Assembly (NCBI RefSeq): GCF_002080415.1
Contig: NZ_CP020474.1
Location: 1,935,501-1,999,500 of the forward strand
Length of the DNA: 64,000 nt
Reading direction: 5' to 3'
From: Roseovarius mucosus
Lineage (GTDB): Bacteria; Pseudomonadota; Alphaproteobacteria; Rhodobacterales; Rhodobacteraceae
Shown: positions 1 through 64,000 of the stretch, in pieces
Numbering within the stretch: the first letter of the stretch is position 1
Layout of the letters: the number at the start of each line of letters is the position of its first letter
The notes under the pieces: model-generated
The model's input: only the letters and a program-made list of their open reading frames with translations
Database searches by the model: none
What the model was told of the DNA's origin: nothing
Made by a program: the position numbers and the translations under genes

Positions 1-2450
1 GTTACATCCATGCGCAGGCTATCGAGCATGTTTTCGAACAATTGGAACGCTTCATTTTTATATTCGTTGAGCGGGTCGCGCTGTGCATAGCCACGGAACC
101 CAACGACGCTGCGCAGATGCTCGAGCGTCAGCAAATGTTCGCGCCATTTTCCGTCGATGGTCTGCAACAGAATCTGCTTTTCAATCATCCGCATGGTATC
201 GGGGCCGAATTGTGCTGCCTTGGCCGCCATCATCTCATCGGCGGCCTTGTCCAGCCGGGCGACGATATCCTCGTCGTCCACGCCGTCTTCTGCGGCCCAG
301 TCGATCACCGGAAGGTCCATGTTGAGCTTTTCGATCACCGCCGCATAGAGACCTTGGGTGTCCCACTGATCGGCATAGGTCTTGGGTGGCATGTATTGAT
401 CGACCAGATCGTCGATCACCTCGCCGCGCATGTCCTTGATGATCTCACTCAGATCTTCGGCGCGCATGATGTCGAGACGCTGCTTGAAGATCACCTTGCG
501 CTGCTCGTTCATCACATCGTCGAATTTCAGCAATTGCTTGCGGATGTCAAAGTTGCGCCCTTCGACCTTGGCTTGCGCGCGCTCCAGCGATTTGTTGACC
601 CAAGGGTGAATGATCGCCTCGCCCTCTTTCATGCCAAGCGTTGCCAGCACCTTTTCCAGCCGTTCAGAACCGAAGATGCGCATAAGATCGTCTTCGAGAC
701 TGAGGAAGAAGGCGGATTTACCCGGATCGCCTTGACGGCCCGAGCGACCACGCAGCTGATTGTCGATCCGACGACTCTCGTGTCGTTCGGTCGCCAGCAC
801 AAAGAGGCCACCAGCGGCCTTCACCGCCTCTTCATCGGCGGCATGTTCGGCCTCGATCCGTTTGCGAATTTCTTCGGGATCTGCTTCTGGGTCGGCGGCG
901 ATAGCCTCCATAACTTTGAAGTCGACGTTGCCGCCCAATTTGATGTCGGTGCCGCGTCCGGCCATGTTGGTGGCGATGGTCACCGCGCCCAACCTGCCCG
1001 CATCGGCAACGATCTGCGCCTCTTTTTCATGCTGGCGCGCGTTGAGCACGTTATGAGCAATGCCCGCTTCGGTCAGCAGCTTGCTCAGCATTTCGGATTT
1101 TTCGATAGAGGTGGTGCCCACCAGCGTCGGCTGACCCTTTTCGCTCGCGGTGCGAATGGCCGAGGCAATCGCCTCGTATTTCTCGCGGGCGGTGCGATAG
1201 ACGGCATCATCCTTGTCGATGCGCGCGATGGGCCTGTTGGTTGGCACCTCGACCACGCCAAGACCGTAGATTTCGCCAAATTCCTCGGCTTCTGTCAGGG
1301 CGGTGCCGGTCATACCCGACAGCCGGTCATAGAGGCGAAAGTAGTTCTGAAACGTCACAGAGGCCAGCGTCACATTCTCTGGCTGGATCGTGCAGCCCTC
1401 TTTGGCCTCAATCGCCTGATGCAAACCGTCCGACAGGCGCCGGCCCGCCATCATCCGGCCGGTAAATTCGTCGATCAACACCACATCGCCACCGCGCACG
1501 ATATAGTCCTTGTCCTTGGTAAAGAGTTTGTGCGCGCGCAGACCCTGATTGACGTGATGCACGATGGTCGTGCTCTCGGGATCATAGAGAGATTGCCCCT
1601 CGGGCAGCACACCACGTGTCACAAGCAGGTTTTCGAGAAACTCGTTACCCTCTTCCGTGAATGTGACATTTCGGGTCTTTTCGTCCAGCTTATAGTGTTC
1701 GTCTTGCAATTCAGGGATCAGCGTATCGATCGACTGATAAAGACTGCTGCGGTCCTGACTTGGCCCAGAGATAATCAGGGGCGTGCGCGCCTCGTCGATC
1801 AGGATGCTGTCCACCTCGTCGACCACCGCGAAGTTATGGCCGCGCTGGTTCATATCCTCGAGCGACGATTTCATGTTGTCGCGCAGGTAATCGAACCCAA
1901 GTTCGTTATTCGTGGCGTAGGTCACATCAGCGGCATAGGCCGTCTTTTTCTCGGACTCGGGCTGTTGGGGATAGACTACACCCGTCGTCATTCCGAGCGC
2001 ACCAAACACTTTGCCCATCCATTCGGCATCACGCTTGGCCAAGTAGTCATTGACGGTGACGATGTGCACGCCTTTGCCCGAAAGAGCGTTGAGATAAGCG
2101 GGGAATGTCGCAACGAGGGTTTTGCCTTCGCCTGTCTTCATCTCGGCGATATTGCCCTGATGCAGAAATATCCCCCCCATCAATTGTACGTCAAAGGCCC
2201 GAAGACCCAAGGCCCTGCGGGCCCCTTCGCGACAATTGGCAAAAGCCTCGGGCAAGAGGGCCTCTAGGCTTTCGCCCCCGGCGATCCGAGCCCGGAATTC
2301 GTTGGTCTTGTCGATGAGCGCCTGATCGCTCAGGCCTTGATACTCGGATTCAAGCGCATTGATCTTTGCGATCAACGGGCGCGTCGCCTTGATCTTGCGG
2401 TCATTCGGGGTGCCGAAGATCTTTTTGGCGACCGTTCCAATACCCAACAT
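1..2450 (-). CDS. secA: Protein translocase ATPase SecA (C-terminal part beyond the window)
   Basis: SecA is the cytoplasmic motor ATPase that drives preproteins through the SecYEG channel. About 816 residues are visible from the ATG at 2448-2450; the C-terminal end lies beyond base 1. The nucleotide-binding motif MKTGEGKT is at residues 104-111, the DEVD Walker B-type motif with the following IDEARTP stretch is downstream, and helicase motifs GRGTDI and [11 protein letters not shown] lie in NBD2. The order and spacing match full-length SecA and there are no internal stops. It is divergent from the parvulin gene, with 192 bases between the two starts. The family call is secure. Whether the C-terminal zinc-binding tail is present cannot be seen. 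Confidence 0.97.
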
Positions 2451-2642
2451 GTTTTATCCGTTCCGGTGTTTTGCCTATCCTTGGCAGGCAACCGCTTGCC
2501 CCTCTTGCCGCGTCCCCCTAAAACGGGGCGCAAGACGGCGGTTCTGCCTTGGTCTCAGGGCGATGTAAGGGCCAGCCGGTTGAGTGTCAACGCTGCGCAC
2601 CCGCGCACCCCCGCTCTGCGGGCCCCACCAAAGGATGATTTC

Positions 2643-3494
2643 ATGTACCGCCACTTGCTTTCGACCGCGGCCCTTGTCTCTGGCCTTGCCATTGGCGCTC
2701 AGGCCTTTGCGCAGGACACCCCAAGTGCCGAAACGGTGATGGCCACCGTTGGCGGCACCGATATTACCCTTGGGCATATGCTCGCGGTTCGCGCAGCCCT
2801 GCCCGCGCAATATGATCAGGTGCCCCCAGAGGCTCTGTTCAAGGGCGTTCTGGATCAACTGATCCAGCAGGAATTGTTGAGCCAAGCGCATGAGGGCGAT
2901 TTGTCTCGTGCGGCTGCACTACAACTCGAGAACGAGCGCCGCGCCGTTTTGGCCGCCGATGTGGCAGAGGAAGTTGTCAACGCCGACTTGACCGAAGAGC
3001 GCCTGCAAGCCGCCTATGACGCACAATATGCCGGGGCAGAGGACGAAACCGAATACAAGGCCGCGCATATTCTGGTCGAGACCGAAGAGGCCGCTCAAAA
3101 CCTTGTGATCGAATTGGAGGGCGGGGCAAATTTTGCAGCGCTGGCGCAGGAGCATTCCATCGGCCCGTCCGGCCCGTCAGGCGGGGATTTGGGCTGGTTT
3201 GGTGATGGCGTGATGGTTCCAGAGTTCTTTGCCGCTGTGGCGGCCCTCGACGTGGGGGCTGTCTCTGCGCCAATCCAAACACAATTCGGTTGGCATGTTA
3301 TCCAACTCAACGAGACGCGGATCAAGGAACGCCCGACGCTGGACGGTGTGCGCGACGAGCTGACCAACACCCTGCGGCAAGAGGCCTTTGATGCCTTTAT
3401 CGCTGCACGCGAGGCGGCGACCGAAGTGATCCGGACCGACACGACCGCAATGGACCCTGTTGTCATCAACCAAACCGACCTGCTGGAGAACTGA
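2643..3494 (+). CDS. Periplasmic parvulin-type peptidyl-prolyl cis-trans isomerase
   Basis: This is a 283-residue secreted PpiC/SurA-type foldase that would assist folding of exported proteins. The start at 2643 is chosen because an AAAGGA ribosome-binding site precedes it and the product then begins with a clean signal peptide (residues 1-23, cleavage after AFA). A helical N-terminal chaperone-like part (about 30-135) leads into a parvulin domain (about 138-227) with the typical AHILVE, GDLGWF and FGWHVI segments. It is divergent from secA, and argJ follows after only 3 bases, so it is probably the first gene of a parvulin-argJ-mutT operon. A longer reading frame extends upstream but has no signal peptide and overlaps the secA promoter region. 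Confidence 0.93.
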   Translation: MYRHLLSTAALVSGLAIGAQAFAQDTPSAETVMATVGGTDITLGHMLAVRAALPAQYDQVPPEALFKGVLDQLIQQELLSQAHEGDLSRAAALQLENERRAVLAADVAEEVVNADLTEERLQAAYDAQYAGAEDETEYKAAHILVETEEAAQNLVIELEGGANFAALAQEHSIGPSGPSGGDLGWFGDGVMVPEFFAAVAALDVGAVSAPIQTQFGWHVIQLNETRIKERPTLDGVRDELTNTLRQEAFDAFIAAREAATEVIRTDTTAMDPVVINQTDLLEN

Positions 3495-3497
3495 GCC

Positions 3498-4727
3498 ATG
3501 GGCGCCAAACCGCCGCTTTCCCCGCTTGCCCCGGAAGGCTTTCCCAAGCTGCCCGTGATCGGCGGCGTGAGCTTTGCCACAACAGAGGCCGGAGTGCGCT
3601 ATCAAAACCGCACCGACGTGCTTTTGGTGAGCCTCGCGCCCGGCACGGCCGTGGCAGGGGCCTTTACACGCTCGGCCACCCGCTCGGCCGCAGTGCTCGA
3701 TTGTCAGGACAAGATCGGGTGCGATCCGGTGGCCGGTGCAGCCATCGTGGTCAACTCGGGCAATGCCAACGCATTCACCGGGCGGCGGGGGGCTGCCTCT
3801 GTGCAAGCCATCACCGAAGCGACGGCTAGTGCGCTGGGCATTCCAGCGAATCGCGTCTTTTCCTCCTCGACCGGGGTGATTGGTGAACCGCTGCCGCATG
3901 AGCGTATCATCGACAAGCTAGAGGATCTGGCCTCTGCCCTATCGCCCCATGCGATTGAAACGGCTGCCCGTGCGATTATGACCACTGATACCTTTCCCAA
4001 AGGGGCCTCAGAGGTGGTGATGGTTGATGGGCAGGCAGTGCATATCGCGGGGATTGCCAAAGGGTCAGGCATGATCGCCCCGGATATGGCGACGATGCTT
4101 GTCTATATATTCACCGATGCTGCGATAGATCAGGACATCCTTCAGGATATGGTCAGCGCGCTGAATCGTACGACGTTCAACTGCATCACCGTGGATAGCG
4201 ACACCTCAACCTCAGACACTCTGCTCGTGGCCGCCACCGGTGCCTCTGGCCTTCGGATGACCGAGAACAGCATGGGCTTTATGGAGGGGCTGCGCCGTGT
4301 CATGCTCGATCTGGCGCATCAGGTGGTGCGCGATGGCGAGGGGGCGACGAAATTTGTCGAGATCTCGGTCACTGGTGCCGCCTCGGATGCCGAGGCGCAT
4401 ATCCACGCCAAGGCGATTGCGAACTCACCGTTGATCAAGACAGCCATCGCCGGTGAAGACCCCAATTGGGGCCGTGTGGTGATGGCCATCGGTAAATCCG
4501 GGGCACGGGCGGATCGTGACCTTTTGGCGATCTGGTTTGGCGATATGCAGGTGGCCAAAGACGGGTTTGTCAGCCCCAGTTATAACGAAGCCAGCGCCGC
4601 CGCCTATATGAAGCAACAGGAGATCGTGATTCATGTCGACCTGGGCCTAGGTGGTGGTACGGCACGGGTCTGGACCTGTGATCTGACCCATGGCTATATC
4701 GACATCAACGCGGATTACCGGTCTTGA
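3498..4727 (+). CDS. argJ: Bifunctional ornithine acetyltransferase / N-acetylglutamate synthase ArgJ
   Basis: ArgJ moves the acetyl group from N-acetylornithine to glutamate, making arginine synthesis cyclic; the bifunctional form also uses acetyl-CoA. The 409-residue product has the normal family length. KGSGMIAP is at residues 188-195, followed by ATML with Thr199, the autocleavage site and N-terminal nucleophile of the beta chain. The ATG lies 3 bases after the parvulin stop, and the stop overlaps the TTG start of the Nudix gene, so the three are probably co-transcribed. The sequence does not show whether it is mono- or bifunctional. Confidence 0.96.
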   Translation: MGAKPPLSPLAPEGFPKLPVIGGVSFATTEAGVRYQNRTDVLLVSLAPGTAVAGAFTRSATRSAAVLDCQDKIGCDPVAGAAIVVNSGNANAFTGRRGAASVQAITEATASALGIPANRVFSSSTGVIGEPLPHERIIDKLEDLASALSPHAIETAARAIMTTDTFPKGASEVVMVDGQAVHIAGIAKGSGMIAPDMATMLVYIFTDAAIDQDILQDMVSALNRTTFNCITVDSDTSTSDTLLVAATGASGLRMTENSMGFMEGLRRVMLDLAHQVVRDGEGATKFVEISVTGAASDAEAHIHAKAIANSPLIKTAIAGEDPNWGRVVMAIGKSGARADRDLLAIWFGDMQVAKDGFVSPSYNEASAAAYMKQQEIVIHVDLGLGGGTARVWTCDLTHGYIDINADYRS

Positions 4728-5122
4728 AAACTGTTCTGGTTTCGGCGGTCGCCCTCATTGACGTGGACGGCCGCATTCTGTTGACCCAAAGACCGGAGGG
4801 GAAATCCATGGCCGGTCTGTGGGAATTTCCCGGCGGCAAGGTAGAGCCGGGCGAGACACCAGAGGCGGCGTTGATCCGCGAATTGGAAGAGGAGTTGGGC
4901 ATCAACACCTGGGCCAGTTGTCTGGCCCCGTTGACCTTCGCCAGCCACTCCTATCCCGATTTTCACCTGCTGATGCCGCTCTTTGCCTGCCGCAAATGGG
5001 AGGGGATCGTGCAGGGGCGAGAGGGCCAAGCGCTCAAGTGGGTACGCGCGGCAGACTTGCGATCCTACCCCATGCCCCCAGCCGATATTCCCCTGATTCC
5101 CATTCTGCGCGACTGGCTTTGA
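4724..5122 (+). CDS. mutT: MutT-like Nudix hydrolase (8-oxo-dGTP diphosphatase)
   Basis: A 132-residue Nudix protein. The full Nudix box (G-x5-E-x7-REUxEExGU) occupies residues 38-60 with its glutamates intact, and the length and the WEFPGGKVE approach to the box are those of MutT, which removes 8-oxo-dGTP from the nucleotide pool. The start is a TTG at 4724 whose bases overlap the argJ stop (TTGA), which suggests translational coupling. No other start near the N-terminus keeps the first beta strand. A different Nudix substrate cannot be excluded. Confidence 0.88.
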   Translation: MKTVLVSAVALIDVDGRILLTQRPEGKSMAGLWEFPGGKVEPGETPEAALIRELEEELGINTWASCLAPLTFASHSYPDFHLLMPLFACRKWEGIVQGREGQALKWVRAADLRSYPMPPADIPLIPILRDWL

Positions 5123-5305
5123 GCCTTTTGTCGGCTTTTGCGCTGCCTAAAAATTCCTCATGTCAATGGTTTTCACACGGCTTTCTTGTGATATCGGGCG
5201 CGTCGCAAGAAAATTGAACGCTATGCGAAAAAGTTAGTATCTTTTTCACCATTTATGGAAATACTCAATCAATCTTCACAGCCTTGTTACATTCGGGGGG
5301 ATGAC

Positions 5306-5443
5306 ATGCTGCGCACTGTTCAACTAGGGTCTTGTGTTTCCATTCAGGGTATTTTTGTGCGGCTTCTCAGCAATGGCTTGATGCAGGTCAGGGTAGGGAG
5401 CCGTCTTTATTCCGGTCGTCCAGTCGAACAGCGCACCGCCTGA
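5306..5443 (+). CDS. Small conserved-looking protein, 45 aa, function unknown
   Basis: A short frame from the ATG at 5306, with a GGGGGG purine tract 5 bases upstream. The product begins MLRTVQLGSCVSIQG and reads like a compact beta-rich domain ending near RLYSGRPVEQ. I believe similar 45-50 residue proteins occur in other Rhodobacteraceae, but this is from memory and is not a search result. It stands alone between mutT and the convergent infB gene, with an AT-rich upstream stretch that could hold a promoter. No function can be assigned. Confidence 0.55.
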   Translation: MLRTVQLGSCVSIQGIFVRLLSNGLMQVRVGSRLYSGRPVEQRTA

Positions 5444-5483
5444 TTTCGCTTTATTCGATCTTCTCAACCTCAATCATGCGAAA

Positions 5484-5506
5484 GGGGCAGCCTAGCTGGC
5501 CGCCCC
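5484..5506. terminator. Hairpin between the 45-aa gene and infB
   Basis: GGGGCAGCC and GGCCGCCCC form a nine-position stem with one mismatch around a TAGCT loop. On the plus strand ATTATTTTG follows; on the minus strand CTTTCG follows. It lies between two convergent genes and could end transcription in both directions. Confidence 0.55.
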
Positions 5507-5531
5507 CATTATTTTGTCTCTGTCCTTTAGC

Positions 5532-8036
5532 TTAGGCCAGTGTCCGCGTCACTTCCTCGCGCTCGAAAATCTCGATCACGTCGTCAGGGCGGATATCGTC
5601 ATAATTCTCAAAGGCCATACCGCATTCTTGACCGGATTGAACCTCGTTGACGTCATCCTTGAAGCGCTTAAGCGTCTTGAGCGTGCCCTCATGGACCACA
5701 ACATCATCGCGCAAGAGACGCACACCGGCAGACCGCCGCGCGACACCCTCGGTCACAAGGCAACCTGCAACGCGACCAATGCCCGTAACCTTGAACACTT
5801 CCTTGATCTTGGCATAACCAATGAACTTCTCGCGAATTTCATTGCCCAACAGACCGCTCGCCGCCGCCTTCACGTCGTCAACCAGATCGTAGATGACCGA
5901 GTAATACCGGATCTCCACACCTTTCTGGTTGGCGGTGTTACGCGCAGGCGCATTGGCGCGAACGTTAAAGCCGAAGACCGGCGCACCTGACGCTTCGGCC
6001 AAGCCAATGTCGGATTCGGTGATGGCACCCACACCAGAGTGCAACACGCGCACGCGCACTTCGTTGTTGCCGATCTTTTCCATCGCCTGAACGATAGCCT
6101 CGGCAGAGCCCTGCACATCCGCCTTGACGACGATTGGCAGTTCTTTGACGTTCTCGTCTTCCTTGGCCTTGGCCAAAAGCTGTTCGAGCGTGGTGCCAGC
6201 ACCCACCGCCGCACGCTTTTCCTTAGAGGCGTTGGCGCGGTATTCGGCGATCTCGCGTGCTTGCGCTTCGGTCTCGACCACGTTCAGCACGTCACCGGCC
6301 TCGGGCGTGCCGTTGAGGCCAAGAACCTCGACCGGCACCGACGGGCCAGCTTCTTTGATCCGCTCGCCGCGATCATTGATCAGCGCGCGCACGCGGCCAT
6401 ATTGCTCGCCCACAACAAAGACATCGCCTTGGCGCAGCGTCCCTTTCTTGACCAGAACGGTGGCGACAGGGCCACGGCCCACATCAAGCTGCGCCTCGAT
6501 CACAGCGCCTTCAGCGGCACGGTTGGGATTGGCCTTGAGTTCAAGGATCTCTGCCTGCAGCGCGATAGCTTCCAGCAGTTCATCCAGACCCTGCCCGGTC
6601 ACAGCCGACACTTCGACATCCTGCACATCGCCTGACATCTGTTCGACGATCACCTCGTGTTGCAAGAGATCGGTGCGCACCTTTTGCGGGTTGGCCTCGT
6701 ATTTGTCGATCTTGTTGATCGCCACGATCATCGGAACCTTGGCCGCCTTGGCATGGTTAATCGCCTCGATGGTCTGAGGCATGACTGCGTCATCAGCCGC
6801 AACAACCAGAACCACGATATCCGTCACTTGTGCGCCACGGGCGCGCATGCTGGTAAAGGCCGCGTGACCGGGCGTATCAAGGAATGTGAGCAATGCACCG
6901 CTGTCGGTCTTGACTTGATAAGCACCGATATGCTGTGTGATGCCTCCAGCCTCGCCAGCCACAACCTTGGCATCGCGGATCGCATCCAGAAGCGAAGTCT
7001 TGCCGTGGTCGACATGGCCCATGATGGTGATCACAGGCGGCCGCGAGGCGAGATCCTCGGGCTTGTCATCGACTTGATCAATCACATCTTCGACATCCGA
7101 GTCGCTCACGCGAACCACGCGGTGCCCGAATTCCTCGATGATAAGTTCGGCGGTGTCGGCATCAATCGACTGGTTCTGCGTGACCATCATGCCATTCTGC
7201 ATCAACGCTTTGACAATATCACCGACACGCTCGGCCATGCGGTTGGCCAATTCCGATACGACAATGGTCTCAGGTAGTTGCACGTCACGCACGATCTTTT
7301 CACGCTCTTGCAAGCCGCCCATTGCCTTTTGGCGGGCGCGTTCTTGCTTGCGCTTCATCGCAGCCATAGATTTCGGGCGCCCACCTTCGCCCCCGGCCAG
7401 TGCTTGATTGAGCGTGAGCTTGCCCGCGCGGCGGGCATCTTCGCCACCACGCGCCTTGCCACGACGCGAAACCTGATCGTCTTCTTCGCGCTTGCGCGCG
7501 ACAGGGGCTGCCTTGGAAGCCGGCGCACGAGTGGGCGCGGCTACGGGCGCAGCATCCGGCTCTGCCGCCGAAGCCGCAGCCTTGAGCGCAGCTTGTTCGG
7601 TGGCGCGCTTCTGGCGCTCCTCTTCCTCTAGTTTGGCACGCGCCTTTTCCTCGGCTTCGCGTTGTTCGCGTTCCTTGGCCTCAGCCTCTTCGCGACGGCG
7701 ATTGCGCTCCTCTTCGCGGGCCTTTTCATCCGCCTCGCGTTGGGCTGCATCATCGGCTTCGCGCGCTCTGGCTGCGGCGAGCGCCTTCATCCGGCGCTCC
7801 AGCTCTGCATCAGAAATACCTGCCGGACGCTTGGACGCCGCTGTGATACCCGAAGACGTTCCAGAGCCCGCAGCCCCGGTGGCCGCCGCCGCAGGTTTTG
7901 GCACGACGACACGCTTGCGCTTGGTTTCCACCACGACGTTCTTGGTTCTGCCATGGCTAAAGCTCTGCTTCACGTTCCCCGGCCGGGAACCTGCGCCACG
8001 CACCCCCAAAGGTTTCTTTCCGTCGTTGTCGCTCAT
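5532..8036 (-). CDS. infB: Translation initiation factor IF-2
   Basis: IF-2 is the GTPase that places fMet-tRNA on the 30S subunit and promotes subunit joining. The 834-residue protein has a long charged, alanine-rich N-terminal region (about 75-150, likely helical or coiled coil), then the IF2-N domain and a GTPase domain with GHVDHGKT at 340-347, DTPGH and NKID, followed by the beta-barrel and C-terminal tRNA-binding domains. It ends the rimP-nusA-ylxR-infB operon, starting 6 bases after ylxR. The TCA-rich convergent side has a hairpin at 5484-5506. Confidence 0.98.
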
Positions 8037-8042
8037 AGTCTT

Positions 8043-8666
8043 CTACTTTCCTTTCCGGCGCGCTGTCTCGCCGTCCGAGACGCGCAGACCTTTCAGTCTT
8101 GCCGCCTCCTCTACAACACGTTGCAACAAACCTCCAGCGCCCAGTGCCGCGTGGATTGTGGTTTGTCGGCCAAAGGCCTGGCCCAGCTCGTCCGCCGTAA
8201 GCCAGCCAATAAAAGAGCCGCCATAGGGCGTGCTCAGTTTAGATTTTCCGCGCTCAGAGCCATCGCTGGCCTGAATGAGAACACGCGCATCCTCGCGCAT
8301 GAGCATGTCCTTGACCTTTTCATAGCCCGACACGGCGCGCCCACCTTTTCGGGCAAGGCTAATGAGGTCGATCACCCGCCGCACCAAAAGCGCCTCTACC
8401 TGGTCAACCAGCCCCTCAGGCACTTGGACAGTCTGCTTGGCTGCACGCGCAAAGAGCCCCTTATTTGCAGCCTTTTCAAGGGCAGCGCGATCCGCCGCGA
8501 CCCAGATACCACGCCCCGGTAGCTTTTCAGCCAGATCCGGCGCAATCTGGCCTTCGGGGCCGATCACAAAGCGAATAAGCCCATGCTTCGGCTGCACCTC
8601 ACCCGTGGCGATGCATTTACGCTCGGGACCGTCACTCCGGTCTTTGGGTTCACCACCGCGCCCCAT
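8043..8666 (-). CDS. YlxR (DUF448) RNA-binding protein with a C-terminal L7Ae-like domain
   Basis: A 207-residue two-domain protein. Residues about 10-90 are a YlxR/DUF448 domain (RKCIATGE near the start, then GRGIWVAADRAALEKA); the rest resembles the L7Ae/L30e-like fold (LISLARKGGRAVSGYEKV, then VLIQASDGS). I start at the ATG at 8664-8666 because a GGAG lies 8 bases upstream; a TTG 12 bases earlier is in frame but has no such site. It sits in the standard nusA-ylxR-infB position, 23 bases after nusA and 6 before infB. YlxR proteins are linked to RNA binding and RNase P in some bacteria; the role here is not established. Confidence 0.9.
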   Translation of the reverse strand: MGRGGEPKDRSDGPERKCIATGEVQPKHGLIRFVIGPEGQIAPDLAEKLPGRGIWVAADRAALEKAANKGLFARAAKQTVQVPEGLVDQVEALLVRRVIDLISLARKGGRAVSGYEKVKDMLMREDARVLIQASDGSERGKSKLSTPYGGSFIGWLTADELGQAFGRQTTIHAALGAGGLLQRVVEEAARLKGLRVSDGETARRKGK

Positions 8667-8689
8667 GATGTGCTCCAAGGCCTGAGCGA

Positions 8690-10312
8690 TCAGGCCTCGG
8701 CCTCCTCGTCATCATCGCCGTCGATATCGGCCTCGTCAGCATCGGCCTCAAGTTCGGTCGGGTCGACCCAGCCCAGCATCACGCGGGCGGTCATAACCAT
8801 ATTCTGCGCCTCTTCGAGCGAGACGTCAAATTTCTCCAGAATACCTTCGTCTTTGACGCGCTCGCCCTTAACTGTGGTCCATCCACCGGCAAGCTCCCAA
8901 TCGGCGCAGGTGGCGAAATCCTCAAGCGATTTCACATCATCTTCGGCCAATGCCAGCACCATCTGCGGGGTGAGGCCCTCAAAGGCGATCAGGCTATCCT
9001 CGACACCCAATTCGCGGGCCTTGTCCAGAGCGGCCTTGGCCTGAGCCTCGATCACGTCGCGGGCACGCGCCTGAAGTTCTGCGGCTGTATCCTCGTCAAC
9101 CCCGTCGATCACGAGCAATTCATCGACATCGACATAGGCCACTTCTTCGAGGTTGGTGAAGCCTTCGGAAACCAGCAATTGCGCAAAGAATTCATCCAGA
9201 TCAAGCGCATCAACAAAGAGCTTGGTGCGCTCTTCGAATTCCTTCTGGCGGCGCTCGCTATCCTCGGCCTCGGTCATGATGTCGATATCCAGCCCGGTCA
9301 ACTGGCTGGCCAGTCGCACGTTCTGACCACGACGGCCAATGGCAAGGCTCAACTGTTCTTCTGGAACCACGACTTCGATACGCTGCGCATCCTCGTCGAT
9401 CACCACCTTGCTGACCTCGGCAGGCTGGAGCGCGTTCACCAGGAAGGTCGCCTGATCTTCGTTCCACGGGATGATGTCGATCTTTTCACCCTGCAACTCG
9501 TTCACAACCGCCTGAACCCGGCTGCCGCGCATACCAACGCAGGCGCCAACAGGATCAATCGAATTGTCATAGCTGATCACGGCGATCTTGGCCCGGCTAC
9601 CCGGATCGCGCGCCACGGCCTTGATCTCGATGATGCCGTCATAGATTTCGGGCACTTCCATCTTGAACAGCTCTGCCATGAACTGCGGATCAGTGCGGCT
9701 CAGGAAAATCTGCGGCCCGCGCTGTTCGCGGCGCACATCCTTGATGTAGCAGCGCACGCGATCATTGGGCCGATAGGCCTCGCGCCCGATCTTTTCATTG
9801 CGGCGCAGAATCGCTTCGCCACGGCCCACGTCGACGATGACGTTGCCGTATTCCTCGCGCTTGACCACACCGTTGATAATGGTGCCCAAGCGATCCTTGA
9901 ATTCCTCGAACTGCCGATCCCGCTCGGCCTCGCGCACTTTTTGCAGAATGACCTGCTTGGCGCTCTGCGCGGCGATCCGGCCCATTTCGACGGGCGGCAC
10001 TTCTTCGACATAGGTGTCACCGACCTTGGGGTCGTCGAGATACTGCTTGGCTTGCGCGACGGTCATCTCTGCCTGATAGTTCTCGACCGCCTCATCCTCG
10101 ACAACAGTACGGACACGGGTAAATTTGGCGCGCCCGGTCTTGCGGTCGATATTCACGCGAATATCCATCTCGCTGCCGTACCTGCTCTTGGCAGCACGGG
10201 CGAGGCTTTCTTCCATCGCTTCGACCACCAGTGCTGGGTCGATCATCTTTTCGCGCGCGACCGCTTCTGCGGTCTGCAACAGCTCCAGCTGGTTGGCGGA
10301 TGTGATTGCCAT
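8690..10312 (-). CDS. nusA: Transcription elongation/termination factor NusA
   Basis: NusA binds RNA polymerase and nascent RNA and affects pausing, termination and antitermination. The 540-residue product has the NusA N-terminal domain, an S1 domain (about 135-200), two KH domains with GMRGSRVQAV and AIGRRGQNVRLA segments, two helix-hairpin-helix-like repeats and a very acidic tail. The start is set by the ATG at 10310-10312, preceded by GAGGAGG; the rimP stop lies between this site and the ATG, which suggests coupling. An in-frame upstream extension would read back into rimP and is not supported. Confidence 0.97.
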   Translation of the reverse strand: MAITSANQLELLQTAEAVAREKMIDPALVVEAMEESLARAAKSRYGSEMDIRVNIDRKTGRAKFTRVRTVVEDEAVENYQAEMTVAQAKQYLDDPKVGDTYVEEVPPVEMGRIAAQSAKQVILQKVREAERDRQFEEFKDRLGTIINGVVKREEYGNVIVDVGRGEAILRRNEKIGREAYRPNDRVRCYIKDVRREQRGPQIFLSRTDPQFMAELFKMEVPEIYDGIIEIKAVARDPGSRAKIAVISYDNSIDPVGACVGMRGSRVQAVVNELQGEKIDIIPWNEDQATFLVNALQPAEVSKVVIDEDAQRIEVVVPEEQLSLAIGRRGQNVRLASQLTGLDIDIMTEAEDSERRQKEFEERTKLFVDALDLDEFFAQLLVSEGFTNLEEVAYVDVDELLVIDGVDEDTAAELQARARDVIEAQAKAALDKARELGVEDSLIAFEGLTPQMVLALAEDDVKSLEDFATCADWELAGGWTTVKGERVKDEGILEKFDVSLEEAQNMVMTARVMLGWVDPTELEADADEADIDGDDDEEAEA

Positions 10313-10316
10313 GGTG

Positions 10317-10892
10317 TCAGTCCTCCTCAGAACCGTTCTCGGTTTCGATCTCGTCAAATTGCTCTTCGTTGATCACGCCCGCCGCTTTGCGCTGCCGCAG
10401 CATTTCCTTGATCAACTCATCCGTCAGAACCAGCTTGGCATCAGAGAGCCAGTCGAATTCCAGCCCGATCGTGCCTTCCTCGACATTGATCAGCACTTCG
10501 CTGCCTTCAACACCCGCAAGAACGCCCTTGAAGCGACGGCGTCCGTCGATCAGCTCGGTGGTCTCGATCTTGGCCTCATAGCCCTCGAACATCTCGAAAT
10601 CCTTGAGACGGGTCAAAGGCCGGTCAATGCCGGGGCTTGATACTTCGAGCGTATACGCCTCGACCAATGGATCCTCGACATCCAATACAGCGCTGACCGC
10701 TGTGCTGATCGCGGCGCAATCATCCACCTCGATCCCGCCTTCGGGTTTGTCCGCCATGATCTGAAGCGTGTGATATTGCCCGCCCATAAGCCGGACGCGC
10801 ACCAATTCGTAGCCCAGATCCTCGATCACGGGTGTAATGATCTCGGCCAGTCTGCGATCAATCGCTGCCTTTGCAATCAAGTCGTTCGTCAT
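10317..10892 (-). CDS. rimP: Ribosome maturation factor RimP
   Basis: RimP helps 30S subunit maturation. The 191-residue protein shows the family hallmarks: an N-terminal alpha/beta domain with [13 protein letters not shown] and [12 protein letters not shown], the [11 protein letters not shown] motif and a C-terminal SH3-like domain. The start at 10892 agrees with family length; a longer frame would run through the leader hairpin. It is the first gene of the rimP-nusA-ylxR-infB operon. Upstream is an intrinsic terminator (10911-10929) and a promoter candidate, so expression may be set by termination in the leader. Confidence 0.95.
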
Positions 10893-10905
10893 GGTTCCCA
10901 AGCAC

Positions 10906-10929
10906 AAAAAAACGGGCGCGCGGCCCGTT
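10906..10929 (-). terminator. Intrinsic terminator just upstream of rimP
   Basis: Read on the minus strand, a perfect 7-bp stem (AACGGGC with GCCCGTT) with a 5-base loop is followed by seven T. It ends only about 14 bases before the rimP start. It could terminate the upstream hydrolase gene, but the candidate promoter at 10982-11010 lies between them, so it may instead be a leader attenuator of the rimP operon. Confidence 0.75.
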
Positions 10930-10981
10930 ACACTCTCCGGTGGTGCATTCGAGTGGACCCGAAAGCGCCGCTGTTGAGGGG

Positions 10982-11010
10982 CATATACGCCCCTCGCCCT
11001 GAGTCTGCAA
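10982..11010 (-). promoter_or_regulatory. Candidate sigma70-type promoter for rimP-nusA-ylxR-infB
   Basis: On the minus strand TTGCAG (11005-11010) and TATATG (10982-10987) are separated by 17 bases. A perfect inverted repeat (GAGGGGC and GCCCCTC, arms 10976-10982 and 10989-10995) is centred on the -10 element and could be an operator or the start of a leader hairpin. It begins right after the stop of the upstream hydrolase gene. Confidence 0.5.
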
Positions 11011-11022
11011 GAGGATTCCACC

Positions 11023-12015
11023 TTAGCCGAATCTGTCTTGCCACGCGGGCAGGGTATCGCCCGCGACAGACCGCGCTGCGTGCACGCCGCGTGCAATAGC
11101 CCGCGCCATCACGCAAGCGGCTGCGTGGCCAAGCATCACCTGTGCCGCGAGATCAGGCGGGGGATGCGCGCCTGTGGCCAAGGCAAAGATAGCGTCACCA
11201 TCCATAAGCGTATGCGACGGCACAAGCGCCCGCGCAAAGCCGTCGTGCGCCGCCACCGCCAATCGGGTGCATTGTGCCTGGGTTAGCGCCGCGTCGGTTG
11301 CGATGATCCCAATCGTGGTATTGCCGTGCTGCGCCATCTTGGTCGGAGCCTGCAGAGGATCGGGATAGGCCCGCGCCACGCCGCGCCCACCAAATTCTGC
11401 CCCCCTCTCGAACGGGGCCGCCCAAAACTCGGGCCCGTCCCCCACCGTGGCGGACCCAAGCGCATTTACCGCAACCAAGGCCCCCACCGTCACGCCAGAG
11501 GGCAAAACAACCGAGGCGGAACCTAGCCCTCCACGCAGGTTTGCCGTGGTCGCCCCGGTTCCGGCCCCCGTGCTGCCGATCGCGAAATCCTCAGACCTGC
11601 CCGCCAATGCCTTTCGGCCCAGACCCTTGTAGGGATTCTCACGCCATGCCTTGTCGCCACCGTTCAGCAGATCGAAAAGAATCGCCCCCGGCACGATGGG
11701 CACCCGCACATCGCCCACGGCAAACCCGCGCCCCTCATCGCGGATCGCGTCGGCCACACCCGACGCAGCATCAAGCCCAAAGGCCGAGCCACCCGACAGA
11801 ACCAAAGCATCGACCTGCTCAACGACCCGGTCGGGGCTAAGCAGATCCGTCTCGCGCGTGCCCGGCGCACCGCCCATCACATGCACACCTGCGGTAAAAG
11901 GCGCATCGCCCACCAGCACTGTCACACCCGAACGTAGCCGCATGTCCTGCGCATTGCCCACGCACAACCCAGGCACATCGGTGATCAGATTTCGTGCGCC
12001 GATTTTCATTCCCAT
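11023..12015 (-). CDS. P1-family (DmpA/NylC-type) self-processing aminopeptidase or amidohydrolase
   Basis: A 330-residue member of the N-terminal-nucleophile family that includes the aminopeptidase DmpA and the nylon-oligomer hydrolase NylC. These are made as one chain and cut themselves so a Ser or Thr becomes the nucleophile. The expected cleavage point is Asn232-Thr233 in [13 protein letters not shown]; upstream [12 protein letters not shown] and [14 protein letters not shown] are family segments. I chose the ATG at 12013-12015 (AGGGA upstream); one at 12009 is equally possible. It is divergent from creatinase with about 150 bases between them. The substrate is unknown: beta-peptides, D-amino-acid amides and cyclic amides are all known in the family. 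Confidence 0.88.
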
Positions 12016-12165
12016 GCCGCAATCCCTATATCCCTGTCGCAAACCCGCTTGCCAGACCCGAGCTAATCGGCAAAAACGCCATAGGCTCGGGCGATGGCGT
12101 CGCCCCAAAATGGCCTTTCCCCACAGTCCTGAACGCCGGGACCTTCTTTTGCAAGGAGGGTCACT

Positions 12166-13374
12166 ATGACTGCACGTCCTGAATTCTATCGTTTCCACAA
12201 TGGCGAAAAGGCACCGCTGGCCTTTGCCACATCTGAATATGAGGCCCGGATCAAGGGGCTGCGCGCGCTCATGGCCGAGCATGGCACGGCGGCGGTTGTT
12301 CTCACATCCATGCAAAACATCGCCTATTACTCGGGCTTTCTCTACTGCTCGTTTGGCCGCCCTTATGGTCTTGTCGTCACCGACACCGATTGTGTGACCA
12401 TATCGGCGGGGATTGACGCCGGTCAGCCGTGGCGTCGCTGTTTCTGTGACAACATCACCTATACCGACTGGCAGCGCGACAATTACTGGCGCGCAATCCT
12501 GTCGGTCACGGGCGAAGGGCGTGTTGTGGGCTATGAGGGTGACCACCTGACGCTGCTGCAACGCGACAAACTGGAAACTTTCCTAAAGCCTGCTGCGATG
12601 GTCGATCTTGCGCCTGCGACGATGCGGCAACGCATGCGTAAATCGGCGGCAGAGATTACCCTCATCCGGTCCTGCGCGCAGGTGGCGGACGTGGGCGGCT
12701 ATGCCATCCGCGATGCGGTTCAGATTGGCACCCGCGAGATTGACGTGGCCATGGCAGGCCGCGATGCGATGGAAGCTGAGATTGCCAAACGCTTCCCGGA
12801 TGCAGAGTATCGCGACACTTGGGTGTGGTTCCAATCGGGCCTCAACACGGACGGGGCGCATAACCCTGTGACTGCCCGCGCGATTGAACGCGGCGATATC
12901 CTGTCACTCAACACGTTTCCGATGGTGTCAGGCTATTACGTGGCGCTGGAACGCACCATGTTTGCCGGCGAAGTAGACGACGCCAGCCTGAAAATCTGGG
13001 AGGCCAACGTCGCCGCCCATGAATACGGCATGTCTCTGCTGAAACCCGGCGTCAGCTGCGCCGAGGTCACGCACAAGATCAACACCTTCTTTGAAGAGCG
13101 CCAATTGCTGCAATATCGCACCTTTGGCTATGGCCACAGCTTTGGCATCCTCAGCCATTATTATGGCCGCGAGGCAGGTCTGGAACTGCGCGAGGATATC
13201 GACACGGTGCTCGAGCCGGGCATGGTCATCTCGATGGAGCCTATGCTGACGCTGGCGGCGGATCAACCCGGTGCCGGGGGCTACCGCGAGCATGATATTC
13301 TGGTCATTACCGAAGACGGGAATGAGAATATCACTGGCTATCCTTATGGACCCGGTTTCAACGTGGTTGGCTAA
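12166..13374 (+). CDS. Creatinase (creatine amidinohydrolase)
   Basis: Creatinase splits creatine into sarcosine and urea. The 402-residue protein matches the pita-bread-fold creatinase family in length and over long recognisable stretches (YCSFGRPY, YTDWQRDNY, FQSGLNTDGAHNPV, YGHSFGILSHYYGREAGLEL). The residues I recall as catalytic in the Pseudomonas putida enzyme fall at the same numbers here: His232, Glu262 and Glu358. It lacks the metal ligands of the related Xaa-Pro peptidases as far as I can tell. A strong AAGGAGGG site precedes the ATG. No creatininase, sarcosine oxidase or creatine transporter is adjacent. Confidence 0.92.
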   Translation: MTARPEFYRFHNGEKAPLAFATSEYEARIKGLRALMAEHGTAAVVLTSMQNIAYYSGFLYCSFGRPYGLVVTDTDCVTISAGIDAGQPWRRCFCDNITYTDWQRDNYWRAILSVTGEGRVVGYEGDHLTLLQRDKLETFLKPAAMVDLAPATMRQRMRKSAAEITLIRSCAQVADVGGYAIRDAVQIGTREIDVAMAGRDAMEAEIAKRFPDAEYRDTWVWFQSGLNTDGAHNPVTARAIERGDILSLNTFPMVSGYYVALERTMFAGEVDDASLKIWEANVAAHEYGMSLLKPGVSCAEVTHKINTFFEERQLLQYRTFGYGHSFGILSHYYGREAGLELREDIDTVLEPGMVISMEPMLTLAADQPGAGGYREHDILVITEDGNENITGYPYGPGFNVVG

Positions 13375-13385
13375 ATCAATGACTG

Positions 13386-13406
13386 CGGCGGGGGATCACC
13401 CCGCCG
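13386..13406. terminator. Bidirectional hairpin between creatinase and the BLUF gene
   Basis: CGGCGGGG and CCCCGCCG form a perfect 8-bp stem with a 5-base loop between the two convergent genes. The BLUF stop codon lies in the loop. There is no clear T-run, so efficiency is uncertain. Confidence 0.5.
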
Positions 13407-13809
13407 TATCACACCGCGATGCGGCCAGCCGCTGAAAGAACTTTAGCGCCTCCTGCCCAGCCGAAAACCGCTCCAACGCGCCGCCGCGCACTTCGGCGAT
13501 GCTCCAGACCCAGCTTTGCGCCGGATCGTCCAGCATCGACCATTTGGGAAACATCCGCTCTTGCACTTCGCGGTGCATCAGGCGCACCGGATTGACATGC
13601 CGGTCATCCTGAATGATCCGATCATAGGTCGCCTCGACCTTGGGCTTCGGACCTTCCAAAAGTTGAAGATACATATCGCCGCGCACAATCAACGCACCGG
13701 TAATGTCGTCACGGGCGTTGTAGCGCCGCGCATCCAGCAGGATGCCCGCCAGCATCGCCGGGTCAAAGCCAAAAGGCTGAGAGGCGTAGATCAACTGGGT
13801 CAGCGGCAT
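13396..13809 (-). CDS. BLUF-domain blue-light photoreceptor
   Basis: A 137-residue protein that is essentially one BLUF domain, which binds FAD and senses blue light through a Tyr-Gln-flavin hydrogen-bond switch. Tyr8 (LIYAS), Asn31 (RRYNARDDITGAL), Gln49 (YLQLLEGP) and Trp90/Met92 (FPKWSM) match the conserved positions. The start at 13809 is set by AGGAG 9 bases upstream; an in-frame extension beyond it is not BLUF sequence. There is no output domain, so it must act on a partner protein. Upstream is a cluster of GTATC/GATAC words (13961-14012). It is convergent with creatinase. Confidence 0.92.
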   Translation of the reverse strand: MPLTQLIYASQPFGFDPAMLAGILLDARRYNARDDITGALIVRGDMYLQLLEGPKPKVEATYDRIIQDDRHVNPVRLMHREVQERMFPKWSMLDDPAQSWVWSIAEVRGGALERFSAGQEALKFFQRLAASRCDTAG

Positions 13810-14110
13810 GTCATGGCTCCTAAAGCCGAAAAGATATACGACGCAGACTGCGCCGTCGACGGGGTCTTCACACATCCAGTCAACATGCGCCATTCCCGTG
13901 CCAAAAGCGATAGGCAGGCGCACAACCATGGATCATTTGCAGCACTTTACATGCCACCCAGATACGTATCCTATTGTCCCGTATCAACCCACCCACAGGT
14001 ATACGCGATACGTTAGAATAGCGTTAAACGTCGATATTCATAGCAAGGAATCGCTTGGCCAGAGGCCTGCGTGATCCTTCCGCTCTGCTTAGCGCTATGG
14101 GTCTGCCCCC
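13810..14110. other. Gene-free stretch between the BLUF gene and pheS
   Basis: About 300 bases with no convincing gene. It should contain the BLUF promoter. The notable content is the palindrome GATACGTATC (13961-13970), CGTATC (13980-13985) and GTATACGCGATACG (13999-14012), within an AT-richer patch. On the minus strand TTGATA and TATCTG are 17 bases apart here, a possible promoter overlapping the repeats. Confidence 0.5.
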
Positions 14111-15184
14111 CTACCGCGACAACCCGCCATGCAGCGTCGGCTGATCAAGGCTCGCAAACCCGTAATGCCGCAGCCAGCGTAAATCAGAATCAAAGAACGC
14201 CCGCAGATCAGGAATCCCGTATTTCAGCATCGCGATCCGGTCGATCCCCATGCCAAACGCAAAGCCTTGCCACTCATTCGGGTCGATATTCCCCGCCTGC
14301 AACACCTTGGGATGGACCATTCCGGACCCGAGAATTTCAAGCCAGTCATTGCCCTCGCCCACCTTGAGCGTGCCACCTTCCCAAGAACAGCGGATATCCA
14401 CCTCGGCCGATGGCTCGGTGAAGGGGAAATGCGACGCGCGAAAACGCAGATCGACATTGTCCACCTCAAAGAACGCTTTGACGAACTCTTCCAGCACCCA
14501 TTTGAGGTTGGCCATGGAAATGGCACGGTCAATCGCCAGACCTTCGACCTGATGGAACATGGGTGTATGGGTCTGATCGTAATCGGCACGATAGACGCGG
14601 CCCGGCGCAATGATCCGAATGGGCGCGCCATTGGCCTGCATGCTACGGATCTGCACCGGGCTGGTGTGGGTGCGCAGGACATGCGGCGGCCGTTCGTCCC
14701 CGTCCGCCCGATGCGTGTAAAACGTATCCATTTCGGCACGTGCCGGGTGATGGCCGGGAATGTTCAGTGCGTCGAAATTGAACCAGTCGGATTCTATTTG
14801 CGGACCTTCGGCCACGGCAAAACCCATGTCGGCAAAGATTGCGGTGACTTCCTCTGTCACTTGGCTGACCGGGTGGATCGTGCCCGCCCTGCGCCCGCGC
14901 GCAGGCAGCGTCACATCCAGCCACTCGCCCCGCAAGCGTTCATCCAGCGCGGCATCGCCCAAGGCTTGTTTCTTGGCGGCAAGTGCGCTTGTGATCTCGT
15001 CTTTCAGCGCGTTCAGGCGTGGTCCGGCCTCTTGCCGCTCTTCCGGGCTCATCCGCCCCAATTCGCGCATCGCAAGGCTGATTTCGCCCTTCTTGCCAAC
15101 GGCCTGCACACGCAGATCCTCAAGCGTGGTCTCGTCGCCCGCATGGGCAATCGCCGTCAGATATTTTTCCCGCAGATCACTCAT
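14111..15184 (-). CDS. pheS: Phenylalanine-tRNA ligase alpha subunit
   Basis: PheS is the catalytic subunit of the alpha2beta2 phenylalanyl-tRNA synthetase. The product (357 residues from 15184) has the N-terminal coiled-coil tRNA-binding arm, then class II motif 2 ([12 protein letters not shown] and [11 protein letters not shown]) and motif 3 ([18 protein letters not shown]), with FEILG-type [12 protein letters not shown] between. An ATG nine bases earlier (15193) is also in frame; the MSDLREKY start agrees better with relatives. pheT is not next to it but more than 10 kb away. DUF1203 lies upstream on the same strand. Confidence 0.97.
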
Positions 15185-15253
15185 TGCATCCATCCCGCTG
15201 GTCTCTCCGGCGAGTTACCGCGCATCGGCGCGGCGTGCAAGCAATTGCGCCGG

Positions 15254-15718
15254 TCAAGCCCGGTCGATCCGCGCCTGATAGCAACTGTTGCGCGCCGAGC
15301 GAACATGGATATAGGCCACATCCCTCTGCTCGAACACCTGTTCGGCATAGGTAGGGATCTCGGCCGCCGCCACAACACGACCGGTGCCGTAAACTATGCG
15401 GTCCCGGCTGTTGTAACCCTTGAGCAGATAGTCGGGGCTGTCTCGCAAGACTTCGGGAATCGCTGTGCCGTCATGCCGCGCGCAGGCATCCGCACAGAGG
15501 AAAATCGGCCCGGTCTCCGCATAGGGATGCAACCCGGCAAAGGGCCGATAGGCGAGGATCAGCATCGCCGCCCCCTCGGGTATGAGGCGCAGACAATGGC
15601 GGCAAGGATTGCCAGATCCCTGCGCCACATGATGTTCAGGCGGGGTTCCATAGGCATCGGGCGCGCCAGCTTGCAAGGCGCGGACAGTCTCTGTGGGCAA
15701 GGCGGCGATAGCAATCAT
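15254..15718 (-). CDS. DUF1203 family protein
   Basis: A 154-residue cytoplasmic protein of the DUF1203 family, function unknown. Family marks are PCRHCL with Cys39 and Cys42, and the segment PYAETGPIFLCADAC. The Cys pairs hint at a small redox or metal site, but that is inference. The start at 15718 has GGAGG 8 bases upstream; a longer frame begins with unrelated sequence. pheS follows about 70 bases downstream on the same strand. Confidence 0.85.
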   Translation of the reverse strand: MIAIAALPTETVRALQAGAPDAYGTPPEHHVAQGSGNPCRHCLRLIPEGAAMLILAYRPFAGLHPYAETGPIFLCADACARHDGTAIPEVLRDSPDYLLKGYNSRDRIVYGTGRVVAAAEIPTYAEQVFEQRDVAYIHVRSARNSCYQARIDRA

Positions 15719-15799
15719 TCTCGGGCCTCCGGTTCGGGTTTCCCCAAATCTGCCCCAAGGCTGCGTCATGAGACGACCCGCTTCTTGCGCAATTTGCGC

Positions 15800-16594
15800 T
15801 CACCCTTTCGGATTCTTGTCCTGAACGTCCCGGAGCAGCGCCTCGAGCTGTGTGAGTCGCGTCAACACTTCATCGCGGTAATTGTCGGTCTTTTCTACGT
15901 CCTCAGCGTGATGCGCATCCTGCATCGAGTTGACGATCAGACCGACCAGCAAGTTCACCACCGCAAAGGTCGTGACCATGATGAAGGGCACAAAAAACGC
16001 CCAGGCATAGGGGAATTCCTCCATCACCGGGCGCACGATGCCCATCGACCAGGATTCGAGCGTCATGATCTGGAAAAGCGAATAGGCCGAGCGACCCAGA
16101 TCACCGAACCACTCCGGGTACGCCGCGCCAAACAATTTGGTCGCCATCACGGACCCGATATAGAACAGCATACCCATCAAAAGGAACACCGACCCCATGC
16201 CGGGTAGGGCCGTCACCAACCCCTCGACCACCCGACGCAGTGAGGGCGCAACAGACACGACGCGCAACAGACGCAGGATACGAAGTGCCCGCAACACCGA
16301 CAGGCCCTGAGTGGCCGGAACCAAAGAAATACCCACGATAACGAAATCAAAGATATTCCAACCGTTCCGGAAAAATCCCCCGATTCCGCGCGCAAAAAGT
16401 TTGGCGGCGATCTCGACCACGAAAACCGCAAGACAGAGCTTGTCGAGCAAAAGGATCAGATCACCCGCCCGCTCCATGATCGGATCAGAGGTTTCCATGC
16501 CAAGGATCACGGCATTGAACAGGATCACGCCCAGAATCGCGTTTTGAAACAGAGAGGTGTCGATGAATGCGCCGACGCGGGTGCGAAAATTCAT
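15800..16594 (-). CDS. Bacterial voltage-gated sodium channel (BacNaV, NaChBac/NavMs type)
   Basis: A 264-residue six-helix ion channel subunit that would form a homotetramer in the inner membrane. The S4 voltage sensor has arginines every third residue (R102, R105, R108, R111), and the pore loop carries TLESWSM at 178-184, the sodium selectivity filter of NavAb/NavMs. The last 35 residues are charged and look like the coiled-coil assembly tail of the family. I start at the ATG at 16592-16594; an upstream in-frame TTG is less likely. It is alone on the minus strand between DUF1203 and the HIT gene. Known roles of such channels include pH homeostasis and motility. Confidence 0.95.
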   Translation of the reverse strand: MNFRTRVGAFIDTSLFQNAILGVILFNAVILGMETSDPIMERAGDLILLLDKLCLAVFVVEIAAKLFARGIGGFFRNGWNIFDFVIVGISLVPATQGLSVLRALRILRLLRVVSVAPSLRRVVEGLVTALPGMGSVFLLMGMLFYIGSVMATKLFGAAYPEWFGDLGRSAYSLFQIMTLESWSMGIVRPVMEEFPYAWAFFVPFIMVTTFAVVNLLVGLIVNSMQDAHHAEDVEKTDNYRDEVLTRLTQLEALLRDVQDKNPKG

Positions 16595-16673
16595 GAAGAT
16601 GCCTGCCAAGTCCTATGTCTGACCAATGCGCCCCATATGGGCGCATCTCATCTGCGGCACAAGCGGGGCTGAC

Positions 16674-17060
16674 TCAGGTTTCGGCGCGCGCTAGCATGCG
16701 GCCCAGCATTCGACCGCCGAGGATATGCAGATGGTAATGCGGCACCTCCTGCACACCATGGGCACCGGCGTTGGTAATCGCGCGAAAACCCTGACCATCT
16801 GCGCCCAGATCAACGCCCGTCTGGCGGCACACCTCGGCTACGGCGCGGTTGAAATCGACGATCTCAGCATCACTCGCCTCTGACGCAAAGTGATCGTAGC
16901 TGACATAGGCCCCTTTGGGGATCACCAGCACATGCACCGGGGCCTGCGGCTGGATATCGTGAAATGCAAGGGTATGCGCCGTCTCCAGCACCGTTTTGTT
17001 CGGAATCTCACCGCGCAGGATTCGGGCAAAGATATTCTGGGGATCATAGGCATAGGGCAT
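16674..17060 (-). CDS. HIT-family nucleotide hydrolase/transferase (HinT-like)
   Basis: A 128-residue histidine-triad protein. NIFARILRGEIP begins the fold and HYHLHILGG carries the triad His108, His110 and His112. HinT-type enzymes hydrolyse AMP-linked phosphoramidates. The ATG at 17060 is preceded by GAGGA. It lies 9 bases downstream of the glycosyltransferase gene on the same strand, so the two are probably co-transcribed; the functional link is not obvious. Confidence 0.93.
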   Translation of the reverse strand: MPYAYDPQNIFARILRGEIPNKTVLETAHTLAFHDIQPQAPVHVLVIPKGAYVSYDHFASEASDAEIVDFNRAVAEVCRQTGVDLGADGQGFRAITNAGAHGVQEVPHYHLHILGGRMLGRMLARAET

Positions 17061-17069
17061 GGGGCGTCC

Positions 17070-18647
17070 TCAATCTGCAAACAGGTGGTCGGGCTCTGCG
17101 ATTTCCTGCGCTTTTTCGCGCGGAATATCAAGGAAGCGCGCCAATAGATCGGCGCGTTGGCCCCGATCATCCGATTGCCGCAGGATCATGTGATTCTCGA
17201 ATTCGGAATCGCGTATGCGGTCGCTCTCATAGGTCATGTCGCCTCGGATTGTGGGCAACAGCCGCTCTAATGTCTCGGGCGGGGTCTGTTCGCCCGCCAG
17301 TCCCACACGCATGGCATGACCAATCAGATACGCATCGGTAAAATGACACTGAACTTCCAAAAGCTTGGTCACAGCGCGGTCGCCGCAGAAATCCTGCAAG
17401 AGATCAATGCTGCCGGGGTCCATGCAGACAAGCAGGCGATCCGTCTCATAGTAATCGAACAGCATCCGCATCAGAGCCCGCCGATGCCGGGTTCGTTTAG
17501 CCAAAGTACCCTGAATACCCCCCAGATCAGGCAGAGCTGTGCCCTCTTCGTTGAAAAGATATTCGATTGCAGGCAGGTTTGTGACCTGTCGGATGCGTTC
17601 CAGCAAACGCTTGGCCACATGCCATTTCTTGCACACAACGATCATCAGCTCGCGCTCACGCCCCAGCGTGCTTTCGGTTTCCCAGAACCGCTGAGCAAAT
17701 CGTCGGCCTTCCCGGCCCCGCGCAGTCAGAAACTGAAACAGGCCGCGCCCCTCGTTCGAAATCTGGAACTGCGCGCGCTCGTCAGAATAGAGCGTGCCCA
17801 AACGCCGCTTCAGCTCCAATGCCTCGGGGCTGATCTTGCGGGCAAAGAGATAATCCTGACTGAGCAAGAGGTCGTAGTGGTCGTTGTAGAACGTGACCGG
17901 CATCCCATAGTCTGTGAACATGAGAAATGTCAGCGTGCGCGTCTCAATCTCACTCTCAGGCACCAGATGCCGCACAAGCGTTTGAAAGAACGTTTCATCG
18001 GGAATCCATGTGGTGCGAAAAAACCGCATCACATCGCGCCGTTTGCGGGTGAATTCCAAAATCCACTCGACTGTGCGCCGCCGAAGGCACCACCACTGGC
18101 TTCCGATCTGGATTTGGATGTCAGGCGGAATGGGGCGCGTCAGACCCAGTTTGCGCTGGAGGTTGTATGACGCGTAGAACCGCTTGGGCTGTGTGCGCTC
18201 GTTGAAGAAGTGGCGATAAATCAGCCGCTCTTCCTTCATCCCGGTTTTGATCCAGTCACTCTCAAAGTAGTCGAAACTTTCGACATAATCGACATCGCGA
18301 TTGTCCAAAAATTGATGCGCAAAACGTGCCGACTTGATCGGCGCGCAATCGCCCGAGAGCATGTAAAAATGCGTGGCACGCGGAAATTCGTCAACCGCCG
18401 CCTCAACCGCGTAAAGCGTGGCTTGCACCAAAGACCAAGCGCCCCAACCGCATTTGATGCGCTTTCTCGCGAAGGTCACACTGGGATTATCCGCCAGGGC
18501 TGTCTTGATCCGGTTAAAAGCCTCGGGCTTGGCGCGTGCGTCAAAATGGATCGCCATATAGTCGCCCGCAGCCGTCAGCATCTCAGCCTGACGGATGATC
18601 GCCTCAGGGTCCTTGTGACACAGCAGGATGAATGCGATCTTTGCCAT
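17070..18647 (-). CDS. GT14-like (core-2/I-branching type) glycosyltransferase with a DUF5928-like extension
   Basis: A 525-residue protein. The first 290 residues resemble beta-1,6-N-acetylglucosaminyltransferases of family GT14: a Rossmann-like start (AFILLCHKDP), HFDARAK, FYMLSGDCAPIKS (the acceptor-side DCAP segment) and the GSQWWCL motif. The rest is charged and, I believe, matches the domain called DUF5928 in Rhodobacteraceae. No membrane segment is apparent. It is divergent from a sulfotransferase gene, so both may build or decorate a surface or secreted polysaccharide. The substrate is unknown. Confidence 0.8.
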   Translation of the reverse strand: MAKIAFILLCHKDPEAIIRQAEMLTAAGDYMAIHFDARAKPEAFNRIKTALADNPSVTFARKRIKCGWGAWSLVQATLYAVEAAVDEFPRATHFYMLSGDCAPIKSARFAHQFLDNRDVDYVESFDYFESDWIKTGMKEERLIYRHFFNERTQPKRFYASYNLQRKLGLTRPIPPDIQIQIGSQWWCLRRRTVEWILEFTRKRRDVMRFFRTTWIPDETFFQTLVRHLVPESEIETRTLTFLMFTDYGMPVTFYNDHYDLLLSQDYLFARKISPEALELKRRLGTLYSDERAQFQISNEGRGLFQFLTARGREGRRFAQRFWETESTLGRERELMIVVCKKWHVAKRLLERIRQVTNLPAIEYLFNEEGTALPDLGGIQGTLAKRTRHRRALMRMLFDYYETDRLLVCMDPGSIDLLQDFCGDRAVTKLLEVQCHFTDAYLIGHAMRVGLAGEQTPPETLERLLPTIRGDMTYESDRIRDSEFENHMILRQSDDRGQRADLLARFLDIPREKAQEIAEPDHLFAD

Positions 18648-18659
18648 TACGGAAACGGT

Positions 18660-18674
18660 TTAACCTTCGATTTA
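18660..18674. promoter_or_regulatory. Possible CtrA-like box in the glycosyltransferase/sulfotransferase intergenic region
   Basis: TTAA, 7 bases, TTTA: one mismatch to the alphaproteobacterial CtrA consensus TTAA-N7-TTAA. It lies just upstream of the glycosyltransferase start. A 15-base match with one mismatch is weak evidence. Confidence 0.25.
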
Positions 18675-18797
18675 CCGACTGTTTATAGCATTAACGGTGA
18701 ACAGCGCCTGAATAAACAGACTTTCTTTGGTTTTTTGAACAGGTTAGACAGGATCAAGCCTGCATCAAGCGGGAAAGTATTGGCGGAGGCAGTGATC

Positions 18798-19616
18798 ATG
18801 GGATTTCCCGGAACCTGGATGACCGAAAGCGAGAGCGTGGTCTACCGCGTGGTCCCCAAGTGTGCCTGCTCGACCATCGGGCAAATTCTCTATTATTCCG
18901 ATCATGGCGTGTTCTTTGATGGCGACATTCACGACGCAACAGAGGGCCTTCATAAATGGGCGCGCGAAGACAGTCAGAAGCTGATCAACGCCAATGTGAA
19001 AACCCATACCTCCTATGCGTTTTCCTGCGTGCGCAACCCATATACCCGCATCCTGTCGTCTTTTTTCGACAAGATTTGCGGCATTCAGCGCAACGGCAGC
19101 CGCTATCGCGGCAAGCTGGTGCCGACCATCATCCAGAAATACGGAATTGAAGTGGGCGGCGACGACGGCAAGCAAGAGTTTGACCAGATCAAAAGCTTTC
19201 GCCGGTTTTTGCTCTTTGCTCGGGACACCATCCGCTGGAAACGACCGATGGAGCCAGATATTCACTGGTCCGCGATGTCGGGCCATATCTCGACCTTTAT
19301 CGTCAACGGTGGCCGCTACAACAAGATTTTCTGGACAGAGAAATTCGATGACGGCATGGGCGAGGTGCTGGGGGCGATCAACACCAAGCATACGATCGAC
19401 CTCAAAACCATTCCTCGGTTCAACGAATCCGAAGGCCACGGGCCCAAACGCGCACATCCTGTCGAAGAGTATTTCGACGACCTCTCGATGCATCTGATCT
19501 ACGAAATATACAAACGTGATTTTGACCTCTTCAAATATGATTTCGAGAATCCGGCCAACAAGATGCCAATAGGTGAGATCGACCTTGACGAGGTGCATGC
19601 CAAGCTGGGCGACTGA
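18798..19616 (+). CDS. Sulfotransferase family 2-like protein
   Basis: A 272-residue PAPS-dependent sulfotransferase of the carbohydrate (Sulfotransfer_2) type. VPKCACSTI (19-27) is the 5'-phosphosulfate loop, and CVRNPYTRILSSFFDK (77-92) is the 3'-phosphate site, with Arg79 and Ser87 or Ser88 as likely binders. The start at 18798 has GGAGG 9 bases upstream. It would put sulfate on a glycan hydroxyl. The divergent glycosyltransferase and the short shared promoter region suggest a joint role in a sulfated polysaccharide. Confidence 0.82.
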   Translation: MGFPGTWMTESESVVYRVVPKCACSTIGQILYYSDHGVFFDGDIHDATEGLHKWAREDSQKLINANVKTHTSYAFSCVRNPYTRILSSFFDKICGIQRNGSRYRGKLVPTIIQKYGIEVGGDDGKQEFDQIKSFRRFLLFARDTIRWKRPMEPDIHWSAMSGHISTFIVNGGRYNKIFWTEKFDDGMGEVLGAINTKHTIDLKTIPRFNESEGHGPKRAHPVEEYFDDLSMHLIYEIYKRDFDLFKYDFENPANKMPIGEIDLDEVHAKLGD

Positions 19617-19632
19617 TCTGCCCCACGAGGGC

Positions 19633-19660
19633 TTGCATTCCGGGCCAACTGGCGTATACG
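19633..19660 (+). promoter_or_regulatory. Candidate rpsT promoter
   Basis: TTGCAT (19633-19638) and TATACG (19655-19660) are 16 bases apart, followed by a G+C-rich discriminator as in many ribosomal promoters. This gives a leader of about 100 bases ahead of rpsT. Confidence 0.4.
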
Positions 19661-19774
19661 GCACGCCAGACATGCGCGTGATGCCCGCTTAGGCAAGAAT
19701 CACCCCGTTAGGCGGGGGTCCCGGTTGGGTATGACGTGCGTTTACACATATCGAACCGAGAAAGGGTCACTTAC

Positions 19775-20044
19775 ATGGCCAATACGCCGCAGTCCAAGAA
19801 ACGCGCCCGCCAGAACGAAAAGCGTTTTGCCATCAACAAATCCCGCCGCTCGCGCATCCGCACCTTCCTTCGCAAAGTCGAAGAGGCCATCGCTTCTGGC
19901 GATAAGGACGCGGCCGTGACCGCCCTGCGCAATGCTCAGCCCGAATTGATGCGCGGCGTAACAAAAGGTGTGGTGCACAAGAACACCGCATCCCGCAAAA
20001 TTTCGCGCCTCTCGTCGCGCGTAAAAGCAATCGCGCAAAGCTGA
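19775..20044 (+). CDS. rpsT: 30S ribosomal protein S20
   Basis: An 89-residue, very basic S20. [17 protein letters not shown] is the typical start, and the helical hairpin ends with the expected [15 protein letters not shown] segment. The ATG at 19775 has AAAGGG 8 bases upstream. It is a single gene with its own promoter candidate and a strong terminator just after it, and it lies directly upstream of dnaA. Confidence 0.97.
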
Positions 20045-20063
20045 GAAGCAACCCTTTGAAACT

Positions 20064-20092
20064 AAAAGGCAGCGTCGTCGACGCTGCCTTTT
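20064..20092 (+). terminator. rpsT intrinsic terminator
   Basis: A perfect 13-bp stem (AAAAGGCAGCGTC with GACGCTGCCTTTT) around a 3-base GTC loop, with the T-run forming the base of the stem, 19 bases after the rpsT stop. Confidence 0.85.
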
Positions 20093-20526
20093 GCATGTCT
20101 GCGGGTCCGGCTGCGGTCAGAGATTCTTTTCGGTCAAAGCCTCTGTCAAGCGCATAGAGTAGTTGCCGCAACAGGCCGGAGGTTGCTAGTTTCAGACCTG
20201 CGATTCACGCTTGGGGGGACAGGCTGTATCGGGGTCAAGCAGAAGAGGGAAACCCTCAGCTATGGCACCGCTACTGAGCATTCTGCTCTAGTCATGTCCA
20301 ATGCGAATGTACTTTGCGGTCAGGAACCGCGTGGCTTTGGGACGGGCCGCGCATATACGGTGATTGATTTCAGAGTACGCGCTTGTTGACGAGGGGACAT
20401 GCATCCGTTGCACCTAGCATCGGAACGCAAGTTGCTTTGCCGACTCAAAACTGTGTCGCGCCGGATCGAACAACTGCTGTCGGATCCGGCTTGAGAAGAA
20501 CGGTAGAGTCGCGGAACGGGGACAGA
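20093..20526. other. dnaA upstream region, no gene recognised
   Basis: About 430 bases between the rpsT terminator and dnaA. I find no convincing gene and no good DnaA box (TTATCCACA or close variants) on either strand, so I do not call oriC here. Short hairpins are present: GAGGG/CCCTC near 20246-20258, GCGGT/ACCGC near 20316-20330 and CCGGATC/GATCCGG at 20461-20490. A TATACG at 20354-20359 could be a -10 element for dnaA, with a poor -35. Confidence 0.5.
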
Positions 20527-21873
20527 ATGACACAAGAGCAATGGGGCCAGTTGAAGCAAAAACTTCAGCAATCCGTCGGGCAGAGCAATTTCAAGAACTG
20601 GATAGAGCCGCTGGAATTTGCTCGCGTCGATGATGGTGTCGCGACCTTTCATGTCCCCACGACATTTCTTGGCAATTATGTATCGCAACATTTTGGCGAA
20701 TTGATTCTCTATCAGATGAGCAATCTGTCTCCTGATGTCAGGCGCCTGCAATTCCGTGTTGCCGCCAATAGTGGCGCGCGCCCCTCACGGCCTGCTACCG
20801 TAGCCTCGGTTGAACCTATCGCCGACAGCATCGTTCCGTCTGCGCCGCTGGACGAGAGGTTCACGTTTGATAGTTTCGTGGTCGGTAAGCCCAATGAACT
20901 TGCCCATGCCGCAGCGCGCCGAGTGGCCGAATGCGGCCCCGTTACATTCAATCCGCTGTTTCTTTATGGCGGCGTCGGCCTTGGCAAGACCCACCTGATG
21001 CATGCGATCGCTTGGGAATTGAAGATCACCCGCCCCGATCTCAACGTTGTCTATCTCTCGGCGGAACAGTTCATGTATCGCTTTGTGCAAGCGCTGCGCG
21101 ACCGCAAGATGATGGATTTCAAATCGGTGTTCCGTTCCGTCGATGTTCTGATGGTCGACGACGTGCAGTTCATCGCCGGCAAGGACAGCACGCAAGAAGA
21201 GTTCTTTCACACCTTCAATGCGCTTGTGGACCAGAACAAGCAGATCGTAATTTCCGCCGACCGCGCCCCCGGAGAGATTGCCAATCTTGAGGAACGCATC
21301 AAGTCGCGCCTGCAATGTGGCCTCGTGGTTGACCTTCACCCGACTGATTATGAATTGCGTCTTGGCATCCTGCAATCCAAGGTCGACCGCTACCGCGCGC
21401 AATACCCCGACCTTGCCCTTAGCGACGGCGTGCTTGAATTCCTCGCACACCGGATCAGCACAAATGTGCGCGTGCTCGAGGGTGCGATGACCCGGCTTTT
21501 CGCCTTCGCCTCGCTGGTGCGCAAGCCGATCACACTGGAACTGACCCAAGATTGCCTTGCGGATGTGCTGCGCGCATCCGAGCGCAAAGTGTCTATTGAG
21601 GAAATTCAGCGCAAGGTCTCGGATCATTACAATATCCGGCTCAGCGATATGATCGGCCCAAAGCGAACCCGCTGCTACGCCCGCCCGCGTCAGGTGGCGA
21701 TGTATCTTTGCAAACAGATGACATCGCGGTCCTTGCCGGAAATCGGTCGGCGTTTTGGTGGGCGCGACCACACAACGATCATGCATGGCGTCAAGCGTAT
21801 CGACGAGTTGCGCATTCAAGATGCACAGATTGCCGAGGATCTGGAGCTTCTGCGTCGCACGCTGGAAGGGTAA
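20527..21873 (+). CDS. dnaA: Chromosomal replication initiator DnaA
   Basis: DnaA-ATP opens the replication origin. The 448-residue protein has the N-terminal interaction domain, a short linker (about 85-105), the AAA+ domain with Walker A GGVGLGKT at 148-155 and MVDDVQF as Walker B, and the DNA-binding domain with GRRFGGRDHTTIMHGVKRI. I start at the ATG at 20527; an in-frame extension upstream is not DnaA-like. dnaN follows after 124 bases. The order rpsT-dnaA-dnaN-recF is typical of Rhodobacterales. Confidence 0.98.
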   Translation: MTQEQWGQLKQKLQQSVGQSNFKNWIEPLEFARVDDGVATFHVPTTFLGNYVSQHFGELILYQMSNLSPDVRRLQFRVAANSGARPSRPATVASVEPIADSIVPSAPLDERFTFDSFVVGKPNELAHAAARRVAECGPVTFNPLFLYGGVGLGKTHLMHAIAWELKITRPDLNVVYLSAEQFMYRFVQALRDRKMMDFKSVFRSVDVLMVDDVQFIAGKDSTQEEFFHTFNALVDQNKQIVISADRAPGEIANLEERIKSRLQCGLVVDLHPTDYELRLGILQSKVDRYRAQYPDLALSDGVLEFLAHRISTNVRVLEGAMTRLFAFASLVRKPITLELTQDCLADVLRASERKVSIEEIQRKVSDHYNIRLSDMIGPKRTRCYARPRQVAMYLCKQMTSRSLPEIGRRFGGRDHTTIMHGVKRIDELRIQDAQIAEDLELLRRTLEG

Positions 21874-21997
21874 GTGGCGCCAGCCCTTGACGCTGTCGGT
21901 TTTCCAGCCGAAAACTCCAAAAAACACTTGAGGTGCGGGGTGGAGTTGCTACCTTGCCCCTCCCGGCATTGATCCGGCACCTGACAGGAGCGAGGGA

Positions 21998-23116
21998 ATG
22001 AAACTCAGCATCGAACGCGGCGCATTGCTTAAAGCCGTGTCTCAGGCCCAATCGGTGGTCGAACGGCGCAATACGATCCCGATCCTCGCCAATGTCCTGA
22101 TCGAGGCCGAAGGTAACAGCGTACAATTCCGCGCCACCGATCTTGATATCGAAGTAGTGGACAAGGCTCCTGCTCAGGTCGAGCGGGCCGGTGCCACAAC
22201 TGTATCGGCAGTGATGCTCCATGAAATCGTGCGCAAACTGCCCGATGGGTCGCTGGTTACGCTCAGCGACGACGGGGCCTCGGGCCGTCTTACGGTGCAG
22301 GCCGGACGGTCAAATTTCAATCTCGCCACCTTGCCGAAAGAAGACTTTCCGGTGATGGCCTCCTCGGAATATGCCAGCAATTTCTCGGCCCCCGCGCCAG
22401 TGCTGCGCCGCCTCTTCGACAAATCGAAATTTGCCATTTCCACCGAGGAAACCCGCTATTACCTCAACGGCGTCTATCTGCACGTCTCGGACGCCGATGG
22501 CGGCAAGGTTCTGCGCTGCGTCGCCACCGATGGTCACCGCCTTGCGCGTATTGATGCTGACCTGCCTGATGGAGCCTCGGACATGCCCGGCGTGATCGTT
22601 CCGCGCAAGACCGTGGGCGAACTGCGTAAACTGCTCGAAGACGATGACATGAAGATCGCGGTCTCGGTTTCAGAAACCAAGATCCGTTTTGCCACGCCCG
22701 ACATTACCCTCACCTCCAAGGTGATCGATGGCACCTTCCCCGATTACACCCGCGTCATTCCGCAGGGCAACACCCGCCGAATGGAGGTGGATGCCGCAGA
22801 ATTCGCGCAGGCGGTGGACCGTGTGGCAACCGTGAGCTCAGAGCGCTCGCGCGCGGTGAAGCTCTCGCTTGACGAAGATCGCCTGATCCTCTCGGTCAAC
22901 GCCCCAGATAGCGGTGCCGCCGAAGAAGAATTGGCCGTGGCATATGGCGATGAGCGGCTGGAGATTGGGTTTAACGCGAAATATCTGCTGGAGATTGCAA
23001 GTCAGGTGGATCGCGAGAACGCGGTCTTCCTCTTCAACTCCTCGGGTGACCCGACGCTGATGCGCGAAGGCAATGACACGACGGCGGTTTATGTCGTGAT
23101 GCCGATGCGGGTGTGA
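21998..23116 (+). CDS. dnaN: DNA polymerase III beta sliding clamp
   Basis: DnaN forms the ring that holds polymerase III on DNA. The 372-residue length is standard and the three clamp domains can be followed, with MKLSIERGALLKAV at the start, PVLRRLFDKSKFAISTEETRYYLNGV opening domain 2, and the C-terminal hydrophobic-pocket segment ending VYVVMPMRV. An AGGAGCGAGGGA tract precedes the ATG. recF follows after about 50 bases. Confidence 0.98.
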   Translation: MKLSIERGALLKAVSQAQSVVERRNTIPILANVLIEAEGNSVQFRATDLDIEVVDKAPAQVERAGATTVSAVMLHEIVRKLPDGSLVTLSDDGASGRLTVQAGRSNFNLATLPKEDFPVMASSEYASNFSAPAPVLRRLFDKSKFAISTEETRYYLNGVYLHVSDADGGKVLRCVATDGHRLARIDADLPDGASDMPGVIVPRKTVGELRKLLEDDDMKIAVSVSETKIRFATPDITLTSKVIDGTFPDYTRVIPQGNTRRMEVDAAEFAQAVDRVATVSSERSRAVKLSLDEDRLILSVNAPDSGAAEEELAVAYGDERLEIGFNAKYLLEIASQVDRENAVFLFNSSGDPTLMREGNDTTAVYVVMPMRV

Positions 23117-23168
23117 CACCCGTAGGTGCCTGCGGCGGGAGTGTTTCGGAACGATGAAAGGGCCGTGA

Positions 23169-24278
23169 ATGCCCGGCCTTTACCTGTCGGAATTGACCCT
23201 CTCGCATTTCCGCTCTCATAAATCAGGGCGACTTTCGCTTGATGCGCGGCCTGTGGCGATTCATGGGCCGAATGGGGCGGGCAAGACGAACCTGATCGAA
23301 GCGATTTCACTCTTGTCCCCCGGTCGTGGTCTACGGCGGGCCGCGGCGCAGGACATGGCGCGACGCCCCGAGGCGCTCGGCTGGAAGATCACCGCGATCC
23401 TGAACTCTTTGCATCAGGTTCACGAAGTCGAGACCTTCGCCGAAGGCACCGCCGCCCGCCAAGTCCGGATCGACAGCAAGACCGCCACGCAATTGGCGCT
23501 TGGCCGTATCGCGCGCCTTCTCTGGCTCGTCCCAGCCATGGACCGCCTTTGGATCGAAGGGGCAGACGGCCGCCGCCGCTTTCTCGACCGCATGACCATG
23601 AGCTTTACTCCCGCCCATGCCGAGGTTACGCTCGCTTATGACAAGGCGATGCGCGAACGCAACCGTCTGCTCAAGGATCAGGTGCGCGATGCGCAGTGGT
23701 ATCTTGCGCTCGAACGGCAAATGGCCGACGCGGGCGCCGAAATCCATGCCAACCGCCAGCACGCGCTCGCCCTGATCATGGGGGCGCAGATGCAAGCCGA
23801 AACCGCCTTTCCCACTGCAGAACTGGAGTTGACGCAAACAGAAGGGGAGATGCCGGACAGTGCCGACGATCTGCGTCAAGCATTGGCCGAGAGCCGTTTT
23901 CGCGATCTGATGGCCGGTCGCACCCTGATCGGACCGCACCGCGCCGATCTCTACGGTGTCTATGCCGCCAAGGGCGTGCCCGCCGCCGACTGCTCCACCG
24001 GCGAGCAAAAGGCGCTTCTGGTCTCGCTCATCCTTGCGAATGCCCGCGCCCTTGCGCGCGATTTCGGGGCGCCGCCGCTCTTGTTGCTGGATGAGGTCGC
24101 AGCCCATCTTGACGCCACCCGCCGCGCGGCCCTTTATGACGAAATCTGCGCACTCGGCGCTCAGGCATGGATGACCGGCACCGGGCCAGAGCTATTCTCC
24201 GAACTGGGCAACCGCGCACAACATATCCACGTCACAGACACCGCTGGCATCAGCCAGATCACACCAGAGGCCCCATGA
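23169..24278 (+). CDS. recF: DNA replication and repair ATPase RecF
   Basis: RecF works with RecO and RecR to load RecA at gaps and damaged forks. The 369-residue SMC-like ATPase shows Walker A GPNGAGKT (33-40), the DRMTMSF segment, the signature region STGEQKALLVSLILANA and the Walker B LLLLDEVAAHLD. AAAGGG precedes the ATG. Its stop overlaps the start of the VOC gene (ATGA), so a short recF-VOC-LysE operon is likely. Confidence 0.96.
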   Translation: MPGLYLSELTLSHFRSHKSGRLSLDARPVAIHGPNGAGKTNLIEAISLLSPGRGLRRAAAQDMARRPEALGWKITAILNSLHQVHEVETFAEGTAARQVRIDSKTATQLALGRIARLLWLVPAMDRLWIEGADGRRRFLDRMTMSFTPAHAEVTLAYDKAMRERNRLLKDQVRDAQWYLALERQMADAGAEIHANRQHALALIMGAQMQAETAFPTAELELTQTEGEMPDSADDLRQALAESRFRDLMAGRTLIGPHRADLYGVYAAKGVPAADCSTGEQKALLVSLILANARALARDFGAPPLLLLDEVAAHLDATRRAALYDEICALGAQAWMTGTGPELFSELGNRAQHIHVTDTAGISQITPEAP

Positions 24279-24706
24279 CCCCGCAACGCGTCACTCTCAT
24301 TACCCTAGGCGTCGAGGATCTTGAACGGTCGCGTACCTTCTATGAAGCGCTTGGCTGGACCCCGACCGAGGCACTTCCAGAGGTGGTGTTCTACCAGATG
24401 AACGGTTTGGTGCTTGGTCTCTTCGGCAAGGCGCATCTCGCCGCCGATCAGGGCCGCCCGGATACCGCCCTCGGGACCGGGGCAATCACGCTGGCCCAGA
24501 ACTTTGTAACCGAGGCAGAGGTGGACGCCGCCTTTTCCACCGCGCTCGCCGCCGGGGCTACCGCGCTCAAACATCCTGAAGAGGTATTCTGGGGCGGCTA
24601 TTCCGGCTATTATGCCGATCCCGACGGTCATGTTTGGGAAGTGGCGATGAACCCCTTTTGGCCACTCGCCGAGGATGGCAGCCTGACCTTGCCAGAAGCC
24701 CCATGA
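24275..24706 (+). CDS. VOC-superfamily (glyoxalase-like) protein
   Basis: A 143-residue protein with two beta-alpha-beta-beta-beta repeats of the vicinal-oxygen-chelate fold (TLGVEDLERSRTFYEALGW in the first, SGYYADPDGHVWEVAMNP in the second). Members bind a metal and act as glyoxalases, dioxygenases or resistance proteins; the substrate here is unknown. The ATG overlaps the recF stop and the stop overlaps the exporter start, so it is translationally coupled on both sides. Confidence 0.85.
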   Translation: MTPQRVTLITLGVEDLERSRTFYEALGWTPTEALPEVVFYQMNGLVLGLFGKAHLAADQGRPDTALGTGAITLAQNFVTEAEVDAAFSTALAAGATALKHPEEVFWGGYSGYYADPDGHVWEVAMNPFWPLAEDGSLTLPEAP

Positions 24707-25323
24707 CCATCGCGCCTTTCGATCTGATGCTCTACGCCGCGGCCATGGCAGGCCTCTGGGCTGTGCCGGGCCCGGTCTGGGTGGCATTGACGGCGCGCGC
24801 CCTCTCGGGCGGTATGCGCGGGGCATGGCCGCTGGCTGTGGGCGTGGCCTTGGGCGATCTGATCTGGCCGCTCTGCGCCATTCTCGGCCTTGCATGGGTT
24901 CTGTCGATCTATGGTGATGCGCTGAACCTGCTGCGCTGGATCGCAGCGGGCGTATTCATCGGTATGGGGCTCTTGCTGATCCGTGCGCCTGCGCGCGTCC
25001 CGGGTGCCGATAGCCGCATGACCCGCCCCGGCATCTGGGCCGGGTTTTCGGTTGGCGTGGCGGCGGTCATCGGCAACCCCAAGGCGATCCTCTTCTACAT
25101 GGGTTTTCTGCCGGGTTTCTTCGATCTCGCGCAGGTTACCGTGCTCGACATCGCCGCGATTCTTGCGATTTCGGCGATCGTGCCCATGCTTGGAAATCTG
25201 GCACTGGCGCTTTTTCTCGACCGCGCGCGTCGCCTCTTGCAGAGCCCGGCAGCACTGCGCCGCATGAACATCAGTTCAGGCGTGCTCTTGATTCTCGTGG
25301 GGCTTGTGATCCCCTTTACGTGA
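24703..25323 (+). CDS. LysE/RhtB-family amino acid exporter
   Basis: A 206-residue inner-membrane protein with about six hydrophobic segments. PGPVWVALTARALSGG follows the first helix and GNPKAILFYMGFLPGF the fourth, both hallmarks of LysE/RhtB exporters, which expel amino acids or their derivatives. The ATG overlaps the preceding VOC stop (ATGA). The substrate cannot be told from sequence. Confidence 0.88.
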   Translation: MTIAPFDLMLYAAAMAGLWAVPGPVWVALTARALSGGMRGAWPLAVGVALGDLIWPLCAILGLAWVLSIYGDALNLLRWIAAGVFIGMGLLLIRAPARVPGADSRMTRPGIWAGFSVGVAAVIGNPKAILFYMGFLPGFFDLAQVTVLDIAAILAISAIVPMLGNLALALFLDRARRLLQSPAALRRMNISSGVLLILVGLVIPFT

Positions 25324-25400
25324 CCGACCTTGCACGCTTCGTCAGACTGAGCATGCCCCAGGAGCAAGCCCGTTCTTGATCAAGGATAGCGCAGCCGCCC

Positions 25401-25847
25401 CTAGCCCGGCAGGGTACCAGTGAGCACATAGCGCAACAGATCCACAACCTGCGCCGGTTCTCGGGCCACAGCAAGAGCGGCGGCATCTACTTCTTTGAGC
25501 GCATGGTCATGTTCGGGGCGTTGCAAGATAATCAGCGACTTGCCAAGTGCCGCTGCATAACCTGCGTCAAAGGCTGCGTTCCATTGCTTGTACTGCTCAC
25601 CAAAGCGCACCACGACAACATCCGCCTCGGTAATCCCCTTGCGCGTGCGAATGGCGTTGACCATCGCGCCCTTGTGGTCGTGCCAATATTTGTTCGGCTC
25701 TTCCCCAAGGATCGCCACGCCGCAATCATCGCTCGCCGCGTGATCCGTGACCGGGCCTGAGAACACCACATCAAGCCCTTTGGACCCTTCAACAATCTGA
25801 TCGCGCCAATCAGTGTGGATTTCGCCTGAAAGATAGACCTTGAGCAT
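25401..25847 (-). CDS. YtoQ-family protein
   Basis: A 148-residue protein of the YtoQ family, related to nucleoside 2-deoxyribosyltransferase-like folds. MLKVYLSGEIHTDWR opens it and the DVVVVRFGEQYKQWNAAFDAGYAAALGKSLI stretch recalls the nucleotide-binding half of that fold. Biochemical function is not established. It follows pheT by 16 bases on the minus strand with GAGGAG upstream of the ATG, so it is probably co-transcribed with pheT. Confidence 0.88.
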   Translation of the reverse strand: MLKVYLSGEIHTDWRDQIVEGSKGLDVVFSGPVTDHAASDDCGVAILGEEPNKYWHDHKGAMVNAIRTRKGITEADVVVVRFGEQYKQWNAAFDAGYAAALGKSLIILQRPEHDHALKEVDAAALAVAREPAQVVDLLRYVLTGTLPG

Positions 25848-25863
25848 GGTTTTCTCCTCTTGT

Positions 25864-28263
25864 TCAGCCGCGCAGCACTCCGCCGGTCGCCTTTGTTACC
25901 TTTTCGATGATCTTGCCCGATACCGCTTCAATCTCAGCCTCGGTCAGTGTTTTGTCGCGGGGTTGAAGGCGTACGGTCAGAGCGAGGGATTTCTTGCCCT
26001 CACCCAGATTACCACCGCTGAAGGCATCAAACACGCGAACATCCTCGATCAGCGCCTTGTCGGCCCCAGCCGCCGCGTTGATGAGGGTCAGCGCCTCGGT
26101 TTGGACGTCTACCACAAAGGCGAAATCGCGCTCGACCGCCTGCAGATCGCTGATGTCCAATGCGCCCCTGCTGGCAGATGTCTTGCGCGGCAACGGAATT
26201 TCCGCCGGATAGAGGGTAAAGGCCACGGCAGGCCCTTTGACATCCAGCGCCTGCAAAATGCGCGGATGCACCTCGCCAAAGATACCCAGTACCTTTTTGG
26301 GTCCCAGACAGATCCGCCCATGCCGGCCCGGATGGAACCATGCCGGCCCGTCGCGCAGGATCTGCACCTTGGCAGGCGCGCCAATAGCGGCAAGGATCGC
26401 TTCGACATCGGCCTTGGCGTCGAAGACATCAACCGCCCGCGCTGCGCCATGTACCTCTTTGGGCCCCGAGCGCCCTACAAGAAGTCCCGCGACCTGCAAA
26501 TGCTGTTCACCCGGCTCGCCACCATGAAAGGCGTGCCCCACTTCGAACAACGCCAGATCCATGATCCCCCGCGCCTGATTGCGGGCCGCAGCCCGCAACA
26601 GACCCGGAAGCAGGTCCGGACGCATGTGACTAAGGTCTGCGCTGATCGGATTGGCCAGCATCGTCGCATCATCGCCTCCGCCAAAGAGCGTGGCTGCGGC
26701 ATGGTCAATAAAGCTGTAAGTGACACATTCGTTATAGCCAAGCGCCGCACAGGCGCGGCGCGCGATCTGTTCGCGCTTTTGCATCGGGCTGAGGATCGGC
26801 TTGGGCACGCCAGGCAGGGCGCGTGCCATAGGGCGGCCTTGCAACTTGGTCAGAGATGCAATCCGCGCCACCTCTTCCACCAGATCCGCCTCGCCAAGAA
26901 TATCAGGCCGCCAGCTTGGGACATAGGCCATGTTACCTTCGAGCTTGAAGCCGAGTGCAGTTAAACTCTGACGCTGCTCGCTTTCAGGAATTTCCATTCC
27001 CACCAGCGATTGCACCCGCGCAGGATCAAGCCGGTAGGCGCGGCTCACATCCGGAACCTTGCCCGCGACGACGCGGTTCGAAGGCGCACCACCACATAGG
27101 TCGAGGATCATTTGCGTCGCTAGATCCAGTGCTTCCATGTTGAACGCAGGATCAATACCGCGCTCGTTGCGATAGCGCGCGTCTGAGTTGATCCGCAGAG
27201 CGCGGCCCGTTGTGGCGATCTGCACGGTGTCCCATACCGCCGCTTCCAGAAAGACATTTACGGTTTCGTCGGTGCAGCCGGTTGTGAGACCCCCCATGAT
27301 GCCGCCAATGCTCTCAATGCCGGACTCGTCAGAAATCACCACCTGACCGAGGCCAAAGGTGTATTCCTTTTCATCCAGTCCGATCAATGTCTCGCCGCCT
27401 GTCGTGCGGTGTATACGAAGGTCACCCTTCACCTTGTCCGCGTCAAAAACATGCAGGGGGCGATTGCGATCATAGGTGAAGAAGTTGGTGATATCGACCA
27501 GCGCCGAGATCGGGCGCAGTCCGATGGCGCGCAGCCGCTGTTGCAACCATTCGGGAGAAGGGCCGTTCTTGACCCCCCGGATCAACCGCCCAGCAAAAAC
27601 CTCACAGCCGCCGGTTGCCGTATCCGCGTCAATCGTCACACCGATGGGGCAGGCGAACTGCCCCTCGATGTCGACAGTTTGCGCCGGTTTCATCTTGCCC
27701 ATCCCCCGCGCTGCCAGATCAAGAGCAACGCCGCGCACGCCAAGCGCATCGGGACGATTGGGGGTGATGGCAATCTCGATCACGGGGTCAACCTTGGCCG
27801 GATCATGGGCGGCCAGCCAATCGGTAAACCGCTGGCCTACCTCGCCCGAAGGCAGTTCGATGATGCCGTCATGCTCTTCGCTAAGCTCCATCTCGCGCTC
27901 GGAACACATCATGCCGTGGCTCTCGATGCCCCGGATCTTGCCAACGCCGATGGTGGTGTCGATGCCTGGCACATAGACGCCCGGCTTGGCGATCACGACG
28001 GTGATCCCTTCCCGCGCATTGGGCGCGCCGCAGATAATCTGGGTCTCTCCATCCGCTGTCGCGACCTGACAGACACGCAGCCGGTCCGCATCGGGATGCG
28101 GTTCTGCCTTGAGCACCTTGCCGATGGTAAAGTCACGCAGCCGCGCGGCGGGGTCGGCGATGCCTTCGACCTCTAGCCCAAGATCGGTCAGGGTCTCGGC
28201 GATCTCGGTAACCGAGGCCGTGGTTTCCAGATGCTCTTTCAGCCAGGACAATGTGAATTTCAT
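25864..28263 (-). CDS. pheT: Phenylalanine-tRNA ligase beta subunit
   Basis: PheT carries the editing site and tRNA-binding parts of phenylalanyl-tRNA synthetase. The 799-residue protein has the N-terminal OB-fold tRNA-binding domain (about 40-150), B3/B4 editing region (about 210-370), B5, the inactive catalytic-like core and the C-terminal FDX-ACB anticodon-binding domain ending RLQPRDKTLTEAEIE. It lies on the same strand as pheS but more than 10 kb away, which is unusual because pheS and pheT are neighbours in many bacteria. ytoQ follows it. Confidence 0.97.
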   Translation of the reverse strand: MKFTLSWLKEHLETTASVTEIAETLTDLGLEVEGIADPAARLRDFTIGKVLKAEPHPDADRLRVCQVATADGETQIICGAPNAREGITVVIAKPGVYVPGIDTTIGVGKIRGIESHGMMCSEREMELSEEHDGIIELPSGEVGQRFTDWLAAHDPAKVDPVIEIAITPNRPDALGVRGVALDLAARGMGKMKPAQTVDIEGQFACPIGVTIDADTATGGCEVFAGRLIRGVKNGPSPEWLQQRLRAIGLRPISALVDITNFFTYDRNRPLHVFDADKVKGDLRIHRTTGGETLIGLDEKEYTFGLGQVVISDESGIESIGGIMGGLTTGCTDETVNVFLEAAVWDTVQIATTGRALRINSDARYRNERGIDPAFNMEALDLATQMILDLCGGAPSNRVVAGKVPDVSRAYRLDPARVQSLVGMEIPESEQRQSLTALGFKLEGNMAYVPSWRPDILGEADLVEEVARIASLTKLQGRPMARALPGVPKPILSPMQKREQIARRACAALGYNECVTYSFIDHAAATLFGGGDDATMLANPISADLSHMRPDLLPGLLRAAARNQARGIMDLALFEVGHAFHGGEPGEQHLQVAGLLVGRSGPKEVHGAARAVDVFDAKADVEAILAAIGAPAKVQILRDGPAWFHPGRHGRICLGPKKVLGIFGEVHPRILQALDVKGPAVAFTLYPAEIPLPRKTSASRGALDISDLQAVERDFAFVVDVQTEALTLINAAAGADKALIEDVRVFDAFSGGNLGEGKKSLALTVRLQPRDKTLTEAEIEAVSGKIIEKVTKATGGVLRG

Positions 28264-28328
28264 GCGTGCTTTTCCGCCTGCAAATATAGGTTACAGAGCG
28301 CTTTACCGGATATGTCAGGCATGGAAAA

Positions 28329-28346
28329 CCCCGCATTGCTGCGGGG
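28329..28346. terminator. Hairpin between pheT and the CuyA-like gene
   Basis: CCCCGCA and TGCGGGG form a perfect 7-bp stem with a TTGC loop. On the minus strand it is followed by TTTTCC, which fits a terminator for the CuyA-like gene before pheT begins. Confidence 0.65.
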
Positions 28347-28374
28347 CTTTGTCTTGTTCGCCCTTTGGGATTGG

Positions 28375-29391
28375 TTACTTTTTCCAGCGGCCCGAGAAAT
28401 CAAAGGCGCTGTCATAGCCAAACAGCGCGACAGACCCCCCGGTGTGCAGAAAGACGACGCGCTCACCTTTCTTGAAATGACCCTTGCGGATCAGGTCGAT
28501 AAAGCCCGCAGCCCCTTTGGCCGAATACACCGGATCGAGCAGGATTGCCTCCAATTCGGCAAACATGTGAATGGCTTCGATGCCGGATTCCGTGGGAATG
28601 CCATAGCCTTCGCCAACATAATCGGTATTGGCAACCACATCCTCACGCTTGACCACTCCGGCGCAGCCCAGCTTTTCAGCGGTCGCGCAGGCGAGGTTAT
28701 AGACGTTCTCTTCTTGCTTGGCCTTGGGCGCGCGGACGCCAATGCCCAAGAGCGGAATTTGCGCGTTCATCGCCTTGAGACCGGTGATCAGCCCCGCCTG
28801 CGTGCCAGCACTGCCGGTAGCATGAACAATGTGATCCACCTTGAGCGCCCGATCATTGAACTGCGCCAGCATCTCAAAGGCGCAGTTAACATAGCCAAGC
28901 GCGCCTGTCGGGTTCGAGCCACCACCGGGAATGGTATAGACATTGCGCCCATCGGCACGGAACTTGTCCGCGACCTTTTCCATCTCGGCATTCATGTCGC
29001 CGCCACCGGGGCGCTTTTCCGTGGTCGCCCCGTGCATGTGATCCAACAGAACGTTGCCGCCATTGTTGTAATTGGCGTTGTTCGAACCCGTGCGATCCTC
29101 AAGCAGCAGGTGGCAATCCATTCCCAGTTTGGCGGCAAAGGCCGCCGTTTGACGCGCATGGTTGGATTGCGTGGCCCCTTGGGTCATCACCATATCCGCG
29201 CCCTGCAATTCTGCCTCTGCCATCAGGAATTCCAGCTTGCGGGTCTTGTTGCCGCCGGTGCTAAGGCCGGTGCAATCATCCCGCTTGATCCAGATTTCAG
29301 GACCGTTCAATTCCTTGGTCAAACGGTCCAGCCGTTCCAGCGGAGTCGGCAGATGGGCGAGAAAACGACGGGGATAGCGGGCAAGATGCAT
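28375..29391 (-). CDS. cuyA: PLP-dependent L-cysteate sulfo-lyase (CuyA-like) or D-cysteine desulfhydrase
   Basis: A 338-residue fold-type II PLP enzyme of the ACC-deaminase/D-cysteine-desulfhydrase group. [11 protein letters not shown] holds the PLP lysine Lys49; [15 protein letters not shown] is the cofactor-binding segment. CuyA of Ruegeria pomeroyi releases sulfite from L-cysteate to give pyruvate and ammonia; the start MHLARYPR, the length and a divergent LysR gene all recall that system, so I favour CuyA. D-cysteine desulfhydrase is the alternative. The ATG at 29391 has GGAGG upstream. No sulfite exporter (CuyZ) or sulfite dehydrogenase is adjacent. Confidence 0.65.
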
Positions 29392-29456
29392 GGGTGTCCT
29401 CCATTTAACATGCGTTTTTTGCAGGCTAAAGCGGGACAATACGCGCGTCCAATGCT

Positions 29457-29474
29457 ATTATTGTCGTATATAAT
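29457..29474. promoter_or_regulatory. Likely LysR operator between cuyA-like and its regulator
   Basis: ATTAT, 8 bases, ATAAT: an inverted repeat with the T-N11-A character of LysR sites, 15 bases before the LysR start codon and in the shared intergenic region. Confidence 0.45.
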
Positions 29475-29488
29475 GCAAGGAATGCAAT

Positions 29489-30361
29489 ATGCGGCTAGAG
29501 TGGCTGGACGATATTCTGGCAGTTGCTGATGCTGGGTCATTGGCGCGCGCCGCCGAGACACGGCATGTGAGCCAATCCGCGTTTACCCGCCGCCTACGCG
29601 CGATTGAGGACGCGCTTGGCGTGCCACTCTTTGATCGGCGGCGCAAACCCGTTGTGCTCTTGCCCGAGATCGAGGCGCAGGCGGGCGAGATGCGGGCGTT
29701 GGCCACGCAATTGCGCCACCTGCGCGAAAGCCTGATACAGCGCACCGGTACGCGGGGCCTCACGCTCGCCTGTCAGCACGCGATTACCACCACCCATTCC
29801 CCGGCGATCGTCAGCATTCTGACCGCCCAAGGAGGACGACCGGTACGGGTGCGATCCGACAACCGCGAGGAATGTCTGTTGCGCCTGCTCTCCGGCGAGG
29901 CCGATCTGGCCGTCGTTTATGCCGTGCCCGAGATTGCGCCACTCACGCTCAGCCGAAGTTTCGAACAGGTCCTGTTGGGGCGAGAGCGACTGAGGCCAGT
30001 GGCGGCCCCGCGTCTGGCGCAGGGCAGTGATCTGCCATTTATCGGCTATCCGGCAGACGTGTTTCTGGGACAGATCATGGCGCGCGCGATTCTGCCGCGT
30101 ATCCCCGCAAACCGTATCCTGCGCCGCCGCGCCGAAACCGCGCTGACGCTCGCCGCCCATGAATACGCGCGCCGAGGAATCGGCGTGGCCTGGCTGCCTG
30201 AAGGCATGGTGCAACGCGATTTGGACGAAGGGCGTTTGGTGCCGCTTGATCAGGCGCTGCCGGGGCAAGACATGGAGCTTTGGATGATCCGGCTGAGTGA
30301 GCGCAACGATGACGGCTGGGCGCATGACTGGTCGCGGCTGGTCGCGGCCTTGGGCGTCTGA
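29489..30361 (+). CDS. LysR-type regulator divergent from the CuyA-like gene
   Basis: A 290-residue LysR-family protein. The N-terminal winged helix-turn-helix (SLARAAETRHVSQSAFTRRLRAIEDALGVPLFDR) is clear, followed by the linker helix and a periplasmic-binding-protein-like effector domain. It is divergent from the CuyA-like gene with 97 bases between the two starts, the arrangement of cuyR and cuyA. By that context it probably controls cysteate use and itself. The effector is unknown. Confidence 0.88.
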   Translation: MRLEWLDDILAVADAGSLARAAETRHVSQSAFTRRLRAIEDALGVPLFDRRRKPVVLLPEIEAQAGEMRALATQLRHLRESLIQRTGTRGLTLACQHAITTTHSPAIVSILTAQGGRPVRVRSDNREECLLRLLSGEADLAVVYAVPEIAPLTLSRSFEQVLLGRERLRPVAAPRLAQGSDLPFIGYPADVFLGQIMARAILPRIPANRILRRRAETALTLAAHEYARRGIGVAWLPEGMVQRDLDEGRLVPLDQALPGQDMELWMIRLSERNDDGWAHDWSRLVAALGV

Positions 30362-30367
30362 GACTGC

Positions 30368-31072
30368 TCAGATCACCCGGATCACAGCCTTGTCGATGGC
30401 CAGCATATACCCGCGCCGCGCAATATTCTTGACCAATAGCTCGCTCACCAACTGATTGCCCAACGTGTCGCGCAGGCGCTTGATGCGCGTTGCGCCGGCG
30501 GCCTCTTCGCAATCCTCGGGTTTGCGCCCCGAAATCACGGCTTCAATCTCGGCCCCGGTCATCACATCGTCATCCATCCGGGCCTCTGCCAGTACACTCA
30601 ACGTTTCCATGGCGGCATCAGTCAGCTTGAACCCCATATCGTTGAGATACACTGTCTTTTCATCGCGGCTGATGAGCAGGGAACTGACCTGAATCCCCGA
30701 GCGCTCGATCTGCGCCATACGGCGGTTGAGGGTGATCAGCATCACCAGAAAAACCAGTGACGCCACCAGCAGAGCTGTTGCGAAGACCAACAGCACAAAG
30801 ATCACCATCCGGTAGCTGACCAGTGTTTCTGAGAATGCCGTACCTGAAAGGGCAAGGATTTCCAGCAGTTTGATTTCGCCTTCACCGGTCAGCGCGTCAT
30901 TCTCAACAAAGATCCGCTCGACCTTGGCGTTGAAGGCGTTGGCATCTGGCAGGCTGAGAAACAGGAACACCGCGGCACTGGTCAGAATTGCCACGATGGC
31001 CCCGACCCCGGCAATCACCACACGATTGCCGGATCGGCGTGCATCAGCGGCGGTGGTGGTTATCCCGCGCAT
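30368..31072 (-). CDS. Two-TM membrane protein with a C-terminal winged-helix domain
   Basis: A 234-residue protein with membrane segments at about 18-40 and 89-115, a short periplasmic loop between, and a cytoplasmic C-terminal part (about 145-226). The last part reads like an OmpR/ToxR-type winged helix: GATRIKRLRDTLGNQLVSELLVKNIARRGYML. In ToxR/CadC proteins the DNA-binding domain comes first and the sensor last, so here the order is reversed. The stop is 6 bases from that of the convergent LysR gene. It may respond to a membrane or periplasmic signal. The upstream small secreted protein gene is probably in the same operon. Confidence 0.65.
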   Translation of the reverse strand: MRGITTTAADARRSGNRVVIAGVGAIVAILTSAAVFLFLSLPDANAFNAKVERIFVENDALTGEGEIKLLEILALSGTAFSETLVSYRMVIFVLLVFATALLVASLVFLVMLITLNRRMAQIERSGIQVSSLLISRDEKTVYLNDMGFKLTDAAMETLSVLAEARMDDDVMTGAEIEAVISGRKPEDCEEAAGATRIKRLRDTLGNQLVSELLVKNIARRGYMLAIDKAVIRVI

Positions 31073-31096
31073 CCGCGCACCCGTTGACCTATCACC

Positions 31097-31330
31097 TTAG
31101 GTTTCCTTCTTTGACAGCACCTTGAGCAAGGTCAGACCTTGCTGTGCCAATTGCGCCCGGAGCGCGGCCTCTGCTGAGGCGCAGGGCGCGTTTACGACGG
31201 TGACGTCGTAATACAGCTCAAGCGGTTTGTCGCGCTTGGCCTTGTATTCTACCTGACAGGCCGCCTGTGCCGTGGTTGCGGCAAGCATCAGGCCAAAGGC
31301 AAGGATAAAGGGGCGTGTTATATGTTCCAT
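31097..31330 (-). CDS. Small secreted protein, function unknown
   Basis: A 77-residue product from the ATG at 31330 with a signal peptide (about 1-23, ending AQA). The mature part contains two cysteines that could form a disulfide. It lies 24 bases upstream of the membrane winged-helix gene on the same strand, so it could be a partner in its sensing. I do not recognise the family. Confidence 0.55.
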   Translation of the reverse strand: MEHITRPFILAFGLMLAATTAQAACQVEYKAKRDKPLELYYDVTVVNAPCASAEAALRAQLAQQGLTLLKVLSKKET

Positions 31331-31523
31331 GCCGCCAAGATGCGCCAAGGCCTGCGGCTATTCAATAACTTGTGCGACGGACTGGCCGGAAAACGGCGTG
31401 TTATCTGATATCATTGGGGCGTTATTGCCTGTCTGGGCGGGCTGATCCCATCCTCGGATTACAGCGTTCGGTCATGCGGACCGACGCAAGAAAACGACCG
31501 TCAGCATCCTGAAAGGAATGACC

Positions 31524-31925
31524 ATGCACCGCAAGTTCATCGCTCTCATCATCGGCGCGGCTCTGACCGTGTCCAGCCTTACCGCAGCCCCAGCCCAAGC
31601 CCAGAACCGCGGCGAAACCGCGGCCATCATCGCCGGGGTTGCGGCGCTGGCCATCGTTGGGGCCGCACTTGCGGATGATCGCAATCGCGACCGCGATCGT
31701 CGCAACGACTATGCCACGCGGGGTCATGGCTATCAGCAGCACTATTACTCCCCGAAACGGCACCACAAACAGGTCTACAAACCCAATCATCACCGCCACC
31801 ACTACAACCAGCACCGCTCTTACGAACCGCAGCGCGGCTATGGCCGCCAGCATCAAGGGCGCCCGGTCTATCAGCGGGGCTATGGCAACCATGTCCCCTA
31901 TCACCGCGACAACCATCGCAACTAG
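31524..31925 (+). CDS. Secreted His/Tyr/Arg-rich protein
   Basis: A 133-residue protein with a signal peptide (about 1-27, AQA), then a small-residue helix (AAIIAGVAALAIVGAALA) and a long tail of His, Tyr, Arg, Asn and Gln. The start is the ATG at 31524, with AGGA upstream; one 6 bases earlier is also possible. It resembles RcnB-like or other metal-binding secreted proteins in composition only. It is followed after 27 bases by a gene of the same design, so the two are likely co-transcribed paralogues. Confidence 0.6.
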   Translation: MHRKFIALIIGAALTVSSLTAAPAQAQNRGETAAIIAGVAALAIVGAALADDRNRDRDRRNDYATRGHGYQQHYYSPKRHHKQVYKPNHHRHHYNQHRSYEPQRGYGRQHQGRPVYQRGYGNHVPYHRDNHRN

Positions 31926-31952
31926 ACCACTCGCTTGTGAAAGGATCATCCA

Positions 31953-32453
31953 ATGTTCAGGAAAATTACCACAGCCCTTATTATTGGTGCCGTTGCGCTG
32001 ACAACCGCCACCGCCACCCCCGCGCTTGCCCGCGACCGCAGCGACAACCGCAATCTTGCCGTGGGGATTGCCTTGGGCGCAATTGTGGGCGCGGCGATTG
32101 CCAGCAACAGCAAGCAGAAAAACAACGACGGCTATCGGGACAATGGCTCGTATCGCGACTACGACGGTCGCAATTACAGCACCCGTGACCGTCGGCATGA
32201 CAAGGCCTATAACGATCACCGTTATGACAACGGTCGTGGGGGCTATGGCAAAAGTTATGGCAAGGCACAGCGCGTCAATTTGCCGGGGGCTTGCAGGGTC
32301 TATGCAGGCAACCGGGCGGGATACTCTGGCCGCTGCCTGAACCAGCGCTACGGCTCTTACACTGCCTTGCCGTCGGCCTGCGCCGTGCGGGTGGGCGGGC
32401 ATCATCAGGTGATCTACCGGGATCACTGTCTGAACCAATACGGTTTCTACTGA
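31953..32453 (+). CDS. Secreted low-complexity protein with a Cys-containing C-terminal domain
   Basis: A 166-residue protein of the same layout as its neighbour: signal peptide (about 1-26), [13 protein letters not shown] helix, then an Asp/Tyr/Arg/Asn-rich stretch. The C-terminal 60 residues add a domain with four cysteines (two in [15 protein letters not shown], then two near CAVRVGG and HCLNQYGFY), probably two disulfides. No family name comes to mind. A strong terminator follows at 32471. Confidence 0.6.
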
Positions 32454-32470
32454 AAACATCGCGCGCGCGC

Positions 32471-32494
32471 GCAAGGGAGGGGCACGCCCCTCCC
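32471..32494 (+). terminator. Terminator after the secreted-protein pair
   Basis: AAGGGAGGGGC and GCCCCTCCCTT form an 11-bp stem with a very short loop, starting 17 bases after the stop. An alternating CG tract (32460-32472) immediately precedes it. Confidence 0.65.
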
Positions 32495-32529
32495 TTTGCA
32501 TTTGCGCTCGGATCATGCGACGTGGGGTC

Positions 32530-33153
32530 ATGCTTGGCCCTGATTTCACCCATGAACGCGCCGCCCTGTCAGAGGGGTATCTCCGCATTGCCGGGGTGGA
32601 TGAGGTTGGGCGCGGGCCATTGGCTGGTCCGGTGACGGCCGCCGCCGTGATCCTTGATCCGGGCAATATTCCCGAGGGGTTGAACGACTCAAAGAAACTC
32701 AGCGCGGCGCGACGTGCCATACTTTGTGAGGCTATCCATGCCTCTGCCGAGGTCAGCGTGGCCCATGCCAGCGTCGCAGAGATTGATCAGCTCAACATTC
32801 TGCGCGCCGCGCATCTGGCGATGGAGAGGGCGATTGCAGCACTCGATCCTCCGCCCGATCTTGTCCTGATTGACGGTAACCTGATCCCGCGTGGCCTGAC
32901 CCTGCCCGCCCGTGCCATTGTGCGCGGCGATGCGGTCTCGGTTTCGATTGCGGCGGCCTCAATTGTGGCGAAAATCAGGCGCGATCAGATCATGTGGGAT
33001 TTAGCGCAACAGTTCCCCGGCTATGGCTGGGAACGGAACGCCGGATACCCGTCGAAAAGCCACAGAGAGGCGCTCCTAAATCTTGGTGTGACCCCACATC
33101 ATAGACGTTCGTTCAAGCCGGTGCACAACATATTGTATCAAGAAAATAACTAA
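32530..33153 (+). CDS. rnhB: Ribonuclease HII
   Basis: RNase HII removes RNA from RNA-DNA hybrids and single ribonucleotides from DNA. The 207-residue protein has the catalytic DE pair in [14 protein letters not shown] (Asp24, Glu25), NDSKKLS, the third acidic residue in LIDGN and the [12 protein letters not shown] segment. I start at the ATG at 32530 (GTGGGG upstream); an in-frame ATG at 32515 lacks a site. ccrM follows after about 95 bases, a familiar alphaproteobacterial arrangement. Confidence 0.95.
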
Positions 33154-33159
33154 CCCTCT

Positions 33160-34362
<1,203 letters not shown>

Positions 34363-34416
34363 TTACCTAGACACCGCCGGTGCCCAAGGCCTGACTTTCT
34401 CGGGCACCATTGACTT

Positions 34417-34444
34417 GCCCCGCCCTCATGGCGGGGCTTTTTTT
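34417..34444 (+). terminator. ccrM intrinsic terminator
   Basis: GCCCCGCC and GGCGGGGC form a perfect 8-bp stem with a CTCAT loop, followed by seven T. The opposite-strand PrpD gene ends 2 bases beyond. Confidence 0.9.
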
Positions 34445-34445
34445 G

Positions 34446-35885
34446 TCATCGGTCCGGTGCAGGCGTGACCAGATCAGCCATCTCGGAAAAAAGCATATCT
34501 GGCTGCAACAGTCTGTGTTTTATATCCCAAAGCGCCGCAATGCGCCCCTCCGACAGCACATGCCCGGCCATCGCACCCAGCTTGGCGCGCACGTCCGCTT
34601 CGGGCATAGGGGCCTCTGGGCCGCCACGCGCGTTGGCATCGCCTGAGGTCAGTCGCCGCCCGTCCTGCAGGATCGCTGTCACATCAGACCAGCGCCCGCC
34701 GGGAAAGCGGGCAGAATGGCGCGGTTCTTCACGCACCGTGATCCGCGCGTGCAGGCCGGCGACCTCCGGATCATTCAGGCCCGAACCGGTGATGTGCTCT
34801 GGCCCGATGCGCCCATGCACCAGCAGCGTGGCAAGCGCAAAGCCCAGCGAATACTGCGCCTCGCTCGTCGTCTTGGGAAGGCCCGGAAAAAGGGCGGCGG
34901 ATTGGGCAAATGTCGCCACTTCAAGCCGCTCAATCTCTGCGGCGCGCAGCCCTTGCTCAACCATCAGCACACGCACCCCTTCCAGCGCGCCATGCGCCCA
35001 ACGGCAAATCGGATAGGGTTTGATGTAGTTGCGCAGGATGGTCCAATCCTGTCCCAAATCTTCCCAAATATGCGCCACGTCTTCTCTCTCTACCGTAATC
35101 GCGGGCGCGCCGGTAAAGCCGCGTTCTGCAAGAAACAGTGACGAAATTCCTACAAGCGCCCCCATTCCCGATCCGTCATGCAACATGGTAGGATTGGCAA
35201 TTTCGCGCATCATCTGGCTGCGCGGCCCATGATATTCCGCGATCCCCAGAGCCTCGCGCAACACATCCGAGGTCTGCCTGCGCAGATGCGCCCCAAGGGC
35301 CGCAACACCCAGCGCATTCCAAGCGCCCGAGGTATGGTAATCGCTGACCGTGGCATGAAGCGCCACACCGGCCCGTGCCGCCACCTCATAGCCCATCGCA
35401 AGCGCAGTGAGCGCCTGCCGCCCGGTCAACTGTGGATGCTGCCCAGCATAGGCAAAGAGCGCCGGCACCAACGCGCAGCCGATATGCCCTTTGGTCGGGT
35501 TGTAGCCGTCATGCCCATCAAGATTGTCGATCTGCGTAGCAAGCGCCCAAGCCGCCCCAGGCACTGCACAGGTTCGCCCGTCAAATAGCAAAGTTGCGCT
35601 GTGTTTGTCACTAGACGCCGCATGAAACTCTACCGCGAAATCGCGTGCAATCTGACCAACCTCCAGTGTCGCAGCCCCCGCAGCGACGCCGAGCGTGTCA
35701 ATCAGCAGGAGGGCAATACGCTCCAGCACCTCTTGCGGAACGTCAAGCGCGGGATCGAGCACGAATTTCGCGACGCGGTCGAATTGAGGGCGGTCTAGAA
35801 CACAGGACATCTGAGCAACTTTCTGCAAGAGGGACTGCCCCAAAGTGGCGTGTTTACACGCCGGTTTGACGGCTGTTTGCGACAT
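34446..35885 (-). CDS. MmgE/PrpD-family protein
   Basis: A 479-residue member of the MmgE/PrpD family, which includes 2-methylcitrate dehydratase and related lyases. Family segments are GHDGYNPTKGHIGCALVPALFAYA, YHTSGAWNALGVAALGA and KPYPICRWAHGALEGV. Fusion to no other domain is seen. It is divergent from the thi operon and does not belong to a prp cluster here, so 2-methylcitrate dehydratase is only one of several options (iminodisuccinate epimerase and cis-aconitate decarboxylase are relatives). A later ATG at 35810 is possible but has no ribosome-binding site. Confidence 0.85.
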   Translation of the reverse strand: MSQTAVKPACKHATLGQSLLQKVAQMSCVLDRPQFDRVAKFVLDPALDVPQEVLERIALLLIDTLGVAAGAATLEVGQIARDFAVEFHAASSDKHSATLLFDGRTCAVPGAAWALATQIDNLDGHDGYNPTKGHIGCALVPALFAYAGQHPQLTGRQALTALAMGYEVAARAGVALHATVSDYHTSGAWNALGVAALGAHLRRQTSDVLREALGIAEYHGPRSQMMREIANPTMLHDGSGMGALVGISSLFLAERGFTGAPAITVEREDVAHIWEDLGQDWTILRNYIKPYPICRWAHGALEGVRVLMVEQGLRAAEIERLEVATFAQSAALFPGLPKTTSEAQYSLGFALATLLVHGRIGPEHITGSGLNDPEVAGLHARITVREEPRHSARFPGGRWSDVTAILQDGRRLTSGDANARGGPEAPMPEADVRAKLGAMAGHVLSEGRIAALWDIKHRLLQPDMLFSEMADLVTPAPDR

Positions 35886-35906
35886 TTCCTGTCTCGCATT
35901 CTCCTC

Positions 35907-35935
35907 TTGCAGCGCGCAGAACCGGCTGTTAGCAA
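35907..35935 (+). promoter_or_regulatory. Possible thi operon promoter
   Basis: TTGCAG (35907-35912) and TAGCAA (35930-35935) are 17 bases apart, just upstream of the riboswitch. The -10 match is poor. Confidence 0.3.
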
Positions 35936-35948
35936 TCAGGCATATCCG

Positions 35949-36031
35949 TTGGGGTGCCCGTGTTCAGGGCTGAGAGGTGCAAAGCCAACCCATCGAACCT
36001 GATCCGGGTGATGCCGGCGTAGGGAACGGAC
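35949..36031 (+). promoter_or_regulatory. TPP riboswitch (THI box)
   Basis: The conserved THI-box elements appear in order: GGGGTGCCCG, GGGCTGAGA, AACCTGATCCGGGTGATGCC and GGCGTAGGGAA. Thiamine pyrophosphate binding would reduce expression of the downstream thi genes. GGAACGGAC at the end of the aptamer can pair with GTCCGTTTCC about 25 bases further on, close to the thiD ribosome-binding site (GAGAGGA), so control of translation is plausible; no terminator T-run is seen. Confidence 0.95.
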
Positions 36032-36088
36032 CTCAGCACGCCCGGTGCGCACTCCGTCCGTTTCCCCGCAAGATGAGAGGAACGGCAG

Positions 36089-36883
36089 ATGATTGCCACA
36101 GCTTTGACAATCGCGGGCTCCGACAGCGGCGGCGGCGCGGGTATTCAGGCAGATCTCAAGACGTTTTCGGCACTGGGCGTCTATGGAACGAGCGTGATTA
36201 CCGCCGTGACAGCCCAAAACACCTGTGCGGTGACCGATGTGCATCCCATCCCTAACGCGACTGTTGAAGCACAGATTTTAGCTGTTTTAGGCGATATCAG
36301 GGTCGATTGTATCAAGATCGGCATGCTGGGCGACGCAGGTCTCATAGAAACAGTGGCGCGGGCTCTGGCCGAATATCATGGCCCCATCGTCCTTGATCCC
36401 GTGATGGTCGCAAAATCCGGCGCGCGCCTTTTGCCGGACGCTGCGCGTGCCGCCCTCGTGGAACACCTTGTGCCACGTGCCGATCTCCTCACCCCGAACC
36501 TGCCAGAGGCGGCAGCACTTTTGGGCATGTCAGAGGCGCGCGACAGTACGGAAATGCAGGCGCAGGGCGCGCTTCTGCGGGACATGGGTGCCGTGGCCGT
36601 CTTGATGAAGGGCGGGCACGCGCAAGGCGAGACTTGCACCGATTGGCTGATTGCTGACGCAACATACCGCCTCGACGCCCCCCGCATCGCCACGCGCAAC
36701 ACCCACGGCACTGGCTGCACGCTATCATCGGCCATTGCGGCACATCTCGCAAAGGGACTAACCTTGCCAAAAGCGGTTGAGGCTGCGCATGGCTGGTTGC
36801 ATCGCGCCATTCTCGCCGCAGATGCCCTGGAAATTGGCAAGGGCCATGGCCCGGTGCACCACTTTCACGAGGTTTGGACATGA
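36089..36883 (+). CDS. thiD: Hydroxymethylpyrimidine/phosphomethylpyrimidine kinase
   Basis: ThiD phosphorylates HMP and HMP-P to HMP-PP, the pyrimidine half of thiamine. The 264-residue ribokinase-fold protein has the start TIAGSDSGGGAGIQADLKTF, VLDPVMVAKSG and the anion-hole/catalytic NTHGTGCTLSSAIAAHLAKG. It is the first gene after the TPP riboswitch and its stop overlaps the thiO start. It can use salvaged HMP, which matters because thiC is absent from this operon. Confidence 0.96.
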   Translation: MIATALTIAGSDSGGGAGIQADLKTFSALGVYGTSVITAVTAQNTCAVTDVHPIPNATVEAQILAVLGDIRVDCIKIGMLGDAGLIETVARALAEYHGPIVLDPVMVAKSGARLLPDAARAALVEHLVPRADLLTPNLPEAAALLGMSEARDSTEMQAQGALLRDMGAVAVLMKGGHAQGETCTDWLIADATYRLDAPRIATRNTHGTGCTLSSAIAAHLAKGLTLPKAVEAAHGWLHRAILAADALEIGKGHGPVHHFHEVWT

Positions 36884-37866
36884 CAGGGCCTGTCACCATC
36901 CGGGGCGCGGGCATCGTTGGCCTCTGCGTGGCAACCGACCTTGTCGCGCGTGGCATTGACGTTATTTTACGCGATCCCGCACCATCACCCGGCGCGCATG
37001 CCTGCTCTTGGTGGGCGGGCGGCATGCTGGCCCCATTTTGCGAGGGCTTTTCCGCAGAAGAGCCGGTGGTGCGATTGGGTCAAGCGGCCGCCGATTGGTG
37101 GGCGGCACAGGGAGTTGAGGTAATCCGACGGGGCTCGCTCGTTGTCACCTTGCAGCGCGACCGCCGCGAACTGGACCAATTCGCCCGCCGAACCATGGGG
37201 CATCGATTTGTAACAGGCGAAGAATTGGCCATGTTAGAGCCGCATTTGGTTGAGCGCCACGACCGCGCACTGTTCTTTCCTGATGAGGCGCATATCAATC
37301 CTCGCGCGGCACTGCATCACCTGCACAAGCGCCTGGTGGACGCAGGCGTGCGATTCGAACAAGATGCGGCAGAGCCTCATGGTTCAGTGATCGACTGTCG
37401 CGGCCTCGCCGCGCAGGACAGTTTGCCCGATCTGCGGGGGGTCAAGGGAGAGATGCTGGTGCTGCGCAGCCGTGATGTGACCCTGACAAGGCCCATTCGC
37501 CTGTTGCACCCGCGGTTTCCACTCTACATCGTGCCACGGGGCGATGGTGTATTCATGCTGGGTGCGACACAGATCGAGAGCACAGAGCGCGGCCGTGCCT
37601 CGGCTCGGTCCGTGATGGAGCTGCTGTCGGCTGCCTATGCTCTGCACCCCGCTTTTGGCGAGGCGGAGGTGCTGGAAATTGGCGCTGATGCGCGCCCTGC
37701 TTTCCCCGACAACCTTCCGCGCCTTTCCCGCAAGGGGGGCACAGTTTATGTCAACGGCCTCTTTCGCCACGGCTTCCTCTTGTCGCCTGCGGTGGCGCGT
37801 ATGGCAGCAGAGATGGTCTCGGGCGATACTCAGACACCGGAGTTTTATCATGAAGATCACGGTTAA
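36880..37866 (+). CDS. thiO: Glycine oxidase ThiO (FAD-dependent)
   Basis: ThiO oxidises glycine to the imine used for thiazole formation. The 328-residue DAO-family flavoenzyme begins with the FAD-binding RGAGIVGLCVATDLVARG and has WWAGGMLAPF, the family substrate-site segment, and a C-terminal GLFRHGFLLSPAVA. Its start overlaps the thiD stop, and its end overlaps thiS by 17 bases. A TTG 6 bases upstream is less likely than the ATG. Confidence 0.92.
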   Translation: MTGPVTIRGAGIVGLCVATDLVARGIDVILRDPAPSPGAHACSWWAGGMLAPFCEGFSAEEPVVRLGQAAADWWAAQGVEVIRRGSLVVTLQRDRRELDQFARRTMGHRFVTGEELAMLEPHLVERHDRALFFPDEAHINPRAALHHLHKRLVDAGVRFEQDAAEPHGSVIDCRGLAAQDSLPDLRGVKGEMLVLRSRDVTLTRPIRLLHPRFPLYIVPRGDGVFMLGATQIESTERGRASARSVMELLSAAYALHPAFGEAEVLEIGADARPAFPDNLPRLSRKGGTVYVNGLFRHGFLLSPAVARMAAEMVSGDTQTPEFYHEDHG

Positions 37867-38047
37867 CGGCACTGTGCAGGACACCGCTGCACCATCGCTT
37901 GATGCGTTGCTGATCGAGCTGGGTTATGGCGCGGCCAAGGTGGCGACTGCAGTGAACGAAAGTTTTGTTCCTGCTGCAATGAGACCAGAACAGAGACTGA
38001 ATGACGGCGACCGGATCGAAATCGTCGCACCACGGCAAGGGGGCTGA
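37850..38047 (+). CDS. thiS: Sulfur carrier protein ThiS
   Basis: A 65-residue ubiquitin-like protein ([11 protein letters not shown] start) that ends in the required Gly-Gly, which ThiF adenylates and which then carries sulfur as thiocarboxylate to ThiG. It overlaps the thiO end by 17 bases and is separated from thiG by one base. Confidence 0.96.
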
Positions 38048-38048
38048 C

Positions 38049-38819
38049 ATGCCTGTATTCTACGAGACCGAGATCACCTCGCGGCTGATGCTAGGCACTG
38101 CGCAATATCCCTCGCCCGCGATCCTCGCCGATGCCTTCAAACGCTCTGGCGCGGGCATCGCCACCGTCTCTGTGCGGCGTGAGGCAGGGGGCGAGCGCGC
38201 GGGCCAAGCGTTTTGGGATATGATCCGCGACCTTGATGTGCGCGTGCTGCCCAATACCGCCGGCTGCCATTCGGTCCGGGAGGCTGTAACAACGGCTCAG
38301 ATGGCGCGGGAACTGTTTGACACGCGCTGGATCAAGCTTGAGGTGATCGGCCACGCCGACACCCTGCAGCCAGACCCCTTTGGTCTGGTCGAAGCGGCGC
38401 GCATCCTGACCGAGGACGGATTTCAGGTGTTTCCTTATTGCACCGAAGACCTTGTGCTCTGCGAGCGCCTGGTAGAGGCGGGATGCCAGGTGTTGATGCC
38501 TTGGGGCGCCCCGATTGGTACGGGGCTTGGCCTCAATAACATCTACGGCCTTCGCTCTTTGCGTGCGCATTTCCCCGATCTGCCGCTGGTGATCGACGCA
38601 GGCCTAGGCCTGCCAAGCCAAGCGGCGCATGCGATGGAACTAGGCTATGACGCAGTGCTGCTTAACACAGCCGTGGCCAAGGCAGGCGATCCGGCGTCGA
38701 TGGCCGACGGGTTCGCCCGCGCATTGGAGGCAGGGCGCCTTGCCTATGAGGCCGACCCGATGGAGCCGCGCGATATGGCCGCCCCCTCGACCCCCGTGTT
38801 AGGAAGGGCCTTTACCTGA
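38049..38819 (+). CDS. thiG: Thiazole synthase ThiG
   Basis: ThiG makes the thiazole ring from deoxyxylulose phosphate, the glycine imine and ThiS thiocarboxylate. The 256-residue TIM barrel has the Schiff-base lysine Lys96 ([16 protein letters not shown]) and the phosphate-binding segments [12 protein letters not shown] and [17 protein letters not shown] precedes the ATG. The stop TGA overlaps the thiE ATG by one base. Confidence 0.97.
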
Positions 38820-39415
38820 TGTCTCTGCCGCGTTTCTATCCGATTTTCGATCACACGGACTGGCTTCGCCGCGTGCTGCCACTTGGTGTTAAACTCGTGC
38901 AGTTGCGCATCAAGGATCTTACGGGCGAGGCCTTGAACGCGCAAATTACGCAGGCAGAGAGCCTATGTCGGACCCATGGTGCCACTCTCGTGGTCAACGA
39001 TCATTGGCAAGCCGCGATTGATACAGGCGCGACTTGGGTGCATCTGGGGCAGGAGGATCTCGACACCGCCGACATTCCCGCCATGCGCCGTGCCGGGCTG
39101 AAGCTGGGGCTTAGCACCCATGATCATGCGGAGCTTGACCGGGCTCTCTCGCACGATCCTGATTACGTGGCGCTTGGTCCGGTCTATCCCACCATCCTGA
39201 AAAAGATGAAGTGGCACGAACAGGGTCTGGACAAGTTGACCGAATGGAAGCGCCTGATCGGCGACGTTCCCTTGGTCGCCATCGGGGGCATGTCGGTTGA
39301 GCGGGCGGGTGGGGCCTATGCGGCCGGGGCGGATATCGTGTCTGCCGTGACAGATATCACGCTCAATCCCGACCCCGAGGCGCGGGTGCAGCACTGGATT
39401 GAGGTCACGCGATGA
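38819..39415 (+). CDS. thiE: Thiamine phosphate synthase ThiE
   Basis: ThiE joins HMP-PP and thiazole phosphate to thiamine phosphate. The 198-residue TIM-barrel protein shows VKLVQLRIKD, LVVNDHWQAAIDTGATWVHLGQEDL, LGLSTHDHAELDRA, YVALGPVYPT and VAIGGMSVERA, all in the family order. It is slightly short for the family but the motifs are complete. It overlaps both neighbours by 1-4 bases. Confidence 0.95.
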   Translation: MSLPRFYPIFDHTDWLRRVLPLGVKLVQLRIKDLTGEALNAQITQAESLCRTHGATLVVNDHWQAAIDTGATWVHLGQEDLDTADIPAMRRAGLKLGLSTHDHAELDRALSHDPDYVALGPVYPTILKKMKWHEQGLDKLTEWKRLIGDVPLVAIGGMSVERAGGAYAAGADIVSAVTDITLNPDPEARVQHWIEVTR

Positions 39416-40395
39416 CCCGTTATGCACGTCAGATCGCCCTGCCCGCGTTTGGGGTTGCTGGTCAGGATCGGCTTGCGGCGGCGCATGTGCTGGTGGTGGG
39501 TGCGGGCGGCTTGGCCGCCCCGGTGCTGCAATACCTCGTGGGCGCAGGTGTGGGGCGCATCACGCTGATGGATGGCGACCGGGTCAGTCTCAGCAACTTG
39601 CACCGTCAAACGCTGTTTCGCATGGCGGATATCGGCCAACCAAAGGCGCAGGTTGCCGCGGCACACATGACCTTGCTAAATCCAGATTGCAAGATTTCAG
39701 CCGTATTAGAGCCGCTTGATCCGGTCAATGCACCGGGCCATGTCGCGGTCGTTGATCTTGTGCTCGACTGCGCTGACAGTTTCGCGGCAAGTTACATATT
39801 GTCCGACACCTGCCATGGCTTGGGCAAGCCGCTGATCAGCGCGTCCATCGTTGGCACCTCTGGCTACGTCGGTGGCTTTTGCGGCGGCGCGCCCTCGTTG
39901 CGTGCGCTGTTTCCGGACCTGCCAGACCGATTAGGCAGTTGCGATGCTGATGGCGTGTTTGGTCCCGCTGTCGGTGTTATGGGCAGTCTTCAGGCGCAGA
40001 TGGCAATCGCGATTTTAGCCGGAATAGAGCCTGATCCATTGGGGCAGCTTGTGACCTTTGAGGCGATCGGTTCCCGCTTCGGCGGCTTCCGCTTTGACAA
40101 AGCACCAGAGCCAGAGGATGGATTTCATTTTATTGCCCCCGCTCAGATCACGCCCTCCGATTGGCTGATCGACCTGCGCGCCGAGGCAGAGAGCGGGCCC
40201 GCTTTGCCAAACGCCATCCGCCGTAGCGTTTCGGATTTCGAATACCCCACCACGCATCCGCAGGGGCCGCGCGCGGTGCTCGCGTGCCGCTCTGGTTTGC
40301 GGTCATGGCAAGCCGCAACACGGCTGCGCGGCCACTGGGACGGCGAAATTGCCCTGATCGCCCTTGGCGACGTTCAACAGGAGACAGATACATGA
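39412..40395 (+). CDS. thiF: ThiF/MoeB-family adenylyltransferase with a short rhodanese-like tail
   Basis: The 327-residue E1-like enzyme would adenylate the ThiS C-terminus. VVGAGGLAAPVLQYLVGAGVGRITLMDGD is the nucleotide-binding start, with SNLHRQTLF and the DCADSFAASYILSD segments. The C-terminal 90 residues resemble a rhodanese domain whose candidate active loop is ACRSGLRS with a cysteine. The tail is short, so activity of that part is uncertain. By operon position it serves thiazole synthesis; it could also serve MoaD. It overlaps thiE and thiY by 4 bases each. Confidence 0.9.
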   Translation: MTRYARQIALPAFGVAGQDRLAAAHVLVVGAGGLAAPVLQYLVGAGVGRITLMDGDRVSLSNLHRQTLFRMADIGQPKAQVAAAHMTLLNPDCKISAVLEPLDPVNAPGHVAVVDLVLDCADSFAASYILSDTCHGLGKPLISASIVGTSGYVGGFCGGAPSLRALFPDLPDRLGSCDADGVFGPAVGVMGSLQAQMAIAILAGIEPDPLGQLVTFEAIGSRFGGFRFDKAPEPEDGFHFIAPAQITPSDWLIDLRAEAESGPALPNAIRRSVSDFEYPTTHPQGPRAVLACRSGLRSWQAATRLRGHWDGEIALIALGDVQQETDT

Positions 40396-41324
40396 AACAC
40401 CTCACCCTGATCTTTGCCCTTTTGGCCAGCCCGGCCATGGCGCAGGACAAGATGACCCTGATCCTCGATTGGTTCATAAACCCCGATCACGGGCCCATCA
40501 TTCTGGCCGAGGAATTGGGATATTTCAAAGAAGCCGGACTCGAGGTAGAGGTCATTGCCCCCGCCGACCCAAGTGATCCGCCCAAGATGGTCGCCGCCGG
40601 GCAAGCCGATCTTGCGATTTCCTATCAGCCGCAATTGCACATGCAGATCGAGAATGGCCTTCCGCTGCGCCGCGTTGGCACGCTCGTTGCCACGCCGCTC
40701 AATTGTCTCTTGGTGTTAGAGGATGGGCCGATCAAATCCACGGCTGACCTTAAGGGCCGCAAGGTTGGTTTTTCGGTGGCTGGCGTCGAAGAAGTGCTGC
40801 TTTCAACAATTCTTGCGCAGCATGGCCACAGCCTGAGCGATATCGAACTGGTCAGCGTCAACTGGTCGCTGTCGCCCTCGCTCATGTCCGGTCAGGTCGA
40901 TGCGGTGATCGGCGCCTATCGTAACTTCGAGCTTAATCAGATGGAGATCGAAGGCGTGCCGGGCCGCTGTTTCTATATCGAGGAAGAAGGTGTGCCCGCC
41001 TATGACGAGCTGATCTATGTCGCCAATCCCGATTCGATGGATGCCGAGATGATCCGCCGCTTTCTGCACGCCACTGAGCGCGCAACGCAGTACATCATGA
41101 ACCATCCGCAAGACAGCTGGGAGATTTTCGCAGGCACTTCGCCCGAATTGCAGGATGAGCTTAATGAAAAGGCTTGGGTTGACACTTTTCCACGCTTTGC
41201 AACCCGGCCCGCCGCCTTGGATCACGCGCGCTACAAGCGGTTTGAACAATTCCTGCTCGACGCAGGAATGATCAGTGACGCGACCCCGGTTTCCGGGCTT
41301 GCCATGGACCTGAACGCAGAATGA
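40392..41324 (+). CDS. thiY: Thiamine-pyrimidine precursor-binding protein ThiY (NMT1/THI5-like)
   Basis: A 310-residue periplasmic binding protein of the NMT1/THI5-like family. A signal peptide (about 1-17, AMA) is followed by LDWFINPDHGPIILAEELGYF, typical of ThiY, which binds formylaminopyrimidine from degraded thiamine. Its start overlaps thiF and its stop overlaps tenA. The permease ThiX and ATPase ThiZ that normally go with it are not in this operon; tenA is followed by an opposite-strand gene. Confidence 0.88.
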   Translation: MKHLTLIFALLASPAMAQDKMTLILDWFINPDHGPIILAEELGYFKEAGLEVEVIAPADPSDPPKMVAAGQADLAISYQPQLHMQIENGLPLRRVGTLVATPLNCLLVLEDGPIKSTADLKGRKVGFSVAGVEEVLLSTILAQHGHSLSDIELVSVNWSLSPSLMSGQVDAVIGAYRNFELNQMEIEGVPGRCFYIEEEGVPAYDELIYVANPDSMDAEMIRRFLHATERATQYIMNHPQDSWEIFAGTSPELQDELNEKAWVDTFPRFATRPAALDHARYKRFEQFLLDAGMISDATPVSGLAMDLNAE

Positions 41325-42004
41325 CGCGCGATTACGGAACGACCTTTCCCCGCTTGCGCGATGCGGCGGGCACGGTCTGGCAGGACTATACGCATCACGC
41401 CTTTGTCGAAGGATTGGGTAACGGCACGTTACCGCGCAAGGCCTTCCTTGGTTATCTCGTGCAGGATTACGTATTCCTAATCCATTTTGCGCGGGCTTGG
41501 GCGCTCGCTGTGACCAAAGCCGATGCGCTCGAGGAAATGCGCGCCTGCGCCGCCACCGTTGATGCGCTGGTCAATCACGAACTTAGCCTGCATGTGAAAA
41601 CCTGCGCCGAGGCGGGGCTAAGCGAGGCGGATCTCTACACCGCCGAAGAGCATCCCGCCAACCTTGCCTATACGCGCTACGTGCTTGACGCGGGCCATTC
41701 TGGCAATTTCCTTGACCTTCTGGCCGCCCTTACCCCATGCGTCATGGGCTATGGCGAGATTGGCGCGCGGCTAGGGCCGGTGCCTGCGGATCACCCCTAT
41801 GCGGATTGGATCAACACCTATGCAGGCGACGCCTATCAACAGGTTTGTCGCGATTCTGGCACGCTCTTTGACGGAGCCGTCCTTCTGCGGCTGGGAGCAG
41901 GTGCCGAGACAACCCCGGCCTGGGGGCGGCTATGCCAGCGTTTTACTACGGCGACGCGATTAGAGGTAAGCTTTTGGGATATGGGCCTGTCGTTTGGGGC
42001 GTGA
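41321..42004 (+). CDS. tenA: Aminopyrimidine aminohydrolase TenA
   Basis: TenA hydrolyses aminomethyl-aminopyrimidine (and in some cases thiamine) to HMP for salvage. The 227-residue all-helical protein has the active-site cysteine Cys140 in ALTPCVMGYGEIG and the YLVQDYVFLIHFAR segment. It ends the thi operon, overlaps thiY by 4 bases and converges with the DUF3307 gene with only 5 bases between the stops. With ThiY and ThiD it forms a salvage route. Confidence 0.94.
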   Translation: MTRDYGTTFPRLRDAAGTVWQDYTHHAFVEGLGNGTLPRKAFLGYLVQDYVFLIHFARAWALAVTKADALEEMRACAATVDALVNHELSLHVKTCAEAGLSEADLYTAEEHPANLAYTRYVLDAGHSGNFLDLLAALTPCVMGYGEIGARLGPVPADHPYADWINTYAGDAYQQVCRDSGTLFDGAVLLRLGAGAETTPAWGRLCQRFTTATRLEVSFWDMGLSFGA

Positions 42005-42009
42005 AACGC

Positions 42010-42393
42010 TCAGGTCGCGCGGCTGACCACCACTGCGAAAAGCGCGATATACGTAAGCTGGTGCGCGGCCTGATCGAGCCCGAGGTAATACCAAAACCTC
42101 GGGTCGATCTCGGTCAGATCCTCTATGCGCACGAGACGCGCCTTGGACCAGTCTATGTGATAATGCAGCGCCACCTCTGCCAGCACGAGACCAAGAGCAA
42201 AGTTCCAAGGTAGAGCAAACCATAGCAGGATAGGCAGGCTGAGTATCCCATGCACCCCGGCGTGCACGATACCCGACAGATGCCCATACCTTCCTTTGTT
42301 CCGTGCGATCCATGCCGTCTGGAACTGAAAATCGCCAAGGTAATGCTTGATCTGAAACAGGATCAAAAGAAGGCACAGATCAAAAATACTCAT
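42010..42393 (-). CDS. DUF3307 membrane protein
   Basis: A 127-residue inner-membrane protein with about three or four hydrophobic segments. It matches the DUF3307 family: FQIKHYLGDFQFQTAWIARNKG near the start and LGLDQAAHQLTYIALFA near the end, with His and Asp residues placed in the membrane. Function unknown. The start at 42393 has GAGG 8 bases upstream. It converges with tenA. Confidence 0.8.
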   Translation of the reverse strand: MSIFDLCLLLILFQIKHYLGDFQFQTAWIARNKGRYGHLSGIVHAGVHGILSLPILLWFALPWNFALGLVLAEVALHYHIDWSKARLVRIEDLTEIDPRFWYYLGLDQAAHQLTYIALFAVVVSRAT

Positions 42394-42519
42394 CGTGAAA
42401 ACCTCGGCAATTGCCATGAATGCTGGGCTCTGAACGAACACTCCGTCGGAAACTTGGTTTGATACAATTTGGATCTAACGGTAATTTCCTTAGTCTATCA
42501 CATCTCGCGGGCATTTGCA

Positions 42520-44298
42520 TCACCGGCGCGGCAAACCCATCGAGACGAGCGTTTCCAGGTCATCCTTGATCCCCGCCACCAGCGCGGGCCATTTTGGAAA
42601 GTGAAACCCGTATTTGATTACATCCAACGAGAAATCTGGCCGCACGGTCAAGGCCTGCGCCAAGGCACGCTCTGCCGTGGTCTGATCCCCGGCGCGCAGG
42701 GATAGAACAGCATAGGCGGAATGCACAAAGGCCTCCGCCCCAGGATTGCGCGCCGCAGGTTCGAGATACTGGCGCATATTCTCACCCAAGCTCATGTCGC
42801 GCATCCAGATGGCAACGGCGAGCATCCAGTAAAAGGACCACAGCATCGGATCCTGAGGGCTGAGGCGAATGGCCTCTAGCCCGGCCGCTTCCATCTCTTC
42901 GGTGTTGGGGTTCTTTTGGAAGAGGTTGATAAAGGTCTGCGCGTTATAGATCAGCGCATCGTTGTGATTGAGCGCCCGCGCGCGGGCCAACGCCTCTCTG
43001 GCATCGTTTTCTTGCCCTTGCAGCGTCAAAAGTTGCGCAAGCGTGATATGCCCAAGCTCGAGCCTGTCATCCAATTCGATGGCGCGATTGGCGTGAAACA
43101 TGCCCTTCACCACATCCTCGCGGGGATTGCGGCTCCGGCCCGAGTAAATCCGCACCGCATGAACACGTCCTATCAGCGCATGGGGCAAAGCATAGGTCGG
43201 ATCTGCCTCGGCGGCGGCATGAAAGAGGGCGGTTGCGTTACGGACGCCGCCAGAGGTGCGCATGTCAATCTCGGTCAGGCCACGCTGGCACATTTCCCAA
43301 GCTGACAGGCTCTCGGTGGGTTTGGCGCGCGACATGGCACGCTCATGCGCGCCAATCTCCGGTGTCAGCCCAGTCACGATACAGCGCGTGATGTCATCTT
43401 GCAGCGCAAAGAGATCAGCCATGTCGCGATCATAGCGATCAGACCATATCTGACGACCTGTCTCGGCCTCGATCAGTTGTGCGGTGACACGCAGACGGGC
43501 ACCCGCACGGCGCACAGCACCTTTGACCACATAGCGCACACGCATGTCCTGCGCGATCTGGCGCATGTCTTGCGCGCGGTCTTTATACGCAAAGGAGGAG
43601 CCGCGTGCGATGACAAAAAGCGAGCGAAACCGCGACAACTCGTTGATCAAATCTTCGGCGATCCCATCCGCCAGAAACCCATCCTCGACCGAAGAGGACA
43701 AGTTATCGAAGGGCAGCACGATGACAGAAGGACGATCTGCGCTCTGGGTGACGGTGCTGCGGTTCTCGGCTTCGACCCCGGTTGTGACATGCCAAACCTC
43801 AACCGGCGTGGGGATGTTTCGGACAAATTGCATGCCTTGCCCGGTGATCGTCAGGCCCGGTTCCCGCGCCAGCATGTCGCGCACCGTGCGTGACACGCAA
43901 ATGCCGCCGGGTGCCGATAGGGTTTCAAGCCGCGCCGCAATATTGACGACATCGCCCAGAACATCGCTTCCGTCGATCAGGACACTGCCGTGGTTTATCC
44001 CCACGCGCAGCCAGATACGCAGGTCGTCGGGTTCCTGAAGCTGATGCGCGGCAATAGCGCGTTGCGCGCTCAAAGAGGCATGGACCGCTGCGGCAGGGCC
44101 GGGGAATTCCACCAAAAGCCCGTCGCCCATGGATTTGACGACCCGTCCACCATGATCAGCAATCGCCGGGTCAATAATGGCGTGCCGCAAGATGCGCAGC
44201 CGCTCAAACACCCCCTCCTCGTCCATTGCGACGAGGCGAGAAAACCCCACCACATCCGCGGCGGCGATAGTTGTCGCCCTGCGCTCCAGCGCTTTCAC
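42520..44298 (-). CDS. Class III adenylate cyclase with a C-terminal TPR-like domain
   Basis: A 592-residue signalling protein. Residues about 8-175 are a class III nucleotidyl cyclase domain (AADVVGFSRL with the metal-binding Asp, then VKSMGDGLLVEF with the second one, DVVNIAARLE). Residues about 190-320 resemble the TolB-like/FlgO-like domain often found in this family (PFDNLSSSVEDGFLADGIAEDLINELSR), and the rest is TPR-like helical repeats. No membrane segment is evident. The start is a GTG with GGGGACAGAG upstream. It lies 41 bases after the permuted FAD enzyme on the same strand. Confidence 0.88.
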   Translation of the reverse strand: MKALERRATTIAAADVVGFSRLVAMDEEGVFERLRILRHAIIDPAIADHGGRVVKSMGDGLLVEFPGPAAAVHASLSAQRAIAAHQLQEPDDLRIWLRVGINHGSVLIDGSDVLGDVVNIAARLETLSAPGGICVSRTVRDMLAREPGLTITGQGMQFVRNIPTPVEVWHVTTGVEAENRSTVTQSADRPSVIVLPFDNLSSSVEDGFLADGIAEDLINELSRFRSLFVIARGSSFAYKDRAQDMRQIAQDMRVRYVVKGAVRRAGARLRVTAQLIEAETGRQIWSDRYDRDMADLFALQDDITRCIVTGLTPEIGAHERAMSRAKPTESLSAWEMCQRGLTEIDMRTSGGVRNATALFHAAAEADPTYALPHALIGRVHAVRIYSGRSRNPREDVVKGMFHANRAIELDDRLELGHITLAQLLTLQGQENDAREALARARALNHNDALIYNAQTFINLFQKNPNTEEMEAAGLEAIRLSPQDPMLWSFYWMLAVAIWMRDMSLGENMRQYLEPAARNPGAEAFVHSAYAVLSLRAGDQTTAERALAQALTVRPDFSLDVIKYGFHFPKWPALVAGIKDDLETLVSMGLPRR

Positions 44299-44339
44299 CT
44301 CTGTCCCCTTCGTCGCGGCGCCCGTTCCGCCCCCAAAGT

Positions 44340-45893
44340 TTAAGGTAAGCGGGTGATCTTTGTCACCTGAGCATTTTGAGTGATACTTAGCGTCGGGGCC
44401 ATTTGTTTCCAGATATCAAGCCAACCTTTTGACAAAACGGTAACTGCTGGCTTGTCGCTGAAAATCAGACCAAGGGTCAGGGGCAATGAAATCCAGATCA
44501 TGCCATAATAGGCTGGGATTTGTTTCAGCGGGCCATATCCCTGCACCGAATAGGCATATTCCAGCATTCCTGTCAGGATCAGCAGATCATTCTTGGCGAG
44601 AAAATCGTAGAAGCTGTCATATTGCAGCAACTCCTTCGGCGCACTCAGCGGCATCGGCAGGGTAAGCCCACGGTAGATCGCCAAGAGCACGTCATACTCT
44701 GCAAGACGCACAAAGATTTCGGCCTTGACCTTATCCTCATTGAACCCGGCCATCCAGTTTTCCGGATCGGCAAAGGGCTGGTTGGCCTCGTAGTAACCTT
44801 TGAGCAGGGTGTAGTCGTCATAATCCATCAAGGTGGCCGGGGCAGGCACGCCGGGAAACTGCCCTGTCGTCACCATGGCGCGGATTGAATGGCCTGCGGG
44901 GTCCTGGTGATCGGCGGTCAGAAACATGCCCTCGCGGATATTCCCGTCCATGAACCCGCAGGCGGCAAAATGCGCGGCCATCTTGTCATACGCGGGTGAG
45001 AGATAGCAGGTGCCCAATTCACAGGGTGTGGGTTGCCCATTGGGCGATGGTGTATCGTAGGTGACGGTATGCGTTTTGCCTCCGAAACGGTCTGTGGATT
45101 CGAGGATTTCGACATTGGTATAGCCCAAACCTTGCAGCCGATGCGCGAACATCATGCCCGAAGGCCCAGCCCCCAGCACAATGATAGGCGCCCCTTTGTC
45201 GGCAGGTAGCGACCAACCCAGCGCCGCCTGCTGATCCAGCAGCATCCCGCCATATTGCCAGCACTGCAGCACGGATTCAAAGCAGGTCGAGCCATGCACA
45301 AAAACCGTGTTGTTCTTGCCCTGCAGGCCCAGATAATTCCACGGTCCGCCACCGCGAAGACCCGTATTATCGAAATGGTCGAAATAGGGCGTCCGCAGAT
45401 CGACCGGCGCGCCGGTGCTGTCGGTCACAATCTCATAATCCGGATAAGGCCACCAATCGAGCGTCGGCAGCGTCTGCTCCAGATTGGCGAGAAACTCCGC
45501 CTCGGTCATTGGCGGATTGGCCGGACCCTGTAGCTGATACACGGTGACAAGGTTCTCAGTCATGGAGTTGGCGGTCTCTAACGAGAATTGCTTGGCTGTT
45601 TCGTTGCGATACCCACTGACATGGCCCGCCATGGCCGAAATCTCTGTCGGCGCTAAAATGATGCCATATTGCGGCGCAGGATTGGGCACCTTTACCCTCA
45701 CCAAAGTGGTGTGAAAGGTAAAGTTGGTCAGCTGACCAAAGACCGCTGTTTCTGCTGCGGTATAGTCACAAATACTGCTCAGATTGCGTGGCTCGCAGGC
45801 GACGACCAAAAGATCGCAAGTTTTGGTGACTGGGGCAGCCCCATCAATGGCAACGGTCAGCGTGACGGCTGGAGAGGTTGTTGTGGGCGTCAA
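44340..45893 (-). CDS. FAD-dependent amine-oxidase-like protein with apparently permuted domain order
   Basis: A 517-residue protein. The FAD dinucleotide-binding motif IIVLGAGPSGMMFAHRL, with the acidic residue in ILESTDRFGGKTHT, is at about 237-275 instead of the N-terminus. Residues 1-220 look like the C-terminal part of the same family: CDLLVVACEP (as in DLLIIA-type strands), then GKNNTVFVHGSTCFESVLQCWQYGGML, which normally ends such proteins. The last residues (QNAQVTKITRLP) would lead straight into the first (AVTLTVAIDGAAPV). The start is TTG at 45893 with AGGAG 7 bases upstream. No signal peptide. Substrate unknown. Confidence 0.8.
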   Translation of the reverse strand: MTPTTTSPAVTLTVAIDGAAPVTKTCDLLVVACEPRNLSSICDYTAAETAVFGQLTNFTFHTTLVRVKVPNPAPQYGIILAPTEISAMAGHVSGYRNETAKQFSLETANSMTENLVTVYQLQGPANPPMTEAEFLANLEQTLPTLDWWPYPDYEIVTDSTGAPVDLRTPYFDHFDNTGLRGGGPWNYLGLQGKNNTVFVHGSTCFESVLQCWQYGGMLLDQQAALGWSLPADKGAPIIVLGAGPSGMMFAHRLQGLGYTNVEILESTDRFGGKTHTVTYDTPSPNGQPTPCELGTCYLSPAYDKMAAHFAACGFMDGNIREGMFLTADHQDPAGHSIRAMVTTGQFPGVPAPATLMDYDDYTLLKGYYEANQPFADPENWMAGFNEDKVKAEIFVRLAEYDVLLAIYRGLTLPMPLSAPKELLQYDSFYDFLAKNDLLILTGMLEYAYSVQGYGPLKQIPAYYGMIWISLPLTLGLIFSDKPAVTVLSKGWLDIWKQMAPTLSITQNAQVTKITRLP

Positions 45894-46012
45894 AACAGGT
45901 CTCCTGGAATCAGTGATGAAAAACTGGCCCGAAACGGGGCAATTTTGACGCTACACTGATTTGCGTAACGGTTGAATCTTTTATGCGGGGCACAAGCCTT
46001 GCGCGCAGAGCT

Positions 46013-46972
46013 CTAGCGATAGGTGCGCTCTTCAATCGGGGTTTCGTCAATCCGGGCCAATAGCCGATCAAGCAGGCTTTGTTCCGCCCGATTGAGCACG
46101 GCGCGCGGATTCCAGACAACGTGCACATCAACCGCCGCCGTCTGATCATAGGGGGGTAACTGCCACAAAAGCCCGTCTCGCACATCGCGCTCCGCCACAT
46201 GCAACGGCAGCGGACCCACGCCAATTCCCGCGATGATCATGCGCCGCACCTCTTCCAGATGGCTGGAGGTGGCGATGATCTGATCCCCCAATTCCGCCTG
46301 TGCCCGCATCAAGGTTACGGGTTTGAGGGCGTCTTGCAATCGGTCGGTTTCAAAGCTGACGGCCGAGCGCCCAGCAAGGTCCGCCCGCGTGAGATCACGT
46401 TGCCCAAACAGCGCATGGCGCGGCCCGCAAAACAAGCCAAAGAACTCTCGATAAAGGCGCATATACTCTAGCTTGGGGTTGCGCTGATGCACAAGGCAGA
46501 TGGCAAAGGAGGCCGAGCGCGCCGACACCGTTTCAATCGCCTGCGCAGAAGAATGCACCTCGATTGCCAACGTCGCGCGGGGGTTTTCAGCATGGAACTC
46601 TGCCAGAACCTGATCAAAAAGCGGGCAGATCACGTGAGAGGCCAAAGACAGGCGCACATGACCCGTCACCTCATCCGTCATATCGCGCATGAGGGTCGAG
46701 AGGCGCAAAATAGAGCCTTGGATATCCAGCGCCTCGCGATACAGAACCTCGCCCGCCTCGGTCAGTGCGAAATGCCCCGGTGTGCGGTGAATAAGACGTT
46801 TGCCAACCCGTTCCTCTAACCGTTTCAACGCTGTAGACACAGACGGCTGCGTCAGCCGCAACCGATGTGCAGCATCCGTAACAGAGCTGGACTGCGCCAG
46901 CGTGACAAAGGTGCGCAAGAGGTTCCAATCCATCTCGCGCATGATGCGTTCGGGGCTGTTACGATCATCCAT
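46013..46972 (-). CDS. LysR-type regulator of the adjacent ABC transporter operon
   Basis: A 319-residue LysR protein with a standard N-terminal HTH (SSSVTDAAHRLRLTQPSVSTALKRLEERVGKRL) and an effector domain. It is divergent from the polyamine-type ABC operon with about 110 bases between, which contain palindromes (ATTGTCACAAT, 46984-46994; ATTA-N10-TAAT, 46999-47016). It probably controls that operon. The effector may be the transported amine or a breakdown product. Confidence 0.9.
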   Translation of the reverse strand: MDDRNSPERIMREMDWNLLRTFVTLAQSSSVTDAAHRLRLTQPSVSTALKRLEERVGKRLIHRTPGHFALTEAGEVLYREALDIQGSILRLSTLMRDMTDEVTGHVRLSLASHVICPLFDQVLAEFHAENPRATLAIEVHSSAQAIETVSARSASFAICLVHQRNPKLEYMRLYREFFGLFCGPRHALFGQRDLTRADLAGRSAVSFETDRLQDALKPVTLMRAQAELGDQIIATSSHLEEVRRMIIAGIGVGPLPLHVAERDVRDGLLWQLPPYDQTAAVDVHVVWNPRAVLNRAEQSLLDRLLARIDETPIEERTYR

Positions 46973-46983
46973 AGGCTACATCT

Positions 46984-47016
46984 ATTGTCACAATTCCCAT
47001 TATCTATTTGATTAAT
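46984..47016. promoter_or_regulatory. Likely LysR binding sites upstream of the ABC operon
   Basis: A perfect palindrome ATTGT-C-ACAAT (46984-46994) is followed by ATTA-N10-TAAT (46999-47016) in the AT-rich divergent region, consistent with paired recognition and activation sites. Confidence 0.45.
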
Positions 47017-47081
47017 GATGGCCTGCTTTGCACCCTCATCGCAAGCCCGCATTTGACGGGTCGCGCATGAAAGGGAGACGC

Positions 47082-47948
47082 ATGTCGGTTGAGGCCCGCG
47101 AAGCGAGGCAGCCGTGGATTCTGTTGTCACCCGCCTTGGGGGCGGTGACGCTTCTTTTGCTTGTGCCGCTCATGTTCATCGTCGTCTATTCGTTCTGGCT
47201 GCGCTCGGCGATGGGCGCGGATACGGTCGGCTTCTACCTCGACAACTGGCAAAAAGCCCTCACGGATCGGTTTTACCGCGACATCCTGCTCAACACGTTG
47301 AAAATCGCGGCAATCACCACGGCAATCTGTGCCCTGATGGGGTATCCGGCGGCCTATTTCATCGCCCGTTCGCGCGGCAACAAGATGGTGCTGCTGCTCT
47401 TGCTTATGCTGCCGTTCTGGATCAGCTATATCATCCGCACGATGAGCTGGATCAACATTCTGGGCACATCCGGCGCGCTCAATTCCCTGCTCTTGTCGCT
47501 TGGCATCATCAACGAGCCGATCCAGATGCTGTATAACGAGGCCACGGTGATCCTCGGGCTTGTGCATTTCTTGCTGCCCTTCATGGTGCTCAATGTCTAC
47601 GTGAGCCTTGAGGGCATCGACACAAATCTGGAGGATGCTGCCAATTCGCTGGGGGCAACACGGTGGCAGGCGTTTACCCAAGTCACCTTGCCGCTCTCGC
47701 TTCCCGGCCTCGCGGCGGGCGGCTTGCTCTGCTTTGTGCTGGGCGCTGGCACCTATATTACCCCGGTGATTCTTGGCGGGCCACGCGATGCGATGTTCGC
47801 AAATCTGGTGTTTGAGGCGATCATCACCCAGTTGAACTGGCCACTTGGATCGGCGCTGTCGCTCTTGCTGTTGATCGTATTGGGGCTGCTGGTCGCCATC
47901 TACAACCGCTATCTCGGCATGGCGCAACTGGCCAAGGGGCTGGGCTGA
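47082..47948 (+). CDS. ABC transporter permease, PotB-like (spermidine/putrescine family)
   Basis: A 288-residue inner-membrane permease with about six helices. The cytoplasmic EAA loop is EDAANSLGATRWQAFTQVTLP, as in PotB-type permeases of polyamine or related organic-cation importers. The start at 47082 has GGGAG upstream; an ATG at 47067 is less supported. It overlaps the next permease by one base. The real substrate could be a polyamine, opine-like amine or other cation. Confidence 0.9.
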   Translation: MSVEAREARQPWILLSPALGAVTLLLLVPLMFIVVYSFWLRSAMGADTVGFYLDNWQKALTDRFYRDILLNTLKIAAITTAICALMGYPAAYFIARSRGNKMVLLLLLMLPFWISYIIRTMSWINILGTSGALNSLLLSLGIINEPIQMLYNEATVILGLVHFLLPFMVLNVYVSLEGIDTNLEDAANSLGATRWQAFTQVTLPLSLPGLAAGGLLCFVLGAGTYITPVILGGPRDAMFANLVFEAIITQLNWPLGSALSLLLLIVLGLLVAIYNRYLGMAQLAKGLG

Positions 47949-48733
47949 TGGGGTGGCAGATCATCCGCGCTTGGACCGTTATGGTCTATGCTTTCATGTT
48001 TTTGCCGGTGGCGGTGGTGGTGCTATTGTCATTTAACGCCAACCAATTCGGCAGTTTTCCGATGACTGGCGTATCGCTGCATTGGTTTCAGGAACTGTGG
48101 AATAACGACGCCGTGATGCGCGCCTTTCGCACGTCGCTTGTGCTTGGTCTGATGACCGCGGTGATCTCGACGACCTTGGGGATTTTGGCAAGCCTTGCCT
48201 TGGTCCGCTACAACATCCCCGGTCGCAACGCGATCACCACGCTGCTGATTGCGCCTATCCTTGTGCCAGAGGTGGTGCTGGCGGTGGCGCTCTTGCTGTT
48301 TCTCAACTGGCTGGGCATCGGCAAGAGTTTCGCACTGCTTCTGGCAGGGCATGTGATCTTTACCCTGCCCTTCGTGATCCTTGTGGTGCAGGCGCGTCTT
48401 GTCAGCATCAAGCGCGATGTAGAAGAGGCCGCACTCAGCCTCGGCGCCTCGCCGGTGCAGACCTTCTTTTCCGTGACCCTGCCGTTGATGCTGCCCGCCG
48501 TCGCGGCGGGGGCGCTCTTTGCTTTCACCATCAGCTTTGACGACATCACCGGCACGCTCTTTTGGAAACCCGGCGGGGTCGAGACCGTGCCGACGCAGAT
48601 CTTCTCGATGCTGCGCAATTCGATCAGTCCGGAAATCAACGCCCTTGGCACCGTGATGATCGTGATGACCGTGGGCCTGCCGCTGCTCGGAGCGGCGGTG
48701 GCCCGCAAACTCGCCATGAAAGGCGGCACTTAA
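47948..48733 (+). CDS. ABC transporter permease, PotC-like
   Basis: A 261-residue second permease with about six helices and EAA loop EEAALSLGASPVQTFFSVTLP. It pairs with the preceding PotB-like subunit; its ATG overlaps that gene's stop (TGATG). The binding-protein gene follows after 34 bases. Confidence 0.9.
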   Translation: MGWQIIRAWTVMVYAFMFLPVAVVVLLSFNANQFGSFPMTGVSLHWFQELWNNDAVMRAFRTSLVLGLMTAVISTTLGILASLALVRYNIPGRNAITTLLIAPILVPEVVLAVALLLFLNWLGIGKSFALLLAGHVIFTLPFVILVVQARLVSIKRDVEEAALSLGASPVQTFFSVTLPLMLPAVAAGALFAFTISFDDITGTLFWKPGGVETVPTQIFSMLRNSISPEINALGTVMIVMTVGLPLLGAAVARKLAMKGGT

Positions 48734-48767
48734 GAACCGCATTAACCCTCAACAAGGAGAATTAAAA

Positions 48768-49910
48768 ATGGACAATACCAAACGATACGAAAGACTGCTC
48801 GACCGCTATCGCAACGGCGATCTGGACCGGCGCAATTTCCTGGGCCTGATCGGCGCTGCGGGCCTCGCATATGGTGTGCAGACACCCTTTGCCAAGTTCG
48901 CCCAGGCTCAGGATGTGAAACAGGTCCGGTTTGATGGCTGGGGCGGGGTGGTGTCTGAAGCGTTCCGCAAACATGCGTTTGACCCTTACACAGCAGAAAC
49001 CGGGATTACCGTGGTCGATGGCACCTTTGCGGGCGGCGATGAATATCTGGCACAGGTCCGCTCTAGCCAAGAGGGTGAATATAACATCGCGCATCTGTCC
49101 GGCGTGTTCGACTATGCGCGCTATGTGAACTTTGGCCTGACAGTCGAGTTGAACCTCGACAACATCCCCAACATGGCGCTGGTGATGGATGCGCTGACCA
49201 ATGCCTTCCGCCGGGTGACCCCGGATTACCTCTCGGCTGTGCCTTATGACTATGGAACCACGGGGCTGGCCTATAATCGCAAGTACATCTCAGATGAGGA
49301 GATGAAAGAAAAAGGTGCCTCGATCCTCATTGACGCCGCTTACAAGGGCAAGATCGGCGGTTGGTCAGATTGGCGCACGCGGGTCTGGTATGGCGCGTTG
49401 CAGACCGGTCAGGACCCGAACAACATTCAGGATATGGAAGCGGTCTGGGATGCGATCCGCAGCCATCGCGATCTGGCGCTGAAATATTGGTCCTCGGGCG
49501 CAGAGCTGATGAGCCTTCTGGCCGAAGAAGAGATCTACGTCACCGAAGGCTGGTCTGGCCGCATCGCCGCCCTTCAACAGCAGGGCCACGACATCGGCTA
49601 TTATGACGCGCCCGGCAGCTTTGCTTGGCAGGAATGTCTGCACGTGCTCAAGGGCAGCCCGGTTGAGGCATGTGAGGAGTTGCTGAACTTTATGCTCGCG
49701 CCTGAAACCTCAATCGCTGTGGCCGAGGGGCAGAATTATCCGCCCGCTCTGGATGGGACCAAGGTGGATCTGGGGTCCAAGATCCCAACCCTGCCCGCCT
49801 ACGACCCAACCGGCACGCTTGAATCGCTGACCTTTGCCAACCCGACGTACTGGAACGGCAATGAGGCCGAATGGTCCGAAACCTTCAGCCGCGTGCAGCG
49901 CGGGTATTGA
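48768..49910 (+). CDS. ABC transporter substrate-binding protein, PotD-like, Tat-type signal
   Basis: A 380-residue periplasmic binding protein. The N-terminus has DRRNFLGLIGAAGLA, a twin-arginine-type signal, unusual beside the Sec signals of classical PotD. The fold continues with VRFDGWGGVVSEAF, VPYDYGTTGLAYN and MLAPETSIAVAEGQNYPPA, typical of polyamine-type (family 1) binding proteins. A hairpin follows at 49917. The acidic ligand residues cannot be assigned by eye, so the substrate is open. Confidence 0.87.
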   Translation: MDNTKRYERLLDRYRNGDLDRRNFLGLIGAAGLAYGVQTPFAKFAQAQDVKQVRFDGWGGVVSEAFRKHAFDPYTAETGITVVDGTFAGGDEYLAQVRSSQEGEYNIAHLSGVFDYARYVNFGLTVELNLDNIPNMALVMDALTNAFRRVTPDYLSAVPYDYGTTGLAYNRKYISDEEMKEKGASILIDAAYKGKIGGWSDWRTRVWYGALQTGQDPNNIQDMEAVWDAIRSHRDLALKYWSSGAELMSLLAEEEIYVTEGWSGRIAALQQQGHDIGYYDAPGSFAWQECLHVLKGSPVEACEELLNFMLAPETSIAVAEGQNYPPALDGTKVDLGSKIPTLPAYDPTGTLESLTFANPTYWNGNEAEWSETFSRVQRGY

Positions 49911-49916
49911 GCCAGA

Positions 49917-49941
49917 ACCGCGTCCCGATATGGGGCGCGGT
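49917..49941 (+). other. Intercistronic hairpin after the binding-protein gene
   Basis: ACCGCGTCCC and GGGGCGCGGT form a 10-position stem with one G-T pair around GATAT, 7 bases after the stop. It may protect the upstream mRNA end so that the binding protein is made in excess. Confidence 0.5.
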
Positions 49942-49963
49942 CCACCCCGAGAGGACCCCGCGA

Positions 49964-51034
49964 ATGAGCGCCGTCACCCTGAAGAACATCGTCAAGCGGT
50001 TCGGCACCTTTACCGCCGTTCATCGCACCACACTGGAAATTCCCGAGGGGGCTTTTGTCACGCTGCTTGGTCCGTCGGGCTGTGGCAAGACGACCAATCT
50101 GCGAATGATCGCGGGGCTTCTCGATCCCACCGAGGGCGAAATCCTCATTGGCGGCAAGCGTGTCAACGACGTGCCCATTCACAAGCGCAATCTTGGTCTC
50201 GTCTTTCAGAATTACGCGCTTTTCCCGCACAAGACTGTGGCAGAAAATGTGGCGTTTGGCCTGAAATACCGCAACGTCCCAAAATCCGAAATTCCAGCCA
50301 AGGTGCAGGCTGCGCTTGATCTTGTGCAATTGCCCAATGTCGGGGAACGCTACCCCAAGGAACTGTCGGGCGGGCAACAACAGCGCATCGCCCTTGCCCG
50401 TGCCATCGTGATCGAACCAGATGTGCTTCTCCTTGATGAACCGCTCTCGGCACTTGATGCCAATCTGCGCGAAGATATGCGCGTTGAACTCAAACGTATC
50501 CAAGAACGGATCGGCGTAACCACGGTCTTTGTCACGCATGACCAATCCGAGGCGCTGGCCATGTCCGATTTGATCGTTGTCATGTCCGAGGGGCGGGTAG
50601 AGCAAGTGGGCAAACCCGAAGAGGTCTACAACACGCCGGCCAGCGAATTTGTCGCGAACTTTCTCGGTGCGTCCAATATCTCTGAGGCGCGCTGCGTCGA
50701 ACATGGCGCAGCGGTCGTCGTGGAGGATGCCATATTTGGCCGAGTGAGTGTGCCTGCCGCCAAGGCGCCTAATCTGAGCGGCACCGGCCCAGCCAAGCTG
50801 GTGGTGCGCGCCGAAAAGCTGAGGCTCGCGCGCGATCCCGCGCCCGAGGGTGTGATTTCTGTTCCCGCGACCGTGGAAACAGTGGATTATCAAGGGCAGG
50901 CTGTGCGGTATTTCGTGCGTGCAGGTGAGGCGCAGTTACAAGCCATCAACATGATCGACGACCACCCATTTGCGGTGGGCGCTGCGGTGCATCTGCACTT
51001 GCGCCCGCAAGATTGTGCGGCGTTACCGGGATAA
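49964..51034 (+). CDS. ABC transporter ATPase, PotA-like
   Basis: A 356-residue ATPase with Walker A GPSGCGKT (36-43), LSGGQQQRIALARA signature, LLLDEPLSALDA Walker B and the H-loop VTHDQ, followed by a TOBE-like C-terminal domain as in PotA/UgpC. The ATG at 49964 has GAGG upstream. It energises the permease pair and leads straight into the aminotransferase gene. Confidence 0.94.
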   Translation: MSAVTLKNIVKRFGTFTAVHRTTLEIPEGAFVTLLGPSGCGKTTNLRMIAGLLDPTEGEILIGGKRVNDVPIHKRNLGLVFQNYALFPHKTVAENVAFGLKYRNVPKSEIPAKVQAALDLVQLPNVGERYPKELSGGQQQRIALARAIVIEPDVLLLDEPLSALDANLREDMRVELKRIQERIGVTTVFVTHDQSEALAMSDLIVVMSEGRVEQVGKPEEVYNTPASEFVANFLGASNISEARCVEHGAAVVVEDAIFGRVSVPAAKAPNLSGTGPAKLVVRAEKLRLARDPAPEGVISVPATVETVDYQGQAVRYFVRAGEAQLQAINMIDDHPFAVGAAVHLHLRPQDCAALPG

Positions 51035-51038
51035 GACA

Positions 51039-52391
51039 ATGAACGTAAAACCCTCTCACCTTTTCTATCAGGGACGCGAGCGCAAGCCGGTCCTCGATCA
51101 GGCGCGCGGCGTCTATATGTGGGACGTGGATGGCAAGCGCTATCTTGATGGCTCATCTGGCGCGATGGTCTGCAATATCGGCCATTCAAACGAAAACGTG
51201 CTCGACGCGATGCGCCGCCAGATGGAGAAATCCACCTTTGGCTACCGCTTGCATTTCGAGACCGAGGCCTCCGAGAAACTTGCCGCCAAGACCGCCGCCC
51301 TCTGCCCTGAGGGGCTGAACCGGGTGTTCTTTGTCTCGGGCGGGTCCGAGGCCGTGGAATCCGCACTGAAGCTGGCGCGCCAATATGCGCTGGCCATCGG
51401 AGAGGGCAGCCGTTGGAAGATCATAAGCCGCGCACCATCCTACCATGGCTGTACGCTAGGCGCGCTTGCCATCACCTCTTATGCGCCGCTCACCGATCCC
51501 TTTGCGCCGATGATGCAGGCAATGCCGAAAATTCCCGCACCGCGCGCCTATCTCGATGGGCTGGACGCCGACAAAGAGGCGACCGGGCATCACTATGCCG
51601 ACATGCTCGAGGCCAAGATCATCGAGGAAGGCCCCGAGAGCGTGCTTGCCTTTGTGGTTGAGCCTATCGGCGGGGCCTCAACGGGCGCTCTGGTGCCACC
51701 GCGCGGTTATATGGAGAGGGTGCAGGAGATTTGCCGCAAATACGGCGTGCTTTTCATTCTGGACGAGGTAATGACCGGCGCAGGACGGACCGGCAAATTC
51801 CTCGCCTCTGAACATTGGAACCTCGCTCCTGATATTATCGTCATGTCAAAGGGCTTTGCCGCTGGATACGTGCCACTGGGTGCGATGGTTGCGCATGAGC
51901 GGTTGGTCGAGCCGGTCTTGGACGCTGGCGGCTTTCTCCACGGCTTTACTTACGCAGGCAACCCACTGGCCTGCGCCGCCGGTCTCGCCGTGATCGACGA
52001 GATTGAGCGGATGGATTTGGTGGGCAATGCCGCCCGCATGGGTGACCGCCTGCAAGAGCGTTTGCGTGGCTTGATGCAGCGCTATGCCATCATCGGTGAT
52101 GTGCGCGGCAAGGGGCTGCTGACCGCGTTCGAATTCATGGCGGATCGCGGCACCAAGGCCCCGCTGCCCAAGGGTTTGCGCGCCTTCGACCGATTTGTGC
52201 AGATCGCCTATGAGAAAGGTCTGATCGTCTACGCCCGCCGCACCCGTGACGGGGTTGAGGGGGACCATATCATCGTCGCCCCCCCGATGATCGTGACCGA
52301 GACGCATCTGGACGAGATCACCGAAATGCTGGATGCATCGCTGGCAGAGTTTACCGATGAAATTCGCCCGGCACTGGAGCGAGCTTTATAA
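51039..52391 (+). CDS. Class III PLP-dependent aminotransferase
   Basis: A 450-residue aminotransferase of the omega-amino-acid/polyamine group. SGGSEAVESALKLARQY starts the PLP fold, SYHGCTLGALAIT and ILDEVMTGAGRTG follow (Asp242 binds the pyridine nitrogen), and Lys271 in VMSKGFAAGYVPLGAM is the Schiff-base lysine. It starts 4 bases after the ATPase and its stop overlaps the next ATG. In context it may remove an amino group from the imported amine or from a beta-amino acid. Confidence 0.92.
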   Translation: MNVKPSHLFYQGRERKPVLDQARGVYMWDVDGKRYLDGSSGAMVCNIGHSNENVLDAMRRQMEKSTFGYRLHFETEASEKLAAKTAALCPEGLNRVFFVSGGSEAVESALKLARQYALAIGEGSRWKIISRAPSYHGCTLGALAITSYAPLTDPFAPMMQAMPKIPAPRAYLDGLDADKEATGHHYADMLEAKIIEEGPESVLAFVVEPIGGASTGALVPPRGYMERVQEICRKYGVLFILDEVMTGAGRTGKFLASEHWNLAPDIIVMSKGFAAGYVPLGAMVAHERLVEPVLDAGGFLHGFTYAGNPLACAAGLAVIDEIERMDLVGNAARMGDRLQERLRGLMQRYAIIGDVRGKGLLTAFEFMADRGTKAPLPKGLRAFDRFVQIAYEKGLIVYARRTRDGVEGDHIIVAPPMIVTETHLDEITEMLDASLAEFTDEIRPALERAL

Positions 52392-53317
52392 TGCGCGAAA
52401 TCATAATTACTTGCGCACTTACAGGCTCGATCCATACGCCGTCCATGTCGCCGCACCTGCCCATCACCGGCGATGACATCGCCCGCGCAGGGATCGAGGC
52501 GGCCGTGGCGGGCGCGGCTATTCTTCACCTGCACGCCCGTGATCCAAAGACCGGGCGGCCCTCTGCAAAACCAGAGCATTTCCAGGCCTTTCTACCACGC
52601 CTGAAAGAAGGCTGTGATGCGGTCCTGAACCTCTCGACCGGGGGCAGCGCCACGATGACGCTGGATGAACGCCTCGCCGCGCCGAAAGAGGCCGCGCCGG
52701 AAATGGCCTCACTCAACATGGGCACAATGAATTTTGCGCTCTATCCAATGGCAGAGCGGATCGCCGACTGGCAGCACGACTGGGAAAAACCCTTTCTCGA
52801 AGGGTCCGACGATCTGGTGTTCAAGAACACGCCCCGCGACATCGCCCGCATTCTGACGCAACTGGGCCAAGAGCGCGGCGCGCGGTTCGAGTTTGAGTGC
52901 TACGACCTGAGCCACCTCTATATGCTCCGACATTTCGCGGATCGCGGGCTGATCCGCGCCCCTTATTTCATTCAGTTTGTTTTTGGCGTCTTGGGCGGAA
53001 TGGGCGCGGACCCCGAGAACCTCACGCATCTTGTGCGCATCGCAGACAAGCTTTTTGGTCAGGACTATATGTTTTCCGTTCTGGCCGCGGGACGGCATCA
53101 GATGCCGATGGCGGCGCAGGCGGCGGCGATGGGCGGCCATGTGCGCGTCGGGCTTGAGGATAGTCTGACCATCGGACGCGGCACGCTTGCGCGCTCTAAC
53201 GCGGAGCAAGTCATCAAAGTGCGCGGCATTGTCGAGGCGTTGGGGCGCGTCGTGGCCAGCCCCAATGAGGCCCGCACTCTGCTGGGCCTCAAGGGTGCTG
53301 ACCGGGTGGCGATCTGA
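52391..53317 (+). CDS. BKACE-family beta-keto acid cleavage enzyme (DUF849)
   Basis: A 308-residue TIM barrel of the DUF849/BKACE family, which condenses a beta-keto acid with acetyl-CoA and splits it to acetoacetate and a new acyl-CoA. The zinc ligands His46 and His48 (LHLHARDP) are at the positions seen in 3-keto-5-aminohexanoate cleavage enzyme, and GHVRVGLEDSL holds the third ligand. The start overlaps the aminotransferase stop. A beta-keto acid from that aminotransferase would be a natural substrate, but its identity is unknown. Confidence 0.9.
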   Translation: MREIIITCALTGSIHTPSMSPHLPITGDDIARAGIEAAVAGAAILHLHARDPKTGRPSAKPEHFQAFLPRLKEGCDAVLNLSTGGSATMTLDERLAAPKEAAPEMASLNMGTMNFALYPMAERIADWQHDWEKPFLEGSDDLVFKNTPRDIARILTQLGQERGARFEFECYDLSHLYMLRHFADRGLIRAPYFIQFVFGVLGGMGADPENLTHLVRIADKLFGQDYMFSVLAAGRHQMPMAAQAAAMGGHVRVGLEDSLTIGRGTLARSNAEQVIKVRGIVEALGRVVASPNEARTLLGLKGADRVAI

Positions 53318-53320
53318 CCC

Positions 53321-53800
53321 ATGGTAGATTTTCGCGCAGTCGAAACAGAGGACGACATGGCGTTGCTAGACGCGGCCCTGCGCCAGCTGAGCGCGGATTT
53401 GGGCGATGCGCATAGCGCCGGTCTTGACGCGTTGCGCGCCGGGCTGACAGGCAAGATACCGGCGGCATACGGCCTGCTCGCGCTCGAGGGCGATCTGATC
53501 GGTGCGGCCCTCTTTGGCCCGCTTTTTTCCACCGTACGCGGGGCGGCAGGCGTCTATGTCTCCGACCTTTGGGTCACAGAAGCAGCGCGCGGTCAGGGAC
53601 TTGGCCGCACGCTTTTGTCCGAGGTAGCGCGCCGCGCAGGCACGCTGTGGCAGGCGGAATGGATGATGCTGGCGGTTTATGCGCATACACCCGCCTCGCG
53701 GCGGTTTTATGAGCGCCTTGGATTCGAGGCGCAACCGCAGGCCACGCAGATGCGCCTGCCGCAGCCTGCGATGCGGCGGCTGAAGGGAGAAGACGGATGA
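53321..53800 (+). CDS. GNAT-family N-acetyltransferase
   Basis: A 159-residue GNAT protein with the acetyl-CoA-binding segment VTEAARGQGLGRTLLSEVARRA (R/QGxGxG/A-type) and the C-terminal VYAHTPASRRFYERLGF. It probably acetylates an amine, perhaps a polyamine, given its neighbours. It sits 3 bases after the BKACE gene and overlaps the deacetylase-like gene by 4 bases. Confidence 0.88.
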   Translation: MVDFRAVETEDDMALLDAALRQLSADLGDAHSAGLDALRAGLTGKIPAAYGLLALEGDLIGAALFGPLFSTVRGAAGVYVSDLWVTEAARGQGLGRTLLSEVARRAGTLWQAEWMMLAVYAHTPASRRFYERLGFEAQPQATQMRLPQPAMRRLKGEDG

Positions 53801-54819
53801 AGGCGATTTTCGACGATCGGCAATGGCGACACGACCCCAAACATTTCATGGCGAACGGGGTGATCAAACCCTGCCCCGAGCAGCCTGAGCGTATCGCGCG
53901 CCTGACGGACGGGGCCAAAGCAGCCGGTTGTGACTTTGTTGCGCCAAAGGATGCCGGTCTTGGGCCCATCGCGGCGCTTCATTCGCCAGAATATGTGACT
54001 TTCCTGCGCAATATTTACACCCGATGGCAACGCATCGACGGCGCAGGGGATGAGGTGATCCCAAATGTTCACCCTGCCAATCGCAGCGACAGTTATCCCA
54101 AATCCGCCGTAGGCCAAGCGGGCTATCATCAGGCCGATACCGCCTGTCCCATCGGGGCGGGCACGTGGGAAGCGGCCTATTGGTCAGCACAGACCGCCAT
54201 CACTGGGGCCGATATGCTCGCCGCTGGCGAGCTTGCCGCCTATGCCCTTTGCCGCCCGCCGGGGCATCATGCCTTTGGCGATCTGGCGGGTGGGTTCTGC
54301 TTTTTCAACAACGCCGGGATTGCGGCAGAGCGGCTGCGCACAAGCGGCATGCGCGCCGCGATCCTTGATGTTGATGTGCATCACGGCAACGGAACCCAAG
54401 GGATATTCTATGACCGCGACGATGTGCTGACTGTCTCGATCCATGCCGATCCGGCGCGGTTCTATCCATTCTTCTGGGGCCATGCCGATGAGCGCGGCAC
54501 CGGGCGCGGCACCGGCTATAACCTCAATCTACCGCTTGAGCGCGGCACCGGGGATGACGCCTATCTGAAAACACTCGACACCGCGTTAGAGCGGGTGGCG
54601 AATTTCGGGGCTGATGTCGTGGTCGTGGCCCTCGGTCTTGATGCCTATGAGGGCGACCCGTTTCAGGGTCTGGCGATCACCACACCCGGGTTTGCGCGCA
54701 TCGGGGCCGCGATTGCCAGGCTGGGGATACAGACACTCTTTGTGCAAGAGGGCGGGTATCTCTGTCAGGAATTAGGCCAGAACCTTACATCGGTTTTGAC
54801 AGGATATGAGGGGGCTTGA
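53797..54819 (+). CDS. Histone-deacetylase-family acetylpolyamine amidohydrolase
   Basis: A 340-residue zinc amidohydrolase. CRPPGHHAFGD holds His157-His158, LDVDVHHGNGTQG the zinc ligands (Asp193, His195), and ALGLDAYEGDP and EGGYLCQELG the third ligand and catalytic tyrosine. Length and motifs match Mycoplana acetylpolyamine amidohydrolase, which deacetylates N-acetylputrescine and similar compounds. Coupled to the GNAT gene before and the oxidase after. Confidence 0.88.
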   Translation: MKAIFDDRQWRHDPKHFMANGVIKPCPEQPERIARLTDGAKAAGCDFVAPKDAGLGPIAALHSPEYVTFLRNIYTRWQRIDGAGDEVIPNVHPANRSDSYPKSAVGQAGYHQADTACPIGAGTWEAAYWSAQTAITGADMLAAGELAAYALCRPPGHHAFGDLAGGFCFFNNAGIAAERLRTSGMRAAILDVDVHHGNGTQGIFYDRDDVLTVSIHADPARFYPFFWGHADERGTGRGTGYNLNLPLERGTGDDAYLKTLDTALERVANFGADVVVVALGLDAYEGDPFQGLAITTPGFARIGAAIARLGIQTLFVQEGGYLCQELGQNLTSVLTGYEGA

Positions 54820-54821
54820 TC

Positions 54822-55922
54822 ATGGCCGATGTGATCGTGATCGGCGGCGGTATCGCCGGGATCAGCGCTGCTGCGGAACTGGCACGCGGCGGGGCTGATG
54901 TATTGGTGCTCGAAATGGAGGGGCAGATTGGCTATCACGCCACAGGCCGCTCAGCCGCTATCTTTATTCGCAACTATGGCAATGCCACGCTGCGCGCACT
55001 CAATGCCGTGGCGGAACCGATCTTTGAGCAGCCGGGCGAAATCAGCGACCAACCGCTGCTTAGCCCGCGCGGCGAACTTATGGTTGCCTCCGAGGAAGAA
55101 TTGCCAATCCTCGACGCCTATCTCGACGGCTCGACCGGCATTGACCGGCTGACCGGCAAGGAGGCCGCCGAGATTGTGCCGATCCTGCGCGCCGACCGTA
55201 TTGCCGGGGCGATGATCGAACGCGGCGCGCGCGGCATCGACGTGGACCGTTTGCTACAAGGCTATGCGCGGATGCTACGGGCAAGGGGGGGACGAATCGT
55301 TACAGGTGCTGTGGTGACCGGCCTGTCGCATCGCGCCGGGCTCTGGCAGGTCAAGACCGCACAGGAACAGCATAGCGCCCCGATCATCATCAACGCGGCA
55401 GGTGGCTGGGCGGATGACGTGTCCGCCTTGGCCGGAGTGCCGCGCGCAGGATTGCAGCCCTACCGGCGCTCGGCCGCGATCATTCCAACACCCCAGGGCT
55501 ATGAAACAGAGCATTGGCCTATCTTTGGCTCTATCGCAGAGACATGGTATGCCAAGCCCGAGGCAGGCAAGCTGATGGTTTCCCCCGCCGATGAAGACCC
55601 GGTAGAACCGCATGATGCCTGGGCCGATGACATGGTGCTGGCCGAGGGGCTGCATCGGTTCGAGCAGGCGGTCAGCGTGTCGGTGACACGGGTAGAGCAT
55701 AGCTGGGCAGGCCTCCGCACCTTTGCCCCTGACCGAACGCCCGTAGTGGGATTTGATCCGCGCGCGACAGGCTTTTTCTGGCTGGCCGGGCAAGGCGGCT
55801 ACGGGGTGCAGACCGCCCCCGCATTGTCACGCCTGACAGCGGCGCTGATTGCGGGGGTTGCACCAGACGTCTCGTCGGAGGTGCTGGCGGCCATGGAGCC
55901 GGGGCGGTTCGGGCTAGAATAG
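54822..55922 (+). CDS. DAO-family FAD-dependent oxidoreductase
   Basis: A 366-residue D-amino-acid/sarcosine-oxidase-type flavoenzyme. VIVIGGGIAGISAAAELARGGADVLVLEME is the FAD-binding start, ATGRSAAIF follows, and the end has WLAGQGGYGVQTAPALSRL. It may oxidise a secondary amine or an N-substituted amino acid from the same pathway. The ATG at 54822 has GAGGGGG upstream and overlaps nothing; the preceding stop is 2 bases earlier. It ends the operon. Confidence 0.85.
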   Translation: MADVIVIGGGIAGISAAAELARGGADVLVLEMEGQIGYHATGRSAAIFIRNYGNATLRALNAVAEPIFEQPGEISDQPLLSPRGELMVASEEELPILDAYLDGSTGIDRLTGKEAAEIVPILRADRIAGAMIERGARGIDVDRLLQGYARMLRARGGRIVTGAVVTGLSHRAGLWQVKTAQEQHSAPIIINAAGGWADDVSALAGVPRAGLQPYRRSAAIIPTPQGYETEHWPIFGSIAETWYAKPEAGKLMVSPADEDPVEPHDAWADDMVLAEGLHRFEQAVSVSVTRVEHSWAGLRTFAPDRTPVVGFDPRATGFFWLAGQGGYGVQTAPALSRLTAALIAGVAPDVSSEVLAAMEPGRFGLE

Positions 55923-55957
55923 CAGCACCCCGCTGCACAAGGTCTGCAGCCCTGCGC

Positions 55958-56650
55958 TCAGGCCTGCGTTTTGGCCTTGATCGATGCGAACTTGCGCAGC
56001 AGGTGATCTTTCATCAGTTTACCGCAACGCTCCGCATCCCGCGTGCGCAGCGCGTCCAGAATGGCCTCATGCTCTTCTACTGCCGCGCGCCAGCGTTCGG
56101 GGGTCAGGTTGGCCTGATAGCGTGCCCGCTGCACCCGAAAGGCCAAAAGCTCATGCGCACGCAGCAAAGTCTCATTTTCAGCTGCGGCCAGAACCGCTTT
56201 GTGAATCGCTTGATTGATGCGGAAATACGTCGGGCGATCCGCCTCGTCATAGGTCCGTCGCAGGGCCGTTGTCATCTCTGCGATGTCCTGCACGGTCTCT
56301 GCGCTTGCCTGCATCGTGGCCAATTCGCCGGCCAAGCCCTCAAGTGCGGCAAGCACGCAGAACACCTCTGCCAATTCTGCCTCGCTCTGACGGGTGATGA
56401 CCGCGCCGCGATGCGGGATAAGGTCAAGCAATCCCTCTGCCGCCAAAACCTTGAGCGCCTCGCGTAGCGGTGTGCGCGACACGCCGAATTGCTCGGTCAG
56501 GGCCTTTTCGTTGATCTTCTCCCCGGGCTGCAATTGCCCCTCAAGGATCATCTGACGCAGTCGATTTGTGATCTCAACGGCGAGCGCGGTGCGGCCAATC
56601 GGATCGGGTTTGAGGGCGGTCATGGGGGCCTCCGGGCCGGGGTTATCCAT
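55958..56650 (-). CDS. GntR-family (FCD type) regulator
   Basis: A 230-residue protein with an N-terminal GntR winged helix (GEKINEKALTEQFGVSRTPLREALKVLAAEGL) and an FCD helical effector domain. Its ATG overlaps the end of the FAD/Fe-S gene by 8 bases, with GGAGG upstream; an ATG at 56623 also has GGAGG upstream. It probably controls the divergent promoter region at 59600-59650, which holds a perfect palindrome. The effector may be a 2-hydroxyacid or a product of it. Confidence 0.9.
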   Translation of the reverse strand: MDNPGPEAPMTALKPDPIGRTALAVEITNRLRQMILEGQLQPGEKINEKALTEQFGVSRTPLREALKVLAAEGLLDLIPHRGAVITRQSEAELAEVFCVLAALEGLAGELATMQASAETVQDIAEMTTALRRTYDEADRPTYFRINQAIHKAVLAAAENETLLRAHELLAFRVQRARYQANLTPERWRAAVEEHEAILDALRTRDAERCGKLMKDHLLRKFASIKAKTQA

Positions 56651-59573
56651 CTTTGCGGCCCTCCCTTACAGCATTTTGCGATGCCCTGTCGAAGATTTCC
56701 GCGATATGCAGCGCGCGGCGGTCGGTGCCATCTGCGATCTGGTGGCGGCATGAGGTGCCGTTCGCGATCAAGAGATCATTGGATGCTGCGGCGCGCACGG
56801 CTGGAAGCAGGGACAGCTCGCCCATTTTTAGGGATACGTCGATGGTTTCAGCCTGATAGCCAAAGGCCCCCGCCATGCCGCAGCAGCTGCTCTCGATGGT
56901 CTTTGGGTCAAGATCGGGGATCAGCGCCAGCGCCTGTCCCATATCGCCCATCACGCCCGCCGCCTTTTGATGGCAATGGCCGTGGACATGGGCAGTGTGC
57001 CCCAGAGTGCCCAGCGGCAGATCAAGCCGCCCGGCGCGCGCCTCGCGCGCGATGAACTCTTCGAAGAGATAGGCATTCTTTGACAAGAGCTGCGCCTCTT
57101 CCCCCGGCAAGAGCGTGAGAAACTCATCCCGCAACGTGAGCAGGCAAGACGGCTCCAGCCCCACCACCGGCACGCCAGCACGCACATGCGGCAAGAGCGC
57201 ATCCAAGGTCCGCCGCGCCTCGGCGCGCGCCTTGTCGATCATCCCCGCCGCCAGATATGTCCGCCCACAGCAAAGCGGGCGACCGGGCGCATGTGCGGTG
57301 ATCACCTCATAGCCTGCACGGGTCAGAACGCGCAGTGCGGCACGCGGAATCTCTGGCTCCATCCAGCGGTTGAACGTGTCAGTAAAGAGAATGATCTTGC
57401 CTGCCTTGGTCGACGAGCGGGCGCGCTTGACCTCAGAGTCCTTGAAAAAATCCCCTCGAAACATGGGCAGAGACCGCGCATGTGCCAGACCGGTAATCCG
57501 CTCGCCAAGCCCGGCGAGAAACGGCACCCGGTTGCGCAGGGCGATCAGGCCCCGCAGCGCCACCGCAAATCGAGCATAGCGTGGCATCTCTGCAATCAGC
57601 CGCGCGCGCAGACCGAACCCCAGCTTTTGACCCCGCTGATAGAGCACCTCGGTCTTCATCTTGGCCATGTCGACACCGGTTGGACATTCGCGCTTGCAGG
57701 CCTTGCACCCGACACAAAGCTTCAGCGTTTCGGCCATCTCATCCGAGAAAAGCGCGTTTTGGCCAAGCCGCCCCGAAAGCGCAAGGCGCAGCGTGTTGGC
57801 ACGGCCTCGTGTTGCGTCGCGCTCATCTCGGGTCACGCGGTAACTCGGGCACATCGCCCCGCCTGCCAGCTTGCGACAGGCGCCGTTGTTGTTACACATC
57901 TCGACCGCGCCTTGAAATCCGCCGCCCTTGCCTGTCCAGGCAGACCAGTCGTGGCCGGTTTTCAGATCGGCGAAATCATAGCCCGGCGGATAGCGCATAA
58001 GGCTGCGGTCGTCCATTTTCGGCGCATGTACGATCTTGCCGGGGTTGAGGCGGGTGTCAGGGTCAAAGGCCGCCTTGACCTCTTCGAATGCCCTGAGGAT
58101 TTGCGGACCGAACATCGCCCCATGGAATTCAGAGCGCACAATCCCGTCGCCATGTTCGCCCGAATGCGATCCCTTGTATTCCCGCACCATGGCAAAGGCC
58201 GCCTCGGCGATTTCGCGCATTTTGCGCACGTCCTGTTCCAGTTTGAGATTGAGGACAGGGCGCACATGCAGGCATCCTTCGGACGCGTGCGCGTACCACG
58301 TGCCGGTGGTGCCGTGACTATGAAACACCTCGGTCAGACGATCTGTATAATCCGCCAGATGTTCCAGCGGCACGGCACAATCCTCGACAAAGGACACAGG
58401 CTTGCCCGCCTCCTTCATCGACATCATGATGTTGAGACCTGCCTTGCGCAATTCACCAATCTCGGCGGCGAGGGACATATCCCAGACCTCGACCACGCCA
58501 CCCTCGTGGGCACCGCCGCGCCCAAACCCATAGCCAAGGTCCGCCATCGTATCGGCCAGACGGCGCATGTTCTCTTCATTTTCGGGTGGGCTATCGGCGA
58601 ATTCCACCAGCAGCATGGCAGCAGGCGCGCCGCGCACGAATTGCTCAAGTGTCTTGGCGTAAATGGGAATCGCGCGGGCAAGATCAATCATGGTGCTATC
58701 GACCAACTCGACCGAGGTCGGGCCAAGCGCGACCAGCGGCTTGGCGGCCTCCATCGCGGCGCGGAAAGTGGGGAAATGGCAGACGCCCAGCACGCGGGTT
58801 TTCGATGGCAGCGGTGACAGCTTGATCTCTATCGCGGTCGACGTGGCCAGCGTCCCCTCGGACCCGATCAGCAGATGGGCGAGGTTGATGGGCGCGTCAC
58901 CGGGGACCAGCGCGTCGATGTTGTAGCCACCGACTCGGCGTTGCACCTTGGGGAAACGCAACGCGATTTCGTCAGCTTCTCGCGCGCCCAGATCAAGCAT
59001 TTGCCGCAGCAGAGGTTCGGGCACGCGGTTGCCAGAACCGGGGCCGAAATCGAAGGGGGTGCCATCGGCCAGAAATCCCTCAATTCGGGTTACATTATCC
59101 CGTGTCGTGCCATAGCGCAGCGACCGCGAACCGCAGGAATTGTTGCCAACCATGCCACCGATCGTGGCGCGCGACGCGGTCGAGACATCGACAGGAAACC
59201 ACAGGCCGTGCGGCTTTAATGCGCGGTTCAGATCGTCCAGAACAATCCCCGGCTCGACCACCGCGCGCCGCCCTTCCACATCCAGTTCCAGAATGCGATT
59301 GAGGTATTTCGAGCAGTCGACAATCAACCCGGAGTTCACCGTTTGCCCACATTGCGAGGTGCCACCGCCCCGCATCGTGAGCGGCAAACCGGCAGCACGT
59401 GCAGCGTCGAGCGCGGCCAGAACATCCTGAGGTGCCTTGGCCAGAATCACTCCTGCCGGCATAATCTGATAGATCGAGGCATCCGTCGCGTAACGCCCGC
59501 GCGAAAAGGTATCAAAGCGCGTTTCGCCCTGCACCTCGCGGCTGAGGCGGCTTTGTATCGTGCTGTCCAGCAT
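56643..59573 (-). CDS. Fused FAD-linked oxidase / 4Fe-4S protein (GlcD-GlcF or YdiJ type)
   Basis: A 976-residue fusion. The first half is a GlcD-type FAD domain (RGGGTSQCGQTVNSG, then GGMVGNNSCGSRSLRYGTTRDNV) with an FAD-oxidase C-terminal part (GEHGDGIVRSEF). The second half has CNNNGACRKLAGGAMCPSY and CVGCKACKRECPTGVDM cysteine clusters and two CCG-domain motifs (LCCGRTY, SCCGMAG). Such enzymes oxidise D-2-hydroxyacids (glycolate, D-lactate, D-2-hydroxyglutarate). The start at 59573 is downstream of the operator. With the divergent aminotransferase and TRAP system, a 2-hydroxyacid to glyoxylate route is likely. Confidence 0.9.
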   Translation of the reverse strand: MLDSTIQSRLSREVQGETRFDTFSRGRYATDASIYQIMPAGVILAKAPQDVLAALDAARAAGLPLTMRGGGTSQCGQTVNSGLIVDCSKYLNRILELDVEGRRAVVEPGIVLDDLNRALKPHGLWFPVDVSTASRATIGGMVGNNSCGSRSLRYGTTRDNVTRIEGFLADGTPFDFGPGSGNRVPEPLLRQMLDLGAREADEIALRFPKVQRRVGGYNIDALVPGDAPINLAHLLIGSEGTLATSTAIEIKLSPLPSKTRVLGVCHFPTFRAAMEAAKPLVALGPTSVELVDSTMIDLARAIPIYAKTLEQFVRGAPAAMLLVEFADSPPENEENMRRLADTMADLGYGFGRGGAHEGGVVEVWDMSLAAEIGELRKAGLNIMMSMKEAGKPVSFVEDCAVPLEHLADYTDRLTEVFHSHGTTGTWYAHASEGCLHVRPVLNLKLEQDVRKMREIAEAAFAMVREYKGSHSGEHGDGIVRSEFHGAMFGPQILRAFEEVKAAFDPDTRLNPGKIVHAPKMDDRSLMRYPPGYDFADLKTGHDWSAWTGKGGGFQGAVEMCNNNGACRKLAGGAMCPSYRVTRDERDATRGRANTLRLALSGRLGQNALFSDEMAETLKLCVGCKACKRECPTGVDMAKMKTEVLYQRGQKLGFGLRARLIAEMPRYARFAVALRGLIALRNRVPFLAGLGERITGLAHARSLPMFRGDFFKDSEVKRARSSTKAGKIILFTDTFNRWMEPEIPRAALRVLTRAGYEVITAHAPGRPLCCGRTYLAAGMIDKARAEARRTLDALLPHVRAGVPVVGLEPSCLLTLRDEFLTLLPGEEAQLLSKNAYLFEEFIAREARAGRLDLPLGTLGHTAHVHGHCHQKAAGVMGDMGQALALIPDLDPKTIESSCCGMAGAFGYQAETIDVSLKMGELSLLPAVRAAASNDLLIANGTSCRHQIADGTDRRALHIAEIFDRASQNAVREGRKDG

Positions 59574-59608
59574 AGGGTCCCGATCCGGTCGATGGTCAGA
59601 GTTTGGTC

Positions 59609-59649
59609 TTGACAGAATATTGAATTCAGAATTCAATTCAACAGAATTC
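59609..59649. promoter_or_regulatory. Operator/promoter with three GAATTC repeats
   Basis: A perfect -35 hexamer TTGACA (59609-59614) is followed by a 19-base palindrome (ATTGAATTC-A-GAATTCAAT, 59619-59637) and a third GAATTC at 59644-59649. It lies between the divergent oxidase and aminotransferase genes and is probably the GntR operator. Confidence 0.6.
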
Positions 59650-59713
59650 ACCTTTGCCCCGGTCCAGATCTTACCGACGGTGGGCAAGGATGCTGTCTAT
59701 GGGAGGAATGACA

Positions 59714-60898
59714 ATGACCGCTGGCCGCCACTTTCTGCAAATCCCGGGGCCCTCGAACGTGCCGGATCGCATTCTGCGGGCGATGGATTATCCGACCATG
59801 GATCATCGCGGCCCGGCCTTTGCCGATGTCGGCCGCAAGGCGCTTGAGGGGATGAAAAGCATCTTCAAGACCGAAGCCCGAGTGGTCATTTATCCCTCTT
59901 CTGGCACTGGCGCTTGGGAAGCGGCCTTGGTCAACACGCTCTCACCCGGTGACACAGTTCTGATGTATGAAACTGGTCACTTTGCGGCGCTGTGGCAGAA
60001 ACTGGCACTCAAACTAGGCCTGAGCCCGGTCTTTATCGACAGCGACTGGCGCGCCGGGGCCGATGCCGCACGGATCGAAGAGCATCTGCGCGCGGACAAG
60101 GCGCATGAGATCAAGGCCGTCTGCGTTGTGCATAACGAGACCTCTACCGGCTCTGTGACCGACGTGGCAGCAGTGCGCCGCGCGATGGACGCCGCCAATC
60201 ACCCGGCGCTCTTGATGGTCGATACGATTTCCTCGCTCGCCTCAGTGGACTACCGACACGATGACTGGGGTGTGGACGTGACCATATCCGGTTCGCAAAA
60301 GGGGCTGATGCTGCCGCCGGGCTTGTCGTTTAACGCGGTCAGCGCCAAGGCGATGCAAGTTTCCGAATCTGCCGCGCTGAAGCGTTCGTATTGGAGTTGG
60401 GCAGAAATGGCGGGCCCAAATGATACGGGCTACTTCCCCTATACCCCCGCGACAAACCTGCTCTACGGTTTGAACGAGGCAATCGACATGTTGCACGAGG
60501 AAGGGCTCGACACTGTCTTTGCCCGGCACAAGCGCCATGGCGCGGCGGCGCGCGCGGCGGTTGAGGCATGGGGCCTAGAGGTGCTCTGCAAGAAAGCGTC
60601 TGACCGCTCGCCAGTGCTCACCGCCGTGATGGTTCCCGAGGGGCATTCAGCCGATAATTTCCGTGCCGTGACCCTGCGTAACTATGATATGTCTCTGGGG
60701 AATGGTCTGTCCAAAGTGGCGGACAAGGTATTTCGCATCGGTCACTTGGGGGATTTCAATGATCTGATGCTGATCGGCACCCTTGCGGGCGTGGAAATGG
60801 GCCTGCGCGATGCGGGTGTGCCGCACCGGGCCGGGGGCGTACAGGCGGCGATGGATCTTTTGGGCCAGAAGTTCGAAAGCGCCCGCGCCGCAGCCTAA
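59714..60898 (+). CDS. Class V aminotransferase (serine-glyoxylate type)
   Basis: A 394-residue class V PLP enzyme. IPGPSNVPDRILRAMDYPTMDHRGPAF opens it, SSGTGAWEAALVNTLSPGD and HNETSTGSVTDV follow, and the PLP lysine is in ISGSQKGLMLPPGL. This is the serine/alanine/aspartate-glyoxylate aminotransferase group. It would move an amino group to glyoxylate. The start at 59714 has GGGAGG 7 bases upstream. A stem-loop (60906-60937) follows, then the TRAP genes. Confidence 0.9.
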   Translation: MTAGRHFLQIPGPSNVPDRILRAMDYPTMDHRGPAFADVGRKALEGMKSIFKTEARVVIYPSSGTGAWEAALVNTLSPGDTVLMYETGHFAALWQKLALKLGLSPVFIDSDWRAGADAARIEEHLRADKAHEIKAVCVVHNETSTGSVTDVAAVRRAMDAANHPALLMVDTISSLASVDYRHDDWGVDVTISGSQKGLMLPPGLSFNAVSAKAMQVSESAALKRSYWSWAEMAGPNDTGYFPYTPATNLLYGLNEAIDMLHEEGLDTVFARHKRHGAAARAAVEAWGLEVLCKKASDRSPVLTAVMVPEGHSADNFRAVTLRNYDMSLGNGLSKVADKVFRIGHLGDFNDLMLIGTLAGVEMGLRDAGVPHRAGGVQAAMDLLGQKFESARAAA

Positions 60899-60905
60899 CG
60901 TTATC

Positions 60906-60937
60906 GGTCCGGGACGGAAGAGGGGCCTTCCCGGACC
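60906..60937 (+). other. Stem-loop between the aminotransferase and dctP
   Basis: GGTCCGGGA and TCCCGGACC form a perfect 9-bp stem around a 14-base loop, 7 bases after the stop. No T-run follows. It may limit read-through or stabilise mRNA. Confidence 0.5.
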
Positions 60938-61016
60938 AACTGTAATGATTGCACAATAAGGAAAGACCAAGGCGCGGCACAGCCCGCGCAGACACGAAAA
61001 CCAAGGGAGGAAGACA

Positions 61017-61991
61017 ATGAAAAAAGCAATAATTGCATCCGTAGTGGCGTCGTTTGTGGCGGTGCCCGCGATGGCGGCAGATGTCACCATGCGGTTTGGC
61101 CATGTGGGCGAACCGGGCTCGCTGTTTGAGGCAACAGCAAACCATTTCGCCGCCTGCGTAGGCGAAAAATCCGGTGGCAAGGCAGAGGTTCAGACCTTTG
61201 GCTCGTCGCAGTTGGGAAATGACAAGGAATTGCTGCAAAAGCTCAAGCTGGGTCAGGTCGACTTTGCGTTGCCCTCGTCGGTGATGTCCTCGGTTGATGG
61301 GCTGTTCGGTGTTTTTGAAATGCCCTACATCATCAAAGACCGCGACCATATGCGCCGCGTTCAGGATGCCATGATGGACACGTTCCAGACTGCCGCAAAC
61401 AACAACGGGTATCACATCGTCGGGCTTGCGGAAAATGGGTTCCGGCATATCACCAACAACATCCGGCCAATCAATTTGCCCGAGGACCTGAAGGGGATCA
61501 AACTGCGCACGCCCAATGGCGAATGGCGCGTCAAGATGTTCCAAGAATACGGCGCCAACCCCACCCCGATGGCCTTTTCGGATGTGTTTACTGCGTTGCA
61601 GACGGGTGTGATGGACGGGCAGGAAAACCCCTATACACAGATCGCGACGGCCAAGTTCCAAGAGGTGCAAAAGTACCTTTCGGTCACGGGCCATGTCTAT
61701 ACGCCAGCGTATATTCTGTCGTCGAAAAAGGGGTTTGACGGGCAGGCAGAGGATGTTCGCGCAGTGCTCGCGGAATGTGCCACAGACACGCAGACCTTTA
61801 CCTATGAGACGGCTGCACGGATGGAAACCGAACTGCTCGACGTGATCAAGGCTGCCGGGGTCGAGGTGAACGAGGCCGACAAGGACGCGTTCATCGCGGC
61901 GTCCAAGCCGGTCTATGACGCTTTTGCAGAGCAGGTCGAAGGTGGGCAAGAGCTGATCGACGCCGTGCTCGCACTTGGTAACGCAAGCTGA
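61017..61991 (+). CDS. TRAP transporter substrate-binding subunit DctP
   Basis: A 324-residue periplasmic binding protein with a Sec signal (about 1-20, AMA) and the DctP fold: FGHVGEPGSLFEATANHFA, ADVTMRFG start, KLRTPNGEWRVKMFQEYGANPTPMAFSDV (the conserved Arg that binds a carboxylate is in LRTPNG), and the VMDGQENPYTQI segment. It captures a carboxylate for DctQ/DctM. An AGGGAGGAAG site precedes the ATG. Confidence 0.93.
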   Translation: MKKAIIASVVASFVAVPAMAADVTMRFGHVGEPGSLFEATANHFAACVGEKSGGKAEVQTFGSSQLGNDKELLQKLKLGQVDFALPSSVMSSVDGLFGVFEMPYIIKDRDHMRRVQDAMMDTFQTAANNNGYHIVGLAENGFRHITNNIRPINLPEDLKGIKLRTPNGEWRVKMFQEYGANPTPMAFSDVFTALQTGVMDGQENPYTQIATAKFQEVQKYLSVTGHVYTPAYILSSKKGFDGQAEDVRAVLAECATDTQTFTYETAARMETELLDVIKAAGVEVNEADKDAFIAASKPVYDAFAEQVEGGQELIDAVLALGNAS

Positions 61992-61998
61992 TCTTACT

Positions 61999-62030
61999 CT
62001 GTGACGGTCCCTGTTCGGGGGCCGTCACAG
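61999..62030 (+). other. Intercistronic hairpin after dctP
   Basis: CTGTGACGG and CCGTCACAG form a perfect 9-bp stem, 7 bases after the dctP stop. As with the other binding-protein gene, it may stabilise the upstream message or partly terminate. Confidence 0.55.
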
Positions 62031-62109
62031 GCGTTTGTCTACAAGATTTCGCGAACTTGAACCGGCATGCGCATGCCGGGCAACCTTTTGCACCGGAACG
62101 TTGCACAAC

Positions 62110-62664
62110 ATGACCCCTCTGCTTACCCAAACCAATCGGATCGCAAGCCGCCTGCTTGAATGGATCACGGTTCTGCTGATGGTCGGCTTGACGATCGTCG
62201 TGATCGTTGCCGTTATCGCCCGCCTCATGGGCCAGAGTTTCTCTTGGTACGATGAGGTTGCCGCGATCATGCTGGCTTGGATCACCTATTATGGCTCCGC
62301 TCTCGCGGCGCTGCATCGGCGTCATATCGGCTTTGACTCGGTCCTTCTCGCCCTACCTACCCGATACCGGATGATTGCGGTTCTGGTGGGCGAAGCGCTG
62401 GTGCTGCTCTTTTTCGTGCTCATGGCGCGCGCCGGGTTTCAGGTGCTTGAAGTGCTGGAAGGCGATACTCTGACCTCGCTTACATGGGTGCCGGTGCAAC
62501 TGACACAATCGGTGATCCCGATCGGTGCCATCCTCTTTATCATCTGCCAATTGCTCAGCCTGCCGCATTACTGGGTTCAGACATCGCGCGGCATCTCTCT
62601 GGAACACGCTGAGATCGAAGAAGAAGTCGAGACCGAATTGGCCAAGAACAAGGAGCGCGTGTGA
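62110..62664 (+). CDS. TRAP transporter small permease DctQ
   Basis: A 184-residue four-helix membrane protein (hydrophobic stretches near 18-40, 45-70, 82-105, 125-150). YDEVAAIMLAWITYYGSALAALHRRHIGFD matches DctQ. The start at 62110 is taken from family length. Its stop overlaps the dctM start. Confidence 0.9.
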   Translation: MTPLLTQTNRIASRLLEWITVLLMVGLTIVVIVAVIARLMGQSFSWYDEVAAIMLAWITYYGSALAALHRRHIGFDSVLLALPTRYRMIAVLVGEALVLLFFVLMARAGFQVLEVLEGDTLTSLTWVPVQLTQSVIPIGAILFIICQLLSLPHYWVQTSRGISLEHAEIEEEVETELAKNKERV

Positions 62665-63944
62665 TGCTTATGCTGGGTATTTTCGCGGCCCTTGTGGCGA
62701 TGATTTGCATCAACATTCCGATCGCCATCGGCTTGGCTCTTGCCGGGGTTTTGGGTCTCTTGCTTACTGAGGGGCCGAGCAGTCTGGTGACCATTGCACT
62801 CGATATGTATAGCGGGTCCACCAAGTTTTCGCTGATTGCCATCCCGATGTTCGTGCTGGCAGGGGCCATCATGAATGCGGGCGGTATCACGGACCGGCTG
62901 ATCAATTTCGTCACCGCCATCATCGGCTTTGTTCGTGGCGGGCTGGCCATGGTAAATATCGGTGTGTCGCTTTTCTTTGCCGAAATCTCTGGCTCTGCGG
63001 TGGCGGATGTCGCAGCCATGGGATCGATCCTGATCCCGCAGATGAAGAAACGCGGGTATTCCAAGGAACTGTCGGCGGCTGTTACCTCGTCCTCGGCCTC
63101 GTTGGCGATCATCATCCCGCCGTCGATCCCGATGATCCTTTATGCGGCCTCTTCTAATACGTCGGTCGAACAGCTCTTTGTTGCGGGCGTGGTGCCGGGT
63201 CTTTTGGGGGCGGCAGGCCTGATGTTCGTGGCCTATGTCTTTGCCCGCCGCTACAATCTGCCGACGGAAGAGGCATTCAACATTCCCCGCCTGCGCGAGA
63301 CTTTTGTTGATGCACTGCCCGCCTTCTTGCTGCCGGTAATTATCCTTGGCGGTATTTTTGGCGGCTATGTAACCGCAACCGAGGCGGCTGGTCTTGCCGT
63401 GATCGCAGCCATCGTCGTGTCAGCTTGGTATCGCCAAGTGGATATCAAACATCTGCGCCGCGCGATGCTGGATGGGGGCATGCAAACGGCTGTTGTGATG
63501 TTGCTGGTCGCGGCCTCTGTTTTGATGGGTGGGTTCTTGACCCGCGCACAGATCCCGCAGCATCTGGCGCAGGGCATTCTCAACATCACCGATCAGCAAT
63601 GGGCAATCTTGCTCATCCTCAACTTCTTCTTCCTGATCATTGGCTTTTTCCTGCATTCCGCAGCAGCGATCATCCTTGTGATTCCAATCGTAATGCCGCT
63701 GATCACGGCGGCGGGTATCGACCCGGTGCATTTCGGCCTTGTGGTTACGCTGAACCTTGCGATTGGTCAGCAGACACCGCCGGTTGCGTCGGTGCTAATT
63801 ACCGCCTGCGCGGTGGCAAGGGCCAATATCTGGGAGGTATCCAAGGTCAACATCTGGTTCATCATGGTCTTGTTGGCGGTGCTGATGCTCTGCACCTATG
63901 TGCCCTCGGTGCCGCTCTTCCTTGTTGAATACTTCTACCGCTGA
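62664..63944 (+). CDS. TRAP transporter large permease DctM
   Basis: A 426-residue membrane protein with about twelve helices. ICINIPIAIGLALAG near the start, EISGSAVADVAAMGSILIPQMKKRGY and SSASLAIIIPPSIPMILYA are hallmark DctM segments. The ATG at 62664 overlaps the dctQ stop, with AGGAG upstream; a GTG 3 bases earlier is also in frame. The substrate is unknown but is probably a carboxylate handled by the adjacent enzymes. Confidence 0.94.
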   Translation: MLMLGIFAALVAMICINIPIAIGLALAGVLGLLLTEGPSSLVTIALDMYSGSTKFSLIAIPMFVLAGAIMNAGGITDRLINFVTAIIGFVRGGLAMVNIGVSLFFAEISGSAVADVAAMGSILIPQMKKRGYSKELSAAVTSSSASLAIIIPPSIPMILYAASSNTSVEQLFVAGVVPGLLGAAGLMFVAYVFARRYNLPTEEAFNIPRLRETFVDALPAFLLPVIILGGIFGGYVTATEAAGLAVIAAIVVSAWYRQVDIKHLRRAMLDGGMQTAVVMLLVAASVLMGGFLTRAQIPQHLAQGILNITDQQWAILLILNFFFLIIGFFLHSAAAIILVIPIVMPLITAAGIDPVHFGLVVTLNLAIGQQTPPVASVLITACAVARANIWEVSKVNIWFIMVLLAVLMLCTYVPSVPLFLVEYFYR

Positions 63945-63954
63945 GGGGGCTGCG

Positions 63955-64000
63955 ATGACCGAGATTTTGTCGCAGGTCCGGGGGCAGACCCTCTGGATCA
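63955..64000 (+). CDS. Start of a further gene in the TRAP operon (possible enoyl-CoA hydratase)
   Basis: An ATG at 63955 with GAGGGGG upstream, 10 bases after dctM. Only 15 residues are visible (MTEILSQVRGQTLWI). They recall the start of an enoyl-CoA hydratase/isomerase, but the sequence is too short to be sure. Confidence 0.4.
   Translation, partial: MTEILSQVRGQTLWI

Follow-up and report, generated by a model that had tools for sequence, protein, structure and literature searches.

Natural circular permutation has been described for DNA/RNA methyltransferases (PMC1282579), glutathione synthetase (PMC2876114) and split-barrel flavin reductases (Murzin 1998, as cited in PMC13327496). In the methyltransferases the fold is kept and the permuted domain is Rossmann-like, as in the enzyme reported here, and in the other two the chain order is permuted with the fold kept, but all belong to unrelated families with unrelated cofactor domains. 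Engineered permutants of LucY/MurB, several of which were still fluorescent (PMC4408115), are permuted FAD proteins too, but man-made and of an unrelated fold. For the flavin amine-oxidase superfamily, no natural permutant was recognised in searches of an open-access library (subscription papers lying outside this scope), nor in the passages of PMC6957218 and the papers cited above. Natural permutation is known in other enzymes, and within this scope its variant in FAD enzymes like the polyenoic fatty acid isomerases (PAI) appears new.

The window (the whole stretch of 64,000 nucleotides of Roseovarius mucosus DNA analysed here) encodes a 517-aa flavoenzyme that resembles the CLA-producing isomerase of P. 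acnes (PDB 2b9w) in the predicted fold of both halves, in its FAD motifs and in the collinearity of its rotated profile, and differs from it in the permuted order, in a length greater by about 95 residues (partly due to a longer segment at about 281-410) and in low sequence identity. FAD motifs are also common to it and the flavin amine-oxidase superfamily (PF01593; MAO, polyamine oxidase, LSD1), whereas the order is permuted here. Its unpermuted sisters (L025-L027 and P0156-P0167) are matched by the rotated profile over nearly their full length and are nearest to it in the tree, but are canonical, with the Rossmann block first; the three from Aphanomyces are named 'Amine oxidase domain-containing'.

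Domain order of the flavoenzyme

The gene was read from TTG through 517 codons without an internal stop, with AGGAG 7 nt upstream (Table 1), in agreement with the intact frame described in the first-pass annotation. TTG was found at the equal place, with an upstream purine-rich stretch, in five of the seven congeners (L046, L047, L049, L051, and L052; L048 and L050 were missed by the search pattern), and the flavoenzyme of L029 starts with ATG. The motifs stand where they had been placed, those typical of the end of the protein first (CDLLVVACEP at 26-35 and VFVHGSTCFESVLQCWQYGGML at 197-218) and the Rossmann motif IIVLGAGPSGMMFAHRL only from 237. Because this motif is not N-terminal, the protein falls outside the PAI family as defined by its canonical order. 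Pfam families scored over their cut-offs in the Rossmann part only (NAD_binding_8 at 239-300 and Amino_oxidase at 245-351); the PF01593 match (31.1 bits, cut-off 19.8) was limited to profile positions 2-95 of 443 because of the permuted order, and no NCBIfam model scored above its cut-off on the protein. The family is therefore masked, Pfam being blind outside the Rossmann part and source names being of the kind 'NAD(P)-binding protein'.

Table 1. Positions, in the window, of the flavoenzyme gene, its parts and the adjoining cyclase gene
Feature	Position	Strand	Basis or content
PAI-like FAD enzyme, almost certainly circularly permuted, 517 aa, TTG start	44340..45893	-	ORF, 120 listed relatives, AlphaFold2
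Ribosome-binding site AGGAG, 7 nt 5' of TTG	45901..45905	-	Sequence
End-of-protein half of unpermuted enzyme, residues 6-212	45258..45878	-	Contains second FAD-binding strand region, end of substrate domain, C-terminal segment
Linker, old C-terminus to old N-terminus, residues 221-235	45189..45233	-	Rotation scan, flat maximum at cuts 221-233
Start-of-protein half of unpermuted enzyme, residues 231-517	44343..45203	-	GxGxxG Rossmann motif, GGK, ELG, first part of substrate domain
Class III nucleotide cyclase, 592 aa, directly downstream, probable partner	42520..44298	-	Pfam Guanylate_cyc 8-160; weak TPR match below cut-off

Compared with unpermuted PAI-type enzymes (PDB 2b9w), residues 231-517 corresponded to the N-terminal half and residues 6-212 to the C-terminal half. 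The AlphaFold2 model (mean pLDDT 93.1) was searched with Foldseek: the top PDB match of the whole protein was 2b9w, range 2-233, and that of a model of residues 1-230 alone was again 2b9w, range 232-414, tied with 9kp8. The 2b9w range ends at 233 for residue 517 and starts at 232 for residue 6, which agrees with the proposal that the last residues read naturally into the first ones. The family profile was aligned on 2b9w in three stretches (230-279 to 4-53, 415-509 to 145-232, and 120-208 to 325-410), of which those on 145-232 and 325-410 were individually weak (4.9 and 9.6 bits, respectively).

As an unpermuted reference set, L022 (Candidatus Uhrbacteria) and 26 of its 35 listed homologues were used; P0125, P0136, and P0148 (pieces) and P0150-P0155 (weak) were left out. 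The Rossmann block was N-terminal in all 26 homologues, and the block of residues 1-230 was matched downstream of it in 24 of them, some of these matches being weak (E up to 8.6). A profile of 75 permuted family members was compared by hhalign with 29 unpermuted proteins (the 26 and L025-L027). In its native order the profile gave two swapped matches (scores 274 and 166) that meet at template columns 244/245, and after rotation it gave one match with a score of 432 over 415 columns. When 34 cut points were scanned, the score reached a maximum of 431.8 (native order, 274.4) and stayed within 0.4 of it at cuts 221-233, where the linker had been expected (near 221-235). The gain was seen with the profile; a single rotated sequence scored no better than the native one. 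Three unpermuted sisters (L025-L027) were matched in one domain (155-169 bits) by the rotated profile and in two swapped domains by the native profile. In the 12 longer ones (P0156-P0167) the rotated profile spanned nearly the whole length (150-204 bits), as one match in 10 and as two matches in order in 2. Residues conserved in both permuted and unpermuted groups included G241, G243, G246, E265, G272, K273, and G294, among others, in the Rossmann half.

The permuted order put forward in the first-pass annotation is thus backed by profile rotation, by two complementary matches to 2b9w and by unpermuted sisters for which an end-to-end alignment is obtained only with rotation. On these models and profiles, the gene almost certainly encodes a PAI-like FAD enzyme with two domains, from the flavin amine-oxidase superfamily, whose chain has undergone natural circular permutation. 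The earlier assignment as amine-oxidase-like was right as to the superfamily (PF01593) but too broad, and is narrowed here to PAI-like.

Relatives and origin of the permuted order

Among 5.8 billion proteins searched, 200 matched at E <= 1e-3, and 120 of them were listed; source names among these 120 included Roseovarius, Aurantimonas, Pelagovum, Nostoc, Calothrix, Mastigocoleus, and Bacteroidota (P0006, for example, was named Roseovarius marisflavi, and P0110 Pelagovum sp.). The family profile (A2) was built from the window protein and 74 listed relatives. It gave a single match in each of the 120 listed relatives, and the junction between residues 1-230 and the Rossmann block lay inside that match in 119. 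The exception, P0120, is a broken protein of 330 aa in which similarity is gone after about profile position 250; in P0117 (446 aa) the first part of the N-terminal half is missing. Since 119 of the 120 listed relatives span the junction in one match, the swapped order is due neither to chance nor to an assembly error. The permutation that had been ascribed to one protein stands as such but is not peculiar to it, being family-wide.

The same gene, free of stops and 76-94% identical, is present in seven further genomes of the genus. NG86 dN/dS was 0.04-0.14 for the window gene against each of these seven congeners (the L029 row was left out), at far-diverged synonymous sites (pS 0.48-0.66); judging from these ratios, the flavoenzyme is under purifying selection. 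Among sampled genomes, the own genome included, the permuted gene was found in 8 of 60 of the genus, at least 2 of 394 of the family, at least 2 of 390 of the order and at least 1 of 385 of the class (unpermuted sisters in 2 more), the last three counts being possibly low because scoring was limited to 3 candidates per genome. In the family to which the Nostoc genome of L016 belongs, it was present in 4 of 145 sampled genomes. A plasmid search gave no match. A single-genome oddity was ruled out by the same order in the listed relatives and in the genus.

N-terminal extensions of at least 50 residues were present in 36 of the 120 listed relatives, and a C-terminal extension of at least 30 residues only in the broken P0120. 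One homologous N-terminal extension was common to 31 of the 36 (P0024 and 30 relatives, 53-143 aa). Its best Pfam family was PH, at E <= 1 in 18 of the 31 (best 0.0016); since these scores are below the Pfam cut-off, the extension is tentatively called PH-like. PH domains are, to our knowledge, uncommon in bacteria. Other N-terminal fusions included a ricin-type lectin in P0048 and Lipase_3 in P0102; like the PH-like extension, they occur in lineages other than the alphaproteobacterial loci examined. A Lipase_3 gene also lies just upstream of the flavoenzyme gene in one (L037) of the three cyanobacterial loci with a visible upstream gene; L038 begins too close to the gene.

For the trees, permuted proteins were rotated in silico and 24 of the 75 A2 rows stood for the permuted family. 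L020, L021, and P0149 were left out of the half-protein trees and the sister tree, and P0173 and three of the five own-genome outgroups out of the sister tree only. All 24 sampled permuted proteins formed one clade, with support of 100/99 in one tree and 100/100 in the sister tree. In the sister tree, which was midpoint-rooted with long outgroup branches and in which the 'sister' and 'PAI-like' sets are not single clades, the permuted clade joined three Aphanomyces proteins (98/87), then P0164 (93/84), then a bacterial group with L025-L027 (96/91), and then the PAI-like set. Separate trees of the two halves (51 rows) gave the identical three groups with strong support. Because the permuted clade groups successively with unpermuted proteins, the permuted order is read as derived, and it has in all likelihood a single origin; by its relatives' names, the enzyme is retained in several bacterial groups. 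P0165-P0167, which among the unpermuted proteins lie closest to the permuted clade, come from an oomycete (Aphanomyces), a kinship that might reflect transfer across domains of life.

Three other accounts of the order were weighed. Residues 1-230 might be an unrelated accessory domain fused before a truncated FAD domain, as the Pfam result, which covers only about 237-351 and gives 1-230 no family, would allow. This is very improbable, given that residues 6-212 by themselves found the C-terminal half of 2b9w as the top PDB chain, that the second hhalign match fell on the C-terminal half of the unpermuted relatives with a probability of 98.5-99.3, and that E48, Y170, F171, Q191, G192, T196, and Y214 are conserved in both permuted and unpermuted groups. 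That the order is an artefact of assembly, or of joining two gene copies, has a negligible probability: nothing was found in its favour, the order recurs in listed relatives whose names point to Alphaproteobacteria, Cyanobacteria, and Bacteroidota and in the sampled congeners, and the own genome contains a single match. These results contradict both accounts. Permuted orders are known to arise by fission and fusion, and the swap may have come about by fusion of two half-genes (from one split gene or from different genes) or by separate events; the three-group trees of the halves cannot tell which sister is nearer, which leaves room for this account, but both halves yield the same three clades with strong support, and the sampled permuted proteins are one clade with a common junction, so that it is considered improbable. 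Fission-fusion of one ancestral gene and duplication-and-trimming would look alike here.

Overall, a PAI-like circular permutant, FAD-dependent and most likely from one ancestral event, is very probably the best explanation. That event would have opened the chain in a hairpin turn immediately preceding the second FAD-binding strand region, with a linker of some 15 residues connecting the former C-terminal helix to the former Rossmann N-terminus.

Neighbouring genes and the class III cyclase

In all nine intact alphaproteobacterial loci examined (the window, L046-L052, and L029), a class III cyclase is the next downstream gene on the same strand; because eight of these loci come from one genus, they are not independent. 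Pfam Guanylate_cyc was shown for the cyclases of the window and L029, and the L047 cyclase runs off its contig. Within the genus (60 genomes sampled), a cyclase reaching at least 73% identity was present in exactly the 8 with the flavoenzyme, and the other 52 had none above 40% identity. A cyclase at E <= 1e-30 was found in 131 of 388 genomes of the family, and the cyclases of G415 and G594, which are among the closest (45-47% identity, as near as that of G731), had no flavoenzyme in the fetched flanks; for these reasons the cyclase is not diagnostic by itself. No similar cyclase was found in four cyanobacterial loci (L016, L036, L037, and L038). The match of the cyclase to PycC (Pycsar) models was confined to its catalytic part (best E 9.7e-8), and the flavoenzyme gave no match to PADLOC families at E <= 0.01. 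In an alphaproteobacterial MAG (L017, 7001-8297), decayed flavoenzyme and cyclase remnants lie side by side, as if the pair had been lost together.

A LysR gene was considered as a conserved regulator and rejected. Its distance from the flavoenzyme gene is about 1.9 kb in L046-L048 and 4.3 kb in L051, and no LysR gene adjoins the flavoenzyme gene in L049 (which has a distant downstream one, 26%), L050, L052, or L029; owing to this varying distance or absence it is not a stable partner. The gap between the two genes is about 120 bp in the window (45894-46012), against about 1.9 kb in L046, L047, and L048, by insertion or loss. Elsewhere in the window, ThiF-like, ThiY/NMT1-like, and TenA-like genes stand in a row at 39412-42004 on the forward strand and, as assigned from their sequences, are a probable thiamine-salvage cluster.

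Predicted function and meaning of the permutation

The GxGxxG motif, Glu265, GGK at 271-273, and ELG at 292-294, which belong to the FAD site, are kept together with the predicted fold, and the flavoenzyme should therefore, with high probability, bind FAD as unpermuted enzymes do. A hydrophobic substrate, for example an unsaturated fatty acid or a lipid, would pass a hydride to FAD and may receive it back, which would give an isomerised or oxidised product. A substrate of the fatty acid or lipid type is the best guess, tentatively held at somewhat under even chances; the Lipase_3 domain of P0102 and the Lipase_3 gene of L037 provide the link to lipids. Amine oxidases have a catalytic lysine near flavin N5 and an aromatic cage. 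That the flavoenzyme is an amine or amino-acid oxidase rather than a lipid-acting enzyme is favoured by its superfamily (PF01593) and by an apparent polyamine-type ABC transporter operon (assigned by sequence) about 1.1 kb upstream, beyond LysR, and is rated as rather unlikely. In the alphaproteobacterial loci examined, the reaction might perhaps feed a cyclic-nucleotide signal through the co-encoded class III cyclase.

A wider reading would combine the first natural permutant recognised in the flavin amine-oxidase superfamily, an N-terminus that docks lipid- or surface-targeting domains, and a two-gene module of Alphaproteobacteria whose permuted lipid-type flavoenzyme cooperates with the class III cyclase or feeds it. 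This combination is doubtful; if it were true, a lipid redox reaction would be linked to a cyclic-nucleotide signal.

Few large cofactor enzymes are known with a clear natural circular permutation. In this family the new ends lie within the FAD-binding domain, where they separate the two FAD-binding elements, and unpermuted sisters are at hand for comparison; the family therefore provides a test of how a folded cofactor domain tolerates new ends. It also tests what permutation buys, e.g. the N-terminal extensions seen among the listed relatives. The interest lies in a clean case of permutation and in the link to the cyclase, which is a testable functional lead.
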